Assembly (NCBI GenBank): GCA_022820825.1
Contig: JAJEEU010000093.1
Coordinates: 1 to 64,000, forward strand
Direction of reading: 5' to 3'
From: Vicinamibacteria bacterium
GTDB taxonomy: Bacteria > Acidobacteriota > Vicinamibacteria > Vicinamibacterales > UBA8438
DNA length: 64,000 nt
In this document: positions 1 to 64,000 of the stretch, one piece after another
How the letters are laid out: every line of letters starts with the position of its first letter
Numbering within the stretch: the stretch's first letter is position 1
Made by a program: the position numbers and the translations under genes
Notes under the pieces: generated by a model
What the model saw: only the letters and a program-made list of their open reading frames with translations
Databases searched by the model: none
What the model was told of the DNA's origin: nothing

Positions 1-1804
1 GCGGCGCATCCAGCACGGCCGGGTCCAGCGCGACCGCCGCCTGGTCGGCCTCGCGCCACGCGCCGCCGCGCCGCCGCGCCGCGTCCCAGAATGCATCGAA
101 ATCGTCCGGCGACGCGTCCGCGCCGCCGGCGTCCGCCTGCCGTGCCTGCACCTGCCGCCATTCCGCCCGCAGCAGCTCGGCGAAATCGCCCTCTGCCGGC
201 ACGGCCTCGGCCGCCGCGCCGCCCAGCGCCCGCGCGCTGTCCAGCAGCAGGTCGCCCAGGTGCCGCGTGTCGTGCAGCGGTCGCATCGCCGGTTGCTGCA
301 GGCCCCGCACGCCGCGCCGTGGCTCGGCGTCACCCCACGCTTCCAGCGGCGTGTGGACCGGCAGGACAAGGCTTGCCAGGCTGGATGTCTCGTCGGGACA
401 ACCGGCTGTGCTCACCACGGTCGGCACGCGTTGCATCGCCGCCGCGAAGCGCTCGCCGCCCGGCATGGCGTGGACCGGATTGACGCCGTGGAGCAGCAGC
501 AGGTCGACCTCCCCGGCCTCCATCGCCGCGGCCAGCTCCAGCATGTCCCGGTGCGTCCCGGCGCCGTCCCAGCCGGCCGGTCCGGGCGCGCCGGCGTCTT
601 CTTCCTCCGCATCGAACGTCAGCGTGGCGCCCGTGTTGCCGGCGACGTGGTTCAGCAGGTGAATGGCGGTGAGCGCGGCGGTCGCGCCCGGGCCGGTGGC
701 GGATACGCCGCCGCCCACCGCCAGCGTCCGCCCGCCGCCCGCCGCCGGATCCGCGAAGCGGCGCGCGAGCGTCCGGATGGTGTCTGCCTCGACGCCCGCG
801 CGGGTCGCCGCCTGCTCGGGCGCGTAGTCGCGCACGAGGTCGAAGATGCGATCCGCGGCTTCCGCGTCGGCCTCCGGCAGCAGCGCGCGCCGCTCCGAGA
901 GGATGACCTGCACCATGGCCGCGGCCACCAGCCCTTCCGTCCCCGGCTCGATCGCCAGCCACTCGTCCGCCTGCGCCCCGGTGAGCGACAGCCGCGGCTC
1001 GAGCTGCACGAGCCGCGTGCGGCGGTTGCCGCCGCGCCGCCGGCCTTCCGCGAAGGCGCGGCCGTGCTCGACGGGCGACAGCCAGGTTTCCAGGAAGTCG
1101 GCGCCGAACGAGACGATCAGGTCGGGGCTGGCGAAGTCGTAGCGCGGGACGGCGCGCCGCCCGAAGGCCGCCAGGCTGGCCGCCCGCAGCGCCTCGTGGG
1201 CGAACGGTTCGTACCGTATGCGCCGCGCGCCCGCCGCTCCCGCCCAGCGCTCTACGAGACGGTCGAGCGTGCCGGTGAGCAGCGGCGTGACGACGGCAAC
1301 GCGCCCCGGCGCCGCCGCCCGCAGCCGCTCGGCGAACAGCGCTTGCGCCTGCGGCCAACCGGTCGGCTCCAGCACGCTCTGCCCGGCCGCGGCGTTCGTC
1401 GTCCGCCGTTGAAGGGGTCCGCTGAAGCGGTCGGGGTCGTACAGCCCCTGCAGCGCTGCCTGGCCCCGGACGCACAGGCTGCCGCGGTTCACCGGATGCT
1501 CGGGATTGCCCTCCACCTTGACCGCGCGCCCCTCGCGCGTGCGGACCAGCATGCCGCAGCCCGCGGGGCATTCGCCGCAGACCGTGGCGTACCACGTCGC
1601 CACGCCGGGGACTGCGTCATCGGGTGGGACGACGTAGGGGATGAGCCGCTCGGCCGGTACCGGAGCGCACGCGGCCGCCGCCGCGCCCGGCGCCGTGCTG
1701 CCGATCACCTTCAGGAAGGTCCGCCGTCCAACCGTCCGCGTCAGTGCCGGGTCCGAATCCGCGTCGCTTGTACCTGCGGGCCCACCGCGCGCCGCCTCGT
1801 CCAT
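1..1804 (-). CDS. actB: Alternative complex III subunit ActB (molybdopterin-oxidoreductase-like / Fe-S protein), 3' part cut by window edge
   Basis: The reading frame opens with ATG at 1804 and stays open to base 1, so about 600 N-terminal residues are visible. A twin-arginine segment (RRTFLKV, about residues 27-33) precedes a small-residue stretch, as expected for a Tat-type signal. It is followed by the Cys cluster CGECPAGCGM and a fourth Cys in GSLCVRG, the [4Fe-4S] pattern at the start of molybdopterin oxidoreductases, and then by a long molybdopterin-oxidoreductase-like domain. In alternative complex III this protein fuses that domain to a C-terminal ferredoxin-like part, which lies beyond the window. 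Its role is quinol oxidation at the membrane, passing electrons to cytochrome c or oxidase. The pentaheme gene lies 48 bp upstream in the same direction, which supports ActB rather than a true Mo enzyme. Confidence 0.82.
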   Translation of the reverse strand, partial: MDEAARGGPAGTSDADSDPALTRTVGRRTFLKVIGSTAPGAAAAACAPVPAERLIPYVVPPDDAVPGVATWYATVCGECPAGCGMLVRTREGRAVKVEGNPEHPVNRGSLCVRGQAALQGLYDPDRFSGPLQRRTTNAAAGQSVLEPTGWPQAQALFAERLRAAAPGRVAVVTPLLTGTLDRLVERWAGAAGARRIRYEPFAHEALRAASLAAFGRRAVPRYDFASPDLIVSFGADFLETWLSPVEHGRAFAEGRRRGGNRRTRLVQLEPRLSLTGAQADEWLAIEPGTEGLVAAAMVQVILSERRALLPEADAEAADRIFDLVRDYAPEQAATRAGVEADTIRTLARRFADPAAGGGRTLAVGGGVSATGPGATAALTAIHLLNHVAGNTGATLTFDAEEEDAGAPGPAGWDGAGTHRDMLELAAAMEAGEVDLLLLHGVNPVHAMPGGERFAAAMQRVPTVVSTAGCPDETSSLASLVLPVHTPLEAWGDAEPRRGVRGLQQPAMRPLHDTRHLGDLLLDSARALGGAAAEAVPAEGDFAELLRAEWRQVQARQADAGGADASPDDFDAFWDAARRRGGAWREADQAAVALDPAVLDAP

Positions 1805-1852
1805 CACAGTATTTTATGAAGACTGCGCGCGGCCGTTCCTGCGGTCGGCCGT

Positions 1853-2401
1853 TCAGTGGTGGCAGGTGAGGCAGTCGATCGGCGCCTGCCGCGCTTCGTG
1901 GCAGCTCACGCACCAACCCATGGTGAGCGGCTCGGTCTGTACCGCGAGCTGCATGCGGGCGACGTCGCCGTGGCAGGTGCTGCAGGCGACGCCCGCGCGC
2001 ACGTGGCGCTTGTGAGTGAAGCGCACGTGGTCCGGCAGGTCGTGAATCCGCGGCCACGCCAGCGGCTCGCCGGCGTCGAAGCGCGCGAGCATTTGCGCGA
2101 CGTCCGGACTGTCGGGCAGGACGTTGCGGTGGCAGCCGGCGCAGCGCGCCAGCGGCGGCAGGCCGGCCACGGGGCCGCGCCGCGCGTAGGCGTGGCAGAA
2201 CTGGCAGTCCAGTCCGGCCGCGGCGACGTGCGTCTCGTGGCTGAACGCGATCGGCGCCGCACCGCCGGTCTCGGGCGCGTCGCTCGCCGACTGGCTCGAC
2301 CGCAGCGTCGCGCCGCTCGCCGCGACGAGGCTCGCGAGCGCCGCGGCGATCAGCACGCTGGCGCGCCGTTCACACTGCAGCGGCAGACGCATCCCGATCA
2401 T
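1853..2401 (-). CDS. actA: Pentaheme c-type cytochrome ActA of alternative complex III
   Basis: This 182-residue secreted or membrane-anchored cytochrome has a basic N-terminus followed by a hydrophobic stretch (about residues 12-30). Five CXXCH heme-binding motifs are visible: CQFCH, CAGCH, CSTCH, CVSCH and the C-terminal CLTCH. Extra histidines in the FSHETH and FTHKRH contexts are probably axial ligands, as in cytochrome c7/c3-type folds. In alternative complex III, ActA is the pentaheme subunit that takes electrons from the quinol-oxidising core. Its position directly upstream of actB fits the usual order actABCDEF; the rest of the operon would lie before base 1. ATG at 2392 is an alternative start. 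Confidence 0.85.
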   Translation of the reverse strand: MIGMRLPLQCERRASVLIAAALASLVAASGATLRSSQSASDAPETGGAAPIAFSHETHVAAAGLDCQFCHAYARRGPVAGLPPLARCAGCHRNVLPDSPDVAQMLARFDAGEPLAWPRIHDLPDHVRFTHKRHVRAGVACSTCHGDVARMQLAVQTEPLTMGWCVSCHEARQAPIDCLTCHH

Positions 2402-2450
2402 CGTAAGGCACTGCCCGGGAGGGCGACAAACGGCCGGCGCCTCGGGCGCG

Positions 2451-2873
2451 CTACCGCGGGGGAGCGTCCGGGACCACGAGCGGCGGCCGTCCGGCCCGGC
2501 CGCGGATCCAGTCGATCGCGCCGCGCACCTGGCGCCGGCGGATGATCCACAGCTCCAGCCGCCGCTTGCCCGGGAAGTTCAGCAGGGTCAGCGCCACGAG
2601 GACGGTGATGATGCCCTGTCCGGGCAGGACCATCATGGCCAGGCCGGCCAGCAGCAGCGCCGCGCCGAGCGCGTTGCGGGCCACCAGCAGCACGCCGCCC
2701 GCCAGCGGGTGGCGCCGGCGCCAGCTCGCGAACGGCGACTCGCTGCGCGCGAAGTAGTCGGCGGGCATGCGCACCAGCAGCACCGGGATCAGCGCCAGGC
2801 TGCCGAAGAACATCACGATCGAGAGCGCGGCCAACGCCAGGAGTGCGGGAAACAACACGGATTCCGTTGGCAT
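2451..2873 (-). CDS. Small integral membrane protein, PGPGW family
   Basis: This is a 140-residue membrane protein. The first hydrophobic segment is at about residues 5-35. A second hydrophobic pair follows at about 58-95 and contains LPGQGIITVLVALTLLNFPG, which resembles the conserved core of the PGPGW transmembrane family. The C-terminus is basic and then proline-rich. Its function is unknown; the family is recognised only as a membrane protein. The start codon lies 4 bp from a copy of repeat family A, so its 5' leader must consist of that element. Confidence 0.7.
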   Translation of the reverse strand: MPTESVLFPALLALAALSIVMFFGSLALIPVLLVRMPADYFARSESPFASWRRRHPLAGGVLLVARNALGAALLLAGLAMMVLPGQGIITVLVALTLLNFPGKRRLELWIIRRRQVRGAIDWIRGRAGRPPLVVPDAPPR

Positions 2874-2876
2874 CCT

Positions 2877-2934
2877 TAGATGGGGCCGCGCCGTGCGCGG
2901 CCTGGGGACGGCCGCCTTTCTGTTCGCCGTCCCC
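2877..2934. repeat. Repeat family A, internally deleted copy A1
   Basis: It begins TAGATGGGG like the other A copies but jumps directly to the CCGCGCCGTGCGCGG hairpin; the central stem is missing. It ends with an inverted pair GGGGACGGC ... GCCGTCCCC. In copies A2 and A3 the same pair reads GACGAC/GTCGTC, so both arms changed together. Confidence 0.75.
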
Positions 2935-2967
2935 TTGCAGATTCTAGCGGCCGTGCGGTTGCGCTGC

Positions 2968-2973
2968 TACACT
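2968..2973 (+). promoter_or_regulatory. Possible -10 box for the barrel gene
   Basis: TACACT ends 7 nt before the GTG start, a spacing that implies a leaderless or nearly leaderless transcript. No convincing -35 box is seen. Confidence 0.3.
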
Positions 2974-2980
2974 GCGGGCC

Positions 2981-3811
2981 GTGTCAGGCGCATCCTGCTG
3001 GCCGTGGCGGTGCGCGGCCCTGCTGCTGGCCCTGCTGCTGGCGCCGCTGCCGGCGGTGGCGCAGACGGTGGGCGGGGTGCGGCCGGTGCCGCACGCGCCG
3101 CCGGAGCGCGGCGTGCTCACCGCCTGGCATACGACGCTCGACGCCGTTCACCTGGCGGGCGCCGACGCCGGTCCGCGCTTCGACTGGGACATCGACTTCC
3201 GTTTCGACGCCGATCTGTTCGACCTCGGTTTCGTGCGCGCCAACGTGCTGGCGCAGGTCGAGACGATCGTCGGCAGCGAGCTGCGCGACGTCGACCCGAA
3301 TCAGAACAGCTACACCGCGGACTTCACGCTGTTCTTCCGGCTGCCGCGCGGCGAGCTCGGCGCCACGTTCCATCACGTGTCGCGGCACCTGGCCGATCGG
3401 GCGGATCAGGGGAGCGTCTCCTGGAACATGGTGGGGGTGTCGTACGGCGAGCGGTTCCTGCTGGGCCCGGCCCGGCTCGACGCGGGCGTCCGCGCCCTGG
3501 GCACGACGGAGCGGGCCGGGGTGGACTACACCGCGCAGATCGAGTGGTACGGCGCGCTGGAGGTGCCGCTCAATCCGCGGCTGTCGTTCATCGGCCTCGC
3601 CGACGGCGTGGTGGCGCCGGTCGAGCGCGAGATGTTCGGCCGGGGCGCGCGGCGCGGCGGACGCCTGTCGGGCGGCGTGCGGCTGCCGGCCCCGGCCGGC
3701 GCGATCGACCTGTACGCGGGCTGGGAGCAGCGCATCGACGCCGGCCAGTTCGCTCGCGACACCACGCGCTGGCTGCGCGCCGGCATCCGCGTGACCGTGC
3801 CGGCCCCATGA
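2981..3811 (+). CDS. Predicted outer-membrane beta-barrel protein of unknown function
   Basis: The 276-residue product starts at GTG and has a clear Sec signal peptide (hydrophobic run about residues 8-24, cleavage near AVAQ). The mature part consists of alternating amphipathic strands rich in Asp, Arg, Phe and Tyr (for example DWDIDFRFDADLFDLGF) with Gly-rich turns, and ends in an alternating strand, typical of a barrel. It resembles DUF1207-like or generic porin-like barrels only in character; no specific family is claimed. A TACACT box at 2968-2973 lies 7 nt before the start codon, so the mRNA may be leaderless. Confidence 0.55.
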   Translation: MSGASCWPWRCAALLLALLLAPLPAVAQTVGGVRPVPHAPPERGVLTAWHTTLDAVHLAGADAGPRFDWDIDFRFDADLFDLGFVRANVLAQVETIVGSELRDVDPNQNSYTADFTLFFRLPRGELGATFHHVSRHLADRADQGSVSWNMVGVSYGERFLLGPARLDAGVRALGTTERAGVDYTAQIEWYGALEVPLNPRLSFIGLADGVVAPVEREMFGRGARRGGRLSGGVRLPAPAGAIDLYAGWEQRIDAGQFARDTTRWLRAGIRVTVPAP

Positions 3812-3822
3812 AGCGCCTGTGA

Positions 3823-3828
3823 GATAAT
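3823..3828 (+). promoter_or_regulatory. Possible -10 box for the M16 peptidase pair
   Basis: GATAAT ends 7 nt before the GTG at 3836, the same spacing as at the preceding gene. No -35 box or Shine-Dalgarno sequence is evident, which again fits leaderless initiation. Confidence 0.3.
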
Positions 3829-3835
3829 CAGCGCT

Positions 3836-5221
3836 GTGACCTCCATGTCCCGCGTCCGGGCCGTGGCCGCCGCGGTCGTCGTGCTCGGCGCGTTGTGCGC
3901 CGTGACGCTGGACGGCCGGGTGCGCCCGGCGAAGCTCGACTACCGCATCTCCACCCTGGACAACGGCCTGACGGTGATCCTGTCGGAGGACCACTCCACG
4001 CCGATCGTGCACGTCGAGATGTGGTACCACGTCGGCTCCAAGAACGAGCCGCCCGGCCGCACGGGGTTCGCACATCTCTTCGAGCACCTCATGTTCAAGG
4101 GCTCGAAGAACGTCCGCACCGACCAGCACCTGACGTTCATCTCGCGCGTCGGCGGCGACGGCAACGCCTACACCACCGAGGACGCGACGGTGTTCTTCCA
4201 GACGGTGCCGTCGCAGTACCTGCCGCTGGTGCTCTGGCTCGAGGCCGACCGCATGGCGACGCTGCGCATCGACCGGCGCACGCTCAACTCCGAGCGCGAG
4301 GTGGTCAAGGAGGAGCGCCGCTGGCGCTACGAGAGCGAGCCCTTCGGCCTGCTGTCCGAGATCGTCTACGACCACGCGTTCAACGTGCATCCGTACAAGC
4401 ACACCGCCATCGGTTCCATGCGCGACCTTGAGGCGGCGTCCATCGATGACGTCCGGGAGTTCTACGACACGTACTACGTGCCGGAGAACACCACCATCGT
4501 CGTCGTCGGGGACATCGATCCGGACAACACGCTGCAGATGATCGAGCACTACCTCGGGCGGGTTCCGCGGGCGCCGCACGCGGTGCCCCGGGAGATTCCG
4601 CGCGAGCCGCCGCCGCAGGGCGAGCGGCGGGTGACGGTCGAGGCGGACAACTGGCCGCTGCCGGCGGTGGTCGTGGCGCACCACATCACCTACGACGGGC
4701 ATCCCGACGCCTACCCGCTGCACATCGCGTCCAAGGTGCTCTCCGACGGGGAGAGCTCCCGCATCTACCGGCGCCTGGTCTACGACGAGCAGCTTGCGGT
4801 GTCCGCTTTCGGCCAGGGCACGCTGATCGAAGATCCGAACCTGTTCTACGCAGTGGCGGTGGTGCCGCCCGGCGGCCGGCCGGAAGCGGCGGCCGCGGCG
4901 CTGATGGAGGAGCTGGATCGGCTCAAGCAGGAGCCGATCAGCGACGAGGAGCTGCAGCGCTCCAAGAACCAGTTCGCGCGCGACTACGTCATCGGCCGCA
5001 TCACCAACTCGCAGAAGGCGGCGCACCTGGCGCACGCCGCCGTGATCCACGACGACATCACCACCGCCGACGGCGAGTTCGACATCTTCATGAACGTGAC
5101 GAAGGACGACGTGCAGCGGGTCGCCCGCACGTACTTTCAGGACACGAACCGGCTGGTGCTGACGATCCTGCCGCGCGGGTCGGGCGGCCGGTCCGGCATT
5201 CCGGGGGTGGCCTCCCGATGA
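3836..5221 (+). CDS. M16 family zinc metallopeptidase, catalytic member
   Basis: The 461-residue secreted protein belongs to the pitrilysin/insulinase (M16) family. A hydrophobic N-terminal segment (about residues 7-25) serves as signal. The inverted zinc motif HLFEH is at residues 80-84, and the downstream Glu ligand lies in the EREVVKEERR stretch about 75 residues later. The second half is the M16 C-terminal domain. It would degrade peptides in the periplasm. The stop overlaps the next gene by 4 bp (ATGA); that gene encodes a partner that has lost the zinc ligands, so a heterodimer of active and inactive halves is likely. ATG at 3845 is an alternative start. Confidence 0.88.
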   Translation: MTSMSRVRAVAAAVVVLGALCAVTLDGRVRPAKLDYRISTLDNGLTVILSEDHSTPIVHVEMWYHVGSKNEPPGRTGFAHLFEHLMFKGSKNVRTDQHLTFISRVGGDGNAYTTEDATVFFQTVPSQYLPLVLWLEADRMATLRIDRRTLNSEREVVKEERRWRYESEPFGLLSEIVYDHAFNVHPYKHTAIGSMRDLEAASIDDVREFYDTYYVPENTTIVVVGDIDPDNTLQMIEHYLGRVPRAPHAVPREIPREPPPQGERRVTVEADNWPLPAVVVAHHITYDGHPDAYPLHIASKVLSDGESSRIYRRLVYDEQLAVSAFGQGTLIEDPNLFYAVAVVPPGGRPEAAAAALMEELDRLKQEPISDEELQRSKNQFARDYVIGRITNSQKAAHLAHAAVIHDDITTADGEFDIFMNVTKDDVQRVARTYFQDTNRLVLTILPRGSGGRSGIPGVASR

Positions 5222-6687
5222 GCGTCGCCCGTTGGCGCGCGCACGCGTGGGCCGTCCCGCTGGCGGCGTGCTTGCTGCCGGCCCAGCTTGCGGCGGCGCA
5301 GCCTGCCGAGGACTGGCCCTTCGAGGAGCCGCCGCCGCCGCTGCTCGCTCCCGAGGTGACGTTCCCCGACTACGAGCTGCGGCAGCTCGACAACGGCCTG
5401 CAGGTGGTCGTGGTCGCCGCGCGCGAGCAGCCGGTGGTGAACGTGCGCCTGCTCGTACGGGCGGGCTCGACGAACGATCCCGACGGACTGCCCGGCGTGG
5501 CCGCCATGGCGGCGGAAATGCTCGACCGCGGCGCGGGCGGGCGCACGGCCCAGGAGATCGCCGCGACCATCGACAACATCGGCGGCGCGCTGTCGGTGGG
5601 CGCGGGCAACGACCTGAGCTTCGTCAACGTCCTGGTGATGAAGGACAGCTTCGACCTCGCCCTCGAGCTGCTGTCCGACGTCGCCCGGCGGCCGGCGTAC
5701 GACCTGTCCGAGATCGCCCGGCACCGCCAGCAACTGCTGTCCAGCATGCAGGTGAGCTTCGACGATCCCGGCTACATCGCCGGCATCGTCTTCGGCCGCC
5801 TGGTGTACGGGCAGCACCCGTACGGCCGGCCGAGCACCGGCACGCCGGACTCGCTGCGCCGGATAGCGCGCGAGGATCTCGAGGCGTTCCACCGTACTCA
5901 CTACCTGCCGAACAACGCCATCCTGGCGGTGGTGGGGGACGTGACTACCGAGGAGGCGCTGGCCGGCGTGACGCGCGTGCTGGGCGGCTGGGAGCGCGGC
6001 GAGCTGCCGGTGCCCAGCCTGATCGAGCCACCGCGCCAGAGCCCGCGGCTGGTGGTGGTCGACAAGCCGGGCTCCGTGCAGACGGTGATTCGGGCGGGAC
6101 ACCTGGCCCTGCCGCGCGCGCATCCCGACTTCCTGACCTTCGACCTGGCCATCAAGATCCTGGGCGGCGAGGGCGGCAACCGGCTGGGCGGCGTCCTCCG
6201 CACGGCCCGCTCGCTGACCTATTCGGCGTCGGCCGACCTGGTCGGCCGCCAGTTCACCGGCGACTTCATGGCGCAGACCGAGACGCGGTCGCCGGCCACC
6301 GCCGAGGCGCTGCGGCTGATGGTCGACGAGATTGCGCGCCTGCAGCGCGACCGCGTGCGGCTGGCCGAGCTGCGCGGGGCGCAGGACTACCTGGCGGGCA
6401 ACTTCCCGCTGTCGATCGAGACGCCGAACGCCATCGCCACGCAGGTGCTGGAGGCGGTGCTGTTCGGCCTCGATCTCGATGCCCTGGAGCTTTATCCGGA
6501 GCGCGTGCGCGCCGTCGCCACGGGTGACATCCAGCGCGTCGCCCGCACCTTCCTGCAGCCGGAGAACCTCGCCATCGTGCTGGTCGGCGACGCCCGGTCG
6601 TTCGTCGACGATCTGGCCGGCGTCGGCTTCGACGACTACGAGCTGCTGTCGGTCGACGAGGTCTTCTCATCGGCCGCCGGCCTCTAG
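5218..6687 (+). CDS. M16 family peptidase homologue lacking the zinc site
   Basis: The 489-residue protein has a signal peptide (about residues 10-28) and the two-domain M16 fold. Where the catalytic partner has HLFEH, this one has MAAEM (residues 97-101): both zinc His residues are Met, although the Glu remains. That is the pattern of the non-catalytic subunit in two-gene M16 systems. The start overlaps the upstream gene by 4 bp, indicating translational coupling and a probable stoichiometric complex in the periplasm. Confidence 0.88.
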   Translation: MSVARWRAHAWAVPLAACLLPAQLAAAQPAEDWPFEEPPPPLLAPEVTFPDYELRQLDNGLQVVVVAAREQPVVNVRLLVRAGSTNDPDGLPGVAAMAAEMLDRGAGGRTAQEIAATIDNIGGALSVGAGNDLSFVNVLVMKDSFDLALELLSDVARRPAYDLSEIARHRQQLLSSMQVSFDDPGYIAGIVFGRLVYGQHPYGRPSTGTPDSLRRIAREDLEAFHRTHYLPNNAILAVVGDVTTEEALAGVTRVLGGWERGELPVPSLIEPPRQSPRLVVVDKPGSVQTVIRAGHLALPRAHPDFLTFDLAIKILGGEGGNRLGGVLRTARSLTYSASADLVGRQFTGDFMAQTETRSPATAEALRLMVDEIARLQRDRVRLAELRGAQDYLAGNFPLSIETPNAIATQVLEAVLFGLDLDALELYPERVRAVATGDIQRVARTFLQPENLAIVLVGDARSFVDDLAGVGFDDYELLSVDEVFSSAAGL

Positions 6688-6692
6688 CGACC

Positions 6693-7895
6693 TTGACAGC
6701 CGAACGGCCGCCGTCCCGCGGTCCGCTCAATATCCTTGTCGCCTGCGGCGAGCCGTCCGGCGATCTGTACGCCGGCGCGCTGGCGCGGGAGATTCGCGCT
6801 CTCGACCCGTCCGCGCGCGTGTACGGCCTCGGCGGCGCCGGCCTCCGCGCCGGCGGCGCGGAGCTGACGGAGGACTACCGCGGGCTGACCGTCACCGGCC
6901 TCTCGGAGGCGCTGTCCGTCCTGCCGCGGTCGCTCGCCGTCTACCGGCGCCTGGTCGCGCTGGCGCGCGCCGAGCGGCCGGACGTGTTCGTGCCGATCGA
7001 CTTTCCGGACTTCAACTTCCGCCTGGCCGGCGCCCTGCACGGGCTGGGCGTACCCGTCGTGTACTACGTCTGCCCGCAGTTGTGGGCCTGGCGGCGGGGC
7101 CGGCTGCGGGTGATGCGGCGCTTCGTCCGCCGCGCGCTGGTCATCTTTCCGTTCGAGGCGGCCATCTACCGCGATGCGGGCATACCGGTCGAGTTCGTGG
7201 GGCATCCGCTCGTGGAGCTGTGCCGGCCGCAAGAGCCGCGCGGCGCATTCCTGGCGGCGCTCGGCCTCGACGCCGCCGCGCCGACCGTGGCGCTGCTGCC
7301 GGGCAGCCGGCCGAACGAGGTGCGCGCCATCCTGCCCGAGCTGGCGCGCGCCGCTCCGCTGATCCGCCGCCGCGCCCCCGCGGCCCAGTTCCTCGTGGCG
7401 CGGGCGCCGCATCTCGACGAACGGCTGTTCGCGCCGCTCGCGGCGCCCGCCGTCCGGGGGCTGCCGCTGGCGGTGGCCGCGGAGCGCACGGACGACGTGC
7501 TGGCGGCGTCCGACGTGGCGGTTACGGCGTCCGGCACCGCCACCGTCCAGGCGGCGCTCCACGACCAGCCGATGGTGATCGTGTACCGCCTCTCGCCGCT
7601 GACCTACAGGCTCGTGCGGCGGTTCGCGCACGTGGACTCGGTCGGCATGGTCAACCTCATTGCCGGCCGCCGGGTCGCGCCCGAGCTGGTGCAGGATGCC
7701 CTCACCGCGGAAGCGGTGAGCGCCGAGGTTTGCGGCCTCCTGCAGGACCAGGCGCGGGTGGAGCAGGTGCGGCGCGGGCTGCACGAGGTCCGCGAGCGCC
7801 TGGGGCCGGCCGGGGCCAGCCGGCGGGCGGCCGAGCTGATTCTGGCGGAGGCGCGGGCGCAACGCGCGGCCACGGTCGACGGAGGATTCTCCTGA
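6693..7895 (+). CDS. lpxB: Lipid-A-disaccharide synthase
   Basis: LpxB (GT19) joins UDP-2,3-diacylglucosamine and lipid X to form the lipid A disaccharide at the inner membrane. The 400-residue length is typical. Diagnostic stretches include GEPSGDLYAG near the N-terminus, VPIDFPDFNFRLA, YYVCPQLWAWRRGR, FVGHPLVE and the donor-site region LLPGSRPNEV. The start is TTG, 5 nt after the M16 stop. The stop TGA overlaps the queG ATG by one base. The gene shows that the organism makes lipid A. Confidence 0.95.
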   Translation: MTAERPPSRGPLNILVACGEPSGDLYAGALAREIRALDPSARVYGLGGAGLRAGGAELTEDYRGLTVTGLSEALSVLPRSLAVYRRLVALARAERPDVFVPIDFPDFNFRLAGALHGLGVPVVYYVCPQLWAWRRGRLRVMRRFVRRALVIFPFEAAIYRDAGIPVEFVGHPLVELCRPQEPRGAFLAALGLDAAAPTVALLPGSRPNEVRAILPELARAAPLIRRRAPAAQFLVARAPHLDERLFAPLAAPAVRGLPLAVAAERTDDVLAASDVAVTASGTATVQAALHDQPMVIVYRLSPLTYRLVRRFAHVDSVGMVNLIAGRRVAPELVQDALTAEAVSAEVCGLLQDQARVEQVRRGLHEVRERLGPAGASRRAAELILAEARAQRAATVDGGFS

Positions 7896-8980
7896 TGCCG
7901 GACGACCCGGGGCTGACGGCCGCGCGGATCAAGGATCAGGCGCGGGCGCTCGGCTTCTCGCTGTGCGGGATCGCCCCGGCGGGCGCGTTTCCCGAGCTGC
8001 GGTTCCTGAGGGAATGGCTCGACCGGGGCTACGCCGGCGAGATGCGCTACATGGCGCGCACCGCCGACCGCCGCGCCGACGTGCGGAACGTGCTGCCCGG
8101 AGCGCGCAGCGTGGTGGCGCTCGCCACGAACTACAACGTCGACCGGCCGTACACCGTCGAGCAGGCGGATCCCGGCCGCGCGCGGATCTCGCGCTACGCC
8201 TGGGGCGCGGACTACCACGCGGTGGTCGGCGGCCGCACGGCTGCGCTGCTCGACTGGATGCGCCATGCGAGTCCCGAGCCGTTGGAGGCGCGGCCGTACG
8301 TCGATACCGGCCCGGTCCAGGAGCGCGTCTACGCGCAGCGCGCCGGCCTCGGCTGGATCGGCAAGAACAGTTGCCTGATCAACGCGGAGCTGGGCTCGTG
8401 GCTGTTCCTTTCGGAGATCATCTGCACGCTGCCGCTGGACACCGATCCGCCGGCACTGGACCAGTGCGGCGCCTGCACGCTCTGCCTGGAGGCGTGTCCG
8501 ACGGGAGCGATCGTCGAGCCGCGGGCGGTCGACGCCACCCGCTGCCTGTCGTACCTGACCATCGAGTTGCGGGGCGAGATGGACGAGGCGTTGCGGCCGG
8601 AGGTGGGCAGCCACGTCTACGGCTGCGACATCTGCCAGGACGTCTGCCCCTGGAACGCACCGGCCGCCGTCTCGGACGATCCGGCGTGGCAACCGCACCC
8701 GGCCCTGGATCGGCCGCGCCTCACGGATCTGTGGCGCCGGCCGGACGCCGAGCTGCGGCCGATCGTCAAGCGCAGCGCGATGTCGCACGCCGGCGTGCGC
8801 AGTCTGCGCCGCAACACCGCGGTGGCGCTGGGCAACAGCGGCTCGGCCGCGGCGGCGGAGGCGTTGGCCGAACCGGCGGCCGGGTCGCGGGCCAACCCGC
8901 TCGTCGAGACGCACGCGGCGTGGGCGCGTGAGAGGCTTCGTCATCTTGGGGCTGCGCCCCAAACCCCCGGCAAGCCCTAG
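7895..8980 (+). CDS. queG: Epoxyqueuosine reductase
   Basis: QueG carries out the last step of queuosine synthesis, reducing epoxyqueuosine in tRNA with a cobalamin cofactor and two [4Fe-4S] clusters. The N-terminal reductase part is followed by ferredoxin-like clusters CGACTLCLEACPTG and CDICQDVCPWN, and then by HEAT-like repeats. GGAGGA at 7881-7886 is a good ribosome binding site for the ATG at 7895. The final residues (LGAAPQTPGKP) and the TAG stop are encoded by repeat A copy A2, so the natural C-terminus has been replaced by read-through into the repeat. Confidence 0.93.
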   Translation: MPDDPGLTAARIKDQARALGFSLCGIAPAGAFPELRFLREWLDRGYAGEMRYMARTADRRADVRNVLPGARSVVALATNYNVDRPYTVEQADPGRARISRYAWGADYHAVVGGRTAALLDWMRHASPEPLEARPYVDTGPVQERVYAQRAGLGWIGKNSCLINAELGSWLFLSEIICTLPLDTDPPALDQCGACTLCLEACPTGAIVEPRAVDATRCLSYLTIELRGEMDEALRPEVGSHVYGCDICQDVCPWNAPAAVSDDPAWQPHPALDRPRLTDLWRRPDAELRPIVKRSAMSHAGVRSLRRNTAVALGNSGSAAAAEALAEPAAGSRANPLVETHAAWARERLRHLGAAPQTPGKP

Positions 8981-9228
8981 CAGTCCGTGGTGAAACCCCG
9001 CGTCGCACCGAGAGCGGCGAGGCGCGCGGCTGACAAGGCGCGAAGAGCGAGCATATTCGACCATATGTGAGCGATGAGCAACACAGTCAGACGTGATGCA
9101 TCGTCGCTCGAATGCAGCGGGGCTTTTGCCACGGGCTGCTAGCGGGGACCCCGTAGCCCCGCGCCGGGCTTGCCGGGCCGCGCCGTGCGCGGCCTGGGGA
9201 ACGACTGCTTGGGTGTTCGTCGTCCCCC
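8946..9228. repeat. Repeat family A copy A2, interrupted by MITE B1
   Basis: The outer parts match copies A3-A5: GGGGCTGCGCCCC hairpin, CCCGGCAAGCCC arm, then after B1 the complementary GGGCTTGCCGGG arm, the GGCCGCGCCGTGCGCGGCC hairpin and a final GACGAC/GTCGTC pair. Element B1 sits at the central CTAG of the repeat. Confidence 0.8.
8977..9142 (-). mobile_element. MITE family B, copy B1
   Basis: A 166-bp non-coding element is bounded by CTAG on both sides. The ends are inverted copies of about 20 bp: TAGCAGTCCGTGGTGAAA at the left, and the reverse complement of TAGCAGCCCGTGGCAAAA at the right. It lies inside repeat A2. The uninterrupted sister copies A3 and A4 have one CTAG there, so the target was duplicated. 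The central part has no reading frame of note. TA-flanked inverted ends are typical of IS630/Tc1-mariner-derived MITEs; no transposase is present in the window. Confidence 0.8.
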
Positions 9229-9265
9229 TTCCTCAAATGCGAGGTTCGTCCCTCGTCGGCCAGTT

Positions 9266-10366
9266 TCAGGACAGCCGGCGCGGGGCGCGCGCGGCGGCGC
9301 GCTCCGGGCGGGTCCGCCGCGCTTCGGCGATGCGGTCCAGTTGCTCCTGGCGCTCCCGCAGCGCGGCGCGCTCGTCCTCCAGCCGGTGGAAGTGCGCGAG
9401 CCGCGCCGCCGGCAGCCTGCCTCCGGCGACCGCCGCGCGCACAGCGCACCCCGGCTCGCCGCGGTGGCCGCAGTCGCGGAAGCGGCAGTCCGCGGCCAGG
9501 GCGTCGACGTCGTCGAACGCCGCTTCCAGCGCCTGGCCGGAGTCCCAGAGCTGCAGCTCCCGCATGCCGGGCGTGTCGATGATCACGCCGCCGCCCGGCC
9601 GCAGCAGCAGCTCGCGGTGGACCGTCGTGTGCCGGCCGCGGCTGGTGCGGCCATGCACGCGGCGGGTCTGCTGGCGGTCGCTGCCGAGCAGGCGGTTGAT
9701 GATCGAGGACTTGCCGACGCCCGACGACCCGAGCAGCGCCACCGTGCGGCCCGGCGCGAGGTACGCCTCGAGCTCGTCGAGCCCCTGCGCGCGCGCGCAG
9801 CTCGTGGCATGCACCGGCACGCCCGGGGCTGCGGCGCGGATGGCGTCCACGGCCGCGGCCTTCTCCACCGTGGAGCACAGGTCGGTCTTGTTGAGCACCA
9901 CGACGGGCGTCGCGCCGCTCTCGGCCGCCGCCACCAGGTAGCGCTCCACGCGGCGCGGATTGAAGTCGCCGTCGAGACCGGCGACCAGCAGCACGGTGTC
10001 GACGTTGGCCGCCACCACCTGCCGCTGCGTCGGATCGCCGGCCGCCTTGCGGGCGAAGCAGCTCCGGCGCGGCAGGATGGCCCGGATGGAGGCGCGCCTG
10101 CCGCCGGCCCGGATGGCGACCCAGTCGCCGACCGCCGGCAGTCCGTCGGGGCCGCTGGCGGCGTGGCGCAGGCTGCCGGCCGCCTCCGCCAGCAGCTCGC
10201 CCGCCAGCGCGTGCACGCGGTACAGGTGGTTGTGCTCGACCGCCACCCGTGCGGGCGCCAGGCCGGGCGCGTCCACGTCGTCCAGAGCCGCGGCGAATGC
10301 CGCGTCCCAGCCGAGCAGCTCAAGGATGCACGACATCGATTTGCTCTCGGAGCTGCTCGGCTGCAT
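9266..10366 (-). CDS. rsgA: Ribosome small-subunit-dependent GTPase A
   Basis: RsgA (YjeQ) is a circularly permuted GTPase acting in late 30S maturation. The motif order is diagnostic: N-terminal OB fold, then G4 NKTD, then G1 GSSGVGKSS, then G3 DTPGM. A C-terminal zinc-finger region follows (CRFRDCGHRGEPGC). The product is about 366 residues. ATG at 10366 is taken as start; TTG at 10369 or ATG at 10336 are alternatives. The gene is bracketed by repeat A copies: A2 beyond its 3' end and A3 only 7 bp upstream of its start, in the same orientation. Confidence 0.92.
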   Translation of the reverse strand: MQPSSSESKSMSCILELLGWDAAFAAALDDVDAPGLAPARVAVEHNHLYRVHALAGELLAEAAGSLRHAASGPDGLPAVGDWVAIRAGGRRASIRAILPRRSCFARKAAGDPTQRQVVAANVDTVLLVAGLDGDFNPRRVERYLVAAAESGATPVVVLNKTDLCSTVEKAAAVDAIRAAAPGVPVHATSCARAQGLDELEAYLAPGRTVALLGSSGVGKSSIINRLLGSDRQQTRRVHGRTSRGRHTTVHRELLLRPGGGVIIDTPGMRELQLWDSGQALEAAFDDVDALAADCRFRDCGHRGEPGCAVRAAVAGGRLPAARLAHFHRLEDERAALRERQEQLDRIAEARRTRPERAAARAPRRLS

Positions 10367-10373
10367 CAATCGT

Positions 10374-10495
10374 TAGATGGGGCTGCGCCCCAAACCCCCG
10401 GCGGCGCTAGCGGGGACCCCTTCGCCCCGCGCCGCTGCCGCCGGGCCGCGCCGTGCGCGGCCTGGGGACGACTGCATCATTGCGCGTCGTCCCCC
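10374..10495. repeat. Repeat family A copy A3 (complete)
   Basis: This is the most complete uninterrupted copy. It has the first hairpin GGGGCTGCGCCCC, a central stem CCCGGCGGC/GCCGCCGGG enclosing GCGGGG/CCCCGC, a perfect 8-bp stem GGCCGCGC/GCGCGGCC with loop CGT, and a terminal pair GGGGACGAC/GTCGTCCCC. The central stem differs from A2 and A5 on both arms in a compensatory way. It fills the 5' side of rsgA. Confidence 0.8.
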
Positions 10496-10588
10496 TCCTC
10501 GTTCCAACGTTGTGCAGGGCTGCGACGCATCGCAATGGACGAGGTCGCGCTCCGAACCGCCGCCGCGGGCGGGCGCAGTCTACTACAC

Positions 10589-10770
10589 TAGCCCGCATGT
10601 CTCACCAGCGTTCGTCGCGAGGGCGTCGAGGCGCCGTTGTGGTGGGTCGCACGGACTGAACGACGCTGCAGGCGTAGTCGTAACTACGTCGAAGCGGCGT
10701 GAGGGAGTACGGCCCGCCACAGCGAGCGGATCGGCGACCGCAGCAGAAGGCTGGTGAGACATGCGGGCCA
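10589..10770. mobile_element. Repeat family C copy C1, about 180 bp with inverted ends
   Basis: The left end TAGCCCGCATGTCTCACCAG is repeated inverted at the right end (CTGGTGAGACATGCGGGCCA). The middle contains a small palindrome CGTAGTCGTAACTACG. Single-end fragments of the same element occur at 19869-19897 and 55687-55711. The right end supplies the ATG used here as the start of the ABC exporter. No transposase gene is present, so it is called MITE-like. Confidence 0.7.
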
Positions 10771-12614
10771 CAAATTCGATGGCTGTATCGATCAAGGGCA
10801 TGACTCCCGGCGCGTGGCAGGAAGCGCGCGCCCTGGTATGGCGTTACCGCCGCCGGCTGGCGCTGGGGTTCGCGCTGATGCTGGTCAGCCGGCTGGCCGG
10901 GCTGGCGCTGCCGGCGATGTCGCAGTACATCCTCGACGACGTAATCCCCAACGGCCGGACGGACCAGCTCTACCTGCTGGCCGGCATCGGCCTGGCCGCC
11001 ACGGTGGTGCAGTCGGCCACGGCGTTCAGCCTGTCACAGATCCTGGGCGTGGCGGCGCAGCGCGCCATCACGGAGATGCGCAAGCAGGTGATGGCCCACG
11101 TCACGCGGCTTCCGATCCGCTACTTCGATTCCACGCAGACCGGCATGCTGATCTCGCGGGTCATGACCGATCCGGAAGGCATCCGCAACCTGGTCGGCAC
11201 CGGCCTGGTCCAGCTCTCCGGCAGCTTCGTCACCGGCGCGCTGGCGCTCGGCTGGCTCTTCTACCTCAACTGGCAGTTGACCAGCCTGACCCTGGTGGTG
11301 CTGATCGTCTTCGGCGCCTGCATGTCGCTCACCTTCTCCTGGCTGCGGCCGATCTTCCGCGCCCGGGGCAAGCTCAACGCCGAGGTGACCGGCCGCCTGG
11401 GCGAGACTTTGGGCGGCATCCGCGTCGTGAAGGCGTACACCGTGGAGAAGCGGGAGCAGATCGTGTTCGCCCGCGGCGCGCACCGCCTGCTCCGCAACGT
11501 GGCGAAGACGGTGACCGGCGTGTCCGCCGTCTCGTCGTTCGCCACGCTCGTGATGGGCGCGATCGCCTCGCTGATGATCGTGCTCGGCGGACAGGCATTG
11601 ATGGCCGGCTCCTGGACGACCGGCGAGCTGGTGCAGTATCTGCTGTTCACCGGACTGCTGATCGCCCCGGTCATCCAGATTTCGTCGATCGGCACCCAGA
11701 TCACGGAGGCGTTCGCGGGCCTCGACCGCATCCGCGAGATCCGCGGCATGGCGACCGAGGACGAGGAAGACCAGGCGCGCACGCCGGTAGCCGCGGTCGA
11801 CGGCGAGGTCCGCGTGGAGCACGTCGAGTTCGAGTACGAGCCGGGCGTGCCGGTGCTCAGGGACGTGTCGCTGACCGCGGCGCCCGGCACCACCACCGCG
11901 CTGGTCGGCTCCAGCGGGTCGGGCAAGAGCACGCTGATCAGCCTGATCATGGCGTTCAACCGGCCGACCTCCGGGCGCGTGCTGGTGGACGGCCATGACC
12001 TCGAGGCGCTGCGGCTGAAGGAGTACCGGGCTCATCTCGGCGTGGTCCTGCAGGAGAACTTCCTGTTCGACGGCACCATCGCGGCCAACATCGGCTTCTC
12101 GAAGCCGGACGCCACGCGCGAGGAGATCCGGGAGGTCAGCCGCATCGCGCACTGCGAAGAATTCATCGAGCAGTTTCCGGACGGCTACGACACGGTGGTG
12201 GGGGAGCGCGGCGTCAAGCTGTCGGGCGGCCAGCGCCAGCGGGTCGCCATCGCCCGCGCCATTCTCGCCGATCCGCGGATTCTCATCCTCGACGAGGCGA
12301 CGTCGAGTCTCGACAGCGAGAGCGAGGCGCTGATCCAGGACGGGCTGCGGGCGCTGCGCCGCGGCCGCACGACGTTCGTCATCGCGCACCGGCTCTCGAC
12401 CATACAGTCCGCCGACCAGATCGTCGTTCTGGAAGACGGGCGCATCGCCGAGCGCGGCACCCATGAAACGCTGCTGGCGGCGGACGGCCGCTACCGGCAG
12501 CTCCATGACACGCAATACCGCCTGGAGCGCAACCGCTTCATCAATCCCGGAGAGGACTTCACACCCGAGCCGGCGCTGCCCGTCCAGGGGACGGCGGGCG
12601 CCCGGGGCGGCTGA
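10761..12614 (+). CDS. ABC exporter, fused transmembrane and ATPase domains
   Basis: This is a 617-residue type IV ABC half-transporter of the MsbA/multidrug class. About six membrane segments lie in residues 20-330. The nucleotide-binding domain follows, with Walker A GSSGSGKST, signature LSGGQRQR, Walker B ILILDEATS and the H-loop in VIAHRLS. It probably works as a homodimer exporting a lipid or hydrophobic compound across the inner membrane; the substrate cannot be told. ATG at 10761 lies in the right end of repeat C1 just after GGTGAGAC. ATG at 10782, just outside the repeat, may be the ancestral start. Confidence 0.85.
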   Translation: MRATNSMAVSIKGMTPGAWQEARALVWRYRRRLALGFALMLVSRLAGLALPAMSQYILDDVIPNGRTDQLYLLAGIGLAATVVQSATAFSLSQILGVAAQRAITEMRKQVMAHVTRLPIRYFDSTQTGMLISRVMTDPEGIRNLVGTGLVQLSGSFVTGALALGWLFYLNWQLTSLTLVVLIVFGACMSLTFSWLRPIFRARGKLNAEVTGRLGETLGGIRVVKAYTVEKREQIVFARGAHRLLRNVAKTVTGVSAVSSFATLVMGAIASLMIVLGGQALMAGSWTTGELVQYLLFTGLLIAPVIQISSIGTQITEAFAGLDRIREIRGMATEDEEDQARTPVAAVDGEVRVEHVEFEYEPGVPVLRDVSLTAAPGTTTALVGSSGSGKSTLISLIMAFNRPTSGRVLVDGHDLEALRLKEYRAHLGVVLQENFLFDGTIAANIGFSKPDATREEIREVSRIAHCEEFIEQFPDGYDTVVGERGVKLSGGQRQRVAIARAILADPRILILDEATSSLDSESEALIQDGLRALRRGRTTFVIAHRLSTIQSADQIVVLEDGRIAERGTHETLLAADGRYRQLHDTQYRLERNRFINPGEDFTPEPALPVQGTAGARGG

Positions 12615-12626
12615 CGGGGCGGTTGA

Positions 12627-12632
12627 TACAAT
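12627..12632 (+). promoter_or_regulatory. Possible -10 box for the cupredoxin-like gene
   Basis: TACAAT lies in the gap after the ABC exporter. A GGAGG ribosome binding site (about 12649) then precedes the ATG at 12660. No clear -35 box. Confidence 0.3.
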
Positions 12633-12659
12633 TTCCGACCGGCGGGCTGGAGGCGATTG

Positions 12660-13349
12660 ATGGAACGATGGGCACTGGCCGCAGTGCTGGCGGCGGGCAT
12701 GGCGCTGCTCGGATTGGGAACGCTAGCCGGGCGCGCGCAGGGGACCGGGACCGTCACCGGCCGGATCACCGTCGACACCGTGCCCGACAAGGTCATGGTG
12801 GCGGTCGACACCGACCAGATGGTCTGCGGAGACGAGATCGAGGACCAGACGACCCTGGTGGATCCCTCCGGCGGCGTGGCCAACGCGGTCGTGCTCGTCA
12901 GCGGGCTGGAATGGGACGCCGACCCGCCCGCGCCGTCCATCGCCAACGAGGGCTGCTTCTTCCGGCCGCGGGTGCAGGTGGCCCGCACGCGCAGCCAGTT
13001 GCTCATCACGAGCGCCGACGACACGCTGCACTCGACGCACGCCTACGACGACCGGCAGCGCACGACGTTCAACGTCGCCATCCCGTTCCCCGGCCTGGAG
13101 ATCACGCGCCCGCTGCGGCGGCCCGGCGTCCTCCGCATCGAATGCGACTCGCACGGCTGGATGCGCGGGTGGATCTACGTCACCGGCGACCGCGCGGTCG
13201 TGAGCGGCGCGGACGGCCGGTTCGAGCTGACCGGCATTCCCGCCGGCACCTACGAGCTCGCCATCTGGCACGAGCGCTACGAGGGCGAGCCGCAGTCGGT
13301 CACCGTGACCGCGGGCGGCACGACCGAGGCTGACTTCGCCCTCCGCTGA
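12660..13349 (+). CDS. Secreted cupredoxin-like protein with C-terminal carboxypeptidase-regulatory-like domain
   Basis: The 229-residue protein has a Sec signal (about residues 4-26). The central part resembles a type I copper (plastocyanin-like) domain: a His in the LHSTHAY region, and then Cys, His and Met closely spaced in IECDSHGWM, the order of the usual Cu ligands. The last 45 residues (GADGRFELTGIPAGTYEL onward) form a CarboxypepD_reg-like beta sandwich. It is probably a periplasmic redox or copper-binding protein. Copper binding is inferred from the motif only. A GGAGG ribosome binding site precedes the ATG. Confidence 0.6.
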   Translation: MERWALAAVLAAGMALLGLGTLAGRAQGTGTVTGRITVDTVPDKVMVAVDTDQMVCGDEIEDQTTLVDPSGGVANAVVLVSGLEWDADPPAPSIANEGCFFRPRVQVARTRSQLLITSADDTLHSTHAYDDRQRTTFNVAIPFPGLEITRPLRRPGVLRIECDSHGWMRGWIYVTGDRAVVSGADGRFELTGIPAGTYELAIWHERYEGEPQSVTVTAGGTTEADFALR

Positions 13350-13388
13350 CCGTCCGCCGGCCGACCGCCGGGCGGCGCCTGCAGTGCG

Positions 13389-14858
13389 ATGACGACGCCC
13401 CAACCCGTCTACACGCTGAAGGGCCTGGGCGCGGCCTTCCCGCCCGAACGCCCGGCGTTCCGCGACCTGTGGCTGTCGCTGCCGGCCGGCGCGCGGGTGG
13501 GCGTCGTCGGGCCCGCCGGCGCCGGCAAGACGACGCTGCTGCGGATCATGGCGGGGGAGCTGTCCGCATTCGAGGGGGAAGCGCAACCCGCCGCGGGCAT
13601 CACGGTCGGCCATCTTTCTCCCGAGCCGCGGATCGACGGCGCCGAGACCGTCGCCGGCGCCATCGAGGCCGGCGTCGGCCACCTCCGCAAGCTGCTGAAG
13701 GAGTACGACGCCGTGATGGCCGAGCTCGCGTCGGGGCCGATCGATTACGGGCCGCCGATGGAGGCGCAGGGCCGGCTGGAGCAGGCGCTCAACGCCGCCG
13801 GCGCATGGCGCCTGGACCGGCGCGTCGAGTCGTTGACCGCCGCGCTGCGCCTGCCGCCGGGACCCACCCCGCTGGGTGCGCTGACGGCGGCGGAACGCCG
13901 GCGCCTCGCGCTCTGCCGGCTGCTGCTGCGGGCGCCCGACCTGCTGCTGCTCGACGATCCCGCCGCCGACCTGGACGCCGAGGCCGCGGCGTGGCTCGAT
14001 CGCCACCTGGCGGCGTACCGGGGAACCGTGGTCGCCGCCACGCGCGACCGCTGCTTCCTGGAAGGCGTTGCGGACTGGATTCTGGAGCTCGACGGCGCGG
14101 CGGCCACCGCCCGGCGCGGCGGCTACGCGTCCTGGCTGGAGCAGAAGCGGGAGCAGCTCGACGGCGCCGCGCCGCCGGCCGGCGACCGCCGGCTCGCCGT
14201 GCAGCGCGAGATCGAGTGGCTGCGGATGCCGGCGCGCGTGCGGACAGCCAATGCCGGGGCGCGCATGCAGAGCCGCGCGGGGGCAAGCGCCGGTCCCGCC
14301 GTGGTCGAAGCGGAGAACCTGATCAAGGGCAGCGGAGCGCGGGCGCTCATCGGCGGCCTGTCGTTCGCGCTGCCGCCGGGCGCCATCGCCGGCGTGCTCG
14401 GCCCCGGCCGCTGCGGCAAGACCACGCTGCTCGGGCTGATCGCGGGCGAGGCAACACCGGACGCCGGCGCCATCCGGCTCGGTCCCGATGTCCGCGCAGC
14501 GCTCATGAAAGGCCCGGACGGCGGGCCGCACCCGGATCCGGCCGCCCGCCTCGCGGCGCTGCAGCAGACCGGCGTCAACCTCGTGCTGCTCGACGAGCCC
14601 GAACGCGGCCTCGACATCGACGGCCTGCGCGCTCTGGAGGAGGCGCTGCTCGCGTTTCCCGGCACCCTCGTCGTGGCCACGGCCGACCGCCGGCTCCTGG
14701 ACCGCACCGCGACCCACATCCTGGCTTTCGAGGGCGACAGCCGGGTGGAGTGGTTCCCCGGCGCCTACGCGGCCTACGAGTCCGACCGCCGCCGCCGTCT
14801 GGGCCGCGCCGCCGATCAGCCCCAGCGCGTCCGGTTCCGGAAGCTCACCCGCGGCTGA
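13389..14858 (+). CDS. Degenerate ABC-F ATPase related to EttA
   Basis: The 489-residue soluble protein has two ABC domains in the ABC-F order, without membrane segments, and most resembles EttA (about 555 residues). The first domain has Walker A GPAGAGKTT and a Walker B-like LLLLDDPAADLD, but its signature is ALTAAERRRLAL instead of LSGG. The second has Walker A GPGRCGKTT and Walker B LVLLDEP, but the segment between them is much shortened and no signature motif remains. Translation-factor activity of the EttA kind therefore looks impaired. The frame is intact, so it is called a divergent gene rather than a pseudogene. Confidence 0.65.
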   Translation: MTTPQPVYTLKGLGAAFPPERPAFRDLWLSLPAGARVGVVGPAGAGKTTLLRIMAGELSAFEGEAQPAAGITVGHLSPEPRIDGAETVAGAIEAGVGHLRKLLKEYDAVMAELASGPIDYGPPMEAQGRLEQALNAAGAWRLDRRVESLTAALRLPPGPTPLGALTAAERRRLALCRLLLRAPDLLLLDDPAADLDAEAAAWLDRHLAAYRGTVVAATRDRCFLEGVADWILELDGAAATARRGGYASWLEQKREQLDGAAPPAGDRRLAVQREIEWLRMPARVRTANAGARMQSRAGASAGPAVVEAENLIKGSGARALIGGLSFALPPGAIAGVLGPGRCGKTTLLGLIAGEATPDAGAIRLGPDVRAALMKGPDGGPHPDPAARLAALQQTGVNLVLLDEPERGLDIDGLRALEEALLAFPGTLVVATADRRLLDRTATHILAFEGDSRVEWFPGAYAAYESDRRRRLGRAADQPQRVRFRKLTRG

Positions 14859-14865
14859 GGGACCG

Positions 14866-16767
14866 TTAGCGGTTGCGGACCAGGTGTATCCCGACGGCGG
14901 CCGCCAGCAGCACCAGGCCGATGACGTCCGTCGCCGTGGCGGCGTAGAAGAGCAGCAGGCCGGCGGCGACGGCGATCACGCGCTCGAGCGTGCTTGCCGA
15001 CCGCTTCAGCCAGCCTCCGAGGCCCATCGCCAGCGCGCTGACGCCGAGAGCGGCGGTGCCGGCCGTGCGGAGGACGTCGGCAGCCGGCGCCTGCAGCAGC
15101 ACGCCCGCCCCCTCGGGACTCAGGGTGAAGGCGAACGGCACGAGGAAGCCCGGCAGCGTGTACTTCCAGGTGAGCATCATGGTGCGGAACGGATTGCCCC
15201 CGGTGATGGCGGCCGCGGCGAACGGCGAGAGCGCCGTGGGCGGGCTCACCTCGGACAGCACCGCGTAGTAGAAGATGAACATGTGCGCGGCGAAGTCGGG
15301 GATGCCGACCAGCGTCAGCGCCGGGGCGATCATCACCGCGGCGATGATGTAGGAGGCGGTGACCGGCACCGCCAGCCCGAGCATCCAGACCGCGACGGCG
15401 GCGTACGCCACCGTCAGGAAGACGCTGCCGCCGGCCAGCGCCACGAGGATGCCGGCGAGCTTGAGGCCGAGTCCGGTCAGCGTCACCACGCCGACGATGA
15501 TGCCGGCCGTCGCGGTGGTGGCCGCCACCGACAGCACGCTGCGGCCGCCGTCCTCCAGCGCTGCCAGCAGGCGGCGCGGCGCGAGCGCGGTCTCCCGGCG
15601 CATGAAGCTGAGGCCGACGGCGCACAGCGTGGCGAAGAACACCGCGCGGAACGGCGTCATGCCCGAGACCAGCAACGCGACGATCAGCACCAGCGGCAGG
15701 AACTGGTAGCCCGAGCGGCGCATCAGCGTCCCCACGGAGGGGAGATCGACCTCCACGGCCGACGTGTGCAGCCGGCGCGCGTCCGCCTCGATCATCAGGA
15801 TGATGGAGAGGTAGTACAGCACCGCCGGGATGATCGCCATCGCGATCACCTGCAGGTAGCTGATCTGCAGGAACTCCGCGATCAGGAACGCCGCCGCCCC
15901 CATGGTGGGCGGCGCGAGAATGGCGCCGATGCCGGAAGCCGACAGGATGCCGCCGCCGACGTCGGCCGAGAATCCGGCGCGCCGCAGCAGCGGCCAGGCG
16001 ACCGCGCCCAGCGTCACCGTCGTCGCCACGCCGCTGCCCGAGACGGTGCCGAGCAGGAAGCCCGAAATCGTCACCGTGCGTCCCGGTCCGGCGCCGCTAC
16101 CCGAGCGCCCGAACGCCGACATCGTCCACGTGATGAAGAACTGCCCGGCTCCCGAGTGCGCGAGCATGGCGCCGAAGATGGTGAACAGCACGATGTAGGT
16201 GGCCGCCACGTCGAGCGGCACCCCGAAGATGCCCTCCAGCGTCATGTAAAGCGTGCCGATCAGGCGGGCCGCGTCGTAGCCGCGGTGGGCGAACAGCTCG
16301 AGCCCGATCAGCTCGAACAGCGGGCCGTAGTAGCCGTAGAGTACGAAGGCGACCGCCGTCACAGGCAGGATGGGGCCCACGGTGCGGCGCGTGGCCTCCA
16401 GCACGAGCAGCGTCGTCACGCCGCCCAGCAGCAGGTCGACGACGCCCGGCGTGGCCGCGCGGTACACGAACTGGTCGAAGTCGATGATCGGCCAGAGGAG
16501 GGCGGCCATTGCCGCCGCGACCAGCAGCCAGTCAACCGCGGTAACGCGCGTCCGTGTCCCGGCGCGCGCCGGATAGAGGAGGAAGGTGGCGATCAGCACG
16601 ACCAGCAGGAAGCTGACGCGGTAGATCTGCGGCTGGACGATCCCGACTACCCAGTACAGGGCGTAGAGCGACAGCCCCGCGGTGAGGACCGTCGCGAGCA
16701 GGCGCGGAATGCCGCTCAGCGTCCGGGTCGGCGCGTCAGGCGTCGCCGGCGGGCGGGCTTCGGTCAT
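14866..16767 (-). CDS. TRAP transporter permease, fused 4TM-12TM (DctQM-type) subunits
   Basis: The product of about 633 residues has some 16 hydrophobic segments. Its middle contains stretches typical of TAXI-type TRAP permeases (AHSGAGQFFITWTMSAFGR, then GSGVATTVTLGAVAWPLL, then GGGILSASGIGAILAPPTMG). It would use a sodium or proton gradient to import an organic acid delivered by the TAXI binding protein, whose gene ends 14 bp upstream. An ATG 36 nt further upstream (16803) would overlap that gene. Confidence 0.88.
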   Translation of the reverse strand: MTEARPPATPDAPTRTLSGIPRLLATVLTAGLSLYALYWVVGIVQPQIYRVSFLLVVLIATFLLYPARAGTRTRVTAVDWLLVAAAMAALLWPIIDFDQFVYRAATPGVVDLLLGGVTTLLVLEATRRTVGPILPVTAVAFVLYGYYGPLFELIGLELFAHRGYDAARLIGTLYMTLEGIFGVPLDVAATYIVLFTIFGAMLAHSGAGQFFITWTMSAFGRSGSGAGPGRTVTISGFLLGTVSGSGVATTVTLGAVAWPLLRRAGFSADVGGGILSASGIGAILAPPTMGAAAFLIAEFLQISYLQVIAMAIIPAVLYYLSIILMIEADARRLHTSAVEVDLPSVGTLMRRSGYQFLPLVLIVALLVSGMTPFRAVFFATLCAVGLSFMRRETALAPRRLLAALEDGGRSVLSVAATTATAGIIVGVVTLTGLGLKLAGILVALAGGSVFLTVAYAAVAVWMLGLAVPVTASYIIAAVMIAPALTLVGIPDFAAHMFIFYYAVLSEVSPPTALSPFAAAAITGGNPFRTMMLTWKYTLPGFLVPFAFTLSPEGAGVLLQAPAADVLRTAGTAALGVSALAMGLGGWLKRSASTLERVIAVAAGLLLFYAATATDVIGLVLLAAAVGIHLVRNR

Positions 16768-16781
16768 CGGGCGGCCGGAGA

Positions 16782-17822
16782 CTACTGTCCGGCGCCGTCC
16801 CACACGCCGCGCTCGCGGTAGTAGGCGGCCGCGCCGTCGTGGAACGGCACGGGCGAGCCGACGAGGGCGCTCTCCAGCGACAGCACGCCCGCCATCGGAT
16901 GCACCGCGGCCAGCTCGTCGTGGTACGCGAACAGCGCGGCGGTGATCCCGCGCGCCAGCTCCGCGTCCATGGCTTCGTGCGCCACGAGCACGTTGGACAC
17001 CGCGATCGTGGCGACGTCGGCGTCCATGCCCGGATAGGTCGTTTCCGGAATGTGCGAACCGTGGTAGACCAACGCCCCGTAGCGCGTCTGCAGCGTATCC
17101 AGGACGCCGCCGTTGGGGACCAGGCGGATGGTGCGGCCGGGCGTCGTGGCGAGGTCGAGCACCGAGCCGGTCGGGATGCCGCCGCTCCAGAAGAACGCGT
17201 CGATCTTCCCGTCCCGCAGCGCATCCACGGAGGTCACCGCGCCCAGGCTCTGGCGGCGGATGTCCTGCTCCGGGTCCAGGCCGGCCGCCTCCAGGATGCG
17301 GAACGCGCTGATCTCGGTGCCGCTGCCGGGCGCGCCGGTCGACACCACCCGGCCGGCCAGGTCCGCGATGCTGGTGACGCCCGTGGACGTCAGCGTTACC
17401 AGGTGGTTGTGGTTGTCGTACAACACGGCGATCGCCCGCGCGGGAACCGCGCCGAACTCGTCGAACGCACCCCGGCCGTGGAAGGAGTCATCGAGCGAAT
17501 CGGCCAGGGCGAAACCGAGGTCCGCGGAGCGGTTGGCGATGAACTTGAGGTTGTCGACGGTGCCGGCCGTCACCTCGGCGGTCGCTTCCACGCCCTCCAG
17601 GTTGTCGCTGATTACCTTGGCGATGCCGCCGCCGTACGGATAGTAGACGCCGCCCGTGCCGCCGGTGGCGATGGAGATGCGCTGGGTCAGTCCCTGCGGC
17701 TGCCCGCACGCCGCCGCGACCGTCGCCGCCGCGGCGACCGCCGCGATCAGCGCCGGCCGGATCGTCCGGGCGCCCGACCGCTCTCGGTGTGCTGCGGGGG
17801 TTCGCCACGGGCTGCTGGGCAT
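16782..17822 (-). CDS. TAXI-family TRAP transporter solute-binding protein
   Basis: The protein has 346 residues. After a hydrophobic signal (about residues 24-38, ending AAACG, possibly a weak lipobox) comes the TAXI-family start ISIATGGTGGVYYPYGGGIAK, followed by the two-lobed binding-protein pattern. It is periplasmic or lipid-anchored and feeds the permease encoded next. The first 17 or so codons (ATG CCC AGC AGC CCG ...) are derived from an end of MITE family B, so the start codon or N-terminus may have been acquired from the repeat. Confidence 0.87.
   Translation of the reverse strand: MPSSPWRTPAAHRERSGARTIRPALIAAVAAAATVAAACGQPQGLTQRISIATGGTGGVYYPYGGGIAKVISDNLEGVEATAEVTAGTVDNLKFIANRSADLGFALADSLDDSFHGRGAFDEFGAVPARAIAVLYDNHNHLVTLTSTGVTSIADLAGRVVSTGAPGSGTEISAFRILEAAGLDPEQDIRRQSLGAVTSVDALRDGKIDAFFWSGGIPTGSVLDLATTPGRTIRLVPNGGVLDTLQTRYGALVYHGSHIPETTYPGMDADVATIAVSNVLVAHEAMDAELARGITAALFAYHDELAAVHPMAGVLSLESALVGSPVPFHDGAAAYYRERGVWDGAGQ
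17777..17817 (+). repeat. Terminal fragment of MITE family B (B5)
   Basis: About 41 bp match the right end of B copies: GCTCTCGGTG, then a GCGGGG-like stretch, then GCCACGGGCTGCTG. Only one end is present. It lies over the first codons of the TAXI gene. Confidence 0.6.
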
Positions 17823-17914
17823 GGGGGAATCCTCTCGCCGGTCGGTTGCGCCCTCATATTACCCCACCGCATAGCGGTACAATCCACGGCCGAATCAGCG
17901 AGGGGACGGCGAGC

Positions 17915-18199
17915 ATGGAAGTAGCCGTCCCCGAGTTAACGATGCCCTTCCGCTACCGCCCACAAATCCTCGACGAGCTGGCCACGCACGGGGTGCGGCC
18001 GGCGCCGCGTACCCGGCCGGAGCTCGTGCACGAATACGTGAACGACCTGTACCGCTACGAGCTGCGGCGGCTGCGCGCCCGCCACGTGCGCGGCGAGATT
18101 CCGAAGCCGGCGTATTCCGCGCACGTCGTGGCGTTGCGGAAGAAGTACATCCTGGTGTCGGTGCCGCTGCGGTTGTGGACGCTGCCGGACCACGAATAG
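17915..18199 (+). CDS. Conserved hypothetical protein, 94 residues
   Basis: This is a small soluble protein with no signal or membrane segment. It is charged and rich in Arg and Tyr (YVNDLYRYELRRLRARHVRGE), which suggests a helical, perhaps RNA- or protein-binding, structure. I do not recognise a named family. ATG at 17915 is chosen; an upstream extension would run into the TAXI promoter region. A TACAAT box at 17878-17883 may be its -10 element. It converges on the aldolase gene. Confidence 0.6.
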   Translation: MEVAVPELTMPFRYRPQILDELATHGVRPAPRTRPELVHEYVNDLYRYELRRLRARHVRGEIPKPAYSAHVVALRKKYILVSVPLRLWTLPDHE

Positions 18200-18213
18200 C
18201 GGCCGGCGGGGAA

Positions 18214-19299
18214 TCAGGCGATCGTGACTTCCGGCGCGAGATAGACGTCCTGGATCGCGTTGAGCAGCGCGACCCCTTCCGCCATCGGCCGCTGAAACGC
18301 CTTGCGGCCGGAAATGAGGCCCGTGCCTCCCGCCCGCTTGTTGATCACGGCCGTCTTCACCGCTTCCTTCAGGTCGCTGTCGCCCGCCGACGCGCCGCCG
18401 GAGTTGATCAGGGAGGCGCGCCCCATGTAGCAGTTGGCCACCTGGTAGCGGGTCAGGTCGATGGGGTGGTCGCTCGTCAGCTCGGCGTACACCTTCGGGT
18501 GCGTCTTGCCGAACTTCAGCGCGGAGTAGCCGCCGTTCGTTTCCGGCAGCTTCTGCTTGATGATGTCGGCGGCGATCGTGACCCCCAGGTGGTTCGCCTG
18601 CCCGGTCAGGTCGGCCGCCGCGTGGTAGTCCGTCCCGTCCACCTTGAACGCCGGGTTCCGGAGGTAGCACCAGAGCACGGTGAACATGCCCAGGTCGTGA
18701 GCCTGGTGGAACAACTCGGCCACTTCCTGGATCTGCCGATCCGAATTCTCCGAGCCGAAGTAGATCGTCGCGCCCACGCCCATCGCGCCCATGTCGAACG
18801 CCTGCTCCATGTTGGCGAAGCGGATTTGATCGTACGAGTTGGGGTACGTCAGAAGCTCGTTGTGATTGAACTTGAGGATGAACGGAATCCTGTACGCATA
18901 GCGGCGCGCGCAGGCGCCGAGCACGCCCAGCGTCGACGCGACGGCGTTGCAACCGCCCTCGATGGCGAGCTTCACGATGTTCTCCGGATCGAAATAGTCC
19001 GGGTTGGGTGCGAACGACGCGCCGGCGGAGTGCTCGATCCCCTGATCGACCGGCAGGATGGAGACGTACCCGGTCCCCGCGAGCCGGCCGTGGCCGAACA
19101 GCGCCTGCAGGCTGGTCAGCACCCGCGCCGGCCGGTCGGACGGCGCCGCGCAGCGCTCGATGAAGTCCGGCCCGGGCAGGTGCAGCCTCGACGCCGGGAT
19201 CGTCTCGCAGCGGTGTTCCAGCAGCGCCGCATCCTCTCCCAGCAGGTTCGCGATGCCGCTTGCGTCCGTCACGCCAAAGTCGCTCATGAGTGTCGCCAC
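18214..19299 (-). CDS. Fructose-bisphosphate aldolase class I (DhnA/FbaB type)
   Basis: The 361-residue enzyme of the archaeal-type class I (DeoC/FbaB-like) family splits fructose 1,6-bisphosphate through a Schiff-base lysine, probably the Lys in ADIIKQKLP. Other conserved parts are [20 protein letters not shown] and [14 protein letters not shown] at 19299 has GAGGT 7 nt upstream; ATG at 19287 is also possible. Together with the PPi-type phosphofructokinase at 30.2 kb it belongs to central glycolysis/gluconeogenesis. Confidence 0.9.
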
Positions 19300-19404
19300 C
19301 TGTTACCTCGCAGTACGAATGAACCGACCTGAAAGTATGCCATTTTCTGCAACGGGCAGGGGAGCGGCAGCCGTGCTGCCCGCGGCATGCCGCAGGCAGC
19401 CGAT

Positions 19405-19815
19405 TCAGCGTCCGCCCCAGGAGATCAGGTGGCCGGTGTTGGCCGCGGGCGTGCCGTTGCGGAAGCGGAAGCGGCTGGGCGTCGTCAGGGCCATCATCTC
19501 GGAATGCACGGGGGCGCCGTAGCGGGGCGGAGAATGCTCGAGGTCGAACCCGCGGAACACGTCGATCTGCGGGGCCGGGGCGAACACCCGCACCTGGATG
19601 TTCAGCCGCAGCATGCCGTCCCTTTCCTCCAGGTCCGGCCGTTCGTCCAGCAACTGCCGGATGCGGTCGATTGAGATCGGCAGGTCGAGGCCGGCTTCAG
19701 CGCTGTCCGGGACGTCCGCGGCCGGCGCCTGGCCGCCGCCGGCGTGCGCCGCCTGCGCCCCCAGCAGCACTCCCAGCAGCACGAGCGTCCGCGCGAGCGC
19801 ACCGCGCCCCGGCAT
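19405..19815 (-). CDS. Secreted hypothetical protein
   Basis: The 136-residue product has an N-terminal signal (ALARTLVLLGVLLGAQAAHA). The mature part is short and Asp/Arg-rich, with an even beta-strand pattern (MLRLNIQVRVFAPAPQIDVF) and a C-terminus ending ISWGGR. No family is recognised. ATG at 19815 is chosen because the signal peptide begins there; an open extension upstream runs through a repeat C fragment. Confidence 0.55.
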   Translation of the reverse strand: MPGRGALARTLVLLGVLLGAQAAHAGGGQAPAADVPDSAEAGLDLPISIDRIRQLLDERPDLEERDGMLRLNIQVRVFAPAPQIDVFRGFDLEHSPPRYGAPVHSEMMALTTPSRFRFRNGTPAANTGHLISWGGR

Positions 19816-19868
19816 GTCTCTACCGTATGCGCCGCGCCGCGGTCCGTCAAGGCATGCCCATTGCCGCG

Positions 19869-19897
19869 CGACGAACGCTGGTGAGAAATGCGGGTTA
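19869..19897. repeat. Terminal fragment of repeat family C (C2)
   Basis: GAACGCTGGTGAGAAATGCG followed by GGTTA is the inverted end of family C. It lies between two divergent genes, and its last bases overlap a TAGGAT box 9 nt before the ATG at 19911. Confidence 0.6.
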
Positions 19898-19910
19898 GGA
19901 TTGCGGCGGC

Positions 19911-20942
19911 ATGTCCGTGGTCTGGGCGGTTCTCCTGCTGCTGCCGCCGGTGCTGGCGATCGGGTTGCTCGCCCGCCGGCTGCACCAGGCGCGTGCCCGT
20001 ACATCGCGCATCGAGGCGCGTCTGGCGGCGGTGCTTGCCGCTACCGGCAGCGGGCTCTCGGTGTGGACCAGCAAGGGCCGCCTCGTGGCGTGCAATGACC
20101 GCTTCCGCGATCTGTATCCGGGCGCGCCGATCAAGCCGGGGCTGGAACTGGAAGACCTGTTCCGGTTCACTGCCACGCGCGGACTGGTGCAGGTGCCCGA
20201 CGACGAGACGGAGGCGTGGGTACAGGCGCGCGTGGCCGGTGTCGGCGAGGGGGCGCGCACCGTCGTCCGCACCGCAGCCGGCGGTTGGCTGGAGATACGT
20301 GCGGCGCCCGTGGACGGCGGCGAGACGCTGCTCCTGTATTCCGACGTCACGGACGCGGAGCAGACGCGCGGCGAGTTGGCCGACAGGAGCCGTCAGCTCG
20401 ACCGGCGAACCGCCGACGTGGAGCTGCTGCGCGGCGTGCTCGCCGCGGCGGCCGCCGGCGAGCCGCTGGAGGCGGTTGCCGCGCGCGTCGTGGCGCTCGT
20501 CTGCGCCTGGAGCGGCTGGCCGGTGGGGCGCGCCTGGCGCGTGGCCGGTGGCGACCCGACGAGCTGCGAGCCGCTGCCGGCGGCGCTGTCGACAAGCGGC
20601 CCGGATTACGAAGCGCTGCGGCCGTTGCTCGCCGGCGAGCCGCCCGCGGACGGCGACAGTCTGGCGGCGCGCGCGGCGCGCGCCGGCCGTGTCGTCTGGG
20701 TGGCGGACGTCGAGGCGGATCCGGCGTTCCGGGGCGGCGGCCGGCCGGCGCTGCCTGACATCCGCGGCGCTTGCGCCGTCCCGGTCAGGTCGGGAGGCAA
20801 GGTGGTTGCGGTCCTCGAGTTCCTGTCGTCCGAACAGCTCGTCCCGGCGGAGCCGGCGACGCGCTTGCTCGAGAGCGCGGCGCTGATGCTGGGTGCGGCC
20901 GCCGCAGCGCCGGATGACCGGCGGAGCGCCGCCGACGGCTGA
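19911..20942 (+). CDS. Membrane-anchored PAS and GAF domain protein without an output domain
   Basis: The 343-residue protein has one N-terminal membrane helix (residues 3-23). A PAS-like domain follows (about 35-150, LAAVLAATGSGLSVWTSKGR onward), then a short coiled linker (TRGELADRSRQLDRRTADVE) and a GAF-like domain (about 165-335). No kinase, GGDEF, EAL or DNA-binding part follows before the stop. It probably senses a ligand or redox state and acts through a partner. The stop is 8 bp from the end of the convergent uridine-kinase-like gene. Confidence 0.65.
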   Translation: MSVVWAVLLLLPPVLAIGLLARRLHQARARTSRIEARLAAVLAATGSGLSVWTSKGRLVACNDRFRDLYPGAPIKPGLELEDLFRFTATRGLVQVPDDETEAWVQARVAGVGEGARTVVRTAAGGWLEIRAAPVDGGETLLLYSDVTDAEQTRGELADRSRQLDRRTADVELLRGVLAAAAAGEPLEAVAARVVALVCAWSGWPVGRAWRVAGGDPTSCEPLPAALSTSGPDYEALRPLLAGEPPADGDSLAARAARAGRVVWVADVEADPAFRGGGRPALPDIRGACAVPVRSGGKVVAVLEFLSSEQLVPAEPATRLLESAALMLGAAAAAPDDRRSAADG

Positions 20943-20950
20943 AGCTCCGG

Positions 20951-21634
20951 TCAGCCGGGTGTCTCCCCGCTGTCGGTGCGACGTCGGGTTTCACCACGGA
21001 CTCCAAGCGTCCGCAGGACGGCGGCCGCCATCTCTTCCGCCGGCGCCTCGCCGTCGACGACCAGGTCGGCGTGGCTTCGCGTCGGCTCCACGTAGCGCTG
21101 GAACAGCGGCTGCACGCTGTTGCGCCAGCGCTCCCGCACCTCGGCGGCGCTCCGGCCGCGTTCCCGCAGGTCGCGCGCCAGACGGCGGCCGAGGCAGGTC
21201 TGCTCGCCGCAGGCGATGAAGATGCGCGTACCGAGCAGCGCCCGCACCGCGTCCCAATGCAGCGCCAGCCGGCCCTCGACAATCAGCGTGCCCGCCGGCG
21301 CGAGCGGAACGGTCTCCGGGCGCCGCGCGTGCGTGCTGTAGTCGTACACGGGCCGCTCGATGGCCTGGCCCGCTGCGAGCCTGCGCAACTGGTCCAGCAG
21401 CAGCGGCAACTCAATCGCGGCGGGCGACTCCAGGTCGAGGGTGGTCCACTCGGTTCGCGGCACGCCGCTCCGATCGCGGTAGTACGCGTCGATCGGCAAC
21501 ACCGCGTCGGGTGTGCCGGCCAGCCGCGCCGCCAGCAGCCGCGCCAGCGTCGTCTTGCCGGCCCCCGAGTGCCCCGCGATGCCGATCAGGTGCGGTCTGT
21601 CCACGGGGCCACCATGAAAGAGAAGAGCCGCCAC
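20951..21634 (-). CDS. Uridine kinase-like P-loop kinase
   Basis: The 227-residue protein has Walker A GHSGAGKTT near the N-terminus, then LPIDAYYRDRSG and LIVEGRLAL, the layout of the uridine kinase/phosphoribulokinase family. It probably phosphorylates a nucleoside or related small molecule; specificity is not certain. GTG at 21634 is used, with GTG at 21604 as alternative; it begins 9 bp after the toxin stop. The C-terminal residues (RGETRRRTDSG) are encoded by a fragment of MITE family B, so the natural end has been changed. Confidence 0.75.
   Translation of the reverse strand: MAALLFHGGPVDRPHLIGIAGHSGAGKTTLARLLAARLAGTPDAVLPIDAYYRDRSGVPRTEWTTLDLESPAAIELPLLLDQLRRLAAGQAIERPVYDYSTHARRPETVPLAPAGTLIVEGRLALHWDAVRALLGTRIFIACGEQTCLGRRLARDLRERGRSAAEVRERWRNSVQPLFQRYVEPTRSHADLVVDGEAPAEEMAAAVLRTLGVRGETRRRTDSGETPG
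20971..21006 (+). repeat. Terminal fragment of MITE family B (B6)
   Basis: TCGGTGCGACGTCGGGTTTC followed by ACCACGGACTCC matches the right end of B1-B3. It overlaps the last codons of the uridine-kinase-like gene. Confidence 0.65.
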
Positions 21635-21643
21635 CCTCGGGAT

Positions 21644-22432
21644 TCAAGGGTTCGCGCCGAGGCGATACCAATGAAAGTAATTGAAGATATCGTTTCTGTC
21701 TTCATCCTCGACTAGTATCCGACCCTCCTCTCGCGCCACCGCGTCAACTACCTCCGCGTCAGGATCGCCGAATAGGTCCAGAACCGTGCGTACGGCCGTG
21801 CGGAGAGGTTGGTCCAGGAATGGCCTTCCGTCGCATCCCAGCAAGTAGGCGCAGGTGTACTCGAACGGCACGCCCGAGCCTTCATGCTCGGCGCCATAAC
21901 GGCGTTCGTCGCTGTCGAGATAGTGACGCAAACAGTGCAGCACGCTTGCCAGGTCCCTGCGGGCCTTGCGGTCGTTGTAGGCGACGAACTTGAGGAGGAC
22001 ATAGAGCGGCAATGGAGCCAGTGGCAGCGTCGGACCGCCGTCAATGTCGACTCGGACGGCATGCGGTACCACATGGTTGAAGCCTGCGACGTCGAGCACG
22101 CGACCCTCCTCGAGTTCCAACGATCCGTTCGGTGCGAGGTTCTCGCTAAAGGGAAGGATGTCCATCAAGCTGCCGCTCCGATGCTGCATTCGGTGAGCAA
22201 TGGCCGTGCGCGCGAAGTCGTAGCGATCGAGACGGTTCTTCAAGTCGTCGAAGTCGTCGAGCGCATCGACTGCGACCATCACGTCCGCATCGTTGGTGGC
22301 GCGCCTGGGCCTGGCGTCCAGTAGCAACTCCGGGACGAGCGCTCCCACGACTGCGAATGGAACACCGAGCTCACGGAGGCCTCTCTCCATATCGGTCACG
22401 AGCGGAAGCAGGATCGGATCAACGCGGGCCAT
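21644..22432 (-). CDS. AbiEii-type nucleotidyltransferase (toxin of a type IV-like TA pair)
   Basis: The 262-residue protein belongs to the nucleotidyltransferase group of AbiEii/COG4914. The core VVGALVPELLLDARPRRATN is followed by DADVMV, carrying the paired Asp residues expected for metal-dependent nucleotide transfer, although the usual GS element is not obvious. It would inhibit growth by modifying a target such as tRNA unless balanced by the antitoxin; that role is known for the family, not shown here. The ATG lies inside the last 14 bp of the upstream gene, the overlap expected of a TA operon. Base composition is visibly less GC-rich than in neighbours, suggesting transfer. Confidence 0.72.
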   Translation of the reverse strand: MARVDPILLPLVTDMERGLRELGVPFAVVGALVPELLLDARPRRATNDADVMVAVDALDDFDDLKNRLDRYDFARTAIAHRMQHRSGSLMDILPFSENLAPNGSLELEEGRVLDVAGFNHVVPHAVRVDIDGGPTLPLAPLPLYVLLKFVAYNDRKARRDLASVLHCLRHYLDSDERRYGAEHEGSGVPFEYTCAYLLGCDGRPFLDQPLRTAVRTVLDLFGDPDAEVVDAVAREEGRILVEDEDRNDIFNYFHWYRLGANP

Positions 22433-23495
22433 TTGCCAGGACCTTGCGGAACAGCAGCTCGGCTGCTTCGAGCGCCTGCTCGGTGCCTCGATTCCGCAAC
22501 TCGGCGTAGACGAGGATGTCCGGAGCTGCGGGGACCGCGTCGACCGTCCGGTCGGGAGTCGCAAGAGGCCCTGGGGGTTCTATCACAAGCAGGTTGCCGC
22601 CACGCAGCGTGGGCTGGGCGACGAGGGCGCGTTGGGTGGCGCGATCATCAAACGCGTTCGTGGGCGCGTAGATTTCCGTCTCCTCAGCCCGAAAGTAGTG
22701 GGTCCGCTGTTCGGCCGCATCGGCGCCCGTTACGGCCCAGCGATGTCCCTGCTTGGTGAGAACGGTCTGCAGGCGTGTCCGGAGCTCGGCCTTGGCCTGG
22801 GCGCGAACCTGGAGCCGGCGTTGCGTGAGCTTGGGGCGCAGCCCGTCGATATACGCCTGCACCCACAAAGCCGTGAGCGCTTCCCGGTCGGTGACTCGGC
22901 GCCCGTTCTTGCGGGTGAGCAACAGGCCGCGCACGGCGAGATCATGCATGCATCCGGTGATCGTGCCGAGCGCCACGTCTGCATGCTGTGCCAGCACTCG
23001 GTACGGTGCGTTGGCCAATTCGGGCTGAACGAGGATCGCCATGACGGTCTTGATCCAGCCCTTGTGCGGGCGGCGGGGCGCGGCGGTTCGTTCCTTGTCG
23101 GGTTTGCGGCCCTCGACGTGGACGAACAGCCCCGGGAATTCCAGATGGGCGTTCCCGGCAAGGTCGAGGTAGTCGACCTGTGCACGCTCGAGGACGGCGG
23201 CCTGCTGTCGGCGAACGTGGGGTGCAAGGAGCAACAGCCGGTCATTCGCGTATGCGCGAGGGAGTGCCGCGCGCAGGCGCTGCATCTGTGCAACCACGAC
23301 CGCAACGTCCTGGTGGCGAAGATGGTGCTTGACCTCCACGAGGTATCGAGCTGTCCGGCCGGCGGCTTGCCACGTAATGAGAGCATCGTGCACGGCTACG
23401 CGGGCCGGCAGCACTTCCGTGCGGACCTCGGCGTTCGGGAGCCACCGCTCGAGGAGTGGCCTGTAGGGCTGGATGTCGCGCGCCGCACGCTGCAT
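22419..23495 (-). CDS. AbiEi-type antitoxin/regulator with nuclease-like N-terminal domain
   Basis: The protein has about 358 residues. The N-terminal half has a PD-(D/E)XK-like pattern (HDALITW ... YLVEVKHH), a fold often used for DNA binding or cleavage. A winged-helix-like part follows (WIKTVMAILVQPELANAPYR, VALGTITGCMHDLAVRGLLL). The layout fits the COG4861/AbiEi group that represses its own promoter and neutralises the nucleotidyltransferase encoded next. ATG at 23495 lies directly after a large palindrome; a TTG at 23534 inside it is an alternative. GC content is low for the window. Confidence 0.7.
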   Translation of the reverse strand: MQRAARDIQPYRPLLERWLPNAEVRTEVLPARVAVHDALITWQAAGRTARYLVEVKHHLRHQDVAVVVAQMQRLRAALPRAYANDRLLLLAPHVRRQQAAVLERAQVDYLDLAGNAHLEFPGLFVHVEGRKPDKERTAAPRRPHKGWIKTVMAILVQPELANAPYRVLAQHADVALGTITGCMHDLAVRGLLLTRKNGRRVTDREALTALWVQAYIDGLRPKLTQRRLQVRAQAKAELRTRLQTVLTKQGHRWAVTGADAAEQRTHYFRAEETEIYAPTNAFDDRATQRALVAQPTLRGGNLLVIEPPGPLATPDRTVDAVPAAPDILVYAELRNRGTEQALEAAELLFRKVLANGPR

Positions 23496-23497
23496 GA

Positions 23498-23550
23498 TGT
23501 TCAATAAAATAACATGTTCATTAATATTGAACAAGTTATTTTAGTGAACA
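23498..23550. promoter_or_regulatory. Large AT-rich palindrome, likely autoregulatory operator of the AbiE pair
   Basis: A 53-bp inverted repeat is centred at 23524, with 23 of 26 base pairs matching. Outer arms are GTTCAATAAAATAAC and GTTATTTTAGTGAAC; inner arms are TGTTCA and TGAACA. It ends 3 bp before the antitoxin ATG and also faces the small membrane-protein gene in the other direction. It is strikingly AT-rich in a GC-rich region. Confidence 0.75.
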
Positions 23551-23605
23551 ACTCCACCTGTTCGTGCGAGTGGGACGCCTTCCCGGGGGCGGCTTCTCGC
23601 AGCCC

Positions 23606-23611
23606 TATAAT
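23606..23611 (+). promoter_or_regulatory. Consensus -10 box
   Basis: A perfect TATAAT lies 28 nt before the ATG at 23640. It argues for that start rather than the ATG at 23610, which overlaps the box. Confidence 0.4.
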
Positions 23612-23639
23612 GAATGGTTACGGACTGGTCGCCGCGCGG

Positions 23640-23807
23640 ATGCGCAGATTCCTGAACAGCCTGCGGTCGTGGCAGCTCGTCGCGCTGGCGGCGCTGCTGC
23701 TGCTCGTCGACATCGTGGTACCCGACCCGCTGCCGTTCGTCGACGAGGCGCTGCTGGCGGTGCTCACCTACCTGCTGGCGCGCTGGCGGAAGCCGCCTTC
23801 GCGCTAG
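23640..23807 (+). CDS. Small membrane protein, DUF6116-like
   Basis: The 55-residue protein has a basic N-terminus, one or two hydrophobic segments (LVALAALLLLVDIVVP, then LLAVLTYLLARW) and the motif PDPLPFVDEALLA, which I associate with the DUF6116 family. The function is unknown. ATG at 23610 would add 10 residues but overlaps the TATAAT box. The C-terminus is basic. Confidence 0.55.
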   Translation: MRRFLNSLRSWQLVALAALLLLVDIVVPDPLPFVDEALLAVLTYLLARWRKPPSR

Positions 23808-23900
23808 TCACCGGCCTCCCGGGCCGCGCCGCGCTACGGCGGCGGACGGTATAAGATCGGCACGGTTACGCCCGTGTTTCCATGGGCGCACGTTCAGAAA

Positions 23901-24656
23901 ATGTCCGAACCGGTCCAGTCGCCGCCCGCCGTTCCCGACCTGCTGGAGCATGGCGCGCCCGTGCGCGGGCAGCCCCAGGCGCTCGACCGGCGGCTGTACG
24001 TGCAGCTCCAGGCGTTCACCGACTGCCTCGATGCCGCGCCCGTCTTGGAGGCGGTGCGGGGCAGCGGCCTGGAGGCGGCGGTGTATGCGAACGTGAACGA
24101 CCCGCGCGGCATCGGCGTCGTGCTGCTGGACGAGGATCCGGCCGCGTTCGCCGGCCCGGCGCGGGCGCTGCTCACGGGGCCGCCGTTCAGCGCGCTGACG
24201 CCGCTGCCGGCGTTCACGATGCTCGGCCGGACCTACGCGCAGGGGCGCGAGGCGGACCTGGAGGACTTCCTGCTGTACCGCGTCCGCCGCAACGTCCTGA
24301 ACCCGGAGACGCCGTGGGCGGTCTGGTACCCGCTGCGCCGGCTCGGGGCCTACAACCGTCTGCCGCGGGCCGAGCAGGGCCGGATCATGATGGAGCACGG
24401 CATGCTCGGCCGGCGCTACGGCGAGGCCGGCTTCGCCACCGACGTGCGGCTCGAATGCCACGGCATCGACCGCGACGACAACGACTTCGTCATCGGACTG
24501 ATCGGCGCCGAGCTCCACGCGCTCTCCAAGCTGGTCAAGGAGATGCGCACCACGCGCCAGACGTCCGAGTTCATCGCGAAGATGGGGCCTTTCTTCGTCG
24601 GCACCGCGCTCTACCAGGCGCCGCCGTCCACGCGGCCGCAGGGCGGCGGGCGATGA
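23901..24656 (+). CDS. Chlorite dismutase family heme protein
   Basis: The 251-residue cytosolic protein has the two-domain ferredoxin-like arrangement of the chlorite dismutase/HemQ superfamily. The C-terminal half shows the conserved pattern EHGMLGRRYG, then DDNDFVIGLIG, then LSKLVKEMRTTRQT, which includes the region of the proximal heme His and the substrate pocket. The reaction could be peroxide- or heme-related. True chlorite dismutation needs a distal Arg that I cannot place. Its stop overlaps the ATG of a Nramp-like gene by 4 bp, so the two are coupled. Confidence 0.72.
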   Translation: MSEPVQSPPAVPDLLEHGAPVRGQPQALDRRLYVQLQAFTDCLDAAPVLEAVRGSGLEAAVYANVNDPRGIGVVLLDEDPAAFAGPARALLTGPPFSALTPLPAFTMLGRTYAQGREADLEDFLLYRVRRNVLNPETPWAVWYPLRRLGAYNRLPRAEQGRIMMEHGMLGRRYGEAGFATDVRLECHGIDRDDNDFVIGLIGAELHALSKLVKEMRTTRQTSEFIAKMGPFFVGTALYQAPPSTRPQGGGR

Positions 24657-26158
24657 CGGCGGAGAACGCCGCGACGTCCGACCGGGAGCCGGCGGGTACC
24701 TACGACAAGCTCCCGCTGCCCGACACGGGTCCCCGCGGCCTGCTGCGCCACTTCGGGCCGGGTCTGATCCTGATGATGACCGGCATCGGCACCAGCCACC
24801 TGGTGACGGCGCCGGCCGCCGGCGGGCGCTTCGGGTACGCGTTGCTCTGGTGCATCCCCGTCGCCTACATCTTCAAGTACTACGGATTCGAGATGGCGTT
24901 CCGCTTCACCAACGCCACCGGGCGGAGCATGCTCGACGCGTACACCACGGCGCCCGGCAAGTGGCCCGTCTGGTACGTGCTGATCACCACCGTCATCCAG
25001 TGCGCCCTGGGCCAGGCCGGCCGGCTGGCGGCCGCCGCGGCAGTGCTGTTCTACGTCTTCTCCGAGTACCTGCAGCTCGGTCTGCCGAGCTGGGCGTACG
25101 GCCTGGGTCTGGGCGTGCTCTCGGTCGGGATCATCCTGTACGGGCGCTACGCGGCGGTGGAGATCGCGACGAAGGTGCTGGCCGGGCTGCTGTTCGTCTC
25201 GACCGTCGGCGTGTACCTGTTCGAGCCGGCGCCGCTAGGCGCGATGGGGCGCTTCTTCGTGGTCGAGACGCCGGAGGGCTCGTGGCTGATCATCGCCGCC
25301 TTCCTGGGCCTGCTGCCGACCGGCATCGACGTCTCGCTGCAGGCGTCGGAGTGGGGCAAGGCCAAGCGCGCCGGCATGGGACGCATCCGCGAGCAGCTCG
25401 AGCGCGAGGGGTTGGCCAGGCGCTTCGACCCGTTCGCATCGCGCAGCGCCGACCTGGCCGTCGACGTCTCGAAGCTTCCGGCGCATGCGCAGGAATACTG
25501 CCGGCGCTGGTTCCGCATCGGCCTCTGGGACTTCACGCTGGGCCACATCGTCTCGTTCGTCCTGGCCGTCATCTTCCTGCTGCTGGCGGCCGTCTGGCTC
25601 TATCCGAGCGAGGTGGCCGGCAACGCGGTGATCGGGGAGATCGCGCGCATCTTCACGGACAGCATCGGCCCTGGCATGATGCTCATCTTCCTGCTGGGCG
25701 CGTTCGCGGCCACCTTCTCCACGGCGTTCAACTACTTCGACGGCTGGCCGCGCGTGGTCGCCGCCTGCTGCCGCAACCTGTTCCGCTCGACGGCCGCGCT
25801 GCCGGGCATCGCCGCCGACCAGTTGACCGCCGCGCACCGCCGGACGCTCGTTTCGGAATACAACATCTACCGCCTGACGATGGCCTACTCGCTCGTCGCC
25901 GCGGTGCTGATCATGGCCGGGCTGCCGCGGCCGGTGTTCCTGGTGCTCGTCTCGTCGGCGCTGGCGTTCTTCATCGCGCCGGTCATCTTCTTCCTGAACG
26001 TGTACTACTGCGTCACGGTCATCCCCAGGTCCGACAAGGCCTTCTATCCGTCGGCGCCGGTGCGCGCCTTCGCCTGGCTCAGCTTCGTCGTCTTCACCGG
26101 CCTGACGGCCGTCGTCATCATGGCCCGCGTCTTCGGCGTGACGCTGGTCGGCGGGTGA
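24653..26158 (+). CDS. Divergent Nramp-like membrane transporter
   Basis: The 501-residue protein has about 11 hydrophobic segments and overall resembles the Nramp/LeuT-fold metal transporters. The first helix reads FGPGLILMMTGIGTSH where true Nramp has DPGN, and the helix 6 region reads LLPTGIDVSLQASEWGKAK instead of the MPH motif. The key metal ligands are therefore missing, and manganese or iron transport cannot be assumed; Nramp-related magnesium or non-metal carriers are possible. It is translationally coupled to the chlorite dismutase-like gene. Confidence 0.7.
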   Translation: MTAENAATSDREPAGTYDKLPLPDTGPRGLLRHFGPGLILMMTGIGTSHLVTAPAAGGRFGYALLWCIPVAYIFKYYGFEMAFRFTNATGRSMLDAYTTAPGKWPVWYVLITTVIQCALGQAGRLAAAAAVLFYVFSEYLQLGLPSWAYGLGLGVLSVGIILYGRYAAVEIATKVLAGLLFVSTVGVYLFEPAPLGAMGRFFVVETPEGSWLIIAAFLGLLPTGIDVSLQASEWGKAKRAGMGRIREQLEREGLARRFDPFASRSADLAVDVSKLPAHAQEYCRRWFRIGLWDFTLGHIVSFVLAVIFLLLAAVWLYPSEVAGNAVIGEIARIFTDSIGPGMMLIFLLGAFAATFSTAFNYFDGWPRVVAACCRNLFRSTAALPGIAADQLTAAHRRTLVSEYNIYRLTMAYSLVAAVLIMAGLPRPVFLVLVSSALAFFIAPVIFFLNVYYCVTVIPRSDKAFYPSAPVRAFAWLSFVVFTGLTAVVIMARVFGVTLVGG

Positions 26159-26168
26159 GGCAACCGGC

Positions 26169-27173
26169 ATGAAGATCTGCGTGGTCGGGGCCGGGGCCAT
26201 CGGCGGCTACATGGCGGTGCGCCTGGCGGACGCCGGGCACGCGGTGTCGGTGATCGCCCGCGGCCCGCACCTGGCGGCCATCCGGCGGCGCGGACTGACC
26301 CTGATCGAGTCGGACGCGGAACGGACGATCGCGCCGGCCGCGGCAACCGACGACCTCCGCGAGCTCGGGGCGCACGACATCGTGCTGCTCGCGCTCAAGG
26401 CGCACCAGATCGAGCCGGTCGCCGCCGATCTGGCGGGGCTGCTGGCGCCCGGCGGCGTCATCGTGACGCTGCAGAACGGCATCCCCTGGTGGTACTTCCA
26501 GAAGCAGGAGGGCGAGTTCGCCGGTCGGGTGGTGCGCGCCGTCGACCCGCGCGGCGTGCTGTTCGAGACCATCGATCCCGACTGCCTCATCGGCTGCATC
26601 GCGTACCCCGCGGCCATCATCGCCGAGCCCGGCGTCATCCGCCACGTCGAGGGCAACCGCTTCCCGGTCGGCGAGCTCGACGGCGCGGAAACGGAGCGCG
26701 TGCGGCATGTGTCGGAGGCGTTCACCGGGGCCGGGTTCAAGGCCCGCATCCTGGACGACATCCGCTCGGAGATCTGGCTGAAGCTTTGGGGCAACCTCAC
26801 GTTCAACCCGATCAGCGCGATGACCCACGCCACGCTGGTCGACATCTGCCAGTTCCCGCTGACGCGCGAGCTGGCGGCGGCGATGATGACCGAGGCGCAG
26901 GCGGTAGGCGAACGTCTCGGCGCGGGCTTCCGGGTGACGATGGAGCGGCGCATCAACGGCGCCGAGGCGGTCGGCCGGCACAAGACCTCGATGCTGCAGG
27001 ACGTGGAGGCGGGCAAGCCGCTCGAGATCGACGGAATGCTGGGCGCGGTCGTGGAGCTGGCGGAGGCAACCGGCATCGAGGTGCCGGCGCTGCGGACGCT
27101 GTACGCCTGCGTCAGCCTGCTCGACCGTACGATCCGGGAAGAAGGGGTGCGCATCGCCGGCGTCCCGCGCTAG
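26169..27173 (+). CDS. 2-dehydropantoate 2-reductase family protein
   Basis: The 334-residue protein has an N-terminal Rossmann motif GAGAIGGYMAVRLADAGH and the ApbA/PanE C-terminal helical domain (ILDDIRSEIWLKLWGNLTFN contains the usual catalytic Lys region). PanE reduces ketopantoate with NADPH for pantothenate synthesis. Paralogues in catabolic clusters act on other 2-oxo acids, and the neighbouring CoA-transferase leaves that open. It starts 10 bp after the transporter gene. Confidence 0.85.
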   Translation: MKICVVGAGAIGGYMAVRLADAGHAVSVIARGPHLAAIRRRGLTLIESDAERTIAPAAATDDLRELGAHDIVLLALKAHQIEPVAADLAGLLAPGGVIVTLQNGIPWWYFQKQEGEFAGRVVRAVDPRGVLFETIDPDCLIGCIAYPAAIIAEPGVIRHVEGNRFPVGELDGAETERVRHVSEAFTGAGFKARILDDIRSEIWLKLWGNLTFNPISAMTHATLVDICQFPLTRELAAAMMTEAQAVGERLGAGFRVTMERRINGAEAVGRHKTSMLQDVEAGKPLEIDGMLGAVVELAEATGIEVPALRTLYACVSLLDRTIREEGVRIAGVPR

Positions 27174-27202
27174 GGAGCCCCACGTAGTAGACGGAGAAAG
27201 GG

Positions 27203-28447
27203 ATGAAAGCGCTAGACGGAGTTCGCATCCTCGACATGACCCACGTGCAGTCGGGTCCGACCTGCACGCAACTGCTCGGCTGGTTCGGCGCCGACGTGAT
27301 CAAGGTGGAGCGCCCCGGCGTCGGCGACGCCACGCGCGGGCAGTTGCGCGACATTCCGGACGTCGACAGCCTCTACTTCACGATGCTGAACCACAACAAG
27401 CGCAGCATCACGCTCAACGCCAAGCGTGACCGCGGCAAGGCCATCCTCACGCGCCTGATGGCCGCCTGCGACGTGCTGGCCGAGAACTTCGCTCCCGGCG
27501 CGCTCGACCGCATGGGTTTCTCCTGGGAGCGGATCCAGGAGATCAACCCGCGCCTCATCTATGCGTCCGTGAAGGGCTTCGGGCCGGGCCCCTACGAGCA
27601 GTGCAAGGTGTACGAGAACATCGCGCAGTGCACCGGCGGCGGCGCCAGCACCACCGGCTTCGACGACGGCCCGCCCACCGTGAGCGGCGCCCAGATCGGC
27701 GACTCCGGCACCGGGCTGCACCTGGCGCTGGGCATCGTCACGGCGCTCTACCAGCGCGAGCGGACCGGCCGCGGCCAGCGCGTGGAGTGCGCCATGCAGG
27801 ACGGCGTGCTGAACCTCTGCCGCGTCAAGCTGCGCGACCAGCAGCGGTTGGCGCACGGGCCGCTCACCGAGTATCCGCAGTATCCCAACGGCACGTTCGG
27901 CGAGGCGACGCCGCGATCCGGGAACGCGTCCGGCGGCGGGCAACCCGGATCGGTGGTCAAGTGCAAGGGGTGGGAGGACGATCCCAACGCCTACATCTAC
28001 GTCATCGCGCAGGCGGCGGCGTTCGACGGGCTGGCGCGCGCCATCGGGCGGGCGGACTGGCTCGACGACCCGGAATGGAACACTCCCGAGGCGCGCCTGC
28101 CGAAGCTGGACCGGATGTTCGAGGCGATCGAGCAGTGGACCCGCACCCGCACGAAGTTCGAGGTGATGGACGTGCTCAATCCGCTGAACGTGCCGTGCGG
28201 GCCGGTGCTGTCGATGAAGGAGCTGGCCGACGAGCCGTCGCTGAGGGCCAGCGGCACGGTGGTCGAGGTGGACCACCCCGAGCGCGGCCCGTACGTGACG
28301 GTGGGCTCGCCGATCAAGCTGTCGGATTCGCCCGTCGAGGTGGAGCGCTCGCCGTTGCTGGGAGAGCATACGGACGAAATCCTGACCGAGGTGCTCGGGC
28401 TCGACGCGGCGGACGTGGCGGCCGCCAGGGCGGACGGATCCGTATAG
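27203..28447 (+). CDS. frc: Formyl-CoA:oxalate CoA-transferase (family III)
   Basis: The 414-residue protein follows the well-studied E. coli Frc almost along its whole length. Shared stretches include [48 protein letters not shown] and [11 protein letters not shown]. The catalytic Asp lies in AQIGDSGTG, and the glycine loop is SGGGQPG. Frc moves CoA from formyl-CoA to oxalate. No oxalyl-CoA decarboxylase gene is next to it in this window, so the substrate pair may differ or the partner lies elsewhere. A GGAGAAAGGG-like ribosome binding site precedes ATG. Confidence 0.88.
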
Positions 28448-28525
28448 CCTCGGGTCCGTGTTAAATCTGCGGCCACGCGCGGTATGGGGGTGGAGGCCGA
28501 GGGCGCTGGCGTCGAAAAACCGGGC

Positions 28526-29416
28526 ATGAACGGGATGCATGGAATTGCACGGATCGTCATGACCGCGGCGCTCGCCGCCTGCACAATCACCGCTGCAGCC
28601 TTCGTGAACCCGGCGCTCGAGGTCTCGCACCGCGCGCGGGCGATGCATCCGGGCGAGGTGGTGGTGCTGGAGGTGCGCGCCCGGGCGCCGCTCGCGGACC
28701 TTTCCGCGACCGCGTTCGGTCACGAGATCCGGCTCTTCCAGGATGCGTCCGACGGCGTCTGGCGCGGACTGGTCGGCATCGACCTGACGACCGAGCCGGG
28801 CGTCCACGAGGTCGTCGTGCGCGCATCGTCCGCCGGCGGCGGGCAGGCGGAAGTCGTCCATGCGCTCGACGTGGCGCCGAAGGAGTTCCCGACGCGGCAT
28901 CTCAAGGTGGCGCCCAACTACGTGGACCCGCCGGCCGAGGTGATCGAGCGCATCCTGCGCGAGCAGGAGGAGACGGCCGCCATATTCCGCAGCGCCAGCC
29001 CCGAGCGGCTGTGGCGCGGCGGCTTCGCGCGTCCCGTGCCGGGCCGGTCCACCAGCAGCTTCGGCCGCCGCAGCGTCTTCAACGGCGAGGCGCGCAACCC
29101 GCACAGCGGCACGGACTTCCGCGCCGGCAAGGGCGTGCCCATCAAGGCGCCGAACGCCGCGACCGTGGCGCTGACCGGCGACCTGTACTTCTCCGGCAAG
29201 GTGGTGATTCTCGACCATGGGTGGGGGCTGTACTCCTACTTCGCGCACCTCTCCGCCATCGACGTGGCCGAGGGTGACGTGGTCGAGCAGGGCGACGTGG
29301 TCGGCCGCGTCGGCGCCACCGGCCGCGTGACCGGCCCCCACCTGCACTGGACCGTGCGCCTGAACGACGCCCGCGTCGACCCGCTGGCGCTGATGGAGTT
29401 GCTGCCGGCGGATTGA
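28526..29416 (+). CDS. Secreted M23 (LytM-type) peptidoglycan metallopeptidase
   Basis: The product of about 296 residues has an N-terminal signal (IARIVMTAALAACTITAAAF), a beta-rich middle part, and a C-terminal LytM domain. The zinc motifs are HSGTDFR (HxxxD) and HLHWTV (HxH), and all ligands are present. It would cut peptide cross-links in the cell wall in the periplasm. ATG at 28484 would add 14 residues ahead of the signal, so 28526 is preferred. Confidence 0.85.
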   Translation: MNGMHGIARIVMTAALAACTITAAAFVNPALEVSHRARAMHPGEVVVLEVRARAPLADLSATAFGHEIRLFQDASDGVWRGLVGIDLTTEPGVHEVVVRASSAGGGQAEVVHALDVAPKEFPTRHLKVAPNYVDPPAEVIERILREQEETAAIFRSASPERLWRGGFARPVPGRSTSSFGRRSVFNGEARNPHSGTDFRAGKGVPIKAPNAATVALTGDLYFSGKVVILDHGWGLYSYFAHLSAIDVAEGDVVEQGDVVGRVGATGRVTGPHLHWTVRLNDARVDPLALMELLPAD

Positions 29417-29466
29417 CGCAACACGCGTCGTGACTGGCCCGCCTGTGGTGGTACGCTGGTTGCCTG

Positions 29467-30009
29467 GTGTCCTCGTCAGCGTTTGTCCGTCGAGTTCTTC
29501 ACCTCGTCGTTATCGCTATCTTCGGAGGTTGCACAGTGTCCTCGTCACAGTCCTCCCAGCGAGATTTTCCATCGGCCTTCCAGCCTCTTCCGGAGATCAG
29601 CCCGGACGCGCCCCGGTGGGGCGAGCGTTTTGCTCGGGAATTCTCGTCGATGGAGCCACCCTTCTACGGCGTGAATCTGGTGGATGTGCGCCGGGAGCAC
29701 TACGACGCCATCTTCCGGAATATCGAAACGCAGGTGCAGGGGGCCGCCCAACTCTTCGGTGGCCGACTGCATTTCTACTCCGTGACGGACTACGGAGAGA
29801 TTCGACGCGCGGTCTTCATCATCTACTTCGAGACCTTCCCCGACTCACTGCCGGGACTGGTCCCCGATCAGGCCAACGACGGGACCGGGTTTCCCGACAT
29901 CTGGACGGGGTCCGACCTCTGGACGGAGTTCGAACGCCTGGCAGAGGGCTACACGTGGTGGGTCACGCCTGCGCTGCCGGCGAACGAGTCCCCGCAGGTC
30001 TCACGCTAG
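29467..30009 (+). CDS. Hypothetical lipoprotein
   Basis: The 180-residue protein starts at GTG. A hydrophobic signal ends in IFGGC, a good lipobox, so the mature protein is probably lipid-anchored. The rest is rich in aromatic residues, with the pattern of a small alpha/beta domain (HFYSVTDYGEIRRAVFIIYF). I recognise no family. The base composition is poorer in GC than the neighbours. The TAG stop is part of the CTAG that borders MITE B2. Confidence 0.5.
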   Translation: MSSSAFVRRVLHLVVIAIFGGCTVSSSQSSQRDFPSAFQPLPEISPDAPRWGERFAREFSSMEPPFYGVNLVDVRREHYDAIFRNIETQVQGAAQLFGGRLHFYSVTDYGEIRRAVFIIYFETFPDSLPGLVPDQANDGTGFPDIWTGSDLWTEFERLAEGYTWWVTPALPANESPQVSR

Positions 30010-30186
30010 CAGCCCGTGGCAAAAGCCCCGCTGCATTCGAGCGACGATGCATCCCGCAAGGGACTGTGTTGGGCTTTGAGAACAATAGGGGCTCACATAT
30101 AGTCAAATATGCTCGCTCCTCGCGCCTTGTCAGCCGCGCGCCTCGCCGCTCTCGGTGCGACGCGGGGTTTCACCACGGACTGCTAG
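30006..30186 (+). mobile_element. MITE family B, copy B2
   Basis: A 181-bp element is flanked by CTAG on both sides. Ends are TAGCAGCCCGTGGCAAAA on the left and the inverted copy of TAGCAGTCCGTGGTGAAA on the right. The middle is about 15 bp longer than B1 and B3 and more altered (GGGCTTTGAGAACAATAGGG). It fills the gap between the lipoprotein and phosphofructokinase genes. Confidence 0.8.
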
Positions 30187-30206
30187 CCAACCCTTCCGGC
30201 TTCGGC

Positions 30207-31526
30207 TCAACTCTCCACAGGCGCCGGCGGCGGGTCGAGGACGAAGCCCTTCTCCAGGTCGAGCACGAGCGGCGGGGGTTCCTGCGCGACCACGTACTCG
30301 AACTCCGCGCGGAATGCGGCGGCCGTCGTGCCGGCGGTTGCCGCCAGGTTGGCGAGCTCCCCCGGGTCGTCGAAGTCGTCGCGCCGGAGGCGCAGCATGT
30401 AGCGGTACGCGATCCGGTAGCGGCTCGAGTTGATGTCCACCAGCCGCACCCTGGCGCGGCCGCTCTCCGTGTCCATCAGGCGCTCGAACGGGATGGGCAC
30501 GAACTGGCCCGCCTGGATCGAGATCATCGCGGCCGTGCCGCCGGCGTGGACGTAGCGCGCGGCGCAGAACCCGAGGTCGCGCGTGTAGTCCATGTCCATC
30601 GGGATCGGGTCGGCGCTGCGCAGCTCGTAGCCGATGTTCTTGGACACGATGGTCGTCCTGACCCCGAACTCCCGGAGCCGCGCGGTGACGGCCGCCTTGA
30701 GCGTCGCGCCGATGTCTATCTCCGCCAGCCGCACGTTGTCGTGCGCGTCGCGCTCCGCGTGCTCCAGCGCCCGCAGATCCGCGGGGTCGATCGCCAGGAT
30801 CAGACCTTCCGCCAGCACGGCGACGCCGTCGCGGCGTCCGGCGGTAAGGCGCTTGATGATGGCGCCGGCCAGGATGTCGACCAGCGTCTTCAGGCGGATG
30901 CGCCGGCCGGCGAATTCCTCGGGGATGACCGTCAGGGTGGCGCCCGCCGACTTGCCGATGCCGAGCGCCAGGTGTCCCGCCTTGCGGCCCATGGCGGTCA
31001 CGAAGTACCAGCGCGACGTCGTCTTGGCGTCCACCATGAGGTTCTTCACGATCTCGACGCCGTGATGCCGCGCGGTCTGGAAGCCGAACGTGTCGACGTA
31101 CGGCGGCAGGTCGAGGTCGTTGTCGATCGTCTTGGGAACGTGCACCACGCGCAGGCGCCCCCCGGATCGCTCGGTGAGCCGGTAGGCCGAGTACGCCGTG
31201 TCGTCGCCGCCGATCGTGATGAGCTGCGTCGCGCCGAGGCGCTGCAGCGACACGATGGTGTTCTCCAGGTGCTCCGCGTGCAGCGTCGGATTGGCCCGCG
31301 AGATGCCGATGTGGCAGCCGCCCCGGAAGTGCAGCCGGCCGACGTTGCCGATGGAGAGGGGCATGACGTGGCCGACGTCGCCGTGCATGATCCACTCGAA
31401 TCCGTCGCGGATGCCGAGCACCTCCACCTTTTCGATCTGCGCGCGGATGGTCGCCGCGCTGATCACGCTGTTGATGCCGGGCGCCGGTCCGCCGGCCGCG
31501 AGAATCGCAAGTCTGTCGGGGTGCAT
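30207..31526 (-). CDS. pfp: 6-phosphofructokinase, PPi-dependent type
   Basis: The 439-residue enzyme phosphorylates fructose 6-phosphate in glycolysis. The sequence reads GGDDTAYSA and PKTIDNDL. Asp in GGDD and Lys in PKTIDND are the residues that mark pyrophosphate-using enzymes, whereas ATP enzymes have GGDGS and PGTIDND. The family identity is strong; the phosphate donor is inferred from these two residues. ATG at 31526 is followed by LAILAAGGPAPGINSVI, the normal N-terminus. It is divergent from feoAB. Confidence 0.85.
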   Translation of the reverse strand: MHPDRLAILAAGGPAPGINSVISAATIRAQIEKVEVLGIRDGFEWIMHGDVGHVMPLSIGNVGRLHFRGGCHIGISRANPTLHAEHLENTIVSLQRLGATQLITIGGDDTAYSAYRLTERSGGRLRVVHVPKTIDNDLDLPPYVDTFGFQTARHHGVEIVKNLMVDAKTTSRWYFVTAMGRKAGHLALGIGKSAGATLTVIPEEFAGRRIRLKTLVDILAGAIIKRLTAGRRDGVAVLAEGLILAIDPADLRALEHAERDAHDNVRLAEIDIGATLKAAVTARLREFGVRTTIVSKNIGYELRSADPIPMDMDYTRDLGFCAARYVHAGGTAAMISIQAGQFVPIPFERLMDTESGRARVRLVDINSSRYRIAYRYMLRLRRDDFDDPGELANLAATAGTTAAAFRAEFEYVVAQEPPPLVLDLEKGFVLDPPPAPVES

Positions 31527-31592
31527 GAGGTGACTACCTTGCCGCGCGCCCAATGATAGCCGGGCGCGGGCTGTAATAGACTGGGAGTCCGC

Positions 31593-34124
31593 GTGCATCA
31601 GGCCCTGCCGACACTCGACCAGCTTGCGATCGGTGACAGCGCGGTAGTGCACCGCGTCGACTGCGCGCCGCGCGTCGGCTGCCGGCTCATGGAGATGGGC
31701 CTGCTGCCCGGCACGCGGGTCGAGATGGTCCGCCGGGCGCCGTTCGGCGACCCGCTCGAAATCCGGCTGCGCGGCTATCTGCTGTCGCTGCGCCGCTCCG
31801 AGGCGTCCGGCGTCGCGCTGCGCCCGGATGCGTACGCGCCGGACGGTGACGACGGCGCGGAGGCGGCCGCGGGAATGGCGCGTGCCGCGGAGACCGGCCG
31901 CTTTCCCGCGCACGAGCCGCGCGCGGAGACGTCCGCGGCGCGCGTGCCGCGGGTGCTGGTCGCCGGCAACCCCAACTCCGGCAAGACCACGATCTTCAAC
32001 GCTCTGACCGGCGCGCGGGCGCGCGTCAGCAACTACCCGGGCGTCACCGTGGCCCGGGCCTCCCGGCGGATCTCCCTCCCCGATGGATCTCCAGCCGAGC
32101 TGGTCGATCTGCCGGGCGCCTACAGCCTGAGCACGCACTCCCCCGACGAGCAGGTGGCGGTGGACGAGATCCTCGGGCGCCGCGGCGAACCGCCCGACGC
32201 GGTCGTCGTGGTGGTCGATGCCGGCGCGATCGAGCGCGGCCTGTACCTGGCGCTGCAGGTGGTCGAGACGGGCGTGCCGGTGGTCGTGGCGCTCAACATG
32301 GTGGACGAGGCGGCGGCCGCCGGCATGGCCATCAACGCCGAGCGGTTGAGCAAGTGGCTCGGCGCCGCGGTCGTGCCCACGGTGGCGCCCGCGGGCAAGG
32401 GTCTCGACGCGCTGCGGGACGCCATCGGCGGGACGATCGGACTGGCGCCGCGCGGCGACGTCGCCCGCGACGGCCTGCCCGCATCGGTGGAGGGCGCGGT
32501 GGCCGACGTGGAGCGGGCCCTCGCGAACACGCAACTGGCACGGACGCCGGCCGCGCGCCGCTCGTGGGCGGTGTGGTCGCTGCTGTCGCACGAGTCGGAC
32601 GAGGACGACGTCGAGGGGCTGGATCGCCCGGTGCGCGATGCCGTGGACGCGGTCCGCCAGCGCGCCGGCGAAGCGGGCGTCGACCTGTACGAAGCGCTGA
32701 TCGCCGCCCGCTACCGCTGGATCGAGGCCGTGGTGGCCGAAGCGCGGGAGGGCGCGGCGACCGCGCGGCGCACCTGGACGGACCGGATCGACGGCATCCT
32801 GACGCACCGCGTGTACGGCATGGCGGCTTTCGCGGCGGTGATGGCGCTGCTGTTCGAAGCGCTGTTCTCCTGGTCGGAGCCGTTCATCGGCGCCATCGAG
32901 TCGGCGGCAGGCTGGCTGCAGGGGGGCGTGGCGGCGGCGCTGCCGGAGGGCGCCCTGGCCGACCTCATGGTGGACGGCGTGATCGCCGGCGTGGGCAACG
33001 TGGTGGTGTTCGTGCCGCAGATCGCGATGCTGTCGTTCTTCATCGCGGTGCTGGAGGATGCGGGCTACCTGGCCCGCGTCGCGTTCGTCATCGATCGCCT
33101 GATGGGGCGTGTCGGGCTGCACGGCAAGGCGTTCGTGCCGATGCTGTCCGGTTTCGCCTGCGCCATCCCGGGGATCATGGCCACGCGGACCATCGAGGGC
33201 CGGCGCGACCGCCTGATCACGATGCTGACGCTGCCGATGATCTCGTGCAGCGCGCGGCTGCCGGTGTTCGCGCTGGTGACCGCGGTGGTATTCGCGGGCG
33301 ACGCGCGGGTGTTCGGCCTGTTCAGCGCCGGGGCCGTGGTGCTGTTCGCGATGTACGCGCTGTCGGTCAGCGCCACGTTGGGCGCCGCGGCGGTGCTGCG
33401 GCGGACGGTGCTGCGCGGGCCGCGGCTGCCGCTCGTGCTGGAGCTGCCGCCGTACCTCGTGCCGGTCTGGCGCGACACGCTGCTGACGACCTGGCGCCGG
33501 GTGCGCAGGTTCCTGATCGACGCCGGGACGATCATCCTGACGATGACCATCATCCTCTGGGCGCTGCTCAGCTATCCGCGCAGCGCGGAGATCGCCGAGC
33601 GCTACGAGGGGCAGCGCGCGACGGCCGCCGCATCGATCGCCGATCCCGACGCCCGCGCGGATGAGCTCGCACGCCTCGACGGTCTGGAAGCCGGGGAGAC
33701 GCTGCGCTACAGCATCGCCGGCCGCGTCGGCCGGCTGATCGAGCCCGCCATCGAGCCGCTGGGCTACGACTGGCGCATCGGCGTCGGCATCCTGGGCGCG
33801 TTCGCCGCGCGCGAGGTGTTCGTCTCGACGCTCGGCATCGTCTTCGGCATCGCGGAGGCGGACGAGGAGAGCCCGTCGCTGCGGGCGTCGCTCCAGAACG
33901 CCACGCACCCGGACGGCACGCCGCTCATGACGCCGCTGGCGGGCGTCTCGCTGATGGTGTTCTTCGTGCTGGCCTGCCAGTGCATGAGCACGATCGGCGT
34001 GGTCAGGCGCGAGTCGGGCACCTGGCGCTGGCCGATCTTCATGTTCGCCTACATGTCCGTCCTGGCCTACGCGGCTTCGCTCGTGGTGTACCAGGCCGGA
34101 TCGCTGCTAGGATGGGGGGTATAG
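31593..34124 (+). CDS. feoB: Ferrous iron transporter, FeoA-FeoB fusion
   Basis: The 843-residue protein joins a FeoA-like SH3 domain (about residues 1-80) to FeoB. The G-protein domain has GNPNSGKTT, VDLPGAYSL and LNMVDE motifs (about 125-300). The rest is the membrane part with the Gate motifs around FVPMLSGFACAIPGIMATR. It imports Fe(II) across the inner membrane. Start GTG. The stop TAG is formed by the left end of MITE B3. Without the element the gene would end TAA, overlapping the ATG of the Cys-rich gene. Confidence 0.93.
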   Translation: MHQALPTLDQLAIGDSAVVHRVDCAPRVGCRLMEMGLLPGTRVEMVRRAPFGDPLEIRLRGYLLSLRRSEASGVALRPDAYAPDGDDGAEAAAGMARAAETGRFPAHEPRAETSAARVPRVLVAGNPNSGKTTIFNALTGARARVSNYPGVTVARASRRISLPDGSPAELVDLPGAYSLSTHSPDEQVAVDEILGRRGEPPDAVVVVVDAGAIERGLYLALQVVETGVPVVVALNMVDEAAAAGMAINAERLSKWLGAAVVPTVAPAGKGLDALRDAIGGTIGLAPRGDVARDGLPASVEGAVADVERALANTQLARTPAARRSWAVWSLLSHESDEDDVEGLDRPVRDAVDAVRQRAGEAGVDLYEALIAARYRWIEAVVAEAREGAATARRTWTDRIDGILTHRVYGMAAFAAVMALLFEALFSWSEPFIGAIESAAGWLQGGVAAALPEGALADLMVDGVIAGVGNVVVFVPQIAMLSFFIAVLEDAGYLARVAFVIDRLMGRVGLHGKAFVPMLSGFACAIPGIMATRTIEGRRDRLITMLTLPMISCSARLPVFALVTAVVFAGDARVFGLFSAGAVVLFAMYALSVSATLGAAAVLRRTVLRGPRLPLVLELPPYLVPVWRDTLLTTWRRVRRFLIDAGTIILTMTIILWALLSYPRSAEIAERYEGQRATAAASIADPDARADELARLDGLEAGETLRYSIAGRVGRLIEPAIEPLGYDWRIGVGILGAFAAREVFVSTLGIVFGIAEADEESPSLRASLQNATHPDGTPLMTPLAGVSLMVFFVLACQCMSTIGVVRRESGTWRWPIFMFAYMSVLAYAASLVVYQAGSLLGWGV

Positions 34125-34285
34125 CAGCCCGTGGCGAAAGCCCCGCTGCATTCGAGCGACGATGCATCACGCCTGACTGTGTTGCTCATCGCTCACATAT
34201 GGTTGAATATGCTCGCTCTTCGCGCCTTGTCATCCGCGCGCCTCGCCGCTCTCGGTGCGACGCGGGGTTTCACCACGGGCTGCTA
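34122..34285 (+). mobile_element. MITE family B, copy B3, inserted between feoAB and its partner gene
   Basis: A 164-bp element is flanked by TA on each side. Ends are TAGCAGCCCGTGGCGAAA and the inverted copy of TAGCAGCCCGTGGTGAAA. Removing the element with one TA restores GTA TAA TG, a one-base overlap of stop and start codons between feoAB and the next gene. This defines the target duplication as TA. Confidence 0.85.
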
Positions 34286-34450
34286 ATGACCTGGCAGGAT
34301 TTGGCGGTCTTCGCCATCGTCGGGTGGGCCGTGGTGAGGCTCTACCGGCACCTGCGCGGCATGCTGTTCGTGCCGGCCGCCAAGACCAAGGCGGCCGGCG
34401 ACGCATCCTGCCACGGCTGCGACGACTGTGCGGAAGAGGAAACCCGCTAG
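34286..34450 (+). CDS. FeoB-associated Cys-rich membrane protein
   Basis: The 54-residue protein has one membrane helix (about residues 5-20) and a C-terminal Cys cluster CHGCDDC, typical of the small protein encoded after feoB in many bacteria, thought to help Fe(II) transport or regulation. The ATG directly follows the right end of MITE B3, so the former coupling to feoB is broken. The last 4 bp (CTAG) are shared with the stop of the convergent gene. Confidence 0.75.
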   Translation: MTWQDLAVFAIVGWAVVRLYRHLRGMLFVPAAKTKAAGDASCHGCDDCAEEETR

Positions 34451-35472
34451 CCTCCTCCGCCCACCGCTTCGGCTTCCCGCGCGCGCGCGCCGCTGAGCGT
34501 GTGGATCACCCCGTAGTTGCCTTCATGGCAGGCGTACTCCAGGAACGGCTGATCCAGCCTGGACAGCGGCACTTCCACGCTCCACGGCGCGGTGAACTTG
34601 GCCGGATCCTCGACGGTCAACTGGTACATGATCGTCTCGGCGTCGGTTCGCGTGAAGCGCTCGACGATGCGCATCGTCTCCGTCGGCACTCGCCAGGTCG
34701 CCAGCCAGCGTTCGGCGGTCTTGTCGAGGAAGTTGCGCGTCTCGACCACCAGGGTGTCGCCCTCCCAGCGGCCGACGCCCTCGCCGAGCCAGTGGCGGAT
34801 GGCGCCGTGCTCGCGTCCGTCGGTGGGCACGATGCGCCGGTCGCGGAACTGCTCGCCCTCGATGACGACCCAGCCGGGGCTTTGCGAGATCCGCTGGGGG
34901 CCGCCGGCCGTGCCGGTCCAGACCGAGCCGGGCAGCCCGTCCGTCTGGCAGCGCTCGCCGGTGTCGATGTCGTGCCAGGTGTTGAACGGCCCCAGGCCGT
35001 AGCTGGCGGTGTTGCGGTCGCTCTCGATCTGCATCTCCGGGGTGAACGGAATCCGCCCCGTGGGCCCGGTGATCAGCGACGTGCGCGTGAACACCCGCTC
35101 CGGCTCGCCCACGTCCTGCCAGAAGCGGTTGTAGGTGCCGGTCGGCTGCGTGTCGGTCTCGGGACTCGGTCCCTCCGCGGCCTGCGTCCCGTCCTCGCAC
35201 TGCCGGTAGCGCGACGTGCCGCAGCGGCTCTCCACGAGCGCGGCCGCCTCCTCCTCGGTGTAGAACTCCTTGCCGGCCAGCTCGTCCGGGCGCTCGAACG
35301 GGGTCTCCGTCTCGTTGCGCCAGACGCCCTGCAGGTCCGGCTCGCCCCACGGCGTGCGCAGCTCCGCGCCGTCCTGGGCCTGCGTGGTGCTTGTCTCCGC
35401 GCCGAGAGTCAGCAGCAGCGCGGCGCCCAGCAGCGCCGCGACGCCGGGTCGTGCGAGAAATCGCAGGCTCAT
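34447..35472 (-). CDS. Secreted 'GVW'-type protein, paralogue 1
   Basis: The 341-residue secreted protein has a signal peptide ending near TTQAQ, followed by WGEPDLQGVWRNETETPFER. Conserved features shared with the genes at 36.0 and 61.9 kb are D-(L/I)-x-G-(V/I)-(W/F) near the N-terminus, RWEGDTLVVET, a run of beta strands around ERFTR, and ACHEGNYG near the end. The family is abundant in Acidobacteriota; no enzymatic role is known to me. The start lies 21 bp from repeat A4. Confidence 0.65.
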   Translation of the reverse strand: MSLRFLARPGVAALLGAALLLTLGAETSTTQAQDGAELRTPWGEPDLQGVWRNETETPFERPDELAGKEFYTEEEAAALVESRCGTSRYRQCEDGTQAAEGPSPETDTQPTGTYNRFWQDVGEPERVFTRTSLITGPTGRIPFTPEMQIESDRNTASYGLGPFNTWHDIDTGERCQTDGLPGSVWTGTAGGPQRISQSPGWVVIEGEQFRDRRIVPTDGREHGAIRHWLGEGVGRWEGDTLVVETRNFLDKTAERWLATWRVPTETMRIVERFTRTDAETIMYQLTVEDPAKFTAPWSVEVPLSRLDQPFLEYACHEGNYGVIHTLSGARAREAEAVGGGG

Positions 35473-35493
35473 CGTTCGTCCCACCTTCCTTCC

Positions 35494-35580
35494 TGGATGG
35501 GGCTGCGCCCCAAACCCCCGGCGGCTGCTAGCGGGGACCCCGTCGCCCCGCGCCGCGCCGCCGGGCCGCGCCGTGCGCGG
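35494..35580. repeat. Repeat family A copy A4
   Basis: Hairpin GGGGCTGCGCCCC, central stem CCCGGCGGC/GCCGCCGGG, then the start of the GCCGTGCGCGG hairpin; the terminal GACGAC part is lost. It fills the gap between a GVW-type gene and the DUF6152 gene, whose TAG stop begins at the next base. Confidence 0.8.
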
Positions 35581-36012
35581 CTAGCGCTCGGTCGGGTCCG
35601 CTCCGTCGAGCGGCGCGCCGGTGCCGGACGAGCCCATGAACAGGTGCGTCCCGTCGGGCAGCGTCAGGTTCCGGCCGTTGGCGCGGTTGCTGCCGTCGAT
35701 CGCCTGGTAGCCGTCGACGACGATCGCCGTGCCCGGCAGCAGCGAGTTCTTGGTGAAGCCGCGCCGCACCAGCGAGTTCGGCGGGCCGCCCTCGACCATC
35801 CATTTCTCCACGCTGCCGTCCGGCAGCGTGACGTCCAGGTGGATCCAGGCGTGCGGATTGATCCACTCCATCTCCGTCACCACGCCCTCGAGCAGGATCG
35901 GCTTGTTGGCGTCGAACTCTGCCCCGAACGCGTGGTGTGCGAGGGCCGGCGCGGCGGCCGCGCTCAACATGCAGGCGGCGCACGCGGCCGCGACGACTTT
36001 CTCCATTCGCAT
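35581..36012 (-). CDS. DUF6152 family secreted protein
   Basis: The 143-residue protein has a signal peptide ending ALAHHAFGAEFD. The motif HHAF followed by (I)LLEGVVTEMEWINPHAW is characteristic of the DUF6152 family, a small beta-barrel-like (OB-like) secreted protein often found beside the GVW-type proteins. The function is unknown. It lies 29 bp downstream of the second GVW-type gene and is probably cotranscribed. The TAG stop abuts repeat A4. Confidence 0.75.
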   Translation of the reverse strand: MRMEKVVAAACAACMLSAAAAPALAHHAFGAEFDANKPILLEGVVTEMEWINPHAWIHLDVTLPDGSVEKWMVEGGPPNSLVRRGFTKNSLLPGTAIVVDGYQAIDGSNRANGRNLTLPDGTHLFMGSSGTGAPLDGADPTER

Positions 36013-36041
36013 CGGATGTACCTCCATCCGCCGGATTCCGG

Positions 36042-36887
36042 TCACGGAACCGGGTTGCTCAGGGAGCCGAGCAGCAGCGGCTCCACGAATTCCAGGCACC
36101 TGAAATCCATCACCTGCGCGCCGGCGTCCATGCGTCGGTAGAGCGGCATGCGCATCGTCCAGGCCCGCTCGAATACGTTCGGATCCTCGATGGTCACCTC
36201 GTAGTCGAGGTGGTACGGCGTGACGGGCGTATAGCGCTCCACCACGTGCAGCGCGTTGCTGTGGAAATTGCCGGCGCGGTCGAACCAGGTCTGGCCGTTG
36301 AAGCCGGTCACGTCGACCACGAGCGTGTCGCCCTCCCAGCGGCCGTTGGACCAGCCCATCCAACTGTCGATGGCCGGCTCGGCGTGGTCGCGCAGGTGGA
36401 TGATGCGCGTGGCGCTCGAGAACTCGTAGGCGATCGTGATCTCGTCGGCGCCCTGCACGATCTGGAACGGATAGGGCATGTAGGTGGCCCGCGGCACGCC
36501 CGGCAGGTAGCACTTCACCACCGGGTCGCCGATGTCCCGGTTCCACGGATCGACCACCATCCGCTGCTCGAAGTTCCGCCGCTTCTGCTCGGCGGCCTCG
36601 GGCAGGTAGGGGATGGCGCCGTCGACCACGCCGCGGCCGGCCGGCACGGCGCCGATGGCGCCCATTTCGAGGATCGGCGCGGGCTGGGCGACATGGTCCT
36701 CGACGTCCCAGTGGGCGGTGCCCACCGCCTGCCAGATGCCGTTCAGGTCGGGGTGTTCCGTGCCCTGCAGGCGGGGAGCGCTGTATTCGCCGTCCTGGGC
36801 GTCCGGCGCGGGGGCGGCGCATGCTACCAGCGCCGCAACCGCAACGGCCAGCGCCGCCAGTGCAACCCACCCGAGCCGATTCGCCAT
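36042..36887 (-). CDS. Secreted or lipid-anchored 'GVW'-type protein, paralogue 2
   Basis: The 281-residue protein has a hydrophobic signal ending ALVACAAP, a probable lipobox. It shares HPDLNGIWQ, RWEGDTLVVDVTGFNG and the beta-rich C-terminal region ERYTPVTPYHLDYEVTIEDP with the paralogues at 34.4 and 61.9 kb. Function is unknown. ATG at 36887 is chosen; a start 12 nt upstream is possible. It is placed directly before the DUF6152 gene. Confidence 0.65.
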   Translation of the reverse strand: MANRLGWVALAALAVAVAALVACAAPAPDAQDGEYSAPRLQGTEHPDLNGIWQAVGTAHWDVEDHVAQPAPILEMGAIGAVPAGRGVVDGAIPYLPEAAEQKRRNFEQRMVVDPWNRDIGDPVVKCYLPGVPRATYMPYPFQIVQGADEITIAYEFSSATRIIHLRDHAEPAIDSWMGWSNGRWEGDTLVVDVTGFNGQTWFDRAGNFHSNALHVVERYTPVTPYHLDYEVTIEDPNVFERAWTMRMPLYRRMDAGAQVMDFRCLEFVEPLLLGSLSNPVP

Positions 36888-36939
36888 CGACACCCCCATG
36901 CGCGGATTCTGGTCCCGCTGTTATTCGCTGTCAAGCGGG

Positions 36940-38166
36940 CTAGAAGAACCAACTGAAGGAGATGAATCCGGTGACGCCTGCCAGGCCGTATTCGGACGGC
37001 AACGGGAGGTCGTCCGTGGCCGCGTCGTCGCCGACGCCGATGAAGACCCCGGCCGCGATTGCTGCGTTGTCGGCGGCCGAATACGCCAGGCTCGGCCCGA
37101 GGATCGCGCTGCGGTCGTTCAGGTTCCACAGCCACAGCCCGCTGACGCTCCAGAGCGGGTGCACCTGGTAGGAGGCCTGCACGACGGCCTCGTCGCGTCC
37201 GAGGACCTGGTGCTCTCCGCGCAGGAACGTATCCGATTCCAGCAGATCCGTCAGCTCGTCCGGCCCGGCGGCGCCCAGGCCGTCGCGCTGATACTCGACG
37301 CCGAGCGTGAGATCCCTCCCCCCGGCCTGCAGTTGCCGGTCGACGCCGATCGTGCCGCGGAACACCAGCGCTTCCTCGAGGCGGCGCACCACGGCCTCGC
37401 CCCGCACGGCCCAACTGCCGAGCGAGCCGGCGCTGCCGAACGCGGCCGCCGGGTCGCCGTACAGCGTGCCGCCCCAGCCCGAAAGCTCCCAGTTTCGCAC
37501 GGTCGTCAGGCCGCGCGCGAGCGCCGTCGTCTCCTCGCCCGCCGGCGACCGGGTCTGCCGCACGACGACGTCGACCTCGCTGAGCGGGCCGGGGTAGTAG
37601 CGGATGCGCGCGGCGTCGACCCCGGCGCGGAACTCCCTGAACGGGTCGACCGGATTGAACGGCGTGAACGGATCGCTCGGCGTGAGAAAGAGCGCGGTGC
37701 CCCAGGAGACGGCCTGCCGCCCGGCGGTCACCTCCAGGTTTTCGGCGGGTGCGAACCCGACGTTGAAGCGGTCGAAGCGGTGCCGCCAGACGACGTGCTC
37801 GCGCTCCGTGAGCGTCCACTGCAGGTCCAGCCACTCGCCGCCGCCGGGCACCGCGGCCAGGCTGAACCCGGGCACGCCCGCCGTGCGCTGAAACGTCAGG
37901 ACATGCTCGTAGGCCGCCTCGAACCGCAACGGCCCCGCATCCGGCGTGGCGGATATCCGGAAGCGGTTGAAGTCGCTTACCGCGTTGCCCGCGGTGCCTG
38001 CGAGCGGAACGGTCTGCACGTAGCCGGAGAAGGGCAGGGTCTGCGCCGAAGCCGCACCGGATAGTGCAACCAACGCCACGGCCGCACATAGCAGGCGGCG
38101 GCGTAAGCCCCGCGTTGCACCGAGACCGGTCAGGCGCCCGGCTGGCAAGGCGCGAGGAGCGAGCAT
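36940..38166 (-). CDS. Outer-membrane beta-barrel protein whose start lies in MITE B4
   Basis: The product has about 408 residues. A signal peptide (GLRRRLLCAAVALVALSGAASA, positions about 20-41) is followed by beta strands with alternating polar and aromatic residues, and the C-terminus ends in Phe (FISFSWFF), typical of barrel proteins recognised by BamA. It may be a porin or adsorption channel. Both possible start codons (ATG at 38166 or 38214) and the Arg-rich n-region lie in a copy of MITE B, so the 5' end was captured from the element. Confidence 0.65.
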   Translation of the reverse strand: MLAPRALPAGRLTGLGATRGLRRRLLCAAVALVALSGAASAQTLPFSGYVQTVPLAGTAGNAVSDFNRFRISATPDAGPLRFEAAYEHVLTFQRTAGVPGFSLAAVPGGGEWLDLQWTLTEREHVVWRHRFDRFNVGFAPAENLEVTAGRQAVSWGTALFLTPSDPFTPFNPVDPFREFRAGVDAARIRYYPGPLSEVDVVVRQTRSPAGEETTALARGLTTVRNWELSGWGGTLYGDPAAAFGSAGSLGSWAVRGEAVVRRLEEALVFRGTIGVDRQLQAGGRDLTLGVEYQRDGLGAAGPDELTDLLESDTFLRGEHQVLGRDEAVVQASYQVHPLWSVSGLWLWNLNDRSAILGPSLAYSAADNAAIAAGVFIGVGDDAATDDLPLPSEYGLAGVTGFISFSWFF

Positions 38167-38253
38167 ATTCGATGATATGTGAGCGACGAGCAACGCAGTC
38201 CAGGCGGGATGCATGGCCGGTCGAATGCAGCGGGGCTTTCGCCGCCGCCTGCT
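38089..38253 (-). mobile_element. MITE family B, copy B4 with altered ends
   Basis: The interior matches B1 and B3 (GAGCGAGCATATTCGATGAT, GTGAGCGACGAGCAACGCAG). Both inverted ends read AGCAGGCGGCGGCG where other copies have AGCAGCCCGTGGCG; the change occurs on both arms. The left side keeps TA and the right side has TC. It overlaps the 5' end of the barrel gene. Confidence 0.75.
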
Positions 38254-38280
38254 CGTGCACGGACGCGGTTCTTCATCGAG

Positions 38281-38982
38281 TCAGGCGCGGCGCTCGTCCG
38301 CGGCCACCGCGCCGTCCACCATGCGGACCAGGCGCCGGGAACGCTCCATCACGCGGCTGTCGTGCGTGGCGAAGACGAACGTCACGCCCAAGTCGCGGTT
38401 CAGCTCGCCCATGACGTCCAGCAGCGCTTCGCTGGCCGTCGAGTCGAGGTTGGCCGTCGGCTCGTCCGCCAGCACCAGCGCCGGCCGGCTGGCCACCGCG
38501 CGCACCACGGCGACCCGCTGCTGCTGGCCGCCCGACAGCTTGCCGGGGCGTCGATCCTCGAGGCCGGACATGCCCGTGCGCTCGAACAGCTCGCCGACGC
38601 GCGCGTGACGCTCCGCGGGGTCGACGCCCTGGAGCAGCATGGGGAACTCGGCATTCTCGAGCGCCGTGAGCACCGGCAGCAGGTTGTAGGCCTGGAACAC
38701 GAAGCCGACCTCCTCGAGCCGCAGCCGCGCGAGCTCCTGGTTCGACATTTCGCTCACCTCGCGCCCCGCCACCCACACCCGCCCCTGCGAGGGCCGCGTC
38801 AGGCCGCCGATCAGGTTGAGCAGGGTGGTCTTGCCGGAACCCGACGGGCCGGCCAGCGCGGTGAACTCGCCGCGCTCCACGGTCAGGCTGACGTCGCGGA
38901 CCGCGTGCACCTCCTCGGCCTCCTGGTGGAAGGTCTTCCAGACGCCTTCCGTCCTCACGGCCGCGCTGTCGTTGGCTGCCAT
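38281..38982 (-). CDS. LolD/MacB-type ABC transporter ATPase
   Basis: The 233-residue ATPase has Walker A GPSGSGKTT, signature LSGGQQQR, Walker B LVLADEPTANLD and H-loop FATHD. This matches the LolD/MacB/FtsE group that drives mechanotransmission by FtsX-like permeases. It is the only ATPase in a six-gene minus-strand cluster with three such permeases, so it probably serves all of them. It starts 16 bp after the permease upstream. The likely role is lipid or lipoprotein release from the inner membrane. Confidence 0.85.
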   Translation of the reverse strand: MAANDSAAVRTEGVWKTFHQEAEEVHAVRDVSLTVERGEFTALAGPSGSGKTTLLNLIGGLTRPSQGRVWVAGREVSEMSNQELARLRLEEVGFVFQAYNLLPVLTALENAEFPMLLQGVDPAERHARVGELFERTGMSGLEDRRPGKLSGGQQQRVAVVRAVASRPALVLADEPTANLDSTASEALLDVMGELNRDLGVTFVFATHDSRVMERSRRLVRMVDGAVAADERRA

Positions 38983-38998
38983 GCGCCCCCTTGCTGTC

Positions 38999-40276
38999 TC
39001 AGCGGTCGAACTTCATCGCCTCGGTAACGTCGATGCGCATCGCGCGCAGCGCGGGGTAGACGGCCGACAGGCAACCGACCCCCACGATGAACGCGGTGAT
39101 CTGGACCATGCGCAACGCCCCGAAGATCGGCACGATGACCGGGTCGACCTGGACACCGCCGAAGGTCAGGTCCTCCGCGCCTTCCATGAAGGTCGCCATG
39201 TCGAGCCCGTCGCCCAGGAAATACCACATGATCAGAATGCCCAGACCCACCCCGACCAGTCCGCTGGCGGCCGCCAGCGCGAGTCCCTCGATCAGCACGA
39301 TGGTGCCGGTCTGGCCCGGCGACAGGCCCAGCGCCCGCAGCACGCCGAACTCGCGGTGGCGGTGCATCACCGACATCAGCACCGTGTTCACGATGCCGAA
39401 CGCGATGATGACGAGCAGGAACCCCTGAATGATGTAGTTGCCCAACGCGTCGACGGCAATCGCGGTTGCCAGCGTCGGATCGGACTCCTCCCAGCCCATC
39501 ACGCGGACCTCGCCGCGCGCCACGGGTTCCGCCAGGGCGCGCTCCAGCCGGTCGACAACCAACGCGGTGGCGTCGCTGTCCGCCAGCACGACGCCGACGT
39601 TGGTGACGTCGGTGGCGGAGCCGAGCCACTCGCCGGCCGTCGCCAGCGGAACATGGATCAGCATCTGGTCGATCGCGGGCAGGCCGCTGCGGAAGATGCC
39701 GACCACCCGCAGGAGCTGCCCCGCGATCTCGCGCTCGGCGTCCTGCGCCTGCACCACGAAGCGCGATCCCAGCTCCAGATCGAGGCTTTCCGCCAGGCCG
39801 GCGCCGACGCAGGCCGCCAGTCCGTCGTCCGCTTCGAGGTAGCGCCCCTCGGCCACCTGGTCGTCGATGGTGCCGAAGTCCGCTTCGGCGGCGGGATCGA
39901 CGGCCACGATCTGCGCCGGACGGGAACCGGCGGCCGAGCTCGCCAGGCCGGTGATGCCGAGCCTCGCGGACAGCGCCGTGACATGCGGTGCGAGCTCGGG
40001 AGAATGCAACGCCTGCTCGGCGGCCCGGCGCACGTCGTCCGCCAGCCGGTCGTCGATGCGGCGGCTGACGCGGTACTCGGGGCGCTCCACGGTGACGTGG
40101 CCGCTGCCCATCCGCACGCCGGAGTCGACCCACTGCTCGTGGCTGCCGTCGTCGAGCGTGAACGAGAACACCATTACCACCGCGCCGGCAATCATCGCCG
40201 CGGCGGTCAACACCGTGCGCCGCAGGTGGCGGCGCAGGTTGCGCAGGGCCAGCATGACGAGAACGCGGGCGTGCAT
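38999..40276 (-). CDS. FtsX/LolC-like ABC permease, copy 1
   Basis: The 425-residue permease has one N-terminal membrane helix, a large periplasmic (MacB_PCD-like) domain (about 50-270) and three C-terminal helices (FtsX domain), ending in YPALRAMRIDVTEAMKFDR, a usual FtsX-family C-terminus. It is about two-thirds identical by eye to the permease at 44809-46086, including the stretches HVTVERPEYRVSRRIDDRL and SRFVVQAQDAEREIAGQLLR. It would form a complex with the ATPase and another permease. Confidence 0.85.
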   Translation of the reverse strand: MHARVLVMLALRNLRRHLRRTVLTAAAMIAGAVVMVFSFTLDDGSHEQWVDSGVRMGSGHVTVERPEYRVSRRIDDRLADDVRRAAEQALHSPELAPHVTALSARLGITGLASSAAGSRPAQIVAVDPAAEADFGTIDDQVAEGRYLEADDGLAACVGAGLAESLDLELGSRFVVQAQDAEREIAGQLLRVVGIFRSGLPAIDQMLIHVPLATAGEWLGSATDVTNVGVVLADSDATALVVDRLERALAEPVARGEVRVMGWEESDPTLATAIAVDALGNYIIQGFLLVIIAFGIVNTVLMSVMHRHREFGVLRALGLSPGQTGTIVLIEGLALAAASGLVGVGLGILIMWYFLGDGLDMATFMEGAEDLTFGGVQVDPVIVPIFGALRMVQITAFIVGVGCLSAVYPALRAMRIDVTEAMKFDR

Positions 40277-40285
40277 CGCGGATTC

Positions 40286-41542
40286 CTACAGCCCCGAGAG
40301 CGTGTCCGCGGGGGGCACGCGCGCGGCGCGGACGGCGGGGTAGAACGCCGCGATCAGCGCCGTCAGGATCAGTCCGACCGTCGCCCACGTCCACGCGGGC
40401 ACGTTGATGCCGACCCGCAAGGTGGGCGTCAGCAGCGCGCCCTGCAGGGTGACGTTGCCATAGAGCCACCCCAGGCTGGGCGGCGCCGTGTAGAACCAGA
40501 TCATGAGGGGCCCCGTGACTGCCGCGCCGAGAGCGAGGCTGACGAGGCCGATGGCCATCGCTTCGTACAGCACGCTGCCCACGATGGACCCGGGCGACGA
40601 TCCCAGCGCCAGCATGACCGCGAACTCCCGCCGGCGCTCGAAGGTGGCCATCAGCATCGTGTTCGCGATGCCGAAGCTGGCGATCGCGAAGATGACGACG
40701 ATGAAGATCCAGTACAGGGAGTCGGCGAGCGAGATGTACTCGGCCAGCACGGGGTTGAGCTCGGCCCAGGGCGCAATCGCGATGGCGCGCTCCTCGGCGC
40801 CCAGGGCCGCGGCAAGACGCCCGGCCGTTGCGCCGGCCGCCGCGGGATCGGCCGTCGCGACCGCAATCTCGTGGATCCGGCCGGGATCGAGCACGACGAG
40901 CGCCTGCAAATCGGTGATCGGCATTACCGCCGTAGCCGCGTCGAACTCGACCAGACCGGTGCTGTAGATGCCGGCGATCGTGTACAGGTCGTTGGCCATC
41001 GACCCGTCGGCGGCGGATGCGACGACGACGAGCTCGTCGCCCACGGCGACCTCCAGTTGCCGCGCCATTTCCTCGCCGACCACGAGCTCGTACGCGCCCG
41101 GTACCGGCAGCCGGCCCTCGACGAGCGGATCGAGGAAACGGGTCAGCGCGACCTCGCGCTCCGGATCGACGCCCATCAGGCTGCCCGCCGAGGTGGCTTC
41201 CCCGGAGCTGACCAGCCCGCCGGCGTATGCCCGCGGGGCGGCCGCGACCACCGCCTCGTCGGCAGTGATGTCGCGCAGCAACGTTTCTACGTCGGTGCCG
41301 TCGCGGCCGCCGATGGTGTCGTACAGGCTGCGCTCGGGACGGTACTCCTCATCGTGGATTTCGATTTGTCCGCTGACGAGCGACGTGGCGTTCTCGATCA
41401 GCTCGGCGGAGATGCCTTCCGCCCAGCCGACCATGAACACCACGGCAATGTAGCCGACCGCCAGGCCGAGCGCGGTGAGGGCGGTCCGCTTGCGGTTGCG
41501 GCCGAGGTTGCGCCAGCCGATTCGCCACCAGGGGCCGGTCAC
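40286..41542 (-). CDS. FtsX/LolC-like ABC permease, more distant paralogue
   Basis: The 418-residue permease has the same layout: helix at about 20-40, periplasmic domain, three C-terminal helices, ending YPAVRAARVPPADTLSGL. It starts IGWRNLGRNRKRTALTALGL, the common N-terminus of the family. It is clearly diverged from the other two permeases in the cluster and could be the second half of a heterodimer. It lies 9 bp from the next permease and 6 bp from the LolA-like gene. Confidence 0.83.
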   Translation of the reverse strand: MTGPWWRIGWRNLGRNRKRTALTALGLAVGYIAVVFMVGWAEGISAELIENATSLVSGQIEIHDEEYRPERSLYDTIGGRDGTDVETLLRDITADEAVVAAAPRAYAGGLVSSGEATSAGSLMGVDPEREVALTRFLDPLVEGRLPVPGAYELVVGEEMARQLEVAVGDELVVVASAADGSMANDLYTIAGIYSTGLVEFDAATAVMPITDLQALVVLDPGRIHEIAVATADPAAAGATAGRLAAALGAEERAIAIAPWAELNPVLAEYISLADSLYWIFIVVIFAIASFGIANTMLMATFERRREFAVMLALGSSPGSIVGSVLYEAMAIGLVSLALGAAVTGPLMIWFYTAPPSLGWLYGNVTLQGALLTPTLRVGINVPAWTWATVGLILTALIAAFYPAVRAARVPPADTLSGL

Positions 41543-41548
41543 CGGCGG

Positions 41549-42307
41549 CTATCTCCGGCGCTGCAGTGAGCGGAGGGAGAAGAAGGCGGGCTCCAGGTCG
41601 ACGTCGAACTCCAGCTCCTCGTAGCGGATCGTCGTCCGTTCGTCGGGCTTGTCCGCGGGGTACACGTCCATGACGCCGGGCACGGTGCGGCCGCCGAACT
41701 CGGTGAACTCGCCGTGCTCCATCGTGCGCACCAACTCGCCGTCCTCGTCGTAGAATCCCGTCCACAGCGGCATGTCGTCGCTTTGCCGGATCCGGTATTC
41801 GATGCTGCCCCAGACGACGGCCGCATCGGGCTTCGGCGTCAGCCGGAACTCCCAGACCGCCACGCCGTCCGGATTCTCGCCGTCGAACGCCAGCTCGATG
41901 TCGTAATCCTCTATGAGCCGGCTCTCCTTCACGAGGTCGTCGTTCGTGAAGTGCGAGCCCATCCACGCGCCGCCCATCATGGACGCCGGGACCTTGATGG
42001 TCCGGTCTACCTTGGGCAGGTAGTTCCAGATGTCGGCCTCGGCCTTGAGCGTCGCGGTGCCGGCCTCCCTCTGCGGAGCGCGCAGGCGGACGAGCGAATA
42101 GTCGGTGCCGAGCGACCAAATCTCCATGGTCATCTGGCGCTCCCAGTGCTCGGTCACGACTTCCATGGTGGCGACGCCGCGGCTCGAGTCGCCGCGCAGC
42201 AGGCGGTCGACGCGGTCGATGATCTCCAGCGGGTCGACCTGGGCCGCGGCCGGAACCGCGGCGGCCAGCAACGCCGCAACGGTCAGGCCGATGGTGGTCG
42301 AGCGCAT
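41549..42307 (-). CDS. LolA-like outer membrane lipoprotein-sorting family protein
   Basis: The 252-residue secreted protein has a signal peptide ending AAAQ. The beta-rich body has features of the LolA/LppX-like fold (MEIWSLGTDYSLVRLRAP, LKAEADIWNYLPKVDRTIKV, MMGGAWMGSHFTNDDLVKES) used to shield lipids. The long MMGGAWMGS part is usual in the 'outer membrane lipoprotein-sorting protein' group linked to lipid exporters. It would carry lipid across the periplasm. It lies between the AlkB fusion and the permeases. Confidence 0.8.
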   Translation of the reverse strand: MRSTTIGLTVAALLAAAVPAAAQVDPLEIIDRVDRLLRGDSSRGVATMEVVTEHWERQMTMEIWSLGTDYSLVRLRAPQREAGTATLKAEADIWNYLPKVDRTIKVPASMMGGAWMGSHFTNDDLVKESRLIEDYDIELAFDGENPDGVAVWEFRLTPKPDAAVVWGSIEYRIRQSDDMPLWTGFYDEDGELVRTMEHGEFTEFGGRTVPGVMDVYPADKPDERTTIRYEELEFDVDLEPAFFSLRSLQRRR

Positions 42308-42335
42308 GTCAATCGCCAATGTTACCACTCGGTTC

Positions 42336-44765
42336 TCAGCGCCCCGGGGCTTCTGCGCTCAATGCGTGGACTTCGCCTGCCGCGCGGGACGCTGTCGTGC
42401 GGATCGCGTCCGCCAGCGCATCCCAGTCGTCCATGCCGCACGACCGTGCAATCACGGACTTGACCCTGTCGGCCGCGGCGTCGACGGCGAAGCCGTCATC
42501 CACGACCAGCCGCAGAATGCCGTGCAGATTCCGCCACATGCTCTCCGCCGCCGTCAGCCGCGCCGCGGCGCCGTCCGGGATCAAGCCGCGGCTGGCGGCG
42601 GCGTGGAAGACGGACGCCGCGTCCGGCGCCAGCAGCTCCGGGACCTCGCCCGCGTGGGTCATTTGCAACAACCGGGCGGCGCGCTCCAGGTCGCGCGCTC
42701 CGCCGCGCATGTCGTCAATCGCCAGCAGACCGGGCTCCGACGCACCCGCGGGCGACTTGCGGAGCTCGGCCATGGCGTCGTTGCGCGCCGCCCCCTGCGC
42801 CAGGGCCTCGCGGCGCGCTGCCTCGAAGCGTTCGGCAATCCCGGAAGCGCCCGATACGAAGACACACCGCGCCCGGGTCAGCTCCAGCAGCTCGGCCGCC
42901 GAGCCGGTGGTCAGGTAGTGCTCCCGGAAGGCGTCCAGCGACCGCACGGGACGCGCCTTCCGTTCGCGCGGGATCGGCGCCAGCAGCAGGTTGTCCTGCG
43001 ACAGCGCGCGCAGCGCCTGATGGAAGCGGCGGCACAGCGCCGCGTGCGGCTCGTCCGCGCCGCCGCCATGCACGAACAGCACGTCGAGCGCAGCGCCCGG
43101 CATCGCCTCGCCGCCGGCCAGCGCACCGAGAACCACGACCGCAACGCCACCCTCCGCCCGCGCGCCGCCGCTGTCGGCGGAATCCTCTTCGACGGCCGAC
43201 AATACGGCGGATATCGAGGCCGCCGCGACGTTGGACAGCGCCGCCGCCGCCTCGGCCGGCGCCAGGCTGCCGCGCATGGTGTGCATGCCGACCTGGAACA
43301 CCTTGCCGTTCGACCACTCCCGGGCCACCTCCACCGCTTCCCTGGCGTCCTGCACCGGGAGATCGGCAAGTTGCTCCCGCATTTCGGATGCGCCGAGCTC
43401 CCTGGTCCAGTACACGCGCGCCAGGCCGCGCCGCGCGACGGCCTCGAATTCCGGATCGGGGCCGAAGCCGTCCGGCAGATCGAGGTCGGTGAACTCCCGC
43501 TCCCTGAGGCTGTCGAGCAGCGCGGGGGAGCGGTTGATCCACCCGGCCATGCGCGGCGCGGCGGCGTGGATCTCGGCGATCGCGTCGAAGGCGTCCGGCT
43601 TCGCGGCGTACGCCGGACTGTCGTACGCGCTCCAATCCTCGATGTCGGGATAGAAATACGCGCGCTGGCGATCGAGCAGCGGATCCATCTTCTCGAACCA
43701 GCGTTTGGAGGACATCGCCAGGCCGCCCATCTGGACGTAGGTGCCAGGCAATTGGGGCGACTCGTCGCCGCCGTGATGTTGCAACAGCGGATAGCGGCGG
43801 TTGGTCGCCGCGTGGTGGTCGGCGTGCCGCTGCATGTTGAAGTAGAACCAGTTGCTGAACTTGTAGTCGGCGCTCCAGGCGTGCCGCGCCTTGACCGTCT
43901 CGTACCGTCCGCCCGGCAGGCGGATACGCCGCAATCCATAGTGCTGGACGTAGTTGCTGACCTTCATCGAGAAAACCACGATGAAGCAGAGGCCGGCGTA
44001 CACCAGCACCGCCCACGGGCCGCCCATCCAGTAGACCAGTGCGTACCAGCCGCCGGTCTGCAGCACGTAGCGCCAGAACGGATTCGTGTAGTGCCAGACC
44101 GGCAGCCGCCGGCGCGCCAGCCGGGTGCGCTCGAACTTCCACGCACCCGCCACGTTGCTCCAGATCTCCCGCGGCAGGTACTGCCACAGGCTGACGCCCT
44201 TGGGTGCGGAGCCCGGATCCCCCGGCGTGCAGACGAGGGGGTGGTGCATGTAGATGTGCTCCGTCGCATAGTGCGGGTAGGATGCGCAGGCCAGCAGCAA
44301 CTCTCCCAGCCGCCGCTCCCACGCGGCGCGCCGGTGCACCAGCTCGTGGCCGACGATGAAGATCGACTGGCCCACGCCGGCCAGCACCGGAGCCATCAGG
44401 GCGACTTCCCAGGTGGCGAGGTGGCCGGAGATCAGGATCTGCCAGAGGGCGAAAACGAACGTCACCGGCCACGCCGCCGCCCACAACCACAGCGAGAGCT
44501 TGTAGAGGAACAACTGCTTCTCGTGCGTCGTGTCGGGATCGATGTTGCGCTCCGCCACGCCCAGGAAATTGTCGAAATGCTCGACGGCCGACAATAGAAC
44601 TATCGGTAACGCAATCCACCAGCCGCCCCATAGCGCGGCGCAGGCAACGAGCGGGAATACCATGAGCGGGGCGAAGTGCGGCAGGGCATTGCCGATCGAA
44701 GGCTCGATCATCTTCGTTGCGGCAGCCGTCCCGGCGCCGGTGGTGCCTGCGTCCATGGCCTCCAT
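42336..44765 (-). CDS. AlkB-type di-iron alkane/fatty-acid hydroxylase fused to a degenerate GlnE-like nucleotidyltransferase module
   Basis: The product has about 809 residues (numbering below from an ATG 27 nt upstream). Residues 40-390 are an AlkB alkane monooxygenase: membrane segments plus the histidine clusters HELVH (149-153), HYATEHIYMHH (174-184), NYVQHYG (280-286) and MQRHADHH (320-327), with a complete set of eight or more His ligands. Residues about 395-818 resemble the N-terminal (adenylyl-removing) module of glutamine synthetase adenylyltransferase GlnE: RSPALLDSLR, LGALAGGEAMPGAALDV and MRGGARDLE align with its landmark motifs. The expected GSDLD is GAALD, so the first catalytic Asp is lost. 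The fusion is in one frame with no sign of frameshift. It is encoded between Lol-like genes. Hydroxylation of an alkyl lipid, steered by a regulatory pseudoenzyme, is my inference. Confidence 0.8.
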   Translation of the reverse strand: MEAMDAGTTGAGTAAATKMIEPSIGNALPHFAPLMVFPLVACAALWGGWWIALPIVLLSAVEHFDNFLGVAERNIDPDTTHEKQLFLYKLSLWLWAAAWPVTFVFALWQILISGHLATWEVALMAPVLAGVGQSIFIVGHELVHRRAAWERRLGELLLACASYPHYATEHIYMHHPLVCTPGDPGSAPKGVSLWQYLPREIWSNVAGAWKFERTRLARRRLPVWHYTNPFWRYVLQTGGWYALVYWMGGPWAVLVYAGLCFIVVFSMKVSNYVQHYGLRRIRLPGGRYETVKARHAWSADYKFSNWFYFNMQRHADHHAATNRRYPLLQHHGGDESPQLPGTYVQMGGLAMSSKRWFEKMDPLLDRQRAYFYPDIEDWSAYDSPAYAAKPDAFDAIAEIHAAAPRMAGWINRSPALLDSLREREFTDLDLPDGFGPDPEFEAVARRGLARVYWTRELGASEMREQLADLPVQDAREAVEVAREWSNGKVFQVGMHTMRGSLAPAEAAAALSNVAAASISAVLSAVEEDSADSGGARAEGGVAVVVLGALAGGEAMPGAALDVLFVHGGGADEPHAALCRRFHQALRALSQDNLLLAPIPRERKARPVRSLDAFREHYLTTGSAAELLELTRARCVFVSGASGIAERFEAARREALAQGAARNDAMAELRKSPAGASEPGLLAIDDMRGGARDLERAARLLQMTHAGEVPELLAPDAASVFHAAASRGLIPDGAAARLTAAESMWRNLHGILRLVVDDGFAVDAAADRVKSVIARSCGMDDWDALADAIRTTASRAAGEVHALSAEAPGR

Positions 44766-44808
44766 TTTCGCCAAGCGACGGACGCCCGTCAACCGGCCCG
44801 ATCCCGCC

Positions 44809-46086
44809 TCAGCGGTCGAATTTGAGCGCCTCGATCACGTCGATCCGCGCCGCGCGCAGCGCGGGATAGATCGATGCGGCGGCGCCGATGCACAGGATGA
44901 ACACGACGATCTGCGTCAGGCGTTGCGCCGTGACGAGCGGGATGATGACGGGATCGACGACGGCGCCCGAGAATGTCATCTGATCGATGTTCTCCATCAT
45001 CACCGACATGTCGAGGCCGTCGCCGAATACGCCCCAGGTGACCAGCAGGCCGAGGGCCACGCCGAGCAGGCCGCTGGCGACCGACAGCGTGAGACCTTCC
45101 ACCAGCACGACCGCGCCGGTCTGGCCCGGCGTCAATCCCAGCGCCTGCAGCACGCCGAACTCGCGCCGGCGCAGCATCACCGACATCAGCACGGTGTTCA
45201 CGATGCTGAACGCGATGATGACGAACAGGAACCCCTGGATCAGGTAGTTGCCGAAGTCGTCGATGGCGATGGCCGCCGCCAGCGCCGGATCCGCTTCGCG
45301 CCAGCCCATCACCCGCACGTCGCCGCGCGCGACCGTGTCGGCCAGCGTGCGCTCCAGGCGGCCGGCGACGTGCGCCGTGGAGGAGCTGACGTCCAGCATG
45401 ACGCCGACGTTCGTGACGTTCGTTCCCGAACCGAGCCAGTCGCCGGCCGTCGCCAGCGGTATGTGCATCGTCGTCTGGTCGACTTCCGGCACGCCGCTGC
45501 GGAAGATGCCGGCCACGCGGAGCAGTTGCCCCGCGATCTCGCGCTCGGCGTCCTGCGCCTGCACGACGAAACGCGATCCGATCCGCAGCTCCAGGCTGTC
45601 GACCAGCTCGGCTCCGACGTAGGCGGCCACGGTGTCGTCCGGTTCCAGGTAGCGCCCCTCGACCAGTTGCTCGTCGACCGTGCCGAATTCGGCCTCCGCG
45701 ATCGGATCCACCGCGACAATCTGCGCCGGGCGCGCCCCGGCCGCGGAGCTGGCGAGTCCGCCGATGCTGAGCCGCGCCGATGCGGCGACGACGTGCGGCG
45801 CGATGTCGGGAGCGCGCAGCGCCTGCTCGGCCGCGCGCCGCACGTCGTCCCGCAGGCGGTGGTCGATCCGGCGGCTCACGCGGTACTCGGGATGCTCGAC
45901 GGTGACGTGTCCGTTGCCCAGGCGCACGCCCGACTCGATCCACTGCTCGTGGCCGCCGTCGCCGACCGAGATCGTGAAAATCAGCAACGCGCTGCCCACG
46001 ATCATCGCGGAGGCGGTGAGCACGGAGCGGCGCAGGTAGCGCCGCAGGTTGCGGAGGGCCAGGACGACGATAACGCGCAGATGCAT
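44809..46086 (-). CDS. FtsX/LolC-like ABC permease, copy 2
   Basis: The 425-residue permease starts MHLRVIVVLALRNLRRYLRR and ends LRAARIDVIEALKFDR. The periplasmic and FtsX domains match the permease at 38999-40276 over the whole length, indicating duplication. It is the first gene of the minus-strand cluster and lies opposite pstC. ATG at 46086 is preferred because it matches the start of the sister copy; an open frame extends 48 nt further. Confidence 0.84.
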   Translation of the reverse strand: MHLRVIVVLALRNLRRYLRRSVLTASAMIVGSALLIFTISVGDGGHEQWIESGVRLGNGHVTVEHPEYRVSRRIDHRLRDDVRRAAEQALRAPDIAPHVVAASARLSIGGLASSAAGARPAQIVAVDPIAEAEFGTVDEQLVEGRYLEPDDTVAAYVGAELVDSLELRIGSRFVVQAQDAEREIAGQLLRVAGIFRSGVPEVDQTTMHIPLATAGDWLGSGTNVTNVGVMLDVSSSTAHVAGRLERTLADTVARGDVRVMGWREADPALAAAIAIDDFGNYLIQGFLFVIIAFSIVNTVLMSVMLRRREFGVLQALGLTPGQTGAVVLVEGLTLSVASGLLGVALGLLVTWGVFGDGLDMSVMMENIDQMTFSGAVVDPVIIPLVTAQRLTQIVVFILCIGAAASIYPALRAARIDVIEALKFDR

Positions 46087-46169
46087 CGGTCGGCCGCCGC
46101 GCCGCAGGGGCGGGCAACCGCCCGATGCTACCATTTCCGGGCGCGCCTCCGCCGTGCTTTATACATAGA

Positions 46170-46187
46170 CGTTACCGGCCGGTAACG
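46170..46187. promoter_or_regulatory. Perfect 18-bp palindrome in the divergent promoter region
   Basis: CGTTACCGGCCGGTAACG lies between the permease/AlkB cluster (minus) and pstC (plus), next to an AT-rich TTTATACAT box (46158-46166). It could bind a dimeric regulator controlling either side. It does not resemble the direct-repeat Pho box. Confidence 0.5.
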
Positions 46188-46220
46188 GGCGCGAAATCAG
46201 CGGCCGGTACCGTTCATGCG

Positions 46221-47111
46221 ATGCGGCAGAGTGTCCGATCCGGCCTGGAAGCGGTAATGGAACGGGTGCTGCTTGCCTGCGCGACCGTGCCGCTGCTGGT
46301 CACGGCCGCCATCCTCGCCGTTCTCGTCGCCGGCAGCGCGCCGCTCTTCCGTGACGTGGCCCCGGCCGACTTCCTGCTGGGCGCCGTCTGGGCGCCGCTC
46401 GCGGGCGAGCCGCGCTACGGCGTGCTGCCGCTGGTCGCGGGCACGCTGCTGGTGGCGGCCCTGGCCTTGCTCATTGCCGTGCCGGCGGGCCTGCTGGCGG
46501 CGGTCTGGCTGAGCGAGTACGCGCCGCGCCGCGTGCGGCGCGTGGCGCGCGGGGCGCTCGAATTCCTGGCCGGCGTGCCCACGGTCGTGTTCGGCGCGGC
46601 CGCGCTGCTGCTGCTCACGCCGCTTCTCCAGCGCTGCCTGCCGGGACTGCCGGACCTGAACGCGCTGAGCGCCGGCATCGTCATGGGCATCATGATCCTG
46701 CCCATGGTGTCGTCGCTGTCGGAGGAGGCGCTGCAAGGCGTGCCGCGCGGCCTGCGCGAGGCGGCATTCGCGCTGGGCGCCACGCGGCTGCAGGCGACGC
46801 TGCGCGTGGTGCTGCCGGCCGCCCGCGCCGGCATCGCCGCCGCGGTCGTGCTGGCGATGGCGCGCGCCGTCGGCGAGACGATGATCGTCGCGCTGGCGGC
46901 CGGCCGGCAGCCGAGCCTCGCCGCCAATCCGCTGGCGCCGGTCGAGACCATGACCGCGCAGGTGCTGCAGGTCGGCCTGGGCGGTGTGGCGGCCGGCACC
47001 GCCGCCTGGCACGCGCTGTTCGCCGTGGGGCTGCTGCTGTTCGCCGGCACGTTCGGGCTCAACGTCATCGGCGCGTGGCTGCGCGGCCGCGTCCGGGAGG
47101 GGCGGTCGTGA
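46221..47111 (+). CDS. pstC: Phosphate ABC transporter permease PstC
   Basis: The 296-residue inner-membrane protein has six hydrophobic segments. The cytoplasmic loop EAALQGVPRGLREAAFALGA-like stretch (here EEALQGVPRGLREAAFALGA) is the EAA motif that couples to PstB. Identity follows from this, from the pairing with PstA, and from the pho genes downstream. It is the first gene of pstCAB-phoU-phoB-phoR; no pstS is found here. ATG at 46221 or 46257 are both possible. Confidence 0.9.
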   Translation: MRQSVRSGLEAVMERVLLACATVPLLVTAAILAVLVAGSAPLFRDVAPADFLLGAVWAPLAGEPRYGVLPLVAGTLLVAALALLIAVPAGLLAAVWLSEYAPRRVRRVARGALEFLAGVPTVVFGAAALLLLTPLLQRCLPGLPDLNALSAGIVMGIMILPMVSSLSEEALQGVPRGLREAAFALGATRLQATLRVVLPAARAGIAAAVVLAMARAVGETMIVALAAGRQPSLAANPLAPVETMTAQVLQVGLGGVAAGTAAWHALFAVGLLLFAGTFGLNVIGAWLRGRVREGRS

Positions 47112-47797
47112 TCGGCGCCGGCGCGGGGGGCGTCTGGATCGCGCTGGCCTGGAGCGCGGCGCTCGTGTCACTGGCGGCCTGCATCGCGGTACCGATCGGC
47201 GTCGGCGCCGCGATCTACATGGAGGAGTACGGCATCCGGGGCCGACTCGGACGCCTGTTCGAGGTCAATGTCAACAGCCTGGCCGGCGTGCCGTCCATCA
47301 TCTACGGCCTGCTGGGCCTGGCGCTGTTCGTGCGCGCCTTCGAGTTGGGCGTCGGCGTCGTTGCCGGCGCGGCGACGCTCGGCCTGCTCGTGCTGCCGCT
47401 GGTGATCCTGGCGGCGCGCGACGCGCTGCGCGCGTTGCCGGACGGGTTGCGCGAGGGATCGTACGCCCTCGGCGCCACGCGCTGGCAGACCATCCGCCAA
47501 CAGGTGCTGCCGGCCGCGCTGCCGGACATTCTCTCGGGGTTGGCGGGCGGCGTGTCGCGGGCGCTCGGCGCGGCCGCGCCGCTCGTCGTCATCGGCGCGG
47601 TGGCGGCCGCGCCGGCGGGTCCGGATCCGGCCGGTGCGGTTCCCGCGGCGCTGCCGCCGCGCATCTTTCAGTGGCTGGCGGAGCCGGCCGCGGTCGTTCC
47701 GCGGCACGCAACAGCCGGTATCATTGCCCTGTTGCTCCTGTTGCTTGCGATGACCGCCCTGGCCGCATGGTTCCGCAGCCGGCGGAGGGTCGCGTGA
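47108..47797 (+). CDS. pstA: Phosphate ABC transporter permease PstA
   Basis: The 229-residue permease contains IYMEEYGIRGRLGRLFEVNV, then GVPSIIYGLLGLALFV, then ALPDGLREGSYALGATRWQT (EAA loop), all typical of PstA. GTG at 47108 overlaps the pstC stop (GTGA) and has GGGAGGGG six bases upstream, which decides the start. It is shorter than many PstA proteins because the N-terminal extension is reduced. Confidence 0.9.
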   Translation: MIGAGAGGVWIALAWSAALVSLAACIAVPIGVGAAIYMEEYGIRGRLGRLFEVNVNSLAGVPSIIYGLLGLALFVRAFELGVGVVAGAATLGLLVLPLVILAARDALRALPDGLREGSYALGATRWQTIRQQVLPAALPDILSGLAGGVSRALGAAAPLVVIGAVAAAPAGPDPAGAVPAALPPRIFQWLAEPAAVVPRHATAGIIALLLLLLAMTALAAWFRSRRRVA

Positions 47798-48651
47798 AGC
47801 CGCGGCCCGTGGCGGAATCGCTCGTGTCCCCCGGCCTGCCGGGCATCTCGGACACGGCTTCCGCCGCGGAACCCGCGGCGCCGGCCGTTCCGGAGCCGGC
47901 CAAGATCGAGGTCGGGCAACTCAGCGTCTGGTTCGGCGACATCAAGGCGCTCGAGGACGTATCGCTCGAAATCCCGCCGGGCCAGATTACCGCGGTTGTC
48001 GGTCCGCCCGGCTGCGGCAAGACGACGTTCCTGCAGGCCCTGAACCGGATGAACGAGCTGGTTGCCGGGGCGCTCGTCGAGGGACGCGTCGCGATCGACG
48101 GCCAGGACATATACGCCCGCGGGGTGGATGTCGCCGCCCTGCGCTGCCGGATCGGCCTGGTGTCCGAGAAGGCTTACCCGTTTCCGACGTCGGTCTTCGA
48201 GAACGTGGCGTACGGCTTGCGCGTGAACCGGCTGGCGGGGAGTCGCGCCGATCTCTACGGCCGCGTCGAGGCCGGCCTGCGGTCCGCTGCGTTGTGGGAC
48301 GAGGTGAAGGGCACGCTCCACGGGCCGGCGCTGGCGCTCTCCGCGGGGCAGCGCCAGCGGCTGTGCCTCGCCCGCACGCTGGCGGTCGAGCCGGAGGTGG
48401 TGTTGATGGACGAGCCGGCGGCGCTGCTCGATCCGATCGCCGCGCAGCGGATGGAGGAGCTGATCCACCAGCTCAAGCGCCGGTACACTATCGTCGTCGT
48501 GACCCAGAACGTCCAGCGTGCGGCGCGGATATCGGACTGGACGGCGGTGCTGTGGCTCGGCCGGCTGGTGGAGCACGATCGCACGGACCGCATCTTCACC
48601 GCGCCGTCGCAACGCATCACCGAGGACTACGTGACCGGCCGCTTCGGCTAG
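47794..48651 (+). CDS. pstB: Phosphate ABC transporter ATPase PstB
   Basis: The 285-residue ATPase has an extended N-terminus of about 40 residues. Walker A is GPPGCGKTT, followed by LNRMNELVAGALVEG, a PstB hallmark. The signature is LSAGQRQRLCLAR (Ala for the usual Gly) and Walker B VVLMDEPAALLDP. GTG at 47794 overlaps the pstA stop and is preceded by GGAGG, so it is preferred to the ATG at 47767. Confidence 0.92.
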   Translation: MKPRPVAESLVSPGLPGISDTASAAEPAAPAVPEPAKIEVGQLSVWFGDIKALEDVSLEIPPGQITAVVGPPGCGKTTFLQALNRMNELVAGALVEGRVAIDGQDIYARGVDVAALRCRIGLVSEKAYPFPTSVFENVAYGLRVNRLAGSRADLYGRVEAGLRSAALWDEVKGTLHGPALALSAGQRQRLCLARTLAVEPEVVLMDEPAALLDPIAAQRMEELIHQLKRRYTIVVVTQNVQRAARISDWTAVLWLGRLVEHDRTDRIFTAPSQRITEDYVTGRFG

Positions 48652-48654
48652 CGC

Positions 48655-49368
48655 GTGACCGCAGTATCGATGTCCGAGATACAGCTCGCACCCAAGATCG
48701 TGCCGCGCTTCCAGGACGAGCTCGACCAGCTCCGGGCGCGCCTGCTCGTGATGGCTGGCCAGGCGGAGGAGCAGGTCCGCTGCGCCGTGCGCGCCCTCGT
48801 CGAGCACGACAGCGACCTTGCCGAGCGGGTGTTCATGGGAGACCAGGCCATCAACGCGCTCGACCTCGAGATCGACGAGCGCTGCTTCAAGCTGCTCGCG
48901 CTGCACCAGCCGGTCGCCACCGATCTGCGCGTAATCGTCTCGGGCGTGAAGATCAACCGGGACCTGGAGCGGGTCGGCGACTTCGCGGTGAACATCGCCG
49001 AGGCGGCGCTGCGCTACATGGAGCACCCGCCGGTCAAGCGGCTGATCGACATTCCCCGCATGGCCGACCTCGCGCAAGGCATGCTGCGCGACGCGCTCAA
49101 CGCCTACGTGTCGCTCGACACGAAGCTGGCCGCCGAGGTGATCGAACGCGACGACGCGCTCGACGGCATAAAGGGCCAGGTGTTCCGCGAGCTGCTCAGC
49201 TACATTGTCGGGAACCCCGCCATCACCGAGCCCGCGCTCGACCTGATCCTCATCTCGCGGCATCTCGAACGCATCGGCGACCACGCCACGAACATCGCCG
49301 AAGAAGTGATCTTCATCGCATCCGGACGAGCGGTCCGGCATCATGTACGGGAGGGGAGCTCTGACTGA
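48655..49368 (+). CDS. phoU: Phosphate signalling protein PhoU
   Basis: The 237-residue protein is made of two similar three-helix bundles, each with the metal-binding pattern: ATDLRVIVSGVKINRDLERV with GDFAVNIAE in the first, and ALDLILISRHLERIGDHATN in the second. PhoU links PstSCAB to the PhoR kinase and represses the regulon when phosphate is sufficient. ATG at 48670 is an alternative start. Its end overlaps the response-regulator frame. Confidence 0.93.
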   Translation: MTAVSMSEIQLAPKIVPRFQDELDQLRARLLVMAGQAEEQVRCAVRALVEHDSDLAERVFMGDQAINALDLEIDERCFKLLALHQPVATDLRVIVSGVKINRDLERVGDFAVNIAEAALRYMEHPPVKRLIDIPRMADLAQGMLRDALNAYVSLDTKLAAEVIERDDALDGIKGQVFRELLSYIVGNPAITEPALDLILISRHLERIGDHATNIAEEVIFIASGRAVRHHVREGSSD

Positions 49369-50083
49369 CGCTGCCGTTACACGCGTGCTCGTGGTCGAGG
49401 ACGACCGCGACATCGCCGATCTCGTCGCCCATTACCTGAAACGCACGGGCTACGTGGTCGATGTGCTGTACTCCGGCACCGAAGTGCTGCCGCACGTCCA
49501 GCAGCAGGCGCCGGACCTCGTGCTGCTCGATCTGCTGCTGCCCGGCCTGAATGGACTGGAGATTTGCCGCGCGATGCGCGCCGATCCGGGTCTGGCCGCC
49601 ATTCCGATCATCATGCTGACGGCGAAGTCCGAGGAAGCCGATCGCATCGTCGGCCTCGAGCTGGGCGGGGACGATTACGTCACCAAGCCGTTCAGCCCGA
49701 AGGAGCTCGTGGCGCGCGTCGGCGCCGTGCTCCGGCGCGCCGGACGCTCGCGCGCGGGGCAGCGGCTGCTGCGCTTCGGCCCGGTGCTCGTCGATACCGA
49801 GCAGCACCTGGTGACGACGGACGGCCAGGAAGTCCGGCTGACGGCCAAGGAGTTCCTGCTGTTGAAATATCTCATAGAGCATCCGGGCCGGGTGCTGTCG
49901 CGCGATCTCCTGCTGTCGGACGTCTGGGGCTACCGCTACACCGGCGGCACGCGGACGGTCGACGTGCACATACGCCGGCTGCGCGAGAAGCTGCCGCCGC
50001 TGCGGGAGGCCATCGTCACGATCAAGCAGTTCGGCTACAAGCTGCTGGAGCGGCGTCCGGCTACCGCGGACGCGCTGACTTGA
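49343..50083 (+). CDS. phoB: Response regulator PhoB, OmpR family
   Basis: The product has up to 246 residues. The receiver domain has the acidic pair VVEDD, the phospho-acceptor Asp in LVLLDLLLPG, Thr in MLTAKS and Lys in YVTKPFSP. The winged-helix DNA-binding domain follows (LTAKEFLLLKYLIEHPGRVL, TRTVDVHIRRLREKL). ATG at 49343 overlaps phoU. A Shine-Dalgarno-like GGGAGGGGAG inside these first codons points to a possible start at CTG 49361, so the true N-terminus is uncertain. Confidence 0.9.
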   Translation: MYGRGALTDAAVTRVLVVEDDRDIADLVAHYLKRTGYVVDVLYSGTEVLPHVQQQAPDLVLLDLLLPGLNGLEICRAMRADPGLAAIPIIMLTAKSEEADRIVGLELGGDDYVTKPFSPKELVARVGAVLRRAGRSRAGQRLLRFGPVLVDTEQHLVTTDGQEVRLTAKEFLLLKYLIEHPGRVLSRDLLLSDVWGYRYTGGTRTVDVHIRRLREKLPPLREAIVTIKQFGYKLLERRPATADALT

Positions 50084-50119
50084 TGCCGCAGGCCGCAGGC
50101 CTCGCGGCGCCGTGATCAG

Positions 50120-51952
50120 ATGAAACTGCGCACCCGGCTGTTCCTGGCGGCGTTCGGCATCGCAACGGTCGCGCTGCTGCTGGCCGGCGCGCTGGTGACG
50201 CTGTCGCTGCAGCGCCAGTTCCTCGACCGCGTCGAGTCGGAGCTGGTGGCCCAGACGCGGCTCGTGGCCGATCTGGTCGCGCGCCGCGCCGCGACGCCCA
50301 CCGTGGCCGAGCTCGACGCCGAGGCCGACGCGCTCGGTCTCGACCTTGGCGCGCGCGTCACCCTCATCGCGCCCGACGGCGCTGTTCTGGGCGACTCTGC
50401 CGAGGACGGCGCCGGCCTGGCGGCCATGGAGAATCACGGTTCCCGCCCGGAGATCGTGGCCGCCCGCGAGCGCGGCATCGGCCTGACCCGCCGCTTCAGC
50501 ACGACCGTCGAGCGCGACTTCCTGTACGTGGCGCTGCCGGTGGCCCATCCGGCCGTGGCCTTCGCCCGCCTGGCGCTGCCGTTGACGGTCATCGACGAGC
50601 AGGCGGCGTCGGTGCGGCGCGCGACGGGGATCGGCATCCTGCTCGCGCTGGTGGGCGCCCTGATCCTCGCCTGGGTGACGTCCACCGCCATGAGCCGGCG
50701 CGTGGCCGTAATCGCGGCGGTCGCGCGGCGCTATGCCGAGGGGGATCTCAGCCGCCCGCTGCGCGGCTACGGCGACGACGAGATAGGCACGGTCGCCCGC
50801 GCGCTGGACGCGTCCGTGCACGAGCTCGGACGGCGCCTCGACGAGCTGTCGCGGCACCGGGTGCTCACCGACGCCATTCTCTCGAGCATGGCGGAGGGGG
50901 TGCTGGTCGTGGACAACCGGGGCCAGGTCCGGATGGCGAACGATACCGTGCGCACGATGCTCGGCTTCGAGACGTCGCCGGTCGGACGCCATTACGTCGA
51001 GCTGATCCGCCACCCGGACATCGCCGGCCAGATCGCGGCGGCGCTCGATCACGGCGAATCGTCGCGGCGCGAGGTCACGCTGAACACCGATCCGCCGCTG
51101 GTGCTGCTGGCCGGCACGGCGGCCCTGGAGCCGGCGGAGGGCGACGCCGGCCGGCAGGGCGCGGCGGTCGTGCTGCACGACATGAGCAAGTTCCGGCAGG
51201 CGGAGCAGGTCCGGCAGGATTTCGTGGCGAACGTCTCCCACGAGCTGCGCACGCCGCTCACGGCCGTCCGTGCGGCGGTAGACGCCCTGATGGACGGCGC
51301 CGGCAAGGCGGACAACCGTTTGTTCATCGACATCATCGACCGGCACACCAGCCGCATGGACCGGCTGGTCAGCGATCTGCTGCGGCTGGCGCGCCTCGAC
51401 GCCGGCCAGGAAACGCTTGGCGTCGTGACGTTTCCGGCGGACGCGCTGTTCGAGGCCGTCGAGACCGAGCTGCTCCCGCTGATCGAGGAGCGGCGCATAC
51501 GGGTAACCCGGCGCATCGCCCCGCTGGCCGCCGAGATCACGGCGGACCAGGCCAAGCTGCACGACGTGGTCAAGAACCTGCTGGAGAACGCCATCCGCTA
51601 CGCGCCCGCCGACAGCCGGGTAGTGCTCGGCACGGAGCCGCAGGATCAGGCCGTGCTGCTCACCGTGAGGGACCGCGGTCCGGGGATCCCGTCCGCGGAG
51701 CTGAAGCGCGTCTTCGAGCGTTTCTACCGTGTCGAGCAGTCGCGGTCCAGGGATCCGGGCGGGACCGGGCTCGGCCTGGCCATCGTCAAGCACCTGGTCG
51801 GCCTGCACGGCGGCGTCGTGACCGCCGCCAACCGGCCGCGCGGCGGGGCGGTGTTCACCGTGCGGCTGCCGCAGCCGGAGCGACCGGTTGCCTCGGCATC
51901 CGAGGAGGCTGCCGAGGAAGCACCGGCGGACGTCAGCCAGGCCGCAAGTTAG
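50120..51952 (+). CDS. phoR: Sensor histidine kinase PhoR
   Basis: The 610-residue protein has membrane helices at about 10-30 and 175-195, with a periplasmic sensor part between them. A HAMP domain (SRRVAVIAAVARRYAEGDLS) and a PAS domain (LTDAILSSMAEGVLVVDNRG) follow, then HisKA with the phosphorylated His in VSHELRTPL, and the ATPase with NLLENAIRYAP, DRGPGIP and GTGLGLAIV. It phosphorylates PhoB under phosphate limitation. It ends convergently with rdgB, overlapping by 20 bp. Confidence 0.92.
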   Translation: MKLRTRLFLAAFGIATVALLLAGALVTLSLQRQFLDRVESELVAQTRLVADLVARRAATPTVAELDAEADALGLDLGARVTLIAPDGAVLGDSAEDGAGLAAMENHGSRPEIVAARERGIGLTRRFSTTVERDFLYVALPVAHPAVAFARLALPLTVIDEQAASVRRATGIGILLALVGALILAWVTSTAMSRRVAVIAAVARRYAEGDLSRPLRGYGDDEIGTVARALDASVHELGRRLDELSRHRVLTDAILSSMAEGVLVVDNRGQVRMANDTVRTMLGFETSPVGRHYVELIRHPDIAGQIAAALDHGESSRREVTLNTDPPLVLLAGTAALEPAEGDAGRQGAAVVLHDMSKFRQAEQVRQDFVANVSHELRTPLTAVRAAVDALMDGAGKADNRLFIDIIDRHTSRMDRLVSDLLRLARLDAGQETLGVVTFPADALFEAVETELLPLIEERRIRVTRRIAPLAAEITADQAKLHDVVKNLLENAIRYAPADSRVVLGTEPQDQAVLLTVRDRGPGIPSAELKRVFERFYRVEQSRSRDPGGTGLGLAIVKHLVGLHGGVVTAANRPRGGAVFTVRLPQPERPVASASEEAAEEAPADVSQAAS

Positions 51953-52526
51953 TTGCCATGTGGTCGCGGAGGGCGCGGAACGCGCGGCCGCGGTGGCTGA
52001 TGGCCGCCTTGTCCGCGGGCTGGAGCTCGCCGAACGTCGATCCGCGCGGGGGGTAGTAGAAGATCGGGTCGTAGCCGAACCCGGCGGCGCCGGCCGGCGC
52101 CGGGGCGATTTCTCCCTCGACCACGCCGCGGGTCTCGAACACGATGCGCCCGCCGTCCGCCAGCGCCAGCGCACAGACGAAGCGCGCGGTGCTGGTCCGG
52201 GCGCCCCGCTTGCGGAGCGCCCCGTAGATCGCGGCGAACTTCTCGGGATAGCTGGCGCCGTTGTAGCGCGCCGACCGCACGCCGGGCGCGCCGTCGAGCG
52301 CGTCGATTTCCAGCCCCGAGTCGTCCGCGACCGCCGCGCGGCCGGTCTGCCGGTTGTAGGCGAGCGCCTTCAGTCGCGCGTTGTCGGCGAACGTGGCGCC
52401 GGTCTCCTCCGGCGCCTCCACGCCGGGATGGTCGGCCAGCGTGTCCACGCGCAGCGGGAGCCCGGCCAGCAATGCCCGGATCTCGGCCGCCTTGTGGCGG
52501 TTGGTCGTGGCGATCAGCAGGTGCAT
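51933..52526 (-). CDS. rdgB: XTP/dITP diphosphatase (RdgB/HAM1)
   Basis: The 197-residue enzyme removes non-canonical purine triphosphates. Conserved parts are ATTNRHKAAEIRALL, ETGATFADNARLKA, VADDSGLEIDALDGAPGVRS and GFGYDPIFYYP. It is the last gene of amidase-GerMN-rph-rdgB; its ATG overlaps the rph stop by one base. The 3' end overlaps phoR from the opposite strand. Confidence 0.93.
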   Translation of the reverse strand: MHLLIATTNRHKAAEIRALLAGLPLRVDTLADHPGVEAPEETGATFADNARLKALAYNRQTGRAAVADDSGLEIDALDGAPGVRSARYNGASYPEKFAAIYGALRKRGARTSTARFVCALALADGGRIVFETRGVVEGEIAPAPAGAAGFGYDPIFYYPPRGSTFGELQPADKAAISHRGRAFRALRDHMATNLRPG

Positions 52527-53290
52527 TACCGCCGCGCGGACAGGATGTCGCCGACGATCGCGCGCTGCCGATCGATGAGTCGGGCGATCGCGCTGTCGGC
52601 CAGTCGCAGCAACTCGTCCAGCGCGCCCTGGTCGAACGGCGCGCCCTCGGCCGTCCCCTGCACCTCGATGAAGCGGCCGTTGCCGGTCTTGACGACGTTC
52701 ATGTCGACGTCGGCCGCCGCATCCTCCTCGTAGGCCAGGTCCACCAGCGGCATCCCGCCCACTATGCCGACGCTGATGGCCGCCACGTAGTCTTCCACCG
52801 GCACGGCCGCCAGCGCGCCCGCCGCGCGCAGCTTGTCGAGCGCCAGCACCATGGCGACGAAGCCCCCCGTGATCGACGCGGTGCGCGTGCCGCCGTCCGC
52901 CTGGATTACGTCGCAGTCGATCCAGATCGTCCGTTCTCCGAGCCGGTCGAGCCGCGTCACGGCGCGCAGGGAGCGCCCGATCAGCCGCTGGATCTCCTGC
53001 GTGCGGCCGCCCACCCGGCCGGCCGCCGCTTCACGCGTGCTGCGTGTCGTCGTGGCGCGCGGCAGCATCCCGTACTCGGCCGTCACCCACCCCTTGCCGC
53101 TGCCCCGGAGGAACTGCGGCACCCGATCCTCGACGCTGGCTGTGCAGATGATGCGGGTGCGGCCGGCCTCGATCAGCACCGAGCCCTCGGCGTGCATCGA
53201 GCAGCCGGGGGTCAGCGTCAGCGGCCGCAGATCGTCCGGGCCGCGGTCGGCGCCGCGCGGATTCGCCGGCGGCGCGTGTTGGCGGGTCAT
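52526..53290 (-). CDS. rph: Ribonuclease PH
   Basis: The 254-residue 3'-5' phosphorolytic exoribonuclease trims tRNA 3' ends. Landmarks are [35 protein letters not shown]-rich [38 protein letters not shown] and [15 protein letters not shown] at 53290 overlaps the upstream stop by 4 bp (ATGA). Confidence 0.95.
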
Positions 53291-53940
53291 GAGGCGCCCT
53301 CGCGCGCCGCCAGCTCTACGGCCGGATCTTCCGGCGCTACCCAGTTGAGGTTCAGGCCGAGCGGCCGCCGCAGGTCGACGTGGCCGGTCAGCGTGTCCAC
53401 TTCCCGTCCCTCGATCAGGATCTGCACCGCGTCGATCGCGTCTACGTTGAGCGCCAGCGCGTTGACGAGCGCATAGACGGTGAACAGCTCGTCGAGCGAG
53501 CCTCCGGGGTGCCCGTCCGACGCATGCCGGGACAGGTCCACGAATGCGTCTCCGTCCGGCGTCAGGTAGATCGTGCGCAAGGCCGTTCCCGCGGGGAAGG
53601 GGGAGAACAGCGGCGGCTCGGGCGGCTCCAGTTGCCGCTCCACGATGAGCCGCGCGCGCACCAGCGACGTATCGGCCGCGGGTACGGGCACCGGCCGGCT
53701 GACCAGTGCGGTGCCCTCCTCGTCGATGTAGAACAGCAGCACCGTGCTCGCGGGCGACGGGCCGCCGCGGTCGCCGCCGCCGGCCGCGTCCACCGGATCC
53801 GGTGCGCCGGACGGACCCCGGGGAAGCAGGGTATAGGCCGCCCACAGGCCGGCCAGCAGGACGGCCACGGCCAGCAGGACGTACAGCGCGCGCCGCCCGC
53901 GCTGCCGGCGTCTCCGGCGGGAACGCGTTGCGGGGGTCAC
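53287..53940 (-). CDS. GerMN domain membrane-anchored protein
   Basis: The 217-residue protein has a strongly basic N-terminus and one helix ([20 protein letters not shown]). The extracytoplasmic part is a GerMN domain ([68 protein letters not shown]). Such domains are found with cell-wall amidases. Its gene is coupled by ATGA overlaps to both neighbours, consistent with a peptidoglycan-related role. Confidence 0.82.
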
Positions 53941-55535
53941 GGCTCGCGTACCCGCGACACCGCGCCCGCCGCGCGTCCCGGCGCGGCAAGGCGGGGCGCG
54001 AACTGCCGCGCGCGGCCGAGGTCCTCGCTGTAGCGGCGGATGCCCGTCACGATTGCATCCACGAGGTCGGCCTGGAACAGGGCGCTAGCGAGGCGTTCTT
54101 CCTCGTCCTCGTCGGCGAGGGAGCCCAGCTCCACCAGCACCGCCGGCATGTTGGCGCCCACCAGCACGCGCAGCGGCGCCTGGTGCGCGGGGCGCGGGCT
54201 CAACGCGACGCGGCGTCCGAGCTCCTCTTCCAGCATGCCGGCCAGGCGGCCCGATTGGCCGACGTAACGTATCTGCGCCATGTCCCAGCGGACCAGGTCG
54301 ATCTCGCGGCTGCCCCCGCCGACGATGGGGACGGGCTCGATCCGGCGGTCGGCAATCTCGCGCGCCTCGGCCCCGTACTCGTCGATGCCCAGGTAGTACA
54401 CGGCGGTGCCCGCCGCCGCCGGCCGCGGGGAGGCGTTCACGTGCAGGCTGATGAACACGTCGGCCTTGTTGTTGTTCGCGATGGCGGCGCGCGTGTCGGG
54501 CGCCACCGCCTCGTCGCGCTCGCGGGTCAGGATGACGCGCAGCCCGATCCGGCTCTCGATGGCGTCGCGCAACTGGCGCGCGATGGCGAGGGTGACGTCC
54601 TTTTCGAGCGTCCCCGATACGCCGCTGCTGCCGTGGTCGTCGCCGCCGTGTCCCGGATCGATGACGGCCAGGCGCACGGCGGGTCCGGTCGAGAACTCCG
54701 GCAGCAGATCCGTCCGCGCGGGGAGCGGCCGCGGGGCAGCCGGGTCCTCGGCCGGAGCGGGAGCAGGCGCCGCGGCGGGTACGGCCCGGCGCGCCAGCAG
54801 GTCGATCCGCAGCGTAGCGCCGCCGCCTGGTCCATCCTCGCGCGTCACGTCGTACGAGTCGACCTCCGGGCCGAGATCCAGCGTCACGCCCGCGGCGTCC
54901 GCCGCCAGGCCGAAGCGCGTCGCGAGACCGCCGCGCAGCTCCGGCGCCCGTTCCAGGTCGATGGCGTCCGCATCGAAGGCGATTGCGAGCCGCCCGCCCT
55001 CGGACGCGACCGTGTGCGCCGCCGCGGGCGTCAACTCCAGGCTCAGCCGGCCGCGCTCCGGGCCGGCGCGGTACGCCGCCGATACGCGCGGCACGCGGAC
55101 GTCGCCGACGAGCAGCAGCCTGCTTCCGGCGCGGAATTCGAGCGGCTGCCCGGAGACCGGGCCGAGCGCGCGGGTGAGCAGGTCGAGCGGCACCAGCCAG
55201 CGGCCGCCGTCCCGCCGCGGCGCCGCGCGCAGCGACACGAGGCGTCCGTCCACGGATGCGATCTGCTGCCCCGGCGTCATGATCAGCACGCCGCCGCCGC
55301 CGGTCGCCGACAGGGTGCCGGCGCGCGAGTCTTCGCGGACGTCGAGGCGCAGCAGGCGGGCCAGGTCGTCCAGGGCGAGCATCTGCGCGCCGTCCGCGGC
55401 GACGACTGCGATACGCTCGCGCCCGGCCGGCGAGATTACGGTAACGGCGTCGGAGTCCGCCTGGGCGCGCGCCGGCGCGGCGCCCGCGGCGGCGGCTAGC
55501 GCCAGGGCGAGCAGCGTGGCGAGCGGGCGTCCCAT
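53937..55535 (-). CDS. N-acetylmuramoyl-L-alanine amidase (Amidase_3) with AMIN-like N-terminal domains
   Basis: The 532-residue secreted amidase has a signal peptide ending APARAQ. The N-terminal part (about 30-130) resembles a copper-amine-oxidase N-like domain, followed by an AMIN-like region (about 140-250) and the catalytic Amidase_3 domain with [12 protein letters not shown], a conserved Glu in [17 protein letters not shown] and [10 protein letters not shown]. It removes stem peptides from glycan strands in cell separation. ATG at 55535 is chosen at the signal peptide; the open frame above it runs through repeat A5. Confidence 0.9.
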
Positions 55536-55558
55536 GTTGCGCGGGCGGTCAGCATTAC

Positions 55559-55660
55559 TAGATGGGGGCTGCGCCCCCAGGCCCCCGGCAAGCCCTTGCG
55601 GGGACCCCATAGTCCCGCGCCGGGCTTGCCGGGCCGCGCCGTGCGCGGCCTGCGGACGAC
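55559..55660. repeat. Repeat family A copy A5
   Basis: The first hairpin is one pair longer (GGGGGCTGCGCCCCC), changed on both arms. The central stem is CCCGGCAAGCCC/GGGCTTGCCGGG as in A2, with an inner GCGGGG/TCCCGC; the GGCCGCGC/GCGCGGCC hairpin is kept. It lies 23 bp upstream of the amidase start. Confidence 0.8.
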
Positions 55661-55686
55661 TTGTCAAGCGATGATAACACTCTGCT

Positions 55687-55711
55687 GAAGGCTGGTGAGA
55701 CGCGCGGGCTA
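55687..55711. repeat. Terminal fragment of repeat family C (C3)
   Basis: GAAGGCTGGTGAGACGCGCG followed by GGCTA matches the right end of C1. It lies 5 bp before the ATG of the DUF218 gene. Confidence 0.6.
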
Positions 55712-55716
55712 CTGGT

Positions 55717-56346
55717 ATGGTGGGCGCCGTGCTCGGCGTCCGGCTGCTGCAGCCGCTCTGGGAATATCTCGCGGTGTCGGAGGCGCCGCGTCCGGCGGAT
55801 GTCGTCTTCGTATTCGGATCGGCGGACATGGCGGTGCCGGACCATGCCGCGCGCCTATACCACGCCGGGCATGCCCCCCGCGTGCTCGTCAGCGGCAGCT
55901 TCGGGCGCCTGACCCGCGACGTGTTCGACATGCCGGAGGCGTACGTGTTCAGGGACCGGCTCGCCGCCGCCGGCGTGCCCGTGGAGGCCGTCATCGCGGA
56001 GCCGGCCGCGGCCAGCACGCTGGAGAACGTGCGCTTCGGCATGCGGGTGCTTGCGGATCGCGGGCATCAGCCGCGCTCGGCGCTGCTGGTGGCAAAGGGG
56101 TTCGCATTGCGCCGCTGCGTCGCCACGTTCGCGCGGCAGCATCCGGAGGTCCTGGTGCATCCGTGCCGGCCCGAGGCCTCGCTCGAGACGGCGTTCGACC
56201 GCAGCCTGCCGGCGTTCGCGGCGCGCCTCGTGGCGGAGCTGGACCGGCTCGAGCGCTACGCCGCGCAGGGCGACATAGAACCGCAGCAGATTCCGCCCGC
56301 CGTGCGCGCCGCAGCCCGCCGCATAACCGACGTGCTGGGCGGGTGA
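55717..56346 (+). CDS. DUF218/YdcF family protein
   Basis: The 209-residue protein has the DUF218 pattern: ADVVFVFGSADMAVPDHAARL at the N-terminus, a conserved acidic/Ser site in AAASTLENVRFGMRVL, and ALLVAKGFALRRC. Members such as YdcF and SanA are membrane-linked and act in envelope biology, possibly binding nucleotides. The N-terminus here is short and only weakly hydrophobic. The start ATG follows the end of a repeat C fragment. Confidence 0.75.
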   Translation: MVGAVLGVRLLQPLWEYLAVSEAPRPADVVFVFGSADMAVPDHAARLYHAGHAPRVLVSGSFGRLTRDVFDMPEAYVFRDRLAAAGVPVEAVIAEPAAASTLENVRFGMRVLADRGHQPRSALLVAKGFALRRCVATFARQHPEVLVHPCRPEASLETAFDRSLPAFAARLVAELDRLERYAAQGDIEPQQIPPAVRAAARRITDVLGG

Positions 56347-56352
56347 TATACT
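56347..56352 (+). promoter_or_regulatory. Possible -10 box for the secreted hydrolase gene
   Basis: TATACT lies directly after the DUF218 stop codon. It is followed by a GGAGG ribosome binding site (56400-56404) and the ATG at 56410. No -35 box is recognised. Confidence 0.3.
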
Positions 56353-56409
56353 CCCGCCGCTTACATCCTTGACGGTTCTCGTCGATTCCCGATCATCCTG
56401 GAGGTTCCG

Positions 56410-57132
56410 ATGCGGTCACTGGTTCTGAGTCTCGCCCTCGTTCTGGCCGCCGCGCCGGCCGCGCTCGCCGCCGGCGACGCCGTGGACATCGCGAGCGCCG
56501 ACGGCACGGTGCTCAAGGGCAGCTACTACGATCCCGGCCGGCCCGGGCCCGGCATGCTGCTGGTGCACCAGTGCAACATGGACCGCACCTCGTGGGAGAG
56601 CCTGGCCGGCAGCCTCGTGGACGCGGGCGTCCATGTGCTGACCTTCGACCTGCGCGGGTTCGGTGAGACGCCGGGCGAGGGTCTCGTAGCGCCCGACTCG
56701 TTTCCGCGGCTGATGCAGCAGTCGCCCCCGGACGTCGACGCGGCGTACGCGTTCCTCCTGAATCAGGACGGCGTGGACGCGTCACGCATCGGCGTGGGCG
56801 GCGCGAGCTGCGGCGTGGCGCTGACCTCCGATCTCGCCGTGCGCAATCCGGACGTCAAGGCGTTCCTCGCGCTGTCCGGCTTCCCCAGCGATGCCGCGAA
56901 GGCGCACATCGCACACACGCCCGGTCTGGCCATGTTCGGCGCCGCGGCGGACGCCGACGACCTGACGCCCGGCGTGCACGAGGTGATCAAGGCCACGGTG
57001 GACGGGTCGACCCATCCGAAATCGATGGTCAAGATTTACGGCGGCACCGAGCACGGCCTGCCGATGTTCCCGAAGAACCCCGACCTGGAGCCCGCCATCG
57101 TCGACTGGCTCAAGGGGCAGTTGCTCGACTAG
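56410..57132 (+). CDS. Secreted alpha/beta hydrolase
   Basis: The 240-residue protein has a signal peptide ending ALAAGDA. Alpha/beta hydrolase landmarks are MLLVHQCNMDRTSW, FDLRGFGET, the nucleophile elbow GGASCGVAL (Ser in GASCG) and a C-terminal His in GGTEHGLPMF. It resembles dienelactone-hydrolase-like esterases. The substrate is unknown. Good GGAGG ribosome binding site. Confidence 0.78.
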   Translation: MRSLVLSLALVLAAAPAALAAGDAVDIASADGTVLKGSYYDPGRPGPGMLLVHQCNMDRTSWESLAGSLVDAGVHVLTFDLRGFGETPGEGLVAPDSFPRLMQQSPPDVDAAYAFLLNQDGVDASRIGVGGASCGVALTSDLAVRNPDVKAFLALSGFPSDAAKAHIAHTPGLAMFGAAADADDLTPGVHEVIKATVDGSTHPKSMVKIYGGTEHGLPMFPKNPDLEPAIVDWLKGQLLD

Positions 57133-57142
57133 CCCGCGACGC

Positions 57143-58543
57143 TCATGCAGCCCGCGGCCGGCGGAGTCTGACGGCGGCGGCGGCGGCGCAACCGAGCGCG
57201 GCGCCCGCGAGGCCCCACATGGCCGGGGTGAGCCCGGCGAATCCGGCCCCGCCGCTCGCGAGCTGTACCAGCGTGGCGAGCGACACGCCGCCGGACATGG
57301 CGGCGAGCGCCTCGGCCGCGCCGGCCCGCCGCCAGTACAGCCCGGCAATCACCGGCACGAACAGGCTGACGCTCAGCAGCGTGTAGAAGAACGCCAGCAC
57401 GCCGGCGATCGACTCTGCGGCTATCGCGAGGCCGGTTCCCAGCACGCCGCCGGCGACCGCCGCGTAGCGCGCGACGCGCAGCACCTCCGCGCTGCCGGCC
57501 GCCGGCCGCACGAACCGCTTGTACAGGTCGCGGGAGAGCGACGTGGCCAGCATGAACAGGATCACGTCGGCCGAGCTCACCTCGGCGGAGAACAGCGCGG
57601 CGAGGCCGAAGGCGCCCACCACCGGCGGCACCGTCTCCATGAGCAGGACCGGCAGCGCCAGGTCCTGGTTCGCCAGCCCGGGATGCGCCGCGCGGGCGAT
57701 CATGCCGAGCAGCGGCGGCCCGACGGCGAACAGCAGCAGCACCACCGCGTTCAGTCCGACGCCGGTGCGCACCGCGGCGTCGTCGCGGGCGCCGTAGACC
57801 TTCTGCAGCAGGCCGGGCGAGACGACGAAGGACGGTCCGAGCATGGCCAGGTAGAACCAGCCCGAGCCGCCGCCCTGCCAGGGATTCCAGTAGCCCTCCA
57901 GGTCTGCCGTGGCGGTCATCACCTGCCCCACGCCGCCCGCTTCGACCAGCGCCAGCGGCAGCACGACGGCGAACCCGGCGAGCAGCACCGCGAGCTGCAC
58001 CACGTTCACCCACGCGGCGGTGAGCAGGCCGCCGGCCGTGAAATACACCGTGACGACCAGCCCGCCGAGGACACAGCCGGCCCAGCGGTCCATCCCGGTC
58101 ACCACGTTCAGCACCCAGCCGATGGCGAGCAGTTGCCCGGCCAGGATCGCCAGCGTGCCGATCCAGAGCAGCACGGCCACCGCCGCGCGCACGCCGCTGC
58201 TGTAGCGGTGCTCCAGGTAGTCGCCGACCGTTTCGAGCTGATGCCGCGCGGCGATGCGGCGGATGTGCGGTCCGATCCACAGCGCCAGCACGATCGAGCC
58301 GATCCCGGCCGAGCCTACCCACCACCAGGCGCTCAGGCCGTCGCGGTAGCCGAGCGCGGCGGCGTTCACCGTGGACCCCGCGCCGATGTTCGACGCCAGG
58401 ACGGTGGAGAAGAGGAGCAGCGGGCCGAGCCGGCGTCCGGCGACGAAGAAGTCGCCGGCCGTCCGCGAGCGGCGGCCGGCCCACAGGCCGAAGCCCATGA
58501 GCAGCGCCGCGTACGCCACCAGCACGCCCAGGTGCAGCGTCAT
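57143..58543 (-). CDS. Sodium:solute symporter (SSF family)
   Basis: The 466-residue protein has about 13 hydrophobic segments. SSF features include AGRRLGPLLLFSTVLASNIG, VNAAALGYRDGLSAWWW, HQLETVGDYLEHRYSS, FTAGGLLTAAWVNVVQ and the Na-site Ser region FSAEVSSADVILFMLATSLS. It imports a small organic solute with Na+. Its ATG overlaps the upstream hydrolase stop by 4 bp, so the transporter and hydrolase are probably one functional unit. Confidence 0.9.
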   Translation of the reverse strand: MTLHLGVLVAYAALLMGFGLWAGRRSRTAGDFFVAGRRLGPLLLFSTVLASNIGAGSTVNAAALGYRDGLSAWWWVGSAGIGSIVLALWIGPHIRRIAARHQLETVGDYLEHRYSSGVRAAVAVLLWIGTLAILAGQLLAIGWVLNVVTGMDRWAGCVLGGLVVTVYFTAGGLLTAAWVNVVQLAVLLAGFAVVLPLALVEAGGVGQVMTATADLEGYWNPWQGGGSGWFYLAMLGPSFVVSPGLLQKVYGARDDAAVRTGVGLNAVVLLLFAVGPPLLGMIARAAHPGLANQDLALPVLLMETVPPVVGAFGLAALFSAEVSSADVILFMLATSLSRDLYKRFVRPAAGSAEVLRVARYAAVAGGVLGTGLAIAAESIAGVLAFFYTLLSVSLFVPVIAGLYWRRAGAAEALAAMSGGVSLATLVQLASGGAGFAGLTPAMWGLAGAALGCAAAAAVRLRRPRAA

Positions 58544-59739
58544 GGCGGACTCGCGGCCGCCCCGTGCAGGACGGCGCCCAGGAAGCGCTCCACCGCGTAC
58601 GTGCTGACCTGGCCGCACGGCCCGCTGAAGGCGTAGTCGCACGCGTGCGTGGCCCAGGGCATGCGCACGACGGCGTGCCGCACGCCCGCGTCGATCAGCC
58701 GGGAGCTGACGAACTCCGCGTGGAACGGCGAGACGTGCTCGTCCCGCAGGCCCTGGATGAACAGCGTGGGCGGCGACTCGGGCGTCACGAACCGCGAAGG
58801 CTCGGCGGCATAGTACTGCTCGCCGTGCGTGCTCGGGGGGCCGCCCAGGTAGGTCTCCAGCAGCCCCGACGAGTCGACCACGCCCGGCCTGGCCGGGTTG
58901 TCGTAGCCCCAGCGCAGGGCGAACGGTCCGTAGTACGAGACCACGCCGCGGATGGCCGGATCGGACGCGGTGTAGGCCGCCAGCACGGCGATCTGGGCGC
59001 CGGCCGAGCGGCCGAGCAGCGCGATCCGCCGCGGGTCGAGGCTGTGGGTATGGGCCAGGTCCTGCACGTAGCGGATGGCGGCGGTCACGTCTTCCTGCGC
59101 CGCCGGGAAGCGCCACCGCGGGGCCAGGCGGTAGGCGATGCTCGCCACGACGTAGCCGCGCGACGCGAGATACTCGTACAGCTCCGGCAGGTCGCGCTTG
59201 CCGCCGCCGACCCAGCCGCCGCCGTGGATCGCGATGACGACGGGTAGTGTCCCTGCGGCGAACGCCGGCCGGTAGAGGTCGAGCGTAAGCTGCTCGTTCT
59301 CCACGACGGCGTAGACGTGCTCGTCGACGACGACGTCGTCCGAAGACACGCCGAACAGCAGGTCGGCCAGCACCAGCGGGGCCGGCCGCGGCGGCTGGAC
59401 GGTGGGGGCGCTTGCGGGCGGCGGACCGAACGCGCTGTCCAGCGCCGCCGGCAGCGTGGCGTTGAGCGCGCGCGCGCGGACCACCGGGGACAGGAGCAGC
59501 AGGATCCCGAGCCCGGCCGCGAGCGCCCCGGCAGCGTCGGTCCGCGACCGCCGCCAGCCCGGCAGCAGCAGCAGCGCCAGCACCGCCAGCCAGTGCCCCC
59601 ATTCGCTCAGGATGATGCTGGCCTGCCAGAGCACGCTCGTGGGCTGGGGAGCCACCGCGATCACCCCGGCGGCGGCAACGCATGCGCCGCAGATGATCCG
59701 GCCGACGGCTCCTGGACCGGGAAGCCCGCTCCCTGTCAT
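58540..59739 (-). CDS. Membrane-anchored alpha/beta hydrolase (HSL/esterase-like)
   Basis: The 399-residue protein has about three N-terminal membrane helices (residues 12-90), then an extracytoplasmic esterase domain with the oxyanion motif HGGGWVGG, nucleophile elbow GRSAG, and acid/His in FIQGLRDEHV and WATHACD. It looks like a carboxylesterase. It is coupled to the SSF symporter by an ATGA overlap, which suggests that the product of hydrolysis is imported. Confidence 0.82.
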   Translation of the reverse strand: MTGSGLPGPGAVGRIICGACVAAAGVIAVAPQPTSVLWQASIILSEWGHWLAVLALLLLPGWRRSRTDAAGALAAGLGILLLLSPVVRARALNATLPAALDSAFGPPPASAPTVQPPRPAPLVLADLLFGVSSDDVVVDEHVYAVVENEQLTLDLYRPAFAAGTLPVVIAIHGGGWVGGGKRDLPELYEYLASRGYVVASIAYRLAPRWRFPAAQEDVTAAIRYVQDLAHTHSLDPRRIALLGRSAGAQIAVLAAYTASDPAIRGVVSYYGPFALRWGYDNPARPGVVDSSGLLETYLGGPPSTHGEQYYAAEPSRFVTPESPPTLFIQGLRDEHVSPFHAEFVSSRLIDAGVRHAVVRMPWATHACDYAFSGPCGQVSTYAVERFLGAVLHGAAASPP

Positions 59740-59819
59740 GATGTGCTGTTTGCCGGCGCGGGGGAGCGCCGCAGACTGCTATGGTACCATTCGGGATTTC
59801 GGGAAAGGAGCCAGCCGCA

Positions 59820-60500
59820 GTGGATCGGTTTGACGTCTTGAACAGCCTCGATCAGCGTGTCGCCGCGCGCAGCATTCTGCGCCATCCGTTCTACGTTGCG
59901 TGGGAGCAAGGGCGCCTGACGCGCGACCAGCTCGCCACCTACGCGCGCGTCTACTATCCGCACGTGCGCGCGTTTCCCGGCTACCTGCGGGCCGCCATGG
60001 CGGATGCGGCGGACCCGGCCGTGCGCGCCGAGCTCGCCGCGAACCTGGCCGACGAGACGTCCGACCCGAAGCCGCACGCGGAGTTGTGGCTCGACTTCGC
60101 CGCCGCGCTGGGACTCGACCGGCAGGCCGTCGCAGCGGCCGAGCCCGCGCCCGCCGCACGCGCCGCGGTCGAGACGTTCGAGCGGCTGGCCCGCCGCGAT
60201 GCGGCCAGCGGCCTCGCGGCCCTGTACGCCTACGAGTCGCAGCAGCCCGACGTGTCGCAGTCGAAGCTGGCCGGCCTGCGCGAGCACTACGGGATCCACG
60301 ACGAGGAAGCGCTGGAGTACTTCCGCGTGCACGCCACCGCGGACGTCCGCCACCGGCAGGGCGAGCGGGACGCCCTGGCGCGCTGCCTGGAAGCGGGCGC
60401 CGATCCGGATGCGGTCGGCGGGGCGGCCGGCGCGGCGCTCGACGCCTACTGGGCGCTGCTCGACGGCGTCTGCGAAGAAGCGGGCGTCACCGACTGCTGA
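59820..60500 (+). CDS. CADD-like heme-oxygenase-fold di-metal protein
   Basis: The 226-residue protein is of the PqqC/TenA-like fold. Its metal ligands fit the CADD pattern: Glu and His in NLADETSDPKPHAELW, Glu in YAYESQQPDVSQSK, and HATADVRH (His-x3-Asp-x2-His). A Tyr in HPFYVAW and the Lys in SQSKLAGL match the residues that Chlamydia CADD uses when it makes p-aminobenzoate from its own side chains. A folate role is therefore a fair inference. GTG at 59820 has AAAGGAG at the right distance, which decides the start. Confidence 0.75.
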   Translation: MDRFDVLNSLDQRVAARSILRHPFYVAWEQGRLTRDQLATYARVYYPHVRAFPGYLRAAMADAADPAVRAELAANLADETSDPKPHAELWLDFAAALGLDRQAVAAAEPAPAARAAVETFERLARRDAASGLAALYAYESQQPDVSQSKLAGLREHYGIHDEEALEYFRVHATADVRHRQGERDALARCLEAGADPDAVGGAAGAALDAYWALLDGVCEEAGVTDC

Positions 60501-60513
60501 CCCGCGGCGCGGG

Positions 60514-60681
60514 CTATTCCAGCAGGGCCGCCCGCATGCGCTCCAAGTCGGCGTCGTCGATCTCGAGCTCCGAGCGGACATATCCCATGACGCCGCCGTA
60601 GGTTTCGTCCAGGTAGGCGAAGGTGTTGCGGATATAGTCCGGGTCCGAGCGCAGCAGGGGACGGATCAGCTCGGCGGGCAT
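60514..60681 (-). pseudogene. C-terminal remnant of a tyrosine phosphatase (Y_phosphatase3-like)
   Basis: The 55-codon frame reads MPAELIRPLLRSDPDYIRNT onward and ends DDADLERMRAALLE, the usual tail of bacterial tyrosine-protein phosphatases of the NFRDLGGY type. It is in a different frame from the N-terminal phosphatase piece at the end of the hydrolase gene. The catalytic middle, including the HCxxGKDRTG loop, is absent, so the original gene has suffered an internal deletion with frameshift. Confidence 0.65.
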
Positions 60682-61817
60682 CCCGGACAGCAACCCCACC
60701 TGACGCGCCGGCCGTCCAGCGTCGGATAGCCGCCCAGGTCGCGGAAGTTGCGGCCGCCCTCCAGCGGCAGCAGGCGCACCGCCACGCGCTGTCCGCTCCC
60801 GTCGCGCACGGCTTCCACGTCGGTCAGGCCGCTGCGCTCGGAATGGCTGCCGATGTGGTCCAGGAGCAGCGCCGACAACGCCTCGGCCGCGACCTCGGGA
60901 ATCCAGTGGCTGACGCCCTCGAGCACCTCGAAGCGGTACGGCCCCTCGACGTAGTCCTCCGTCAGCAGCGCGCCGTCGATGCAGAGCGCCTGGTCGGCGT
61001 CGCTCCAGGTGAACATGGTCGGCACGGTCACGGGGCCGAGCGGCTCGCGCCCGAAGCTGCCGGGGCCGACGTTCGCCCGGTACCAGTTCAGCGCCGCGCC
61101 GAGCGCCGGCTTCGTGCCGAGGACCCGGATGTACTCCGCGACCGCGCCGGCGTCGAGCTCCGCGTATACGGCGCGCAACTGCGCGTAGTCGTTCGCCAGG
61201 AAGCCGTCCTCCGAATCGGGCTGGACGAAGACGTTGAAATACGCCGATGCCTCGGGCTGGCACGACGTGGGGTCGCTCAGCACGGCGGTGAACGCGTCGA
61301 GGTGCGGCACGGAGACCGGATTGGCCGTGATGACGCGCTCCGGGACGGCCACCGCCACCGCCCAGGCGACGGCCGCGCCCCAGTCGTGGCCGACCACGTG
61401 GAAGCGCTCGGCGCCCAGCGCGTCGGTCAGGCCGACAACGTCCTGGACGAGCAGCGGCAGCGCGTAGTCCTCGACGGCGGGCGGCCGCGCGCCGGGCGAG
61501 TAGCCGCGCTGATCGGGCGCCACCGCGCGGAACCCGGCTGCCGCGAGCGCTTCCATCTGGTGGCGCCACTCGTGGGACGACTGCGGGAAGCCGTGCAGCA
61601 GCACCACGACCTCGCCGTCGGCGGGGCCGGCGGTGCGTACGTCGAACGTGAATTCGCCGACCGTGATCTGCGTCTCGGAGATGGCGCCGGCCGCCGGCCC
61701 GGCGTCCGTCGCCTCCGGCGCCGCCGCCGGTGCGGCCGCCTCCTCCGGCGATCCGCACGCCGCCGCCAGGAGGGCGGCGCTGCCCAGCGCGATTGCAAGC
61801 GTGATGCGCGTGGTCAC
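60666..61817 (-). CDS. Secreted epoxide-hydrolase-like alpha/beta hydrolase ending in a broken phosphatase fragment
   Basis: The 383-residue lipoprotein has a signal ending LLAAACG. The hydrolase domain has HGFPQSSHEW (oxyanion), nucleophile elbow GHDWGAAVAWA (Asp nucleophile, as in epoxide hydrolases and haloalkane dehalogenases) and GVSHWIPE (catalytic His). From about residue 335 the protein continues into LPLEGGRNFRDLGGYPTLDG, the N-terminus of a tyrosine phosphatase, which then shifts frame and stops. The hydrolase looks intact; the tail is not functional. Confidence 0.8.
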   Translation of the reverse strand: MTTRITLAIALGSAALLAAACGSPEEAAAPAAAPEATDAGPAAGAISETQITVGEFTFDVRTAGPADGEVVVLLHGFPQSSHEWRHQMEALAAAGFRAVAPDQRGYSPGARPPAVEDYALPLLVQDVVGLTDALGAERFHVVGHDWGAAVAWAVAVAVPERVITANPVSVPHLDAFTAVLSDPTSCQPEASAYFNVFVQPDSEDGFLANDYAQLRAVYAELDAGAVAEYIRVLGTKPALGAALNWYRANVGPGSFGREPLGPVTVPTMFTWSDADQALCIDGALLTEDYVEGPYRFEVLEGVSHWIPEVAAEALSALLLDHIGSHSERSGLTDVEAVRDGSGQRVAVRLLPLEGGRNFRDLGGYPTLDGRRVRWGCCPGCPPS

Positions 61818-61851
61818 GGATTCCTGCCGCTCGATGGGGTCGGCGCCGCGC

Positions 61852-62808
61852 CTACTTCCGCTCGTCGGCGCGCGCGCCGGCGAGGATGTTGGCGGCCGAG
61901 TAGTTGCCTTCGTGGCAGGCGTACTCGAATACCTCGCCGTCGATCGCCACCAGCGGAAACGTCGCCGACCACGGCCGCGTCCAGGTGCCGGGGTCGTCCA
62001 CCGTGAACTCGTAGCGCAGCGTCCCGCCGTCCAGGCGTGTGAACCGCTCGACGACGCGGGAGGTCGTTACCGCGCCGCCCGGGTCCATGTAGCGCCACAG
62101 GCTGACGCCGCGGGTCATGTCGCGGCTCGACCAGAAGTTCGTGGTCTCGACCACCAGCGTATCGCCCTCCCAGCGTCCGCGCGGGTCGCCCATCCACTGC
62201 CGCAGGCCTGCCGCGACGTGCGGCCGGCCGTCGAGCGGCACGATGCGCGCGTCGTGGATCATCTCGTTCAGGATCACCACGTGGTCGGGCGTCTGCAGCA
62301 GTTGCACGGTGTTGTTGTAGGCGCTCGGCACGAACGGCGGCCCGGAATTGAAGCCCATGATGCAGCGGTCGGTGATCGACAGGTCCTCGTGGCTGGCGGG
62401 AGGCTGCGGTCCCGCGGCGCGGCGCGCCTCGGCGCGCGCCTGCGCGGCCGCCGCTGCCGGCGGCAGCTTGCCGTCCGGCGGATCGAAGATCAGCGACGTG
62501 GCGCGGTCGCCGACCACCCGCGTGCCGTAGTCCACCCAGAACCGGTTGTACGTCCCGGTGTCGCCCGGCCGCGGCGGGCGGTCCACGCGCCGGGCCGCGG
62601 TTTCCGCCTCGAAGCTCGCGGCCTCCTCGGCGGTCAGCGCGGTGCGTCCCTCCAGGTCGTCCGGCCGCTCCAGCGGCGTGATCGTGGCGAACGTGAACAC
62701 GCCCTGGATGTCGGGATCGCCCCACGCCGTCCGGTCCGCCGGCTGCGCGGCCGCATCAACCGCTCCCAGTAACGCCGCAACCAGCAAGCCGATCACAAGT
62801 CTGCGCAT
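61852..62808 (-). CDS. Secreted 'GVW'-type protein, paralogue 3
   Basis: The 318-residue protein has a signal peptide ending DAAAQ, then WGDPDIQGVFTFATITPLER, RWEGDTLVVETTNFW, RVVERFTRLDGGTLRYEFTV and ACHEGNYSA. It is closest to the gene at 34447-35472, also sharing the GTYNRFW segment. The function is unknown. It lies 34 bp upstream of the hydrolase gene on the same strand. Confidence 0.65.
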   Translation of the reverse strand: MRRLVIGLLVAALLGAVDAAAQPADRTAWGDPDIQGVFTFATITPLERPDDLEGRTALTAEEAASFEAETAARRVDRPPRPGDTGTYNRFWVDYGTRVVGDRATSLIFDPPDGKLPPAAAAAQARAEARRAAGPQPPASHEDLSITDRCIMGFNSGPPFVPSAYNNTVQLLQTPDHVVILNEMIHDARIVPLDGRPHVAAGLRQWMGDPRGRWEGDTLVVETTNFWSSRDMTRGVSLWRYMDPGGAVTTSRVVERFTRLDGGTLRYEFTVDDPGTWTRPWSATFPLVAIDGEVFEYACHEGNYSAANILAGARADERK

Positions 62809-62944
62809 GCGCGCATTCTACTGGACGTTGCGCCGCGGCGACTCTTCGGCGATGTCGTGCTCGGGGTTGCGATTGTCTTCACCTTGTAGTTAGTTTTTTT
62901 TCAGGCGGCGTTGTGCCGTCGGTTGTTCAGCCGAGGAGGTAGCC

Positions 62945-63196
62945 ATGAGAAGCGGCGACGAAATGCTGCAACAGCTTGTCGAAAGGTCTGCCACGGACGA
63001 TGGTTTCCGGCAGGCGCTGCTCGACGATCCGAAGTCGACAATCAGTCAGGAACTGGGGATCACGATTCCCGAGTCGATGACGATCAAGGTGCACCAGAGC
63101 GACATGCAGACGGTCCACCTCGCATTGCCTCCGGATCCGAACATCACCGAAGAGCAACTCGAAGCCATCTCGGCCGGCCTTTGCTGCTGCTGGTAG
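62945..63196 (+). CDS. NHLP-type RiPP precursor peptide with Cys-rich tail
   Basis: The 83-residue peptide resembles nitrile-hydratase-alpha-like leader peptides: LLDDPKSTISQELGITIPES, then MTIKVHQSDMQTVHLALPP, then ITEEQLEAISAG, followed only by LCCCW. The leader-like part ends in the AG typical of the cleavage site, leaving a five-residue core with three Cys and a C-terminal Trp. A strong ribosome binding site (GAGGAGGT, 62933-62940) precedes ATG. A poly-T rich stretch (62890-62901) lies upstream. The neighbouring Rieske oxygenase may be a modifying enzyme. GC content is low for the window. Confidence 0.75.
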   Translation: MRSGDEMLQQLVERSATDDGFRQALLDDPKSTISQELGITIPESMTIKVHQSDMQTVHLALPPDPNITEEQLEAISAGLCCCW

Positions 63197-63609
63197 AACC
63201 GGCAGCCGGCGACCAGCCGGTCAGGATGCTGAAGGACCCGCGTCCGGGCATGGCTTGAGCCTCACCCCCAGCGCCCCGTTTCAGGCGGGCCGAGCCCGGC
63301 GATTACGCCGCGTGCATCTGCGCGGACAGGCCAGGTCGCAAGCGACTGTTCGTGCGTGTCTGCGCGGCGGAGCTGCGTCTGCTCATGCGCAAGTTGGCCG
63401 CCACGGGCGCCGCGTAGCGCGTTCCGGAGCGGCGGATTACCTCGACCGGCGCCTCTCGTCGCGGATTGCGCCCGCCACACAGATTCAACAACTCGTTACG
63501 CTTGCGCTACAAGGCGGCCTTTCTGCCACGGCCTGCCAGCGTCCGGGCTCGAGGACGTGAATGGTAGGGAGTGAGCCGCTTCACTCGTCTCCACAAGGAA
63601 TCCCGAATC
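63197..63609. other. Intergenic region, no credible gene
   Basis: 413 bp lie between the RiPP precursor and the Rieske gene. Short open frames on both strands have Arg- and Ala-rich, low-information products and no good ribosome binding site. No inverted repeat or match to repeat families A-C was found. The downstream edge holds AAGGAA (63595-63600), the ribosome binding site of the next gene. It could hold a decayed gene or a non-coding RNA. Confidence 0.5.
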
Positions 63610-64000
63610 ATGGACAAGTCTGAACGACTTCGAGTCCTGGGCGTTATAAGGGAGCATATCGCCAACAAGACCACTGCCGACGCCGGCGGCATCATGCGTG
63701 TGCCGATGTCGGATTTCACGTGCCGGCAGCTCTCGGCGCAGGAGCAGGATGTTCTCTTTCGGAGCACCCCCTTGTGCATGGGGCTCTCCAGCGCACTGCC
63801 GGAACCCGGGACATATTGGTCGGACAATGAAACAGGCATCCCGATTCTCATGGTTCGGGATGGTGAAGGCCGATTTCGTGCGTACGCCAACGTCTGTCGA
63901 CATCGAGGGGCCCAGGTCGCACCCGAAGGACGCGGGTCGAAGGCGCGCTTCATGTGTCCTTACCATGCATGGACGTACGGTATCGACGGGAAGTTGATGT
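63610..64000 (+). CDS. Rieske non-heme iron oxygenase alpha subunit, 5' part only
   Basis: 130 residues are visible, with the window ending inside the gene. The Rieske [2Fe-2S] motif is complete: CRHRGAQV (C-x-H) and CPYHAWTYGIDGKL (C-x2-H), in the context of ring-hydroxylating dioxygenases. The catalytic mononuclear iron domain lies beyond base 64000. The first 30 residues are longer than usual. AAGGAA 9 nt upstream supports ATG at 63610. It follows the RiPP precursor on the same strand after 413 bp, so it is a candidate tailoring enzyme. Confidence 0.85.
   Translation, partial: MDKSERLRVLGVIREHIANKTTADAGGIMRVPMSDFTCRQLSAQEQDVLFRSTPLCMGLSSALPEPGTYWSDNETGIPILMVRDGEGRFRAYANVCRHRGAQVAPEGRGSKARFMCPYHAWTYGIDGKLM

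Follow-up and report, generated by a model that had tools for sequence, protein, structure and literature searches.

The window, i.e. the whole stretch of 64,000 nucleotides analysed here, belongs to a contig (C102) of a Vicinamibacteria bacterium and carries close to its end an open reading frame on the plus strand (62,945 to 63,196). This frame begins with ATG, has a ribosome-binding site, GAGGAGG (62,933 to 62,939, plus strand), immediately 5' of it and encodes a peptide of 83 amino acids with the C-terminal end ...EEQLEAISAGLCCCW. In a profile search, the peptide matched the NHLP leader family TIGR03793 (leader_NHLP) with 67.9 bits against a curated cut-off of 50.9, and its nearest solved structure is a proteusin precursor (8tb1). 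The leader (residues 1 to 78) is followed by a five-residue core peptide, L-C-C-C-W (residues 79 to 83; 63,179 to 63,193, plus strand), the tail thus reading SAG-LCCCW. Downstream, after a gap of about 0.4 kb and on the same strand, lies the gene of a Rieske non-haem iron oxygenase alpha subunit (PF00355, PF00848), which extends from 63,610 to 64,791 and whose first part (63,610 to 64,000) is contained in the window.

It has been reported that in the srp pathway of sponges the YcaO enzyme SrpC forms three thiazolines, while SrpI is responsible for 6-bromination of the C-terminal Trp (PMC10286304; PMC10858898); according to a passage of PMC9426513 citing Nguyen et al. (JACS 2021), srp biosynthetic gene clusters are known from sponge microbiomes. 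The published precursor SrpE has the core LCCCW and the sequence NLTEEQL at residues 66-72, containing the LXXXXL motif that is bound by SrpI (PMC10858898). The window protein shows NITEEQL with identical numbering, and its ITEEQL (residues 67-72; 63,143 to 63,160, plus strand) is the counterpart of the SrpI-bound motif. Position 67 is Ile here and Leu in the published SrpE, Ile also being the consensus of the 80 homologues described below. Since both the core and the numbering of the leader motif equal those of the published SrpE, the window gene is srpE. The first-pass annotation, which had recognised an NHLP RiPP precursor with a five-residue LCCCW tail, was therefore right in this respect and also in calling the tail unusual, but not in treating it as new, as this core has already been published.

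Right after the srpE stop codon there is a hairpin of the form GCCGGC-loop-GCCGGT (63,205 to 63,221, plus strand). Similar GCCGGC-type hairpins occur within the first 40 nt past srpE in many srp loci, although not in all, and the stretch 3' of the window gene was no more stable than its shuffles (z 0.34). Neither a promoter-like site upstream of the window srpE nor a terminator with a T-run downstream was found.

In a scan of one genome per species, covering 84,980 species, 161 relatives of the peptide were obtained, 80 of which (81-89% identity) were kept. They span many bacterial phyla, and sponges are named in some of the records, e.g. Spongia_Bin9. Every one of the 80 is full length with AGLCCCW at its C-terminus, and srp genes are found near srpE in 79 of the 80 loci. 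Two observations had been named beforehand as counting against the annotation, namely homologues without a conserved Cys tail and homologous loci without modifying or export genes; both were checked in this set and neither applies. The tail residues are constant in 84 sequences, while the Cys codons alternate between TGC and TGT and the codons for Leu, Gly and Ala vary as well. Because the tail is invariant despite these codon changes, srpE shows a dN/dS of about 0.1 against its relatives, a second copy is present in the genome and 80 homologues share the tail, its conservation is, as judged from the sequences, due to selection on the peptide and not to chance. A further srpE-like copy (L179:2625-2834; 72% identity, LCCCW, NLTEEQL) was located on a 12-kb contig of genome G095, where no other srp gene was found.

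The second srpE copy and the main srp cluster

The same genome contains a second srpE on another contig, C48 (12,294 to 12,545, minus strand), which is 86% identical to the window copy and has an unchanged tail, and a third NHLP domain that is fused to another protein. Next to the second copy are encoded a YcaO protein with a leader-binding RRE (TIGR03604, 275 bits; TIGR03882, 132 bits), a tryptophan halogenase (PF04820) and an NHLM exporter with a C39 peptidase (NHLM ABC1; TIGR03796, 843 bits with a cut-off of 853). Thus, enzymes of the SrpC and SrpI types are both present in this genome. Other genes by this srpE code for an HlyD-like protein, an MMPL-like exporter, a fusion of AlkB/fatty-acid-desaturase-like and GlnE-like parts, an NHLP-cyclase fusion and a protein of 372 amino acids. 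The AlkB/fatty-acid-desaturase-family protein (L005:6256-8649 on C48), the C-terminal part of which resembles GlnE adenylyltransferase, is conserved in srp loci. The NHLM ABC2 exporter gene of this contig (L006:3055-5780; C48:15054-17779) is split by a frameshift, which is either real or an assembly error.

In the stretches examined around srpE in the 80 homologous loci, the 372-aa protein was encoded in 70, the YcaO protein in 69, the NHLP-cyclase fusion in 62, the AlkB-like protein in 55 and the halogenase in 51. Only at L023, situated at a contig end, did the stretch show neither the gene for the 372-aa protein nor those for YcaO and the halogenase; its srpE (L023/L184) looks like an orphan, but the contig stops 244 bp past the gene. 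The catalytic Lys of the halogenase is conserved in 50 out of 50 homologues, and the YcaO residues that were checked are conserved in nearly all. The azol(in)e proteusin system MprE/MprC resembles srp in its NHLP leader, for which the structure 8tb1 matching the window protein is known, and in its YcaO with RRE; it differs in its cores, and the leader of SrpE is not accepted by MprC.

Two explanations for the presence of two copies were rejected. Misbinning of either contig is contradicted by the flanking genes, whose nearest relatives belong to the same genus for both C48 and C102 (88% and 76%, respectively). A recent local duplication of srpE does not agree with the different nearest relatives of the copies, the C48 copy being 94% identical at the DNA level to that of L059 and the window copy 86.5% to that of L017.

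The satellite srpE and its Rieske oxygenase

The surroundings of the window copy are different. It had been proposed to extend the contig past 64 kb in the expectation of finding YcaO, radical SAM, PEARL-type LanB, peptidase-ABC or methyltransferase genes; the remaining 5.7 kb (to 69,663) hold the rest of the Rieske gene and none of the expected enzymes. The core srp enzymes are absent from C102 around the window copy, so that the window locus, although it carries an srpE, does not constitute an srp cluster; this srpE is a second, satellite copy lying apart from its cluster. Past the window end, the Rieske gene is followed (C102:64838-67135; L003:12839-15136) by a member of a protein family that has 21 matches in the genome and many in its relatives.

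Compared with the published srp clusters, the NHLP leader, the LCCCW core and the motif at residues 66-72 are the same, as are the YcaO, Trp halogenase and NHLM exporter present in the genome and in homologous loci, whereas the window copy has its place outside the cluster, next to the gene of a Rieske oxygenase. In the srp literature searched, the scope of which did not include the founding JACS 2021 paper, no Rieske gene is mentioned. With this scope, an srpE that stands apart from its cluster in company with a Rieske gene may be a new variant.

In the Rieske protein, the CxH...CxxH cluster ligands Cys95, His97, Cys115 and His118 and the two iron-site His, His216 and His221, are conserved in 27 out of 27 aligned rows; the carboxylate ligand of the iron site was not located in this alignment, and no partner reductase was seen among the genes adjacent to the Rieske gene. 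The best further match to the protein among 59 relatives of the host was 29% identical, and among 396 genomes drawn from the host phylum no other Rieske homologue passed 1e-90. Fifty srpE-bearing genomes from elsewhere yielded 12 Rieske matches with at least 58% identity, of which 10 were located on the srpE contig (eight within 4 kb of srpE, the other two at distances of 16 kb and 46 kb). Paralogues with at most 50% identity in the same srpE-bearing genomes were never near srpE. In a phylogenetic tree, the window protein and 11 full-length homologues of that set formed one clade (support 100/100), within which the proteins of the window, of genome G096 and of a Nitrospirales cluster, belonging to three phyla, grouped in a subclade that was again supported with 100/100. 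Both genes are under purifying selection, the dN/dS of the Rieske gene being about 0.19.

Genome G096 (Rhodospirillaceae Spongia_Bin9), an alphaproteobacterium, possesses a main srp cluster plus a separate srpE-Rieske pair inserted between unrelated genes. The two members of this pair are 82% and 79% identical to those of the window, stand in the same order and are about 0.4-0.5 kb apart. This satellite form was found in these two genomes only. Elsewhere, nine of the ten srp-linked Rieske genes are situated within the main cluster or on its contig and not in a satellite. As the Rieske gene is present in only about a quarter of the 50 srpE genomes, and mostly together with the main cluster, it is an accessory of the pathway. 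Judging its function from this linkage, we read the srpE-Rieske pair as a mobile module of precursor plus tailoring gene that depends on the main cluster for modification in trans. The oxygenase most likely oxygenates the modified core and gives rise to a variant product, even if its substrate could be other than SrpE.

Alternatively, the oxygenase might serve catabolism of the glycine-betaine or carnitine type and be a neighbour without any connection to SrpE, which would be in keeping with the named families that score highest, GbcA and carnitine monooxygenase oxygenase subunits. We regard this as unlikely, although it is the strongest of the alternatives: the GbcA score was 92 bits with a cut-off of 670, in 10 of 12 cases, and in different phyla, the clade goes together with srpE, and the 396 genomes of the host phylum contained no close homologue. 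It is considerably less probable that the window copy is a horizontally transferred relic of an srp cluster with no meaningful modified peptide output. Such a relic would fit the lack of modification and export genes in the rest of the contig and of a promoter-like site upstream; however, the reading frame is intact and preceded by a ribosome-binding site, the tail is invariant, the dN/dS values of both genes are low and the pair has been retained in another phylum.

We favour the view that the srp enzymes of C48 modify the satellite peptide in trans and that the adjacent Rieske enzyme likely oxygenates the modified core, and consider this proposal, deduced from the genes present, to be probably correct. 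The Ile at position 67, the frameshift in the NHLM ABC2 gene and the restricted occurrence of the Rieske gene speak against it. SrpE would be translated from both loci, C102 and C48. The RRE-YcaO of the SrpC type would then bind the leader and convert the three Cys to thiazolines, and the flavin halogenase of the SrpI type would bind the motif at leader residues 67-72 and brominate Trp83, both activities being known for homologues. By analogy with the NHLM family, the C39 peptidase-ABC protein may cleave after SAG and export the modified pentapeptide. In strains carrying the Rieske gene, its product might oxygenate the core or a group attached to it.

The first-pass annotation had offered three fates for the tail. 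Heterocyclisation is the reading supported by the RRE-YcaO encoded beside the second copy and most homologues and by the thiazolines published for homologues. For a metal-binding tag with three unmodified Cys, the CCC sequence would be a plausible ligand, but a YcaO with RRE adjoins most copies (69/80) and thiazoline formation on an LCCCW core has been published, which makes this reading very improbable. The third fate was that of a scaffold for the addition of amino acids. PEARL scaffold peptides have a C-terminal Trp and a long leader. That SrpE is a carrier of this kind, to whose C-terminus amino acids are added and later excised, is the least credible reading, for although its own C-terminal Trp and long leader are reminiscent of these scaffolds, neither the genome nor the control genomes gave a match to LanB/PEARL enzymes (Lant_dehydr_N, PF04738), YcaO and halogenase genes occur in the homologous loci, and heterocyclisation and bromination are the published chemistry of SrpE.

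Prenyltransferase-like and cyclase-like proteins of the cluster

Two further proteins of the cluster suggest a chemistry beyond thiazolines and bromination. The gene for the 372-aa protein (L005:11078-12193 on C48) is convergent with srpE and lies directly downstream of it in 69 of the 80 loci. Sequence searches against Pfam, NCBIfam, PHROGs and PDB gave no match, and thus no known prenyltransferase family. Its AlphaFold2 model (pLDDT 90.9) was compared with the PDB by Foldseek, and all 50 matches listed were aromatic, indole or histidine prenyltransferases, with a best E value of 4e-6, TM scores of about 0.4-0.57 and an rmsd of about 7-10 Å. A distant ABBA prenyltransferase-like fold is therefore predicted for this protein. 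Basic residues on its strands are invariant and would fit a diphosphate site.

The second protein, a fusion that joins an NHLP domain to a domain resembling class II terpene cyclases, is encoded at L005:4890-6188 on C48 and in 62 of the 80 srp loci. Its model (pLDDT 77.7) has a fold matching those of drimenol synthase (E 7.5e-12), of squalene-hopene cyclases and of MstE, a cyclase of meroterpenoids, and a profile match to drimenol synthase was also obtained (E 4e-6). It has DLDS, which does not vary among 33 sequences, where the classical acid motif would be DxDD.

Since precedents exist in NctPC, PalQ and the mpp cluster and the predicted folds point the same way, we think it a fair prediction from the models that the srp cluster may be capable of producing a peptide that is both brominated and terpenylated. 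NctPC is an ABBA-fold Trp prenyltransferase fused to an MstE-like terpene cyclase, which prenylates Trp and cyclises the chain (PMC13290415). Its folds are those predicted for the two srp proteins, while in srp these would be separate proteins with the NHLP domain on the cyclase-like one. PalQ prenylates the C-terminal Trp of PalX, an NHLP precursor in which, as in SrpE, this Trp is conserved; PalQ is a member of the isoprene synthase superfamily and not of the ABBA type predicted for the srp protein, and its three-gene cluster is devoid of YcaO and halogenase (PMC10853753). The mpp cluster of Moorena encodes the SrpI-like MppI, a LanM, the prenyltransferase MppC, the terpene synthase MppD and the oxygenase MppG (PMC11791876). 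It shares with srp the SrpI-like Trp brominase and predicted genes for prenylation, terpene cyclisation and oxygenation, but has a Nif11-type leader and the lanthipeptide core ACWRWSG, and no thiazolines have been described for it (PMC11791876).

More tentatively, as a possibility to which we give somewhat less than even weight, srp could be a peptide-terpenoid hybrid pathway, in which the ABBA-like protein would prenylate the (bromo)Trp, the AlkB/desaturase protein would oxidise the chain, the NHLP-fused cyclase would cyclise it and, in some strains, the mobile srpE-Rieske module would add an oxygenated variant. Prenylation of SrpE is not mentioned in the srp literature searched, again with the founding JACS 2021 paper outside its scope. 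The pathway is widespread in sponge symbionts and no final product has been described in that literature; Trp prenylation and terpene cyclisation are two predicted activities that could explain why no srp product has been matched. If this is true, bromination, azoline formation and terpene chemistry would be united on one core of five residues, and few natural-product pathways of sponge symbionts would be as widespread as this hybrid one. The terpenoid prediction is the part most deserving a bench test. The satellite, for its part, suggests that a precursor and a tailoring gene can move and persist apart from the main cluster, and such pairs would be missed by cluster-based mining.

Two diverged SrpE relatives (54% identity; L097:1495-1746 and L185:6854-7102, the latter on the minus strand) have the tails LCCCG and MCCCGI, respectively. 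Both retain the three Cys but have no Trp left in the tail, which excludes a bromination of this residue there.
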